Below, piece after piece: positions 1-27,378 of a stretch of DNA of 27,378 nucleotides. The notes under the pieces are model-generated. The model saw only the letters and a program-made list of their open reading frames with translations, was not told the DNA's origin and ran no database searches. Both the position numbers and the translations under genes were made by a program. Within the stretch, counting starts at the first letter, position 1. Each line of letters begins with the position of its first letter. Source of the stretch: an uncultured Nitrosomonadales bacterium (GTDB taxonomy: Bacteria > Pseudomonadota > Gammaproteobacteria > Burkholderiales > Gallionellaceae); contig CAIZNF010000259.1 in assembly GCA_903934275.1 (NCBI GenBank), positions 1-27,378 of the forward strand. Direction: 5' to 3'.

Positions 1-66
1 GCCCACCATGTCGGGCAGAGCCCGACCTACATTTTTGGTTCCGGCTCGCCCGGCTTAGGCTTAACC
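1..66. repeat. REP-type repeat, left copy of an inverted pair
   Basis: Positions 1-59 match the reverse complement of 6231-6288 at 57 of 59 aligned positions: one substitution and one base difference in a T run. The core is a 7-bp hairpin (arms GTCGGGC/GCCCGAC, loop of three) ending in CTAC, the complement of the GTAG head typical of REP elements. The repeat is cut by the window edge and probably continues to the left. No gene lies in 1-206. Confidence 0.8.
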
Positions 67-132
67 GTTCGTGGTGAGCTTGTCGAACCACCCGCTACGC
101 AACCAGAGCCCTTCGACAAGCTCAGGGCGAAC
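67..132. repeat. Long imperfect inverted repeat (intergenic)
   Basis: The arms at 67-87 and 112-132 can pair over 21 positions with two mismatches and one G-U pair; each contains the GAGCTTGTCGAA core or its complement. The 24-nt loop spans 88-111. Copies of this TTCGACAAGCTC motif are common in intergenic DNA of many proteobacteria, as far as I recall. It lies downstream of cobC and could end its transcript, but no T run follows. Confidence 0.7.
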
Positions 133-180
133 AGAAATTTTATTAAGTGAACAGCATTGGGTTCTACCCACCAAATAAGG

Positions 181-203
181 CTATCGGGCGAAGCCAGACC
201 TAC
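181..203 (-). repeat. REP-like element just after cobC
   Basis: Read on the minus strand this begins GTAGGTCTGGC and is a diverged relative of the REP core at 1-30 and 6259-6280. It starts three bases beyond the cobC stop codon. Its hairpin is imperfect. REP elements in this position often protect or end a transcript, which is an inference here. Confidence 0.5.
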
Positions 204-206
204 GGG

Positions 207-770
207 TTATTTCACTTTTAAAATGGAACAACCCTGAAAAATACGCACGCTAATTACCGCCCCATACCCCACTTCCCAACTCAAAATATCAGTCAGCGGC
301 ACATCACCAATCAACGCCAGCATCGCGCGGACGCTGCCGCCGTGCGCGACCAGCGCGATATTCTGCTGCGGCAATTGCGCCACATCGCGCAACAAGGTTT
401 GCACGCGCCACATCAGTTGTTGCGCCGATTCTCCGCCCTCCGGGATGTAACCCATGATGTCGTCAGCCCATGCGTCGATCTCGTTGCGTGCGATGTCATC
501 CCACGCTTTGCCTTCCCATGCACCGAAGTGTTTTTCCATCAGGCGCGCATCGCTGCGCAGTTCGCAGTGTTTTTCCCGCGACAGGCGTTCGGCAAGTCGG
601 CTGGCGCGTTGCAGCGGCGAAGTGAGTATGAGCTCTAAAGGCGGTAGCCAGCGCAAGATATTATTTGCTTCTTCCGCGAAGCTGTCGGCAACGCCGATGT
701 CGAGTTGACCGTAACAGATGCCGGGCGCGATGTGTGGCGTGGTGTGGCGGATCAGGTACAGGGTCTGCAT
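207..770 (-). CDS. cobC: Histidine phosphatase, probable alpha-ribazole phosphatase
   Basis: 187-residue cytoplasmic protein of the histidine phosphatase (phosphoglycerate mutase-like) superfamily. The catalytic pair is R8-H9, in LIRHTTP (RHT in place of the usual RHG). The second arginine is R55 in LTSPLQRA, the acidic residue E79 lies in LMEKHFGAWEG, and the second histidine is H143 in VAHGG. The segment ICYGQLDI (residues 18-25) is typical of CobC, which removes phosphate from alpha-ribazole 5'-phosphate in lower-ligand assembly of cobalamin. The neighbouring cobS, on the same strand upstream, makes this reading more likely than a general phosphatase. The ATG at 770 directly abuts a MITE-like element that supplies the upstream bases, including a weak AGTAGG site. 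Length is close to the family norm of about 200. Confidence 0.87.
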   Translation of the reverse strand: MQTLYLIRHTTPHIAPGICYGQLDIGVADSFAEEANNILRWLPPLELILTSPLQRASRLAERLSREKHCELRSDARLMEKHFGAWEGKAWDDIARNEIDAWADDIMGYIPEGGESAQQLMWRVQTLLRDVAQLPQQNIALVAHGGSVRAMLALIGDVPLTDILSWEVGYGAVISVRIFQGCSILKVK

Positions 771-893
771 AAAAACCTACTGCGCGGTTCGATTGCGGCG
801 TTGCACGGCACTCGCTCTGTCACCTATCGCCTTGATATGTCTCGGTCGCTCCATTCCGTGCGCCTTGCACTCAAACCGCTCGCTACGGTTTTT
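771..893. repeat. MITE-like element with terminal inverted repeats
   Basis: The 134-bp gap between cobS and cobC is almost filled by a 123-bp segment. Its ends, 771-789 and 874-893, are imperfect inverted repeats: both begin AAAAACC read inward and both end GCGGTT, about 16 of 20 matching with one gap. It encodes nothing recognisable. The right end can fold further (AAACCG...CGGTTT). No target duplication is clear. It could be a non-autonomous mobile element or an ordinary intergenic repeat; the terminal symmetry is seen directly, mobility is inferred. Confidence 0.4.
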
Positions 894-904
894 CAATATT
901 TTCA

Positions 905-1684
905 TTAGATAACAGCCAAAAAACCCATATAGAACGCCAGTTCGCTGAGTTGCTGCACTGCGCCCAAACAGTCGCCGGTGTAGCCGCCCAGCCGTTTTTT
1001 CAGCCGCCACGCAAGGTACATGCGCATCAGGAATGCGGCTCCTGCGGCGGTGAGAATGGCCACAATATGCGCGCCTGCGACGAACAAGAAGCCGAGTGCG
1101 GCGATGCCGGTGAGCAGCGCGATGGCGAAGCTGGCGGGGCTGATTTGCTGTGCTGCGGGTTTGGCGCGCGCGCTGTCGTCGTCGCGGATGTAGTGCTGGG
1201 TCAGCATGACGCTGGCCGCCATCAGGCGGCTCACGCTATGCGCCGCTATCAGCACGGCGGCGACGAACGGCAGCAAATGTGCGCCGCACAGTGCCAGCAG
1301 CGCATAGTATTTCAGCAGCAGCACCAATATGAGGGCGATCACACCGAAAGTGCCGACGTGCGAGTCCTTCATGATCGCCAGCGTCTTTTCCTTTGTGTAA
1401 CCGCCGCCCATACCGTCTGCAAAATCGCTCAGGCCGTCTTCGTGGAATGCGCCGGTGACGAGGATGCTCGCCGCGATGCTTAATCCGACCGCCAGCGACA
1501 GCGGCAGCAGTTGAGCGCTCATATACAGTGCCGCTGCAGACAGTGCGCCGACGCAGATGCCGACCAGCGGGAAGTAACGCGCAGCCTGATCGAGCTGCTG
1601 CGCGAAATGACCGACCCACGCGGGCACCGGAATGCGCGTGAAAAATTGTACGGCAGTGAGGAATAAGCGCAATTCTCGCAACAT
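905..1684 (-). CDS. cobS: Adenosylcobinamide-GDP ribazoletransferase (cobalamin synthase)
   Basis: 259-residue inner-membrane enzyme of the CobS family. It joins adenosylcobinamide-GDP to alpha-ribazole (or its phosphate), the last step of cobalamin nucleotide-loop assembly. The N-terminus (LRLFLTAVQFFTRIPVP) is characteristic. The conserved blocks are GAFHEDGLSDFADGMGGG (residues 79-95), which holds the acidic metal-binding residues, MKDSHVGTFG (105-114) and RLGGYTGDCLGA (231-242). Several hydrophobic helices lie between and after these. I chose the ATG at 1684 because the homologous N-terminus starts there. A longer in-frame reading to 1777 adds 31 residues unlike the family. No clear Shine-Dalgarno sequence is seen. 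cobC follows on the same strand, so the two may be co-transcribed. Other cobalamin genes such as cobT or cobU are not in the window. Confidence 0.92.
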   Translation of the reverse strand: MLRELRLFLTAVQFFTRIPVPAWVGHFAQQLDQAARYFPLVGICVGALSAAALYMSAQLLPLSLAVGLSIAASILVTGAFHEDGLSDFADGMGGGYTKEKTLAIMKDSHVGTFGVIALILVLLLKYYALLALCGAHLLPFVAAVLIAAHSVSRLMAASVMLTQHYIRDDDSARAKPAAQQISPASFAIALLTGIAALGFLFVAGAHIVAILTAAGAAFLMRMYLAWRLKKRLGGYTGDCLGAVQQLSELAFYMGFLAVI

Positions 1685-1812
1685 AGTATGCAATGGGAAT
1701 GAAAGCGCAGGCAGACTAGCAGTGCGCGTGCGACCTGTCCAGTTGCAAGGTGGCCAATATTTCAAAGCGGTATACACGGCGGGAAATGCGCCTTTCTGCT
1801 ACAGTGCGCGCC

Positions 1813-3561
1813 ATGAATCCATCCAGCAGCCAGCTCTATTTTCGCCTTCTCGATTACGTCAAACCGTACTGGCGCACCTTCGCCGTTTCGCTGCTCGGCA
1901 TGATGGTGGTCGCGGCTACCGAGCCGCTGGTGCCCGCGCTGATGAAGCCTATGCTGGACGGCACGTTCGTGCATAAGGATCAGGAAATGATGCGCATGGT
2001 GCCGGTGGTTATCATCGCGATTTTCCTGGTGCGAGGACTGGCGACGTTTGTCGGCACTTATGCGATCAACTGGGTGGGAAACAAGCTGGTGATGGATTTG
2101 CGCGATGCGATGTTCCGCAAGCTGCTCACCTTGCCGACGCGATTTTATGACGACCATGCCACCGGTTCGCTGATTTCAAAACTGACTTTCGATGTCACAC
2201 AGGTGACCAATGCCGCGACCACGGTGGTGACGATTTCGGTGCGCGATAGCATCGTCATTATCGGGTTGCTCGGCTGGCTGTTTTATCTCAACTGGAAACT
2301 GACGCTGCTGACCCTGCTGATGGCGCCGGTCATCGCTTACATTATCCGCGTCATCAGCAAGCGGATGCGCACCAGCAGCCGCGATGCGCAGCGCGCGATG
2401 GGCGACATCACGCAGGTGATCGAGGAGAGTGTGTCCGCACACAAGGTGGTCAAGCTGTTCGGTGGGCAGCAGTACGAGAGCGGCCGCTTCAACGAGCAGG
2501 CCAACTGGGTGCGCCGCTATGCGATGAAGCAGGCTTCGGCGGCGGCGGCAAACGTGCCCATCGTGCAAATGGTCGCAGCAATCGCCCTTGCCGTTATCAT
2601 CTATCTCGCCACGCTGCAATCGCAGGCAGATGAGACCACGGTGGGCGGTTTCGTTTCGTTTATCATGGCGATGCTGATGCTGACCGCACCGCTGAAACGG
2701 CTGGCCGGGGTCAGCGAGTACCTGCAGCGCGGGCTGGCGGCGGCAGAGAGCGTGTTTGCCTTGCTCGATACCGAAAGCGAAACGGATAGCGGCACGGAAA
2801 CGATAGGCCGGGTGCGCGGCGAGCTGCAATTCGACCATGTGCAGTTTGCCTATGGGACGGATGGGCGGCATGCGCTGCAAGACATCACGCTGCACATCCG
2901 CGCAGGAGAAAATGTCGCGCTGGTCGGCGCGTCTGGAAGCGGCAAAACCACGCTGGCCAATCTGGTGCCGCGCTTCTACAACCCGACCGGTGGCGCGATT
3001 CTGCTCGACGGGCATAATCTTGCCGACCTGACTTTATCCAGCCTGCGCGCCAACATCGCGCTGGTGAGCCAGGAAGTGGTGCTGTTCAACGACACGGTTG
3101 CGGCGAACATCGCCTACGGGCAGGCGCGCGTAGTCGGCGAGGCGGAGATCATCGCCGCCGCGCAAGCTGCCCATGCGATGGAATTTATCGGCGAATGGCC
3201 GGAAGGGCTGAATACGCTGGTCGGCGAACGCGGTGTGAAGCTGTCCGGCGGGCAGCGCCAGCGCATCGCCATCGCGCGCGCCATCCTCAAGGACGCGCCG
3301 ATTCTAATTCTCGACGAGGCGACCTCCGCGCTGGACAGCGAGTCCGAACGCCATGTACAGGCTGCACTGGAGACATTGATGCTGGGGCGCACCACGCTGG
3401 TCATCGCGCACCGCCTGTCCACCATCGAAAAAGCAGATCGGATTGTCGTATTGCAAAAGGGCGAAATTATCGAGATCGGCACGCACCGCGAATTGCTGGC
3501 AAAAAGCGGTGTGTATGCACAGTTACACCGGGTCCAGTTTGCACCGGGCAGTATTGATTAA
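1813..3561 (+). CDS. msbA: Lipid A export ABC transporter, permease/ATPase (MsbA)
   Basis: 582 residues, the same length as E. coli MsbA. It is a half-transporter that dimerises in the inner membrane and flips lipid A-core from the inner to the outer leaflet using ATP. The N-terminal half (about 1-320) is the six-helix ABC exporter membrane domain. The C-terminal ATPase has Walker A GASGSGKTT (372-380), signature LSGGQRQR (477-484), Walker B ILILDEATSALD with D501 and E502, and switch H533 in IAHRLST, all intact. I chose the ATG at 1813, which begins MNPSSSQLYFRLL. An in-frame ATG at 1750 would add 21 residues and overlap the upstream region divergent from cobS. No other lipid A genes (lpxK, waaA, kdsB) are beside it. 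It is transcribed divergently from cobS. Confidence 0.92.
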   Translation: MNPSSSQLYFRLLDYVKPYWRTFAVSLLGMMVVAATEPLVPALMKPMLDGTFVHKDQEMMRMVPVVIIAIFLVRGLATFVGTYAINWVGNKLVMDLRDAMFRKLLTLPTRFYDDHATGSLISKLTFDVTQVTNAATTVVTISVRDSIVIIGLLGWLFYLNWKLTLLTLLMAPVIAYIIRVISKRMRTSSRDAQRAMGDITQVIEESVSAHKVVKLFGGQQYESGRFNEQANWVRRYAMKQASAAAANVPIVQMVAAIALAVIIYLATLQSQADETTVGGFVSFIMAMLMLTAPLKRLAGVSEYLQRGLAAAESVFALLDTESETDSGTETIGRVRGELQFDHVQFAYGTDGRHALQDITLHIRAGENVALVGASGSGKTTLANLVPRFYNPTGGAILLDGHNLADLTLSSLRANIALVSQEVVLFNDTVAANIAYGQARVVGEAEIIAAAQAAHAMEFIGEWPEGLNTLVGERGVKLSGGQRQRIAIARAILKDAPILILDEATSALDSESERHVQAALETLMLGRTTLVIAHRLSTIEKADRIVVLQKGEIIEIGTHRELLAKSGVYAQLHRVQFAPGSID

Positions 3562-3611
3562 CGGTAGGTTGCGCGTATGATTAAGCCCTAATCTGGCAGT
3601 ACGCATTGCGG

Positions 3612-3642
3612 TTGAGCAAAACCTGTCCAACGAGAAAATAAT
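3612..3642 (+). promoter_or_regulatory. Possible sigma-70 promoter for the PAS/phosphatase gene
   Basis: TTGAGC at 3612-3617 resembles a -35 box. AATAAT at 3637-3642 resembles a -10 box, but the 19-bp spacing is long; AAAATA at 3635 would give 17. It lies about 57 bases before the start codon. It is a weak match found by eye. Confidence 0.2.
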
Positions 3643-3648
3643 TCACCC

Positions 3649-3671
3649 GGTTCCGGTTCGCCCGGCTCGGG
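3649..3671. repeat. Partial copy of the REP-flank sequence
   Basis: This 23-bp piece matches the flank at 37-59 except at two or three positions (core TTCGCCCGGCT), but lacks the REP hairpin. It is the third copy of this flank in 6.3 kb and sits just upstream of the PAS/phosphatase gene. Confidence 0.5.
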
Positions 3672-3698
3672 TATTGAAGCCTTAAAGGAATTTCACCG

Positions 3699-6203
3699 AT
3701 GCGGTTAAATTTGCCAGTTTCCAACATCGAATTCGCGTTGCCGGACGGTGTGGTGATTGTTACCAAGACCGACCTCAAAGGGGTTATTACCTACTGCAAC
3801 AATGCGTTTGTTGAGCTAAGCGGGCTGAGCCGCGAGAAAATCATCGGCTCGCCGCACAACATAGTGCGCCATCCCGACATGCCGCCCGAGGTGTTCGCCG
3901 ACCTGTGGAAAACCATTAAATCCAATAAACCTTGGCAAGGTGTAGTTAAAAATAGGCACAGTGACGGCAGCTTCTACTGGGCGATTTCCAATGTCACCCC
4001 ATTGCGGGAAAAAGGCCAAACTACCGGTTACGTGGCATTCCGTTACAAGGCCACGCAGGAGCAAATCGACGACGTATCAGCTGTTTACAAAGAACTTCGC
4101 GAAGGCTCGTCCAACCTGCGCGTAGAGGAAGGCGATATCATCCGGGTAAATAACCCCTTGCTGCGCTGGATGGCTTCTGTCAGCGTTAAAATTCGGCTGC
4201 TGGCGCTGATGGCGATGCTGCTTGGCACGCTGATCGTTATAGGCATTTTCAATCTAAATGTTGCGGCGCAAGCACACAGTCGCGCCGTAGAAAGCCTAGC
4301 TACCTCCAGCACACAAGCTTATGCGCTGGATACTGCACGTATTGCAGAAACAGCTTTCAAGGAGCAATTACAAACCTGGAAAGATATTTTAATCGAAGGC
4401 CATAATGCGGCTTTATTCAAGCAGCTCCTTATAAAATTCGACCAACAAGGGGATGAAGTCGAGCAAAAGCTGGCGGGGCAGTTAAAACCGATCATTCAGC
4501 AATTGGGGCTGTCTACCGATCCGGTGGATGCACTGTTGGAGTCACATACCCAACTGGTCGAGACATACCACGCGGCGCTAAAATCTTTTGATGTCAACAA
4601 GCCGGAAACTGGCCAGATTGTCGATAAGCTTGTCGGCAACATCGATCAAGAAATGATCGCAAGTTTTGAGGCGGTTGTTACGAAAATCCGTGAGGAACAG
4701 CTTCATGGCCTGGGAGAAACGAACGAGGCGCTGGATAAGTCCTACCGCTTTCAACGTGATCGTTCCATTGAAATATTGGCGGCTGCGGCATTGGCAGGGC
4801 TGCTGTTGTCCGGTTGGTTCATCGTTGGAATTTTAAGACCGATACGCCGCACCGGCAGCAAATTGAACAGGGTTGTCGAATTACAACAACAATTCCTCGA
4901 AAAAATCCTGAAGCTTGAAGAATACGGCGACCGCATCGATGAAGAGCAGCGTGTAGGCAGTTTCATCATGGCACGGATGACCAATATGCAGGACCAACTC
5001 ACCCCCTATATACACCGCTATACGAAATCGGCCGATCTTCTCAGTGGCGATATCCTGATCGCAGCTGAAACACCAAACAACATCGTGCATGTCCTGCTGG
5101 CGGATGCGGTGGGTCACGGGCTTACCGCCGCGATAAACGTGTTGCCGCTGTGCCAATCTTTTTACGATTTGACGAGCAAAGGATTTTCCATCGAGGAAAT
5201 TGCCGTCGAACTCAATTTGCTGGTTAACAAATTTATGCCAGTGGATCGCTTTGTTTCTGCTGTATTGGTTTCCATCAACCGCCAAGCGCAGATCATCGAG
5301 GTATGGAATGGCGGAATTCCCGCACCGCAGTTATTCAATCGCGACGGCCGCCTGTTACATAGCTGCATTTCCACGAATTTGCCGCTGGGAATATTGCCAG
5401 GCGAAAATTTTTCCGCCAAGCCTGAGGTTTTTTATTATGCAGAAGATTGCCAATTGTGTATGTTTTCGGATGGTTTTCTGGAAGCTTGTTCTCCGCAAGG
5501 CGAGTACTTCGGCAATGGGCGCGTTGTCGAATTATTCGGCAAAACAGCACAGGATTCCCGCTTTGAGATGCTGATTGCGGAACTTGATAGGCATTTGCAA
5601 GGGCAGCGCGCGCATGACGATATTTCGCTGGCATTGGTGGATATATCGGCAGAGATCGACACCAAAGCATTGTCTATTCACCCGGATTCCCATAAGGCGA
5701 CGGAGAAAAGCGATGACTGGCGAATTGTGGTCAGCTTGGGTGCAAATGAGCTGAAATACCTCGATGTCGTACCCCTGCTCACCCAAATTGTCGCCAAAAT
5801 TCACATCACGAGGGAGCATCACTCCGCGCTGTTCCTGATTCTATCCGAGCTGTTCAATAACGCACTCGATCACGGTGTATTGCAACTTGATTCAAGCATC
5901 AAGCTGGGACATGACGGGTTTGATAAATTTCTTCAATTGCGCGATGCGCGTATGCAGGAACTCAACAGTGGAAGAATCGAAATTGAAATTGAGAGAATAT
6001 TTATTGAAGACAAGCAATCCGTAAAAATTCGCGTTGCCGACAGCGGAAACGGATTTGATTACGATGCACTTCAAGCAACTGTAGATAACCAGGTTAAATT
6101 GACCCAGCATGGCAGAGGCATTACTTTGATGAAAAGTATGGCATACAAGCTGGAATATTCGGGGAAAGGAAACGAGGTTTCGGCATATTACATTTGCGCT
6201 TGA
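3699..6203 (+). CDS. Membrane PAS(Aer-type)-PP2C/SpoIIE phosphatase-HATPase protein
   Basis: 834 residues. Residues 15-118 form an Aer-type PAS domain: ITYCNNAFVELSG, then the Aer-like PHNIVRHPDMP (52-62), W79 and VKNRHSDGSFYW, which suggests FAD-based redox sensing. Helix TM1 spans about 164-186 and TM2 about 357-379. Between them is a roughly 170-residue helical, probably periplasmic domain. A short linker (about 380-430) may be a degenerate HAMP or coiled coil. A PP2C/SpoIIE phosphatase follows (about 440-650) with candidate metal-binding aspartates D451, D469 (LADAVGHG), D591 (SDGFLEA) and D640/D641. A GHKL ATPase (about 675-834) has an N-box with E717, N720 and N721, G1 DSGNGFDY (781-788) and HGRGITLM (804-811), like RsbW-type anti-sigma kinases. 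It probably controls an anti-anti-sigma (STAS) protein by opposing phosphatase and kinase activities. No STAS or sigma gene is nearby. The ATG is preceded by AAAGGAA. Domain calls are firm; the signal and target are inferred. Confidence 0.87.
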   Translation: MRLNLPVSNIEFALPDGVVIVTKTDLKGVITYCNNAFVELSGLSREKIIGSPHNIVRHPDMPPEVFADLWKTIKSNKPWQGVVKNRHSDGSFYWAISNVTPLREKGQTTGYVAFRYKATQEQIDDVSAVYKELREGSSNLRVEEGDIIRVNNPLLRWMASVSVKIRLLALMAMLLGTLIVIGIFNLNVAAQAHSRAVESLATSSTQAYALDTARIAETAFKEQLQTWKDILIEGHNAALFKQLLIKFDQQGDEVEQKLAGQLKPIIQQLGLSTDPVDALLESHTQLVETYHAALKSFDVNKPETGQIVDKLVGNIDQEMIASFEAVVTKIREEQLHGLGETNEALDKSYRFQRDRSIEILAAAALAGLLLSGWFIVGILRPIRRTGSKLNRVVELQQQFLEKILKLEEYGDRIDEEQRVGSFIMARMTNMQDQLTPYIHRYTKSADLLSGDILIAAETPNNIVHVLLADAVGHGLTAAINVLPLCQSFYDLTSKGFSIEEIAVELNLLVNKFMPVDRFVSAVLVSINRQAQIIEVWNGGIPAPQLFNRDGRLLHSCISTNLPLGILPGENFSAKPEVFYYAEDCQLCMFSDGFLEACSPQGEYFGNGRVVELFGKTAQDSRFEMLIAELDRHLQGQRAHDDISLALVDISAEIDTKALSIHPDSHKATEKSDDWRIVVSLGANELKYLDVVPLLTQIVAKIHITREHHSALFLILSELFNNALDHGVLQLDSSIKLGHDGFDKFLQLRDARMQELNSGRIEIEIERIFIEDKQSVKIRVADSGNGFDYDALQATVDNQVKLTQHGRGITLMKSMAYKLEYSGKGNEVSAYYICA

Positions 6204-6230
6204 CTGTGAGTTATTCCATTTCTCTATCAA

Positions 6231-6302
6231 CCTAAGCCGGACGAGCCGGAACCAAAATGTAGGTCGGGCTCTGCCCGACATGGTGGGCAAAGCCCGCCCT
6301 AC
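6231..6302. repeat. REP pair (BIME-like), right copy of the inverted pair
   Basis: Positions 6231-6288 are the inverted counterpart of 1-59. Two REP units face each other: one begins with GTAG at 6259 and folds at 6263-6279 (7-bp stem, loop TCT); the other ends with CTAC at 6299-6302 and folds at 6283-6297 (6 bp including one G-U). It lies between the convergent PAS/phosphatase gene and the S10 cluster and may end the plus-strand transcript. REP elements are spread by RAYT transposases; none is encoded in this window. Confidence 0.75.
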
Positions 6303-6437
6303 GGTTTCGTTGAAAAATTCTTGTCACGTTTTGACATCATTTGACTGGCAAGTGACTAAAACCGGCAGTTGAAGCCTGTGGAGCTCGATTCACCGGACGA
6401 ATGATCCGCTACCGGTTTTATAGGATACAAAAGCAAA

Positions 6438-6461
6438 CGCCCTGCGGCTAGCCGCAGGGCG
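6438..6461 (-). terminator. Intrinsic terminator of the S10 cluster
   Basis: A perfect 11-bp inverted repeat (arm CGCCCTGCGGC, palindromic centre) lies 30 bases after the rpsQ stop. On the minus strand it is followed by a T-rich tract (GTTTGCTTTTG). This indicates that the long operon ends after rpsQ instead of reading on into rplN. The rest of 6303-6437 shows no gene. Confidence 0.8.
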
Positions 6462-6491
6462 CGTGTGAGACGACAGCTTATGCAACCAATA

Positions 6492-6791
6492 TCAGGCTGC
6501 TTGTGCCTTCTCAAGCAGCTTGGACACACGCCAGCTCTTGGTTTTTGCAATCGGGCGGCATTCTTCAATCATTACCACATCACCCGCATGGAACTCATTG
6601 GCTTCATCGTGGGCGTGATATTTTTTGGAAACACGAATAATCTTACCCAGTAACGGATGTTTTACTTTGCGTTCGACCAAAACCGTGACAGTTTTATTCA
6701 TTTTGTCACTCGTTACAGTACCGGTTAGGGTACGTTTCAGTTTGTGATCGCTCACCGCTTTGGCATCGCACGTTGGTTTTGAATCGCTCAT
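6492..6791 (-). CDS. rpsQ: 30S ribosomal protein S17
   Basis: 99 residues. S17 is a primary 16S rRNA-binding protein of the small-subunit body with an OB fold. The core [14 protein letters not shown], the KHPLLGK loop and the C-terminal [11 protein letters not shown] are diagnostic. Compared with E. coli S17 (84 residues) it has an N-terminal extension of about 14 residues. I chose the ATG at 6791, which overlaps the rpmC stop as TGATG; a GTG one codon upstream (6794) is possible. It is the last gene of the operon and is followed by a terminator, whereas rplN normally comes next in related bacteria. Confidence 0.95.
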
Positions 6792-6982
6792 CACTGGACA
6801 CCCTTCTCTCTCAAAACGGTTTTTACGCGAGCGATATCGCGGCGCACTTTGCGCAACTCACTGGTATTGGTCATTTGCTGCGTGGCAATTTGCATACGCA
6901 GGCCAAATTGTGCTTTGGTCAGCGACAGCATTTCCTGTTGCAAATCTGCCTCAGATTTTGTTTTCAATTCACTGGCCTTCAT
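6791..6982 (-). CDS. rpmC: 50S ribosomal protein L29
   Basis: 63 residues, the usual length. L29 is a small helical hairpin beside the polypeptide exit tunnel, next to L23, and contributes to the docking site for trigger factor and SRP. The start MKASEL and the motif [15 protein letters not shown] are typical. I chose the ATG at 6982, one base after the rplP stop (TAA C ATG). An in-frame start at 6991 would add three residues and overlap rplP by eight bases. Its TGA overlaps the rpsQ ATG, so coupling to both neighbours is likely. Confidence 0.95.
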
Positions 6983-6983
6983 G

Positions 6984-7400
6984 TTACGCACCTACCTGTC
7001 TGACCACAAATGTGGTCGCTATCGACAATTTTGCGGATGCCAGACGAAACGCTTCGCGCGCCAATGTTTCATCCACACCATCCATTTCATACAACATCTT
7101 GCCGGGTTGAATCTCGGCGACGTAGAACTCGGGGTTTCCCTTGCCATTACCCATGCGGACTTCGGCAGGTTTTTTGGAGATCGGTTTATCCGGAAAAATA
7201 CGAATCCAGATACGCCCTCCGCGTTTGATGTGGCGGGTCATCGCACGGCGTGCCGCTTCAATCTGACGCGCCGTCAAGCGACCGCGCGCGACCGCCTTCA
7301 AACCGAATTCTCCGAAGCTCACCTTGTTGCCTCTAGTGGCAATGCCGGTATTGCGCCCCTTCTGTTCCTTGCGGTATTTTTTTCTAGCTGGCTGTAGCAT
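6984..7400 (-). CDS. rplP: 50S ribosomal protein L16
   Basis: 138 residues (E. coli 136). L16 contacts the A-site tRNA elbow and helps organise the peptidyl transferase region late in 50S assembly. The N-terminus ([17 protein letters not shown]), the central [20 protein letters not shown] and [13 protein letters not shown] are diagnostic. The start codon lies inside the end of rpsC, with a 17-bp overlap. The arginine targeted by the oxygenase RoxA in E. coli lies in the RMGNGKG region, which is conserved here. Confidence 0.96.
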
Positions 7401-8091
7401 GTTTTACTCCCGACTTTCTTGCTTTCTTTTCCGGTTCAACAGCGGCTGGTGCAACAGCCTCTTGGCCAATTTCACCCTTGAACACCCAAACTTTCACCCC
7501 GATAATGCCGTAAGTAGTCTTCGCTTCGGAAGTGCCATAGTCGATATCAGCGCGCAACGTGTGCAATGGCACACGGCCTTCGCGATACCATTCGGTGCGG
7601 GCGATTTCGATACCGTTCAAACGGCCCGCGCTCATGATCTTGATACCTTGGGCACCCAGACGCATTGCATTTTGCATCGCGCGCTTCATGGCGCGGCGGA
7701 ACATAATACGTTTTTCCAGTTGCGCGGTAATGCTATCGGCAATCAGTTGCGCATCTATTTCCGGTTTGCGCACTTCTTCGATAGCCAAGTCAACGGATTG
7801 CAACCCCATGCGCTTGCGTAATTCGGCGCGCAACACTTCGATGTCTTCGCCTTTTTTGCCGATCACCATACCGGGGCGCGCGGTGTAAATAGTTACTTTT
7901 GCATTTTTGGCCGGGCGTTCGATAATTATCTTGGATACCCCGGCAGAAGCCAATTTCTTTTTCAGATATGCGCGGATTTCGATGTCTTTGAGCAACAAGT
8001 CAGCAAAATTTTTGCTGTTGGCATACCACTTTGAATCCCAGTTCTTACGAACGCACAACCGGAAACCGGTTGGGTGAATTTTCTGTCCCAT
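7384..8091 (-). CDS. rpsC: 30S ribosomal protein S3
   Basis: 235 residues (E. coli 233). S3 lies at the mRNA entry channel and takes part in mRNA unwinding with S4 and S5. The N-terminus [20 protein letters not shown] is typical. The KH domain has [15 protein letters not shown] around residues 75-89, and the C-terminal domain has the basic [20 protein letters not shown] block. It starts nine bases beyond the rplV stop, and its own stop lies inside rplP. Confidence 0.96.
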
Positions 8092-8100
8092 AATTTATCC

Positions 8101-8433
8101 TCAGTTCCCGACGATGACCGTAATGTGGCAAGTCTGCTTTTCAATTTTGTTGCCACGGCCCTTGGCGCGCGCCATGAACCGCTTCAGCGAGGTCGCCTTG
8201 TCAATATAAATGGTTGTCACTTTCAGCTCGTCGATGTCAGCCCCATCGTTATGCTCGGCATTCGCGATCGCCGAATCCAGTGCTTTTTTGATGATTCCAG
8301 CACCTTTTTTAGGGCTAAAAGCCAGAATGTTGAGCGCTTGTGCAACCGGCAAACCGCGAATCTGATCTGCAACCAAGCGGCCTTTTTGCGCGGAAAGATG
8401 AATATTTTTTGCAACTGCAATAGTCGTTTTCAT
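8101..8433 (-). CDS. rplV: 50S ribosomal protein L22
   Basis: 110 residues, as in E. coli. L22 binds 23S rRNA, and its extended beta hairpin lines the exit tunnel near the macrolide site. [25 protein letters not shown] is the family core, and the hairpin is [20 protein letters not shown]. Two adjacent ATG codons (8436 and 8433) are possible. I prefer 8433 because the purine run AAGGGGG ends one base before 8436 and four before 8433. Nothing in the hairpin suggests the deletions linked to macrolide resistance. Confidence 0.94.
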
Positions 8434-8442
8434 CATGCCCCC

Positions 8443-8724
8443 TTATTTCTTGACCACTGCTTTTTTGTCGGCAGCGTGTCCCTTAAATGTGCGGGTCAGC
8501 GAAAATTCACCCAACTTATGCCCCACCATGTTCTCGGAAATGTACACCGGGATATGTTGTTTGCCGTTGTGTACCGCAATCGTCAGTCCGACGAATTCTG
8601 GCAACACCGTAGAGCGACGCGACCATGTTTTTACCGGACGTTTATCGTTGGTCGCGCGCACCGTCTCAACCTTCTTGAGCAAGTGAGCGTCGACAAACGG
8701 GCCTTTTTTAATCGAACGTGCCAT
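8443..8724 (-). CDS. rpsS: 30S ribosomal protein S19
   Basis: 93 residues (E. coli 92). S19 is in the 30S head, forms a complex with S13 and contacts the A-site region of 16S r[35 protein letters not shown] and the C-terminal [16 protein letters not shown] are conserved. It lies 13 bases downstream of rplB and a few bases upstream of rplV. Confidence 0.96.
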
Positions 8725-8737
8725 ATATATCTACCCC

Positions 8738-9565
8738 TTAAACCTGAAAGCGACGGCGCACAATCATGCCGCTGGTGCGCTTGTTGCGGCGTGTGCGGAA
8801 ACCCTTTGCTGGCACACCCCAAGGACTGACCGGATGCCGACCTGCGGCGGTCTTACCTTCACCGCCGCCATGCGGGTGATCAACCGGGTTCATCACCACA
8901 CCGCGAACGGTCGGGCGGACACCGCGCCAACGCATCGCACCGGCTTTTCCAATGGAGCGCAGGCTGTGTTCGGAATTACCCACCTCGCCCAACGTCGCCT
9001 TGCAATCGATATGCACTTTTCGGATTTCGCCGGAGCGCAAACGCAATTGCGCATAGCTGCCCTCACGCGCCAACAGCTGCACGGAAGTGCCTGCGGAACG
9101 CGCCAACTGCGCACCTTTGCCCGGCAACATTTCGATGCAATGGATAGTCGAACCAACCGGAACGTTGCGCAGCGGCAAGGCATTTCCCGGCTTGATCGGC
9201 GCTTCCGAGCCGCTCACCAGGGTTGCGCCCGCAGCAACACCCTTGGGTGCGATGATGTAACGACGCTCGCCATCGGCGTAACACAATAAAGCCAAGTTAG
9301 CGCTACGGTTCGGGTCATATTCCAGACGCTCAACAGTCGCTGGGATACCATCCTTGTCACGCTTGAAATCAACCAGACGATAATGCTGTTTATGCCCCCC
9401 GCCCATGTGGCGTGTGGTGATGTGCCCGTTGTGGTTGCGGCCTGCGGTTCTGGTTTGCTTCTCCAGCAACGCTGCAATTGGCTTGCCTTTATGCAAGTCT
9501 GGATTGACAACGCGCACTACCGCACGCTGTCCCGGAGTTGTTGGTTTTAGTTTAATCAATGCCAT
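8738..9565 (-). CDS. rplB: 50S ribosomal protein L2
   Basis: 275 residues (E. coli 273). L2 is a primary 23S rRNA-binding protein needed for subunit joining and the peptidyl transferase centre. [14 protein letters not shown] begins the protein, and the conserved C-terminal loop [15 protein letters not shown] contains the universally conserved histidine. I chose the ATG at 9565. The frame stays open upstream to 9622, but the extra residues overlap the end of rplW and are not seen in L2. It starts five bases after the rplW stop. Confidence 0.96.
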
Positions 9566-9570
9566 GATGG

Positions 9571-9915
9571 TTATCCTTGCTCGCTTGCGGCAAAATTGAT
9601 TTCTTGGCCGGCTGCCAAGCACACGTAAGCCTTTTTCCAGTTATTGCGTCGGCCGGCGTAACGACCGCCTTTTACCTTGCCTTTGACGTTGGTCACTTGC
9701 ACGGCATTAACGCTCACCTTGAACATCATTTCAACGGCGGCCTTGATTTCGGGCTTGGTCGCATTTGTCGCCACGCGAAAAATTACCTGCTCGTGCTTGT
9801 CGGCGACATAAGTTGCCTTCTCGGAAATTTGCGGAGCGAGCAATACTTTCATCAACCGCTCCTGGCTGAATTGCCCGAAATTTAATTGTTGGGGGCTAAC
9901 TTGTGGTGTACTCAT
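9571..9915 (-). CDS. rplW: 50S ribosomal protein L23
   Basis: 114 residues (E. coli 100). L23 is at the tunnel exit and is the main docking site for trigger factor and SRP. The core [17 protein letters not shown] and the C-terminal [22 protein letters not shown] are typical. The ATG at 9915 overlaps the rplD stop as ATGA, which supports this start. An internal ATG at 9852 would remove a 21-residue extension, but the SQERL segment before it resembles other betaproteobacterial L23 proteins. Confidence 0.93.
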
Positions 9916-10535
9916 GCGAACATCTCCTCAATTTTGGCTACCGCATTGCGCGTGACCACCACATTCGGGAAACGCACCAGACTGACCGGATCGGCCTGAT
10001 TGGCTTCCAGCACCAGCACATTGGGCAAATTACGCGAAGACAAATATAAGTTTTCGTCAACATTGTCGGTAATGATCAACAGGCGACCATTCAGCCCCAT
10101 CCCCTTGATCTTTTGCGCCAACAGCTTGGTCTTGGGGGAATCAACGGTCAGACTGTCTACCACCACCAAACGGTTCTCGCTAACCAGCCTCGAAAAAATC
10201 GCAGCCAATCCCGCGCGATACATCTTGCGGTTGATTTTTTGGGTGTAATTTTCTTCGCCAGTGTTCGGGAAAATCTTGCCGCCACCGCGCCACAACGGGC
10301 TAGATGCCATACCGGCACGCGCACGACCAGTACCCTTTTGCGCAAATGGCTTGCGGGTACTCTTGGCGATTTCGCTACGGCCTTTTTGCTTGCTGTTACC
10401 GGCACGCGCATTCGCCTGATAGGCGGTGACCAACTGATGCACCAGATCTTCGTTGTATTCGCGGCCGAACAATTCATCAGACGCGCTCAAGTTTGCAGTC
10501 GCCTGCCCCTTATCATTGATGACTTTGAGTTCCAT
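9912..10535 (-). CDS. rplD: 50S ribosomal protein L4
   Basis: 207 residues (E. coli 201). L4 binds domain I of 23S rRNA, and its extended loop reaches the tunnel constriction. The loop with [19 protein letters not shown] is diagnostic. The start MELKVIN at 10535 overlaps the rplC stop as TAATG; an open frame to 10586 is an upstream extension into rplC. In gammaproteobacteria L4 also represses its own operon through the S10 leader. I see no such leader here, so this control is not supported. Confidence 0.96.
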
Positions 10536-11179
10536 TATGCACCTGCCTTCACTGCGGGACGCACGATAATACTGCTGTTTGTACAACCGGGAACTGCGCC
10601 TTTTACCAGCAGCAATTGTCGCGCAACATCAACGCGCACAACCTGTAAATTCTGCACAGTTCTTTGCACGTCACCCAGATGACCGGTCATGCGTTTGCCG
10701 GGAAACACGCGCCCTGGATCCTGCGCCATACCGATAGAACCCGGCACGTTGTGCGACTTGGAGTTACCATGCGATGCGCGGCCGGATTTGAAATGGTGAC
10801 GCTTGATGGTGCCAGCATAACCCTTACCCTTGGATACGCCCGTCACATCTACGAGTTGTCCCACCTGAAAAATTTCCACACTGACCGTGGAACCTGCTTG
10901 CAGGCCATCCAGTTGTTCAGGGGATACGGTGAATTCTTTCAGTGCACTCCCCGCTTCCACACCCGCCTTGGCGTAGTGTCCGGCGGCAGCTTTGCTGACG
11001 CGACCGGGACGGCGCACGCCGTGTGCCAATTGCACAGCGGTATAGCCATCGGTATCAACGGATTTAACCTGAGTAACACGATTATTGGACACTTCCAGCA
11101 CAGTCACCGGCAACGAAGAACCATCGTCGGTAAATACGCGAGTCATGCCAATCTTGCGACCGACAAGTCCTAAGCTCAT
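10535..11179 (-). CDS. rplC: 50S ribosomal protein L3
   Basis: 214 residues (E. coli 209). L3 is an early assembly protein that contacts the peptidyl transferase centre. The start [30 protein letters not shown] and the loop [16 protein letters not shown] are conserved; the glutamine in this loop is the residue methylated by PrmB. The ribosome-binding site AGAGGAAA sits at a normal distance. A 94-bp spacer (11180-11273) without a visible hairpin separates it from rpsJ. Confidence 0.96.
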
Positions 11180-11273
11180 TTTAATTTCCTCTTGTTAAGG
11201 GGCCAACTTCAATTGGTCAGCCGATTTTTTACTGCTTTTGTTAAACCAAACTCTTTTCTAGCGTGTACAACAA

Positions 11274-11585
11274 TTACTGCAACTTAATTTCCACATCCAC
11301 ACCGGCTGGCAAATCCAGCTTCATCAGCGCATCTACCGTCTTGTCGGTAGGATCCACGATGTCCATCAAGCGCAAATGGGTGCGAATTTCGAACTGGTCG
11401 CGCGAAGTCTTGTTGACATGCGGTGAACGCAATACGTCGAAACGCTCGATTTTGGTTGGCAATGGCACTGGGCCGTTTACCACCGCGCCAGTGCGCTTGG
11501 CAGTCTCAACAATCTGCGCTGCCGACTGGTCGATCAGGCGATAATCAAACGCCTTGAGGCGAATGCGAATTTTTTGACTTTGCAT
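11274..11585 (-). CDS. rpsJ: 30S ribosomal protein S10 (NusE)
   Basis: 103 residues, as in E. coli. S10 is in the 30S head; as NusE it binds NusB and NusG and helps couple transcription and translation. Conserved parts are [41 protein letters not shown] and [33 protein letters not shown] (split families of beta strands). It is preceded by AAGAGAAAG. The 160-bp spacer towards tuf holds a tuf-end remnant and a repeat element instead of a recognisable S10 leader. Confidence 0.96.
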
Positions 11586-11667
11586 AACTTTCTCTTGCTT
11601 TCACGCGGCAATGCCGCTAATTAAAGAACGAATTCGCGTAGCTGAACCACGCGAGGGCGCGCATTGT

Positions 11668-11689
11668 ATCTTTACTCAACAATCTTTGC
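11668..11689 (-). pseudogene. Duplicated remnant of the tuf 3' end
   Basis: Read on the minus strand, this 22-bp stretch matches the last codons, stop and following bases of tuf (11742-11763) at 20 of 22 positions. It would encode A-K-I-V-E-stop, against A-K-I-I-E-stop in tuf. It lies 74 bases downstream of tuf in the same orientation. Either a short repeat element inserted with duplication of the tuf end, or an older tuf end was left behind after recombination with another tuf copy. Confidence 0.65.
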
Positions 11690-11704
11690 AAATAAAACAG
11701 CGCG

Positions 11705-11740
11705 TAGCCAGTAGTATTTTATTTTACTGCCCGCTACCCG
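11705..11740. repeat. Short imperfect inverted element after tuf
   Basis: Two arms, each made of about two 7-nt units (TAGCCAG, TAGTATT on one strand; TAGCGGG, CAGTAAA on the other), face each other around an AT-rich centre. It lies between the true tuf end and its duplicated copy. It resembles the 7-nt-period elements at 15115, 20475 and 27262, but is shorter and weaker. Confidence 0.4.
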
Positions 11741-11745
11741 CATCT

Positions 11746-12936
11746 TTACTCAATAATCTTCGCCACCACACCTGCGCCGACAGTACGGCCACCTTCGCGG
11801 ATCGCGAAGCGCAGACCGTCTTCCATCGCAATCGGGTTGATCAGGTTGACGGTGATGCTGACGTTGTCGCCGGGCATGACCATTTCGGTGCCGGCCGGCA
11901 ATTCGACCGCGCCGGTCACGTCGGTGGTGCGGAAGTAGAACTGCGGGCGGTAACCCTGAAAAAACGGGGTGTGGCGACCGCCTTCATCTTTGCCCAGCAC
12001 GTAGATTTCGGCGGTGAACTTGGTGTGCGGGGTGATCGAGCCGGGTTTGGCCAATACCTGGCCGCGTTCGACATCTTCACGCTTGGTGCCGCGCAGCAGT
12101 ACGCCGACGTTGTCGCCCGCCTGGCCCTGATCGAGCAGCTTGCGGAACATTTCCACGCCGGTGCAGATGGTTTTTTGGGTGGGTTTGATCCCGACGATTT
12201 CGAGTTCTTCGCCGACCTTGACGATGCCGCGCTCGATACGTCCGGTCACGACGGTGCCGCGCCCGGAGATGGAGAATACGTCTTCGACCGGCATCAGGAA
12301 GGCACCGTCCAGGGCGCGCTTGGGCTGGGGAATGTAATTGTCGAGCGCTTCGGCCAGACGGAAAATAGCCGGTTCGCCGAGGTCGCCCTGGTCGCCCTGC
12401 AGGGCTTTCAGTGCGGAGCCTTTGATGATCGGGATGTCATCGCCGGGAAAGTCGTATTTGGAGAGCAGTTCGCGCACTTCCATTTCGACCAGTTCGAGCA
12501 GCTCTTCGTCGTCGACCATGTCGCATTTGTTCATGAATACGATGATGTAAGGCACGCCCACTTGGCGTGCCAGCAAAATGTGTTCGCGGGTTTGCGGCAT
12601 CGGGCCGTCGGCGGCGGATACGACCAGGATCGCCCCGTCCATCTGGGCGGCTCCGGTGATCATGTTCTTGATGTAGTCGGCGTGGCCCGGGCAGTCTACG
12701 TGAGCATAGTGGCGGTTGGCCGTTTCGTATTCGACGTGCGCGGTGTTGATGGTGATGCCGCGCGCTTTTTCTTCCGGCGCAGCGTCGATCTGGTCGTAGG
12801 CTTTGGCTTCGCCGCCAAATTTCTTGGACAGCACGGTGGTGATCGCCGCTGTCAGGGTGGTTTTTCCGTGATCCACGTGACCTATCGTGCCTACGTTGAC
12901 GTGCGGCTTGGTCCGTTCAAATTTGCTTTTTGCCAT
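11746..12936 (-). CDS. tuf: Elongation factor Tu
   Basis: 396 residues. EF-Tu brings aminoacyl-tRNA to the ribosomal A site as a ternary complex with GTP. G1 is GHVDHGKTT (19-27), switch [10 protein letters not shown] (59-67, with catalytic-site T62), G3 DCPGHADY (81-88, catalytic H85) and G4 NKCD (136-139). Domains 2 and 3 are complete and the protein ends AKIIE. It follows fusA by 52 AT-rich bases, as in the str operon. Most betaproteobacteria have a second copy near secE-nusG, beyond the right edge here; this cannot be seen. The duplicated tail downstream points to past recombination. Confidence 0.97.
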
Positions 12937-12988
12937 GATTTGCCCCTATCTAACAGTTATTTCCAGATATAAATATTGTATATAAAAA

Positions 12989-15082
12989 TTATTTCTTGCT
13001 CATAATTGCTTCGGCAACACTCTTCGGCGCTTCGGTATAGTGCTTGAATTCCATAGTGTAGGTTGCGCGACCTTGAGTTGCGGAGCGCAACGCGGTGGAA
13101 TAACCGAACATTTCCGCCAGTGGCACTTCGGCCTTGACCACTTTGCCACCACCCGCCATATCGTCCATGCCTTGCACCATGCCGCGACGTGACGACAAAT
13201 CGCCCATCACCGTACCGGTGTAGTCCTCCGGCGTTTCCACTTCCACCGACATCATCGGTTCAAGCAGCACCGGACTGGCTTTGCGCATACCATCCGTGAA
13301 TCCCATCGAAGCTGCCATCTTGAAAGCGTTTTCGTTGGAGTCCACGTCGTGGTATGAACCGTCAAACAACGTAACCTTTACGTCCACCACCGGATAGCCA
13401 GCCAGCACGCCATTCGGCAGCGTATCTTCCAAGCCTTTTCTGACAGCCGGGATAAATTCGCGCGGCACGGATCCACCCTTGATAGCATCAACAAATTCGA
13501 AGCCCTTGCCGGCTTCATTTGGTTCAACCTTTAACCACACATGACCATATTGACCGCGTCCACCAGACTGCTTGACGAACTTGCCTTCGACTTCAACCGA
13601 TTTACGGATGGCTTCGCGATATGCCACTTGCGGCGCACCTACATTGGCTTCTACGCCGAACTCACGCTTCATGCGCTCAACCAAAACCTCCAGATGCAAC
13701 TCACCCATACCGGAAATAATGGTCTGACCCGACTCTTCATCGGAACGCACGCGGAAAGATGGATCTTCCTGCGCCAGACGATTCAGCGCTAGCCCCATTT
13801 TTTCCTGGTCGACCTTGGTCTTGGGTTCAACCGCCACGTGAATCACCGGTTCCGGGAATATCATGCGCTCCAGAATAATTTCCTTATTCGGGTCGCACAA
13901 AGTATCACCAGTAGTCGCCTCTTTCAGGCCAACCGCAGCCGCGATGTCACCCGCAAACACCTCCTTGATTTCTTCACGCTCATTGGCATGCATCAGCAGG
14001 ATACGGCCAACGCGCTCCTTGCGCCCCTTGATCGGATTGTAAATAGTGTCGCCGGATTTAAGCATGCCGGAATAAACGCGGAAGAAAATGAGTTGGCCCA
14101 CAAACGGGTCAGTCATGATCTTGAACGCCAAAGCGGAGAAAGGTTCGTCATCCGAAGCTTTGCGCTCGCCGATGGTGCCATTCGACAATTCACCTTTTAC
14201 CGGGCGAATATCAGTTGGTGCCGGCAAATAGTCGATTACCGCATCCAGCATTGCCTGCACGCCCTTGTTCTTGAACGCCGAGCCGCACAACATCGGGATA
14301 ATTTCACCGGCAATGGTGCGGATACGCAAGCCTTTTTTGATTTCAGCTTCGGACAAATCCCCCTCTTCAAGGTACTTGTTCATCATCTCTTCAGACGCTT
14401 CGGCGGCAGATTCCACCATTTTTTCGCGCCACTCCTTGGCTGTCGCCAGCAGATCAGCGGGTATGTCGCGCAAATCAAATTTCATGCCCTGCGAGGCTTC
14501 GTCCCAATAGATTGCCTTCATGCGCACCAGATCAACCACGCCCTCAAATTTCTCTTCTGCACCGATCGGGATTTGAATCGAGATCGGGTTAGCGCGCAAA
14601 CGGGTACGCATTTGCTCGTACACCTTAAAGAAGTTCGCACCTTGGCGATCCATCTTGTTCACGAATGCCAGGCGTGGCACATGATATTTGTTGGCTTGGC
14701 GCCACACGGTTTCAGACTGCGGCTGCACGCCACCCACGGCGCAATACACCATGCAGGCACCGTCCAGTACACGCATAGAGCGTTCCACTTCAATGGTGAA
14801 ATCCACGTGACCCGGAGTATCAATAATATTGATACGATGCTCTGGAAGAGATTTGTCCATCCCCTTCCAAAAACAAGTGGTCGCCGCAGAAGTAATGGTA
14901 ATCCCGCGTTCCTGCTCCTGCTCCATCCAGTCCATGGTGGCCGCGCCATCATGCACTTCACCGATTTTGTGATTTACACCGGTATAGAACAGAACACGCT
15001 CTGTGGTAGTTGTTTTGCCTGCGTCAATATGCGCGCTGATGCCGATATTGCGATAACGCTCGATGGGGGTTTTACGTGCCAC
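12989..15082 (-). CDS. fusA: Elongation factor G
   Basis: 697 residues (E. coli 704). EF-G is the translocase GTPase and also acts in ribosome recycling with RRF. G1 is AHIDAGKTT (17-25); DTPGHVDF and NKMDRQGAN give G3 and G4; domain IV contains [15 protein letters not shown]. The start is GTG at 15082, followed by the family N-terminus [14 protein letters not shown]. The ribosome-binding site is weak (TTAGGCATCC region). The 109-bp spacer towards rpsG contains a 7-nt-period inverted element, so fusA may be partly uncoupled from rpsG. Confidence 0.97.
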
Positions 15083-15114
15083 GTTGGATGCCTAACTATA
15101 AATAATTATCAAAG

Positions 15115-15185
15115 GCTTGCAGCCTGTAGCTGGTGGCTTGTAGCCAACCCGGCTTTACTACTCGCTACAAGCTACCTGCTACAAG
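15115..15185. repeat. 7-nt-period inverted element between rpsG and fusA
   Basis: The left arm (15115-15142) is four units: GCTTGCA, GCCTGTA, GCTGGTG, GCTTGTA. The right arm (15158-15185) is four complementary-type units: CTACTCG, CTACAAG, CTACCTG, CTACAAG. CTTGTAG at 15137 can pair with CTACAAG at 15165 or 15179, so several registers of one hairpin are possible in the transcript. Confidence 0.65.
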
Positions 15186-15191
15186 TTCAAA

Positions 15192-15662
15192 TTAGAAACG
15201 GAAGTGCGAAAATGCCTTGTTTGCTTCAGCCATACGGTGCACTTCTTCACGCTTTTTCACAGCGCCGCCGCGACCTTCAGACGCATCGATCAATTCGCCA
15301 GCCAGACGCATGCCCATGGATTTTTCACCGCGCTTGCGCGCGGCTTCGCGCAACCAGCGCATGGCCAGGGCCATGCGACGTGAAGGGCGCACTTCAACCG
15401 GCACCTGATAGTTCGCGCCACCGACGCGACGGCTTTTCACTTCAACTTGCGGCTTAGCATTGGTCAATGCCAGATTGAATACCTCAATCGCGTCCTTGCT
15501 GGTCTTTTTGACAATTTGCTCCAGCGCACCGTACAGGATGCGCTCGGCGACCGATTTTTTACCGGCAGTCATCAATACATTTACAAACTTGGACAAATCC
15601 TGATTACCGAATTTCGGATCGGGCAGAATCTCGCGTTTGGGGACTTCTCTACGTCTTGGCAT
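15192..15662 (-). CDS. rpsG: 30S ribosomal protein S7
   Basis: 156 residues. S7 nucleates assembly of the 30S head and contacts the E-site t[22 protein letters not shown] begins it, and [16 protein letters not shown] (the beta hairpin) and [15 protein letters not shown] are conserved. In E. coli S7 represses the str operon by binding the rpsL-rpsG spacer. That spacer here is only 60 bases (15663-15722) and AT-rich, and I see no clear matching structure. Confidence 0.96.
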
Positions 15663-15722
15663 AGCTACCTCGGTTATTTTTGGCTCGAATAATTACTACT
15701 ACTTAAAATTACGTTTTTTTAA

Positions 15723-16100
15723 TTATGCTTTCTTGGCGCGCTTCGCACCGTACTTGGAGCGGGACTGCTTACGATCTTTCACGCCGGCCGTATCCAAACT
15801 ACCGCGCACCATGTGGTAACGCACGCCCGGCAAATCCTTTACACGACCACCGCGCAGCAGCACCACCGAGTGCTCCTGCAAATTGTGGCCTTCACCACCA
15901 ATATAGCTGATGACCTCGAAGCCGTTGGTCAGGCGCACCTTGGCCACTTTGCGCAACGCAGAGTTTGGTTTTTTCGGAGTCGTGGTATACACACGCGTGC
16001 ACACTCCACGCTTTTGTGGGGAACCCGCCAGAGCAGGCACCTTGCTCTTTTCTACGATTGCGGCACGGGGCTTGCGAATCAACTGATTAATGGTTGGCAT
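15723..16100 (-). CDS. rpsL: 30S ribosomal protein S12
   Basis: 125 residues. S12 is at the decoding centre and controls accuracy. [13 protein letters not shown] contains K43, and [14 protein letters not shown] contains K88 and D89; the lysines are in the streptomycin-sensitive form, and the aspartate is the residue methylthiolated by RimO. It is the first gene of the str part, 115 bases after rpoC. That spacer contains a hairpin that could reduce read-through from rpoC, followed by AT-rich DNA that might hold a promoter. Its ribosome-binding site is TAGGATG. Confidence 0.96.
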
Positions 16101-16162
16101 TATCTACACATCCTAAAATAATTTCTAAAAAAATCTGTTAAAAATCAATAATCAAAAATATA

Positions 16163-16198
16163 CCGCCGCAGCATGACAAAATTCATCCGCTGCGACGG
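16163..16198 (-). terminator. Hairpin after rpoC, possible terminator or attenuator
   Basis: Arms at 16163-16172 and 16189-16198 pair over 10 positions with one mismatch; inner bases ATGA/TCAT extend the stem. On the minus strand the hairpin is followed by TATATTTTTGATT. It lies 17 bases beyond the rpoC stop. It probably ends part of the rpoBC transcripts before rpsL. The T run is interrupted, so termination may be partial. Confidence 0.6.
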
Positions 16199-16215
16199 AA
16201 AAAAGGTTGCGAATT

Positions 16216-19200
16216 CTATTGAGAAACACCGGCTGTGTCAAGCAATTCGCCGGATATAACCGCATCTGCTTCCTGCAATTCACGTCCCTCCGCCACATCG
16301 ATGCCCAAACGCTGCTTGCGCCGTGTGGTGTGATAAGCCAATCCGGTGCCAGCCGGAATCAGGCGGCCCACGATGACGTTTTCCTTCAGGCCGCGCAGAT
16401 CGTCCCGCTTACCCATGATGGCGGCTTCGGTCAACACTCGCGTGGTTTCCTGGAAAGAGGCCGCCGAGATGAACGAGTCAGTGGACAATGAAGCTTTGGT
16501 GATACCCAACAGCACATCAATGTACTCGGCTGTATTCTTGCCTCCTGCCAGCATTTTTTCATTTTCTACCAGCAGATCCGCGCGCTCAACTTGCTCGCCC
16601 GTAATAAAACGAGTATCTCCGACATCGCTGATTTGCACACGGCGCAGCATCTGGCGCACAATCACCTCGATATGCTTATCGCTGATCTTCACGCCTTGCA
16701 GGCGGTACACTTCCTGCACCTCGTCGGTAATATAGCGCGCCAGCTCATCTATGCCCAGCAGGCGCAAAATATCATGCGGGTCGGCCGGGCCATCAACGAT
16801 CATTTCTCCACGATTTACCACTTGCCCATCGTGCGCCAGCACATGTTTTTCCTTGGAAATCAGAAACTCATTGGCAACGCCTTCCACATCGGTGATCACC
16901 AGACGCTGCTTGCCCTTGGTGTCCTTGCCGAACGAAACCGTACCCGTGCATTCGGCCAACATACCCGCATCTTTTGGCACGCGTGCCTCGAATAACTCTG
17001 CTACACGAGGTAAGCCGCCGGTGATATCGCGTGTCTTGCTGCTTTCCTGAGGAATGCGCGCCAACACGTCGCCCACACCGACATGCTGCCCGTCTTCAAC
17101 GGTGATGATCGAACCGGTCTGCAAGGTCACGCTGACAGACGCTTCTGTGCCTGCCAATTTAACTTCATTACCCACATCGTCAATCAGACGCACCATCGGG
17201 CGCAACGCAGTCTTGCTCTGCGTGCCTGCACGTTGCTTGGGGTCGATCACAACCAGCGTAGACAAGCCCGTCACATCATCAATCTGTTTGGCGACAGTCA
17301 CACCCTCTTCAACATTCTGGAAACTTACCTTGCCCGCGTATTCAGTAACGATTGGGCGAGTATGCGGATCCCAGGTCGCCAATACCGCACCCGCACGCAC
17401 CGAGGCACCCTGTTTGACAGTCAAAGCCGCACCGTAAGGCACTTTGTGGCGTTCACGCTCACGACCATGATCGTCAGTAATAATGACCTCGGCACTCCGC
17501 GCCACGACAATCAATTCACCGCGCACAGTAGTCACCACGCGCATATTCTGGCTGCACTTCAACACGCCGTTAGACTTGCTCTCCACCTGGCTGGCCACCA
17601 CGGTGCGCGAAGCCGCGCCGCCGATGTGAAAAGTACGCATGGTCAACTGCGTTCCCGGTTCACCGATAGATTGCGCGGCAATCACGCCCACCGCTTCGCC
17701 CACATTGATCATGCCGCCGCGTCCCAGATCGCGGCCATAACACTTGGCGCACAGTCCAAAGCGTGTCTCGCAATTCAGCGGGGTACGCACGCGCACTTCA
17801 TCTATGCCCAGTGCCTCGATGCGTTCCACAGCGGCTTCATCCAGCAACACGCCCGCCTCGTAAAGCGTTTCGGCCGTATCGGGATTAACCACATCAGCAC
17901 TGACCACACGACCGAGAATACGCTCACGCAATGCTTCGATGACTTCGCCGCCTTCAACGATAGCTTTCATCGCGGTACCGTTGTCTGTGCCGCAATCATC
18001 TTCGATCACCACCAGATCTTGTGTGACATCCACCAGGCGGCGGGTCAGATAACCAGAATTTGCAGTCTTCAACGCGGTATCCGCCAAGCCTTTGCGCGCG
18101 CCGTGCGTCGAGATAAAGTACTGCAACATGTTTAGACCTTCGCGGAAGTTCGCGGTGATCGGTGTTTCGATGATAGAGCCGTCCGGCTTTGCCATCAGAC
18201 CACGCATACCTGCGAGCTGGCGAATCTGTGCTGCTGAACCGCGCGCACCGGAGTCTGCCATCATGTAGATGGAGTTGAATGACTCCTGCATCACGGGCTT
18301 ACCTTTTTCCATAACCGGCAGGCCGGTAACGCGATCAAGCACCGGCTCGCTACCCAACTGCTCCATCATGGCCTTGGCCACGATGTCGCCGGTACGTCCC
18401 CAGATATCCACCACCTTGTTGTAGCGTTCGCCATCAGTCACCAAGCCGGAGGTGTACTGAGTATGAATTTCATGCACTTCTTTTTCAGCTGCGCCGATCA
18501 GCTCATTCTTTTGCGGAGGCATCAGCATGTCATCCACACAAATCGAAATTCCGGCACGGGTCGCATAAGTAAATCCGGTATACATCAGCTTGTCTGCCAT
18601 GATCACGGTGTCGCGCAGGCCACATTGACGGAAACTGGCGTTGATCAAGCGCGAAATTTCTTTTTTCTTGAGCGCCTTGTTGATCAGGGCGAATGGCAAG
18701 CCGGATGGCAAAACCTCGGACAACAATGCGCGACCCACGGTTGTTTCATAGCGCACCAGTTTTTCTACCGGCATGCCCGCTTCGTCCTTGTGAACCTCCT
18801 TGAGACGCACCACCACCTTGGCTTGCAACGCGATTTCGCGAGTTTCGTAAGCGCGCGATACTTCGGCGATGTTGGCGAACATCGAACCCTCGCCCAATGC
18901 GCCAATTTTTTCTCGGGTCATGTAATACAGCCCCAGCACAATATCCTGCGAAGGGACGATAATTGGCTCGCCGTTCGCGGGCGATAGCACGTTATTGGAA
19001 GCCAGCATCAGGGTGCGGCATTCCATCTGCGCTTCCAGCGACAACGGCACGTGTACCGCCATCTGATCGCCGTCGAAGTCGGCATTGAATGCCGAGCAAA
19101 CCAGCGGATGCAACTGGATCGCCTTGCCTTCGATCAGCATCGGTTCAAACGCCTGAATACCCAAGCGGTGCAAAGTAGGAGCACGGTTCAACAGCACGGG

Positions 19201-20457
19201 ATGCTCGCGAATCACCTCTTCAAGAATATCCCATACGATGGGTTCTTCGGCATCTACCATGCGTTTGCTGGCTTTAATGGTGGTCGCCAGACCCATCGCT
19301 TCGAGCCTGCTGAAAATGAACGGCTTGAACAATTCCAACGCCATTTTTTTCGGCAAACCGCATTGATGCAACTTGAGTTGCGGGCCCACCACGATCACCG
19401 AGCGGCCGGAGTAATCGACACGCTTACCCAACAGATTTTGGCGGAACCGACCGCTCTTGCCCTTGATCATATCGGCCAACGATTTCAGCTGACGCTTGTT
19501 CGCGCCGGTCATCGCTTTACCGCGACGACCATTGTCCAGCAACGAGTCCACCGCTTCCTGCAACATACGCTTTTCGTTGCGCACGATAATGTCCGGTGCC
19601 TTCAATTCGAGCAGACGGCGCAGGCGGTTGTTGCGGTTAATTACACGGCGGTACAGATCATTCAAGTCTGAAGTTGCGAAACGTCCGCCGTCCAGTGGCA
19701 CCAACGGGCGCAATTCCGGCGGCAGTACCGGCAACACTTCCAGCACCATCCATTGCGGCTTGATGCCGGAAGCATTGAATGCCTCCAGCACTTTCAGGCG
19801 CTTGGCGTATTTCTTAATTTTAGTTTCCGAACCGGTCGCAGCCAGATCAGCACGGATAGTTTCAATTTCGCTGGTCACGTCCAGATTGCTCAGCAGCGCG
19901 CGCACACCTTCCGCGCCCATCATGGCGGTGAATTCATCACCGTATTCTTCAGTCTTGGCGAGGTAGTCGTCTTCCGACAATAGCTGGCCTCGATTCAACG
20001 GTGTCATGCCGGGTTCCGTCACCACGTAGGCCTCGAAATACAGCACGCGCTCGATGTCGCGCAGGGTCATGTCCAGCACCATGCCGAGGCGCGAGGGCAG
20101 CGACTTGAGAAACCAGATATGCGCCACCGGGCTGGCCAGTTCGATATGCCCCATACGCTCGCGACGCACCTTGGACAAAGTAACTTCCACGCCGCACTTT
20201 TCGCAGATCACACCGCGATGCTTCAGACGTTTGTACTTGCCACACAGGCATTCATAATCCTTTACCGGCCCAAAAATCTTGGCGCAGAACAACCCGTCGC
20301 GCTCCGGCTTGAAAGTACGGTAGTTGATAGTCTCCGGTTTTTTAACTTCACCGTATGACCATGAACGGATTTTCTCCGGCGATGCAAGACCAATCTTGAT
20401 CGCGTCGAATTCTTCTTTTTGTGTGACCTGCTTGAACAAATCCAGCAATGATTTCAT
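16216..20457 (-). CDS. rpoC: DNA-directed RNA polymerase subunit beta'
   Basis: 1413 residues (E. coli 1407). It forms the catalytic half of RNA polymerase. The N-terminal zinc-binding domain has [19 protein letters not shown] (about residues 70-88). The active site is NADFDGDQM with D460, D462 and D464, at the same positions as in E. coli. The second zinc site is given by the cysteine of [10 protein letters not shown] and [11 protein letters not shown]. The bridge helix and trigger loop follow ([16 protein letters not shown]). The ribosome-binding site AGGAG is placed normally. The 90-bp gap from rpoB consists mostly of 7-nt-period repeats. No truncation or frameshift is seen. Confidence 0.98.
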
Positions 20458-20474
20458 GTGTGACTCCTAAAATC

Positions 20475-20547
20475 TGGTGAGTGGTGAGTAGGAAATGGGG
20501 GGTGGGCGAGTGGGGGTTCCCACTATCTACTTCCCACTCCCTGTTCC
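20475..20547. repeat. 7-nt-period purine/pyrimidine element between rpoB and rpoC
   Basis: Plus strand 20475-20516 reads as six degenerate 7-nt units (TGGTGAG twice, TAGGAAA, TGGGGGG, TGGGCGA, GTGGGGG). From 20517 the strand switches to pyrimidine-rich units such as TTCCCAC. Arms can pair as GTGGG/CCCAC (20510-20523) or GAGTGGG/CCCACTC (20508-20539). It fills nearly all of the rpoB-rpoC spacer, which in most bacteria lacks such a repeat. Confidence 0.65.
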
Positions 20548-23500
20548 CTAATGTCGTACCAAATCCATATCAATCGCCAGGGAACGAATTTCCTTGATGA
20601 CCACGTTGAATGATTCCGGCATTCCGGCATCGATCTTGTGGTCGCCCTTGACAATATTTTCATACACCTTGGTGCGTCCTGCCACATCGTCCGATTTGAC
20701 AGTCAACATTTCCTGCAAAGTGTAAGCCGCGCCGTATGCTTCCAGCGCCCACACTTCCATTTCGCCGAAACGCTGCCCGCCAAACTGCGCCTTGCCGCCC
20801 AACGGTTGTTGGGTCACCAGGCTGTACGGCCCAGTGGAGCGTGCGTGCATCTTGTCGTCCACCAAGTGGTGCAATTTCAAAACATGCTTGTAACCGACTG
20901 TCACCGGGCGGTCGAAAGCTTCGCCGGTTCGTCCGTCATATAGTGTGGTTTGGCCGGACAGCGGCAAATCGGCCAGCTCCAACATATATTTTATTTCCTC
21001 TTCACTGGCACCATCGAACACGGGTGTCGCAAATGGCACGCCGCCTCTCAGGTTACGGCACAGCTCGATAATTTCATCGTCACTGAACGCGTCCAAGTCT
21101 ACGGTCTGTCCGTTCTGGTGGTTGTATATCTTGTTGAGAAATTTGCGCACTTCCGCAATCTTTGCATTGTTCTGCAACATTTCGTCAATCTTCTTACCCA
21201 ACCCTTTGGCGGCCCAACCCAGATGCGTTTCGAGAATCTGGCCAATGTTCATCCGCGACGGTACGCCGAGCGGATTCAGCACCACATCCACCGGCGTGCC
21301 ATCGGCCATGTGCGGCATATCTTCCACCGGCACGATGCGCGATACCACACCTTTGTTGCCGTGACGCCCGGCCATTTTGTCTCCGGGTTGCAAACGGCGT
21401 TTCACCGCGACATACACCTTAACCATCTTCTGCACGCCAGCTTGCAGCTCGTCGCCCTGCGTCAGCTTCTTCTTTTTAAGTTCAAACGCAGCATCGAATT
21501 CAATACGATTTTGCGCCAAGCCTTCCTTGACCTGCTCCATCTGGGCGGCCACTTCGTCATCGGCCACGCGTATGTCGAACCATTGATGGTGTTCGATGCT
21601 GTGCAGGTAATCCTTGCCGAGCTTGCTACCTTTGACCAGTTTTTTCGGCCCGCCGTTGGCTACCTTGTTATGCAGCAATTTTTCTAGGCGCGCGAACACG
21701 TCGGCTTCCACGATGCGCATTTGATCCGCCAAATCCTTTTTGTAGCGGTTCAGTTCGTCATCAATAATCTGCTGTGCACGCTTGTCGCGTTGCAGGCCTT
21801 CGCGGGTGAACACTTGCACGTCGATCACCGTTCCAGAGCTTCCCGTCGGTACGCGCAGACTGGTATCTTTTACGTCCGAGGCCTTCTCGCCGAAGATTGC
21901 GCGCAGCAGTTTTTCTTCCGGGGTCAGCTGGGTCTCGCCCTTGGGCGTCACCTTGCCGACCAGCACGTCACCCACCACAACTTCCGCTCCGATATGCACG
22001 ATGCCGCATTCATCCAGGCGAGCCAGTTGCACTTCAGCCAAATTCGGAATATCACGGGTAATTTCTTCGGGGCCGAGCTTGGTGTCGCGCGCGGCAACAG
22101 TCAGCTCCTCAATATGAATTGAGGTGAAACGATCCTGCGCCAAAACCCGCTCGGAGATCAGAATAGAATCTTCATAGTTGTAGCCATTCCACGGCATGAA
22201 CGCGACCAGCATGTTCTGGCCGAGAGCCAGCTCGCCCAAGTCGGTAGAAGCGCCATCGGCCACCACATCGCCGCGCGCAATCACATCGCCCACCTTGACC
22301 AGTGGACGCTGGTTGATATTGGTGTTCTGGTTGGAACGGGTGTATTTGGTCAGATTGTAAATATCCACACCGACTTCGCCGGCGGTGGTTTCGTTGTCAT
22401 TGGCACGCACCACAATACGGCTGGCATCAATGTAATCGATGCGCCCACCGCGCCATGCTTGCACGGTCGTACCGGAATCGACAGCCACAGTACGCTCGTT
22501 GCCGGTTCCCACCAGCGGCTTTTCCGCACGCAAGCAGGGTACTGCCTGGCGTTGCATGTTGGCACCCATCAGTGCGCGGTTTGCGTCGTCATGCTCCAGA
22601 AATGGAATCAGCGAGGCCGCGACCGACACCACCTGCGACGGCGACACGTCCATGTACTCCAGCTTATCCGGCTCTGCCAACACGAATTCATTGCGATGGC
22701 GCGCCGACACGATGTCATTGGTGAAGTGGCCCTTCTTGTCCAGTTCGGCATTCGCCTGGGCGATGGTGAACTTGCCTTCTTCGATCGCCGATAAATAATC
22801 GACATCATCGGACACCTTACCCTTAGTTACCTTGCGGTATGGCGTTTCGATGAAACCATATTCATTGGTGCGCGCATACAGCGCCAGCGAGTTGATCAGG
22901 CCGATATTCGGGCCTTCCGGCGTTTCAATCGGGCACACACGCCCATAGTGAGTCGGATGCACGTCGCGCACTTCAAAGCCGGCGCGTTCGCGCGTCAAAC
23001 CACCCGGTCCCAGCGCGGAAATACGGCGTTTGTGGGTTATTTCAGACAACGGGTTAGTTTGGTCCATAAACTGGGATAACTGGCTGGAACCGAAAAACTC
23101 CTTGACCGCAGCCGAAATCGGCTTGGCGTTGATCAGGTCGTGCGGCATCAGGTTATCAGTTTCTGCCTGACCGAGGCGCTCCTTGACGGCACGCTCCACA
23201 CGGGCCAAACCGGCGCGGAAGGTGTTTTCCGCCAATTCGCCGACAGCCCGTACACGACGATTACCAAGGTGGTCAATGTCATCGATCTCGCCGCGCCCAT
23301 TGCGCAACTCGACCAGAATCTTCACCACTTCGACGATATCTTCGTTGGACAGGATCGACTCACCGGTCAACTCCTCGCGGCCGACACGGCGATTAAACTT
23401 CATGCGGCCGACCGTAGACAGGTCATAGCGCTCCTCGCTGAAGAACAAACCGTTGAACAGCCCCAGGACAGCATCCTCCGTGGGTGGCTCGCCGGGGCGC

Positions 23501-24624
23501 ATCATGCGGTATATCGCCACGCGCGCCGTCCATTGATCGATGCTTTCGTCGGTGCGCAATGTTTGCGAAATAAATGCGCCATGATCCAGATCATTGGTGT
23601 AAAGCGTGTGAATTTTAGTGATGCCGGCCACCTGCAAATTGTGCAGCAATTCTTCGGTGATTTCGTCATTCGCATTGGCGATAATTTCACCGCTATCCTT
23701 GTCTACTATATCGTTTGCAATCACGCGGCCGATCAGGAATTCTTCGGCAACGGCCAGCTTGTCGATGCCAGCTTCCTGCATTTCGCGGATATGGCGCACG
23801 GTGATGCGCTTATCCTTGGCCACGATGACTTTGCCGGATTTGCTCAAGATATCAAAACGTGCCATGTCGCCCCGCAGACGCTCTGGCACGACTTCAAACT
23901 GGATGCCTTTTTTGCCCAGGTGAAACGCGTCAAACTCGAAGAATATCTTGAGCATGTCTTCGTTGTTGTAACCAAGCGAACGCAGCAGGATGGTAACCGG
24001 CATTTTACGGCGGCGATCGATACGGAAGTACACATAATCTTTCGCGTCGAATTCAAAATCCAACCAAGAACCGCGATAAGGAATGATGCGCGCGGAAAAC
24101 AGTAATTTGCCTGAAGAGTGCGTCTTGCCTCGATCATGCTCGAAAAACACACCAGGTGAACGATGCAACTGGGAAACGATAACACGCTCGGTGCCATTAA
24201 TCACGAACGAGCCGGTATTGGTCATCAGCGGAATTTCACCCATGTACACCTCCTGCTCTTTTACCTCCTTGACCGTGGGCTTGGACGCTTCCTTGTCCAT
24301 AATGGTCAAGCGCACCCGTGCGCGCAACGGGGAAGCGTAAGTCAACCCGCGCTGCTGGCATTCTTTCACGTCGAACGGGGGCATCCCCAACTGGTAACTG
24401 ACAAAATCGAGGCGCGCATTTTTGGAATGGCTTTGAATCGGGAAGATGCCGTTAAAAGCAGCTTGCAAACCTTCATTTTTGCGTTGTTCAGCCGGAGTAT
24501 AGGCCTGCAAAAATGCGGCGAAAGATTCCAATTGAGTGGACAACAGGAAGGGAATCGGCAACGCACCGACCCGTTTGGCAAAACTTTTACGGATACGTTT
24601 TTTTTCGGTAAAAGAGTAGCTCAT
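20548..24624 (-). CDS. rpoB: DNA-directed RNA polymerase subunit beta
   Basis: 1358 residues (E. coli 1342). The N-terminus [18 protein letters not shown] is of the betaproteobacterial type. The rifampicin pocket [20 protein letters not shown] and the following residues are in the sensitive form: D521, H531 and S536 match E. coli D516, H526 and S531. The catalytic-region [10 protein letters not shown] and the C-terminal [19 protein letters not shown] (split in two conserved blocks) are present. The start is supported by GGAG five bases upstream of the ATG at 24624. It is separated from rplL by 169 bases that hold two hairpins. Confidence 0.98.
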
Positions 24625-24705
24625 ATAATCTCCACGATTAAAGGAAAACGAAGCTTTAAAACAGGTACAACCATCGGGCTATACCTATTTTAAAAAGACA
24701 GGGGG

Positions 24706-24727
24706 CAGGAAATATTTCGATTTCCTG
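24706..24727 (-). promoter_or_regulatory. Second hairpin in the rplL-rpoB spacer
   Basis: An 8-bp stem with arms CAGGAAAT/ATTTCCTG and a 6-nt loop lies between the attenuator-like hairpin and rpoB. In E. coli an RNase III site occurs in this spacer; a similar processing role is only inferred. The remaining bases up to the rpoB ribosome-binding site show nothing else clear. Confidence 0.4.
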
Positions 24728-24749
24728 TCCGCTGGCTTTTTAAAGCGGC

Positions 24750-24779
24750 AAAAGGCTGGCGGTTTGCCGCCAGCCTTTT
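24750..24779 (-). terminator. Attenuator-like hairpin between rplL and rpoB
   Basis: A perfect 13-bp stem (arm AAAAGGCTGGCGG, 4-nt loop) begins 15 bases after the rplL stop. On the minus strand it is followed by a weak T tract (CCTTTTGCCGCTTT). This position matches the partial terminator that in E. coli lowers rpoBC relative to rplJL, so the same balancing role is likely. The stronger T run is on the opposite strand. Confidence 0.7.
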
Positions 24780-24793
24780 TTCAACACACTGCT

Positions 24794-25168
24794 TTACTTG
24801 ATTTCAGCCGCTGCGCCAGCTTCAATCAGTTGCTTCAGAACTGCGTCGGCATCAGCCTTGGAAACGCCTTCCTTGACAGCTTTCGGCGCACCGTCAACCA
24901 GATCCTTGGCTTCTTTCAAACCTAGGCCGGTAATGGTGCGAACCACCTTGATCACGTTCACCTTGCTGTCGCCAGCAGCTTTCAAAATTACGGAGAATTC
25001 GGTTTGCTCGGCAGCGGCAGCGGCACCGCCCCCGGCAGCAGGTGCTGCAACGGCAACAGCCGCAGCGGAAACGCCGAATTTCTCTTCCATTTGTTTGATC
25101 AGATCAGACAATTCAAGCACAGTCATTTTAGCAACTGCTTCCATCAAATCAGCATTAGATACAGCCAT
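24794..25168 (-). CDS. rplL: 50S ribosomal protein L7/L12
   Basis: 124 residues. L7/L12 dimers bind the C-terminus of L10 to form the ribosomal stalk that recruits EF-Tu, EF-G and other GTPases. The N-terminal dimerisation helices are at about 1-35. An alanine- and glycine-rich hinge follows (about 36-55). The C-terminal domain has [32 protein letters not shown]. The ribosome-binding site AGGAG precedes the ATG at 25168. It lies 36 bases after rplJ and before an attenuator-like hairpin. Confidence 0.97.
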
Positions 25169-25204
25169 ATTGTTCTCCTAATAATTCAGTTAATTCAAAA
25201 TTAA

Positions 25205-25732
25205 TCAAGCGGCAGCGGTTGCAGCTTCGCTCTCTTCGACTTTGCTTTGGGCATGGTTGTCGCGGATTGCAGCCAGGGTGCGCACGAACTTGCTGGTCGT
25301 CGCATTCATAGTTGCCATCAGACGCGCAATCAGCTCATTGCGGCTCGGAATTGAGGCGAGCACAGCAACCTGTTCCGCAGACATCACAGAGCCGCTCATT
25401 GCGCCTGCCTTAATCACCAGCTTGTCATTGGTTTTGGCAAAATCGAATACCACTTTTGCAGCAGCTACCGGATCGGCACTCATGCTATACACGAGAGGTC
25501 CAACCATTTTTTCTGCCAACTGCTCAAACGGCGTTCCCTGCACCGCACGGCGTGCCAATGTATTCTTCAATACATGAAAATACACCCCTGACTTGCGTGC
25601 ATTGGCACGCAACCGGGTAATGTCGGCGACTGCGATACCCCGATACTCAGCCAAGACAATGGTTTGCGCCAATGCCACTTGCGCACTGACTTCCGCTACC
25701 ACAGCTTGTTTTTCTTGCAGATTAAGACTCAA
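25205..25732 (-). CDS. rplJ: 50S ribosomal protein L10
   Basis: 175 residues (E. coli 165). L10 anchors L7/L12 dimers to 23S rRNA, and the L10-L12 complex usually represses its own leader. The N-terminus [37 protein letters not shown] and [11 protein letters not shown] are typical. The only sensible start is a TTG at 25730-25732, five bases after a strong AGGAGG. A longer C-terminal tail (EEAATAAA-like, acidic and alanine-rich) is present. The 337-bp spacer upstream suggests its own leader and perhaps promoter. Confidence 0.95.
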
Positions 25733-25876
25733 GTTTTCCTCCTGTTTCTGAAATGCACCTTTGGGAGCTTCAAGTTTTACGAAGCCCGCTTACTGCACAT
25801 TTCATCGTTTGCAACAGCGACCTTGAGGCAGAAGAACAGCCAATCCTGCTCGCGGACGCACCATCTACGGGGGAAT

Positions 25877-25911
25877 CAGAGAACAGAGGACAGAAGACAA
25901 AGGACAGAAAA
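25877..25911. repeat. 7-nt tandem array in the rplJ leader
   Basis: Five contiguous units on the plus strand: CAGAGAA, CAGAGGA, CAGAAGA, CAAAGGA, CAGAAAA. Each differs from its neighbour by one or two bases. The transcribed strand is therefore pyrimidine-rich (TCTGTCC-type). No clear opposing arm is seen, unlike the other spacer elements. Confidence 0.7.
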
Positions 25912-25984
25912 TCCTCAGACACACCATCAACTACCCGCCGAATATTAAGCCTTGCAGCTCCACCGGTCTTGGATGCCGCATACA

Positions 25985-26013
25985 CGCCAGCAGTCCAAAA
26001 ACATATGCTGGCG
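25985..26013 (-). promoter_or_regulatory. Hairpin in the rplA-rplJ spacer
   Basis: A perfect 8-bp stem (CGCCAGCA/TGCTGGCG) with a 13-nt loop lies 57 bases after the rplA stop. On the minus strand no T run follows, so it is less likely a terminator than a leader or processing structure. Confidence 0.45.
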
Positions 26014-26069
26014 AGACCCTGTCACATCAACAAGTTCTCGACAACAAATTCAAATCACTACAAATTAAA

Positions 26070-26759
26070 TCAACCGGCTACCAAGCTGGCCTGCTCGACG
26101 CGGATACCTGCCCCCATGGTGCTGGAGACCGATACCTTTTTCAGGTACACCCCCTTGGAAGCAGCTGGTTTAGCCTTATTCAGCGCATCAACCAACGCCA
26201 GCAGATTCTCGCGCAAGGCCTCCGGCGCGAACGAAGCGCGGCCGATAGTGCATTGCACGATGCCATTCTTGTCGGTGCGATATTGCACTTGGCCAGCTTT
26301 GGCATTCCTCACCGCACCCGCCACATCGGCAGACACTGTGCCAACTTTCGGGTTAGGCATCAAACCGCGCGGGCCGAGAATTTGACCCAATTGCCCGACC
26401 AGACGCATCGCATCCGGGCTGGCGATCAGCACATCGAAGTTCAAATTGCCACCCTTGATGGATTCAGCCAGATCGTCAAAGCCCACGATATCTGCACCGG
26501 CAGCCTTGGCTTCCTCGGCCTTGGCACCTTGCGCGAATACGGCTACACGCACCGTTTTACCGGTTCCTTTAGGCAACACCACAGAACCTCGTACCAGCTG
26601 ATCCGATTTTCGCGCATCAATGCCAAGATTTATCGCGATATCGATAGATTCATCGAATTTCGCCACGGCAGTTTCTTTAACCAGATTCAACGCATCGCTC
26701 AAAGAATACAACTTATCGCGATCAATTTTGGCTGCAATTGCTTTATAACGTTTGGACAT
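26070..26759 (-). CDS. rplA: 50S ribosomal protein L1
   Basis: 229 residues (E. coli 234). L1 forms the mobile stalk that helps release E-site tRNA, and it usually represses the rplKA m[23 protein letters not shown] begins the protein, and the signature [14 protein letters not shown] lies in the middle. I chose the ATG at 26759, one base after the rplK stop (TAA C ATG). The open frame continues upstream to 26825, but only inside rplK. The close junction implies coupling with rplK. Confidence 0.96.
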
Positions 26760-26760
26760 G

Positions 26761-27192
26761 TTATACACCCTCCACGGTGATACCCATGCTGCGCGCGCTA
26801 CCGGCGATGGTGCGTACTGCTGCATCCATGTCAGCAGCGGTCAGATCGGGCATCTTGGTTGTTGCGATTTCTTCCGCTTGCTTGCGAGTCAGCTTACCCA
26901 CCTTGTCGGTATGAGGTGTTTTACTGCCCTTTTGCACGCCGGCGGCCTTCTTGATCAGAATGGTCGCGGGCGGGGTTTTCATGATAAAAGTGAAGCTCTT
27001 GTCCGCGAAAGCGGTAATCACCACCGGAATCGGCAGACCGGGTTCAACACCTTGGGTCTGCGCATTAAATGCTTTGCAGAACTCCATGATGTTCAGGCCG
27101 CGCTGACCCAATGCTGGACCTATTGGCGGACTCGGATTCGCCTTGCCCGCAGGCACTTGCAGCTTGATATAGCCAATAATTTTCTTTGCCAC
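26761..27192 (-). CDS. rplK: 50S ribosomal protein L11
   Basis: 143 residues (E. coli 142). L11 binds the GTPase-associated centre of 23S rRNA and is needed for RelA activation. The N-terminus [20 protein letters not shown], with [14 protein letters not shown] after it, is typical. I chose the GTG at 27190-27192, because AAGGAG lies seven bases upstream and the family N-terminus follows directly. An in-frame ATG at 27231 would add 13 unrelated residues. The 150-bp spacer to nusG holds a repeat element in place of an obvious L1-binding leader. Confidence 0.95.
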
Positions 27193-27261
27193 GTTACAAC
27201 TCCTTAACAGTGGGTTAAACGCATACCGCAACTGCCCCGATACGCTCCCCGTTTAATACAG

Positions 27262-27339
27262 AGAAGAGTGAAGAGTGAAAGGTGAAAAGTAAAGCCGCAG
27301 CGGCTCCACACTTACCCACCATCCCTTATCCCCTCCCGC
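27262..27339. repeat. 7-nt-period inverted element between nusG and rplK
   Basis: Left arm on the plus strand: AGAAGAG, TGAAGAG, TGAAAGG, TGAAAAG, TAAAGCC. The centre is the palindrome GCCGC-A-GCGGC (27294-27304). The right arm is pyrimidine-rich in the same period: TCCACAC, TTACCCA, CCATCCC, TTATCCC, CTCCCGC. The transcript could form a hairpin around the centre. It starts three bases beyond the nusG stop in the direction of transcription. Confidence 0.65.
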
Positions 27340-27342
27340 TTT

Positions 27343-27378
27343 TTAAGCCTTTTCTACCTGACCAAAACCCAGCTCCAC
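27343..27378 (-). CDS. nusG: Transcription antitermination factor NusG, C-terminal end (partial)
   Basis: Only the last 11 codons and the stop are in the window. They read V-E-L-G-F-G-Q-V-E-K-A, matching the conserved end of NusG (E. coli ends in FSQVEKA). NusG binds RNA polymerase through its N-terminal domain, and Rho or S10 through its KOW domain. Its position directly upstream of rplK is the usual one. The 5' part lies off the right edge. Confidence 0.9.
   Translation of the reverse strand: MELGFGQVEKA

Follow-up and report, generated by a model that had tools for sequence, protein, structure and literature searches.

The window, the 27,378-nucleotide stretch of Gallionellaceae DNA analyzed here, carries on its forward strand a gene (3699..6203) whose 834-aa product reads as the sensor half of a chemoreceptor followed by a phosphatase-kinase of the HsbR/CrsR type. 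The reading frame starts with ATG and has no internal stops. Full-length copies from ten other genomes, when translated, were also open across 834-836 codons, so the 834-aa frame is no frameshift artefact. Profile searches placed three Pfam domains above curated cut-offs: PAS_3 (residues 31-113, 52.9 bits), SpoIIE (463-648, 106.4 bits, E 2.4e-30) and HATPase_c_2 (694-829, 48.7 bits, E 9.3e-13), the same three that a preliminary description of this DNA had expected. No Pfam match to Response_reg, STAS or MCPsignal domains was obtained for the protein. Comparison with Rfam gave 0 matches, the PHROGs search gave one (a family of unknown function, E 0.00022), and the counts from a promoter and terminator scan were inside the range of shuffles.

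The protein begins with an Aer-type PAS domain (residues 13-118, 3735..4052), assigned by Pfam, PDB match and a check of residues. The best match in a PDB sequence search was the E. coli aerotaxis receptor (31cj, E 1.7e-37; 8dik, E 6.9e-36), which aligned without gaps and with the same numbering across the PHNxVRHPDMP motif, found at residues 52-62 as previously placed. All five FAD contacts predicted for the Aer PAS according to PMC9668731 and applied here (H53, R57, W70, N85 and R115) are present, together with the stabilizing G28; K27 and L69 are unlike E. coli Aer. For conservation analysis, 8000 candidates were scored, and proteins of 800-880 aa among the best 120 of 485 matches, with the window protein, formed a set of 69. 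Among these matches listed, G28, H53 and N85 are kept in 69/69, W70 in 67, R57 in 65 (lost in 4) and R115 in 62 (lost in 7). We infer that the PAS domain binds FAD and tracks the redox state of the respiratory chain. Hydropathy analysis (19-residue windows) showed peaks at about residues 163-186 and 357-379, corresponding to a first (4185..4256) and a second (4767..4835) membrane helix that flank, as anticipated, some 170 residues. This probable periplasmic region (residues 187-356, 4257..4766) was delimited using Pfam, hydropathy and homology to a che-locus chemoreceptor and has no confident Pfam family. The chemoreceptor, MCP L061_02, carries PAS, HAMP and MCPsignal domains and aligns with the whole sensor half (residues 1-394; 158/396 identities, 40%, E 3e-100), including 35% identity over 155 residues in the periplasmic region.

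Homology to MCP L061_02 stops at residue 394, and output-half matches elsewhere often begin at 386-391, which places the fusion junction at residues ~385-395 (4851..4883). A helical linker follows (residues 396-445, 4884..5033), which in the alignment consensus resembles the linker of receiver-type proteins. A HAMP domain after the second membrane helix was considered, as the stretch DEEQRVG looked HAMP-like, and was rejected: there was no Pfam match at E<=1, and a similar stretch occurs in the receiver-type consensus. From residue ~388, the output half comprises, in a single chain, a SpoIIE/PP2C phosphatase (residues ~446-655, 5034..5663) with the metal-binding residues D451, D469, D591, D640 and D641, and an RsbW-type GHKL kinase (residues 694-829, 5778..6185) with E717, N720, N721, DSGNGF at 781-786 and GRGI at 805-808, both assigned by Pfam and residues and with every residue at the position named in the preliminary description. 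Among the matches listed, the five PP2C aspartates are kept in 69/69 homologues and D781 in 59/69. A side branch of 9/69 homologues keeps the PP2C aspartates and has lost the kinase ATP site (D781 and G785 in 9/9, G805 in 8, G807 in 7); four proteins (P0057, P0058, P0060 and P0062) have single changes in the kinase site. The best PDB match of the output half was SenB (E 0.0096). Compared with 16 Pseudomonas loci of HsbR type, a set from which P. aeruginosa HsbR itself is absent, it showed 29.6-33.3% identity over 381-385 aligned residues.

The preliminary description had suggested a survey of genomes sharing this architecture. The full architecture was found in 14 of the 158 family genomes searched, the window's included, all 14 of the window's genus. 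In the class, 46 other of 369 genomes match at E<=1e-60 (two candidates per genome scored), every match being confined to the output half, and none of the 123 matching plasmid records covers at least 80% of the query. Within the genome that the window comes from, the only HATPase_c_2 match above cut-off is the window protein, which stands alongside three receiver-PP2C proteins. One kinase against many phosphatases could not be upheld as a rule, as 3/14 genomes (G096, G074 and G144) have one SpoIIE match only; further above-cut-off matches across the 14 genomes sit in unclassified frames of 208-1294 aa, and RsbW-sized frames (160-164 aa) occur in 2/14.

A STAS subfamily carrying the DSSALGM motif is present in 14/14 full-architecture genomes (E<=1e-12), directly upstream of the gene in 9 and elsewhere in 5. 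The gene order in relatives is cheR-cheD-cheB-STAS-[gene]-flhB-flhA: the STAS gene closes cheR-cheD-cheB in four relatives of the window clade, and CheB, STAS and phosphatase-kinase genes stand in line in 8 loci of the STAS-adjacent type. In some genomes, the same locus is occupied by a sister form with HAMP and without PAS. Among named loci of output-half relatives (80 of 482; roles assigned at E<=1e-6, plus 35% identity for neighbours), STAS was the next role-gene upstream in 77. These matches were confirmed against a receiver-type sequence and near kin may be missing, so that the 78 receiver types vs 2 found there are no census of sensor types. At the P. putida locus, STAS, REC-PP2C-kinase and Hpt genes adjoin as in hsbA-hsbR-hptB. 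Since sequence and gene order agree, the output half is assigned to the HsbR/CrsR type, and the neighbours in relatives point to a STAS partner and a che/flagellar setting. The window genome's own STAS gene lies on another contig (C91), unlinked to the window gene, cut by the contig end and with no che gene in view. Its YLDSSALGML motif is present in all 13 aligned Pseudomonas STAS proteins (13 of the 16 loci), and its closest counterparts are the STAS proteins of the four relatives with cheR-cheD-cheB (91, 88, 87 and 84%). Its downstream neighbour on C91, a CPA2-type antiporter, is unlike the neighbour in these relatives; BLAST likewise rejected a convergent neighbour common to both, finding the C91 neighbour unrelated to the relatives' 602-654-aa frames, which are kin to each other. 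Sequence alone therefore links the own STAS to theirs. Two further STAS paralogues in the genome are possible partners, and FlgM and FliA are also encoded.

With an HsbR-type output half and a chemoreceptor-like sensor half, the protein has apparently exchanged the receiver domain for a chemoreceptor's sensing part. At the level of sequence, the protein is an HsbR-type switch whose domains, residues, junction at ~385-395 and two parent families can all be assigned. A simple joining of the neighbouring 700-aa HAMP form with the soluble PAS form was rejected: among the genes compared, full-length copies and one MCP were the only matches to the TM-periplasm-TM segment (E<=0.01), and an output tree (78 of 142 output rows) mixes the forms, requiring 9 changes vs the least possible 3 in what is a quick tree with SH-aLRT support only and 20/67 inner branches open. 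In the PAS tree (65 of 67 PAS rows, 8/56 branches starred), 27 full-length rows cluster (95, starred) and are joined to soluble PAS forms (86), separate from 22/23 MCP rows; the donor receptor is therefore not picked out.

Phosphatase and kinase in one chain are already known from HsbR/CrsR, and direct chemoreceptor input is the new part. CrsR has a receiver domain of its own. E. coli Aer and Aer-type MCPs share the PAS domain with its FAD-pocket motif, and MCP L061_02 the whole sensor half, whereas the window protein is without the MCP signalling domain, its output being replaced at the junction. To our knowledge, E. coli Aer lacks a periplasmic domain, and Rv1364c (Mycobacterium) and RsbP (Bacillus) lack a membrane module. 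According to PMC12143880, both of the latter feed PAS input to a PPM phosphatase, and Rv1364c also has an anti-sigma domain; Rv1364c differs in its own anti-anti-sigma domain, as the window protein has no C-terminal STAS, and its structure (PDB 3ke6) gave a non-significant match with the output half (E 0.77). The preliminary description had presented Rv1364c as the exception to a rule of separate enzymes. Its Aer-type PAS on a membrane module, with both enzymes behind one sensor and their residues intact, was borne out; its view of Rv1364c as the exception was not: PMC6482189 describes Pseudomonas HsbR as a single chain with receiver, PP2C and kinase/anti-sigma domains, and Shewanella CrsR as having phosphatase and kinase/anti-sigma domains. 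The HsbR-HsbA system (with HptB and HsbD; PMC6482189, PMC5085249) shares the one-chain arrangement, the chemotaxis/flagellar setting and, with 9 of the 14 full-architecture genomes, the STAS gene directly upstream, but it takes its input through a receiver domain that HptB feeds, not through a membrane PAS-chemoreceptor half. CrsR-CrsA also uses a STAS-type partner and is encoded inside the Shewanella che1 locus with cheR1, cheD1, cheB1 and the receptor Aer2; this receptor, with its haem PAS domains, is a protein in its own right, and its functional link to CrsR via Che1 is given as presumed (PMC9855816), whereas the receptor part is fused into the window protein. SiaA is likewise a membrane PP2C, but has a HAMP domain before it and a separate kinase, SiaB (PMC7647112); SypE is reported as a dual kinase/phosphatase (PMC8256260).

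We consider it likely that the protein is a membrane-anchored HsbR/CrsR partner switch, with an Aer-type sensor half in place of the receiver, acting via a STAS protein. Its PAS domain (with FAD) would read the redox state of the respiratory chain, perhaps together with a periplasmic signal, and the signal would travel down the second membrane helix into the helical linker. The linker may then pair PP2C domains and favour STAS dephosphorylation, while a relaxed linker would leave the kinase free to phosphorylate STAS, which would switch partner. Following the HsbA model, unphosphorylated STAS would bind FlgM and free FliA (swim), and phosphorylated STAS would activate a c-di-GMP enzyme (settle), with CheA bypassed. 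The 834-aa protein most likely sets STAS phosphorylation from redox state without CheA, towards FlgM-FliA and/or c-di-GMP enzymes, the FlgM/FliA output being suggested by the Pseudomonas precedent. A swim-or-settle decision would probably pass through the small partner protein.

Several other readings were weighed against this switch. The kinase fold could be mainly a binding module for anti-sigma activity or STAS docking, as in CrsR, with a regulated phosphatase and a sigma factor such as RpoS held until STAS binds. CrsR and HsbR are reported to bind RpoS (PMC6482189), and the side branch of nine homologues dispenses with the kinase ATP residues. Yet the window protein and the majority of homologues retain these residues, and among five segments compared in the window clade (10 pairs) the kinase shows the lowest median dN/dS (0.095; PP2C 0.130), although in the other clade the linker (0.094) lies below the kinase (0.124); we regard this reading as unlikely. 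The intact residues and low dN/dS of both domains would suit two constantly active enzymes whose internal competition, a futile cycle, is tipped by one input, as the preliminary description had proposed. In the HsbR model, however, input activates the phosphatase while repressing the kinase (PMC5085249), so an either/or switch is likelier and such competition rather improbable.

Similarly improbable is that the true signal is a ligand of the ~170-residue periplasmic region and the PAS mainly structural or a modulator. The region is common to a che-locus MCP, and the HAMP form at the same locus manages without PAS; but of all segments it is conserved least (53-58% identity with five STAS-adjacent relatives, 47% with a sixth, G145; the PAS has 75-82% and 68%), its dN/dS is 0.20 and 0.30 in two clades, and within the PAS G28, H53 and N85 are invariant among the matches listed. 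The genome is fragmented (722 contigs, 5.7% contamination), and rpsQ adjoins the gene on the window contig where four close relatives have flhB. An assembly chimera is nevertheless refuted for the protein and has a negligible chance, as the full-length form recurs in the 14 family genomes and 69 listed proteins described above (window's included in both) and a contig join beyond 6203 would leave the reading frame untouched.

In the partner switch favoured here, half of a receptor and half of a CrsR/HsbR-type regulator are physically united, a 'Rosetta stone' through which the connection of chemoreceptors with partner switching becomes open to direct test. The protein also illustrates, in nature, the sensor-domain exchange via helical linkers proposed for PP2C phosphatases (PMC12143880). 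A wider scenario, which we advance tentatively and whose chances we judge to fall a little short of even, is that an aerotaxis receptor was rewired by exchanging its CheA-coupling half for a serine phosphatase-kinase. Redox state would then set HsbA-type STAS phosphorylation, and with it FlgM/FliA activity and c-di-GMP turnover, in one step and with no phosphorelay; the soluble-PAS and HAMP forms would represent rewirings that took place in parallel, and the branch with the dead kinase would be a further step, towards phosphatase-only receptors. Gallionella in opposing O2/Fe(II) gradients may pick between swimming and staying in this way, and the protein is a concrete candidate for coupling redox to that decision in microaerophilic iron oxidisers.

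The gene at positions 3699-6203 of the window (+ strand) is a single open frame encoding a protein of 834 amino acids (P0001). Pfam profile searches recovered all three domains proposed in the preliminary description, each above the curated cut-off (PAS_3, residues 31-113; SpoIIE phosphatase, 463-648; HATPase_c_2 kinase, 694-829). The catalytic and motif residues it had named are all in place, and hydropathy locates the two expected membrane helices at ca. 163-186 and ca. 357-379. Its Aer-type assignment of the PAS domain is in good agreement with a PDB search, which matched the aerotaxis receptor of E. coli at E 1.7e-37 and 6.9e-36; when the query was a 72-row family profile, PDB entry 31cj was matched at 3.2e-55. 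In E. coli Aer, H53, R57, W70, N85 and R115 are reported to contact FAD while glycine 28 stabilises the fold (PMC9668731). All six residues are present in P0001, and K27 and L69 differ from E. coli Aer. Across 69 full-length proteins, P0001 included, G28, H53 and N85 are invariant (69/69), followed by W70 (67/69), R57 (65/69) and R115 (62/69).

Judged from their residues and from dN/dS, both enzymes look retained in P0001. The five PP2C aspartates occur in 69/69 proteins, as do kinase residues E717 and N720, while N721 is found in 63 and D781 in 59. Nine proteins (P0059, P0063-P0070) lack several ATP-site residues, yet keep all five PP2C aspartates; three were scanned for HATPase (P0063, P0069, P0070) without a match at E≤1, and the five included in a quick tree of the output half group together (SH-aLRT 94). 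This side branch looks like a set of predicted phosphatase-only receptors. With P0069 as query, best matches in 158 family genomes reached at most 50% identity, so the kinase-loss branch itself was not found among the genomes searched. Four more proteins carry single kinase-site changes (P0058, D781G; P0057, P0060 and P0062, R806M). In the window clade (10 pairs from 5 genomes), median dN/dS (NG86) rises from 0.095 in the kinase through 0.130 in PP2C, 0.155 in PAS and 0.173 in the linker to 0.198 in the TM-periplasm-TM region. Five genomes with an adjacent STAS gene gave 0.124 (kinase), 0.169 (PP2C), 0.152 (PAS), 0.094 (linker) and 0.302 (TM-periplasm-TM). All values are rough because dS is high (means 0.59-1.06).

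The two halves of P0001 have different relatives. Residues 1-394 align with a 901-residue chemoreceptor (L061_02; PAS, HAMP and MCP signalling domains) of a related genome over 158/396 identities with three gap positions (E 3e-100), and the gene for this receptor sits in a che locus of similar type. From ca. residue 388 onwards, P0001 shows homology to receiver-SpoIIE-HATPase proteins. When two candidates per genome were scored in a sample drawn across the class, 46 other genomes out of 369 matched at E≤1e-60, all over the second half only (query starts 370-441, frames of 560-714 residues). Plasmids gave 123 matches in 72,556 records, none spanning 80% of the query; among the ten matches listed, three cover the output half (391-831) and seven the sensor half, six of the latter annotated as methyl-accepting chemotaxis proteins. 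Pfam found no HAMP domain between TM2 and the phosphatase, and residues ca. 400-434 resemble the linker of receiver-type proteins, which is consistent with a proposed model where exchangeable sensor domains signal to PP2C dimers via helical linkers (PMC12143880).

Other family genomes carry different sensors at the same locus, namely receiver-PP2C-kinase (L062-L065), soluble PAS-PP2C-kinase, membrane HAMP-PP2C-kinase, or a tandem of the soluble PAS and membrane HAMP forms (typed by Pfam for L063, L064 and L082, otherwise by BLAST). An HDOD gene (assigned by Pfam for L087) and a second CheD-like gene lie between STAS and the tandem forms in L060, L061, L086 and L088. Among the best 80 of 482 relatives from named genomes, 78 were of receiver type and 2 tandem, in a scan biased towards the receiver type by its confirming sequence. 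These 80 include Ferriphaselus, Sulfuricella, Azospira, Zoogloea, Vogesella and 16 Pseudomonas records; STAS is the next upstream gene with an assigned role in 77, with CheB beside it in 46. The P. putida locus encodes STAS, receiver-PP2C-kinase and an Hpt protein, matching the hsbA, hsbR and hptB set described for Pseudomonas (PMC5085249). By this kinship, the output half of P0001 is assigned to the HsbR/CrsR type. JGI names agree for one HsbR/HsbA-type pair: P0049 is called 'HptB-dependent secretion and biofilm response regulator', P0145 is called '... anti anti-sigma factor', and the contig of each has a listed length of 12,217 bases.

The fusion protein is real and, as far as searched, conserved inside one genus: the full architecture occurs in 14/158 family genomes, all of the window's own genus (1/15 genera). 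In eight STAS-adjacent loci (L074-L081) the genes with roles run in the order cheR, cheD, cheB, STAS and P0001-type gene, except that no cheD was seen in L078; flhB follows in seven, the eighth contig stopping ca. 700 bases further. Profiles at one locus confirmed CheR, CheD, CheB, STAS and FlhB, with FlhA, FlhF and FliA also above cut-off; a gene with sub-cut-off MinD-type matches only is presumably flhG. All 14 genomes encode a member of this STAS subfamily, directly upstream in nine, and this adjacency together with sequence suggests it as the putative partner. In G112, G126, G144 and G088, four close relatives, STAS ends cheR-cheD-cheB on a separate stretch, and flhB still lies downstream of the P0001-type gene. 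G088 also holds five STAS genes of the subfamily inside ca. 60 kb of one contig (C23:74756-134160).

In the window, rpsQ stands where these four relatives have flhB, and region 6203-6495 may reflect a rearrangement or a contig join. Between the gene and rpsQ it contains a REP-like palindromic stretch (6260-6304); a terminator-like hairpin (6437-6462, - strand) comes after rpsQ. The S10 ribosomal cluster stops at rpsQ here. When rpsQ surroundings were searched by letter pattern, G062 and G131 (L253, L254) showed a nearby RplN-like frame, and none turned up in the examined flanks of the window's genome (G000), G144, G126, G112 and G088 (L248-L252; L250 ends early).

The closest STAS copy in G000 (contig C91) shares 91, 88, 87 and 84% identity with the copies of the four relatives. 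It is truncated by the contig end, so nothing upstream is visible, and its downstream neighbour, a CPA2-type antiporter (TIGR00932, above cut-off), is unlike that in the four relatives. Two further paralogues adjoin c-di-GMP-type genes: one on C708 (L051:4552-6191; 77% identical to the C91 copy) precedes a DUF3391-HD_5 gene, and one on C389 (L053:473-2846; 51-53%) follows an EAL-CBS-GGDEF gene. A link between STAS and c-di-GMP is possible. A REC-GGDEF gene directly follows the receiver type in two relatives (L062 by Pfam, L065 by BLAST), and the FlgM and FliA genes of G000 share a contig with FlhA-like and FlhF-like genes. In Pseudomonas, activated HsbR is reported to dephosphorylate HsbA, which then binds FlgM and frees FliA, while phosphorylated HsbA binds the diguanylate cyclase HsbD; HsbR also binds RpoS (PMC6482189). 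In Shewanella, the che1 locus includes crsR and crsA as well as Aer2, and Che1 is presumed to be linked to the control of RpoS (PMC9855816). FlgM/FliA, the STAS-paralogue neighbours and the REC-GGDEF genes are leads for the output rather than proof.

In conclusion, phosphatase and kinase in one chain are already known from HsbR, CrsR and SypE. Among the open-licence papers listed, titles and abstract openings yielded no description of such a fusion, and the Gallionella ES-2/Sideroxydans ES-1 genome paper counts aer and che genes, with zero occurrences of 'phosphatase' and 'sigma' in its main text by term count (PMC3770913). Chemoreceptor input on a dual phosphatase-kinase is new to the searches made, and in P0001 the receptor half would drive the phosphatase-kinase half directly.
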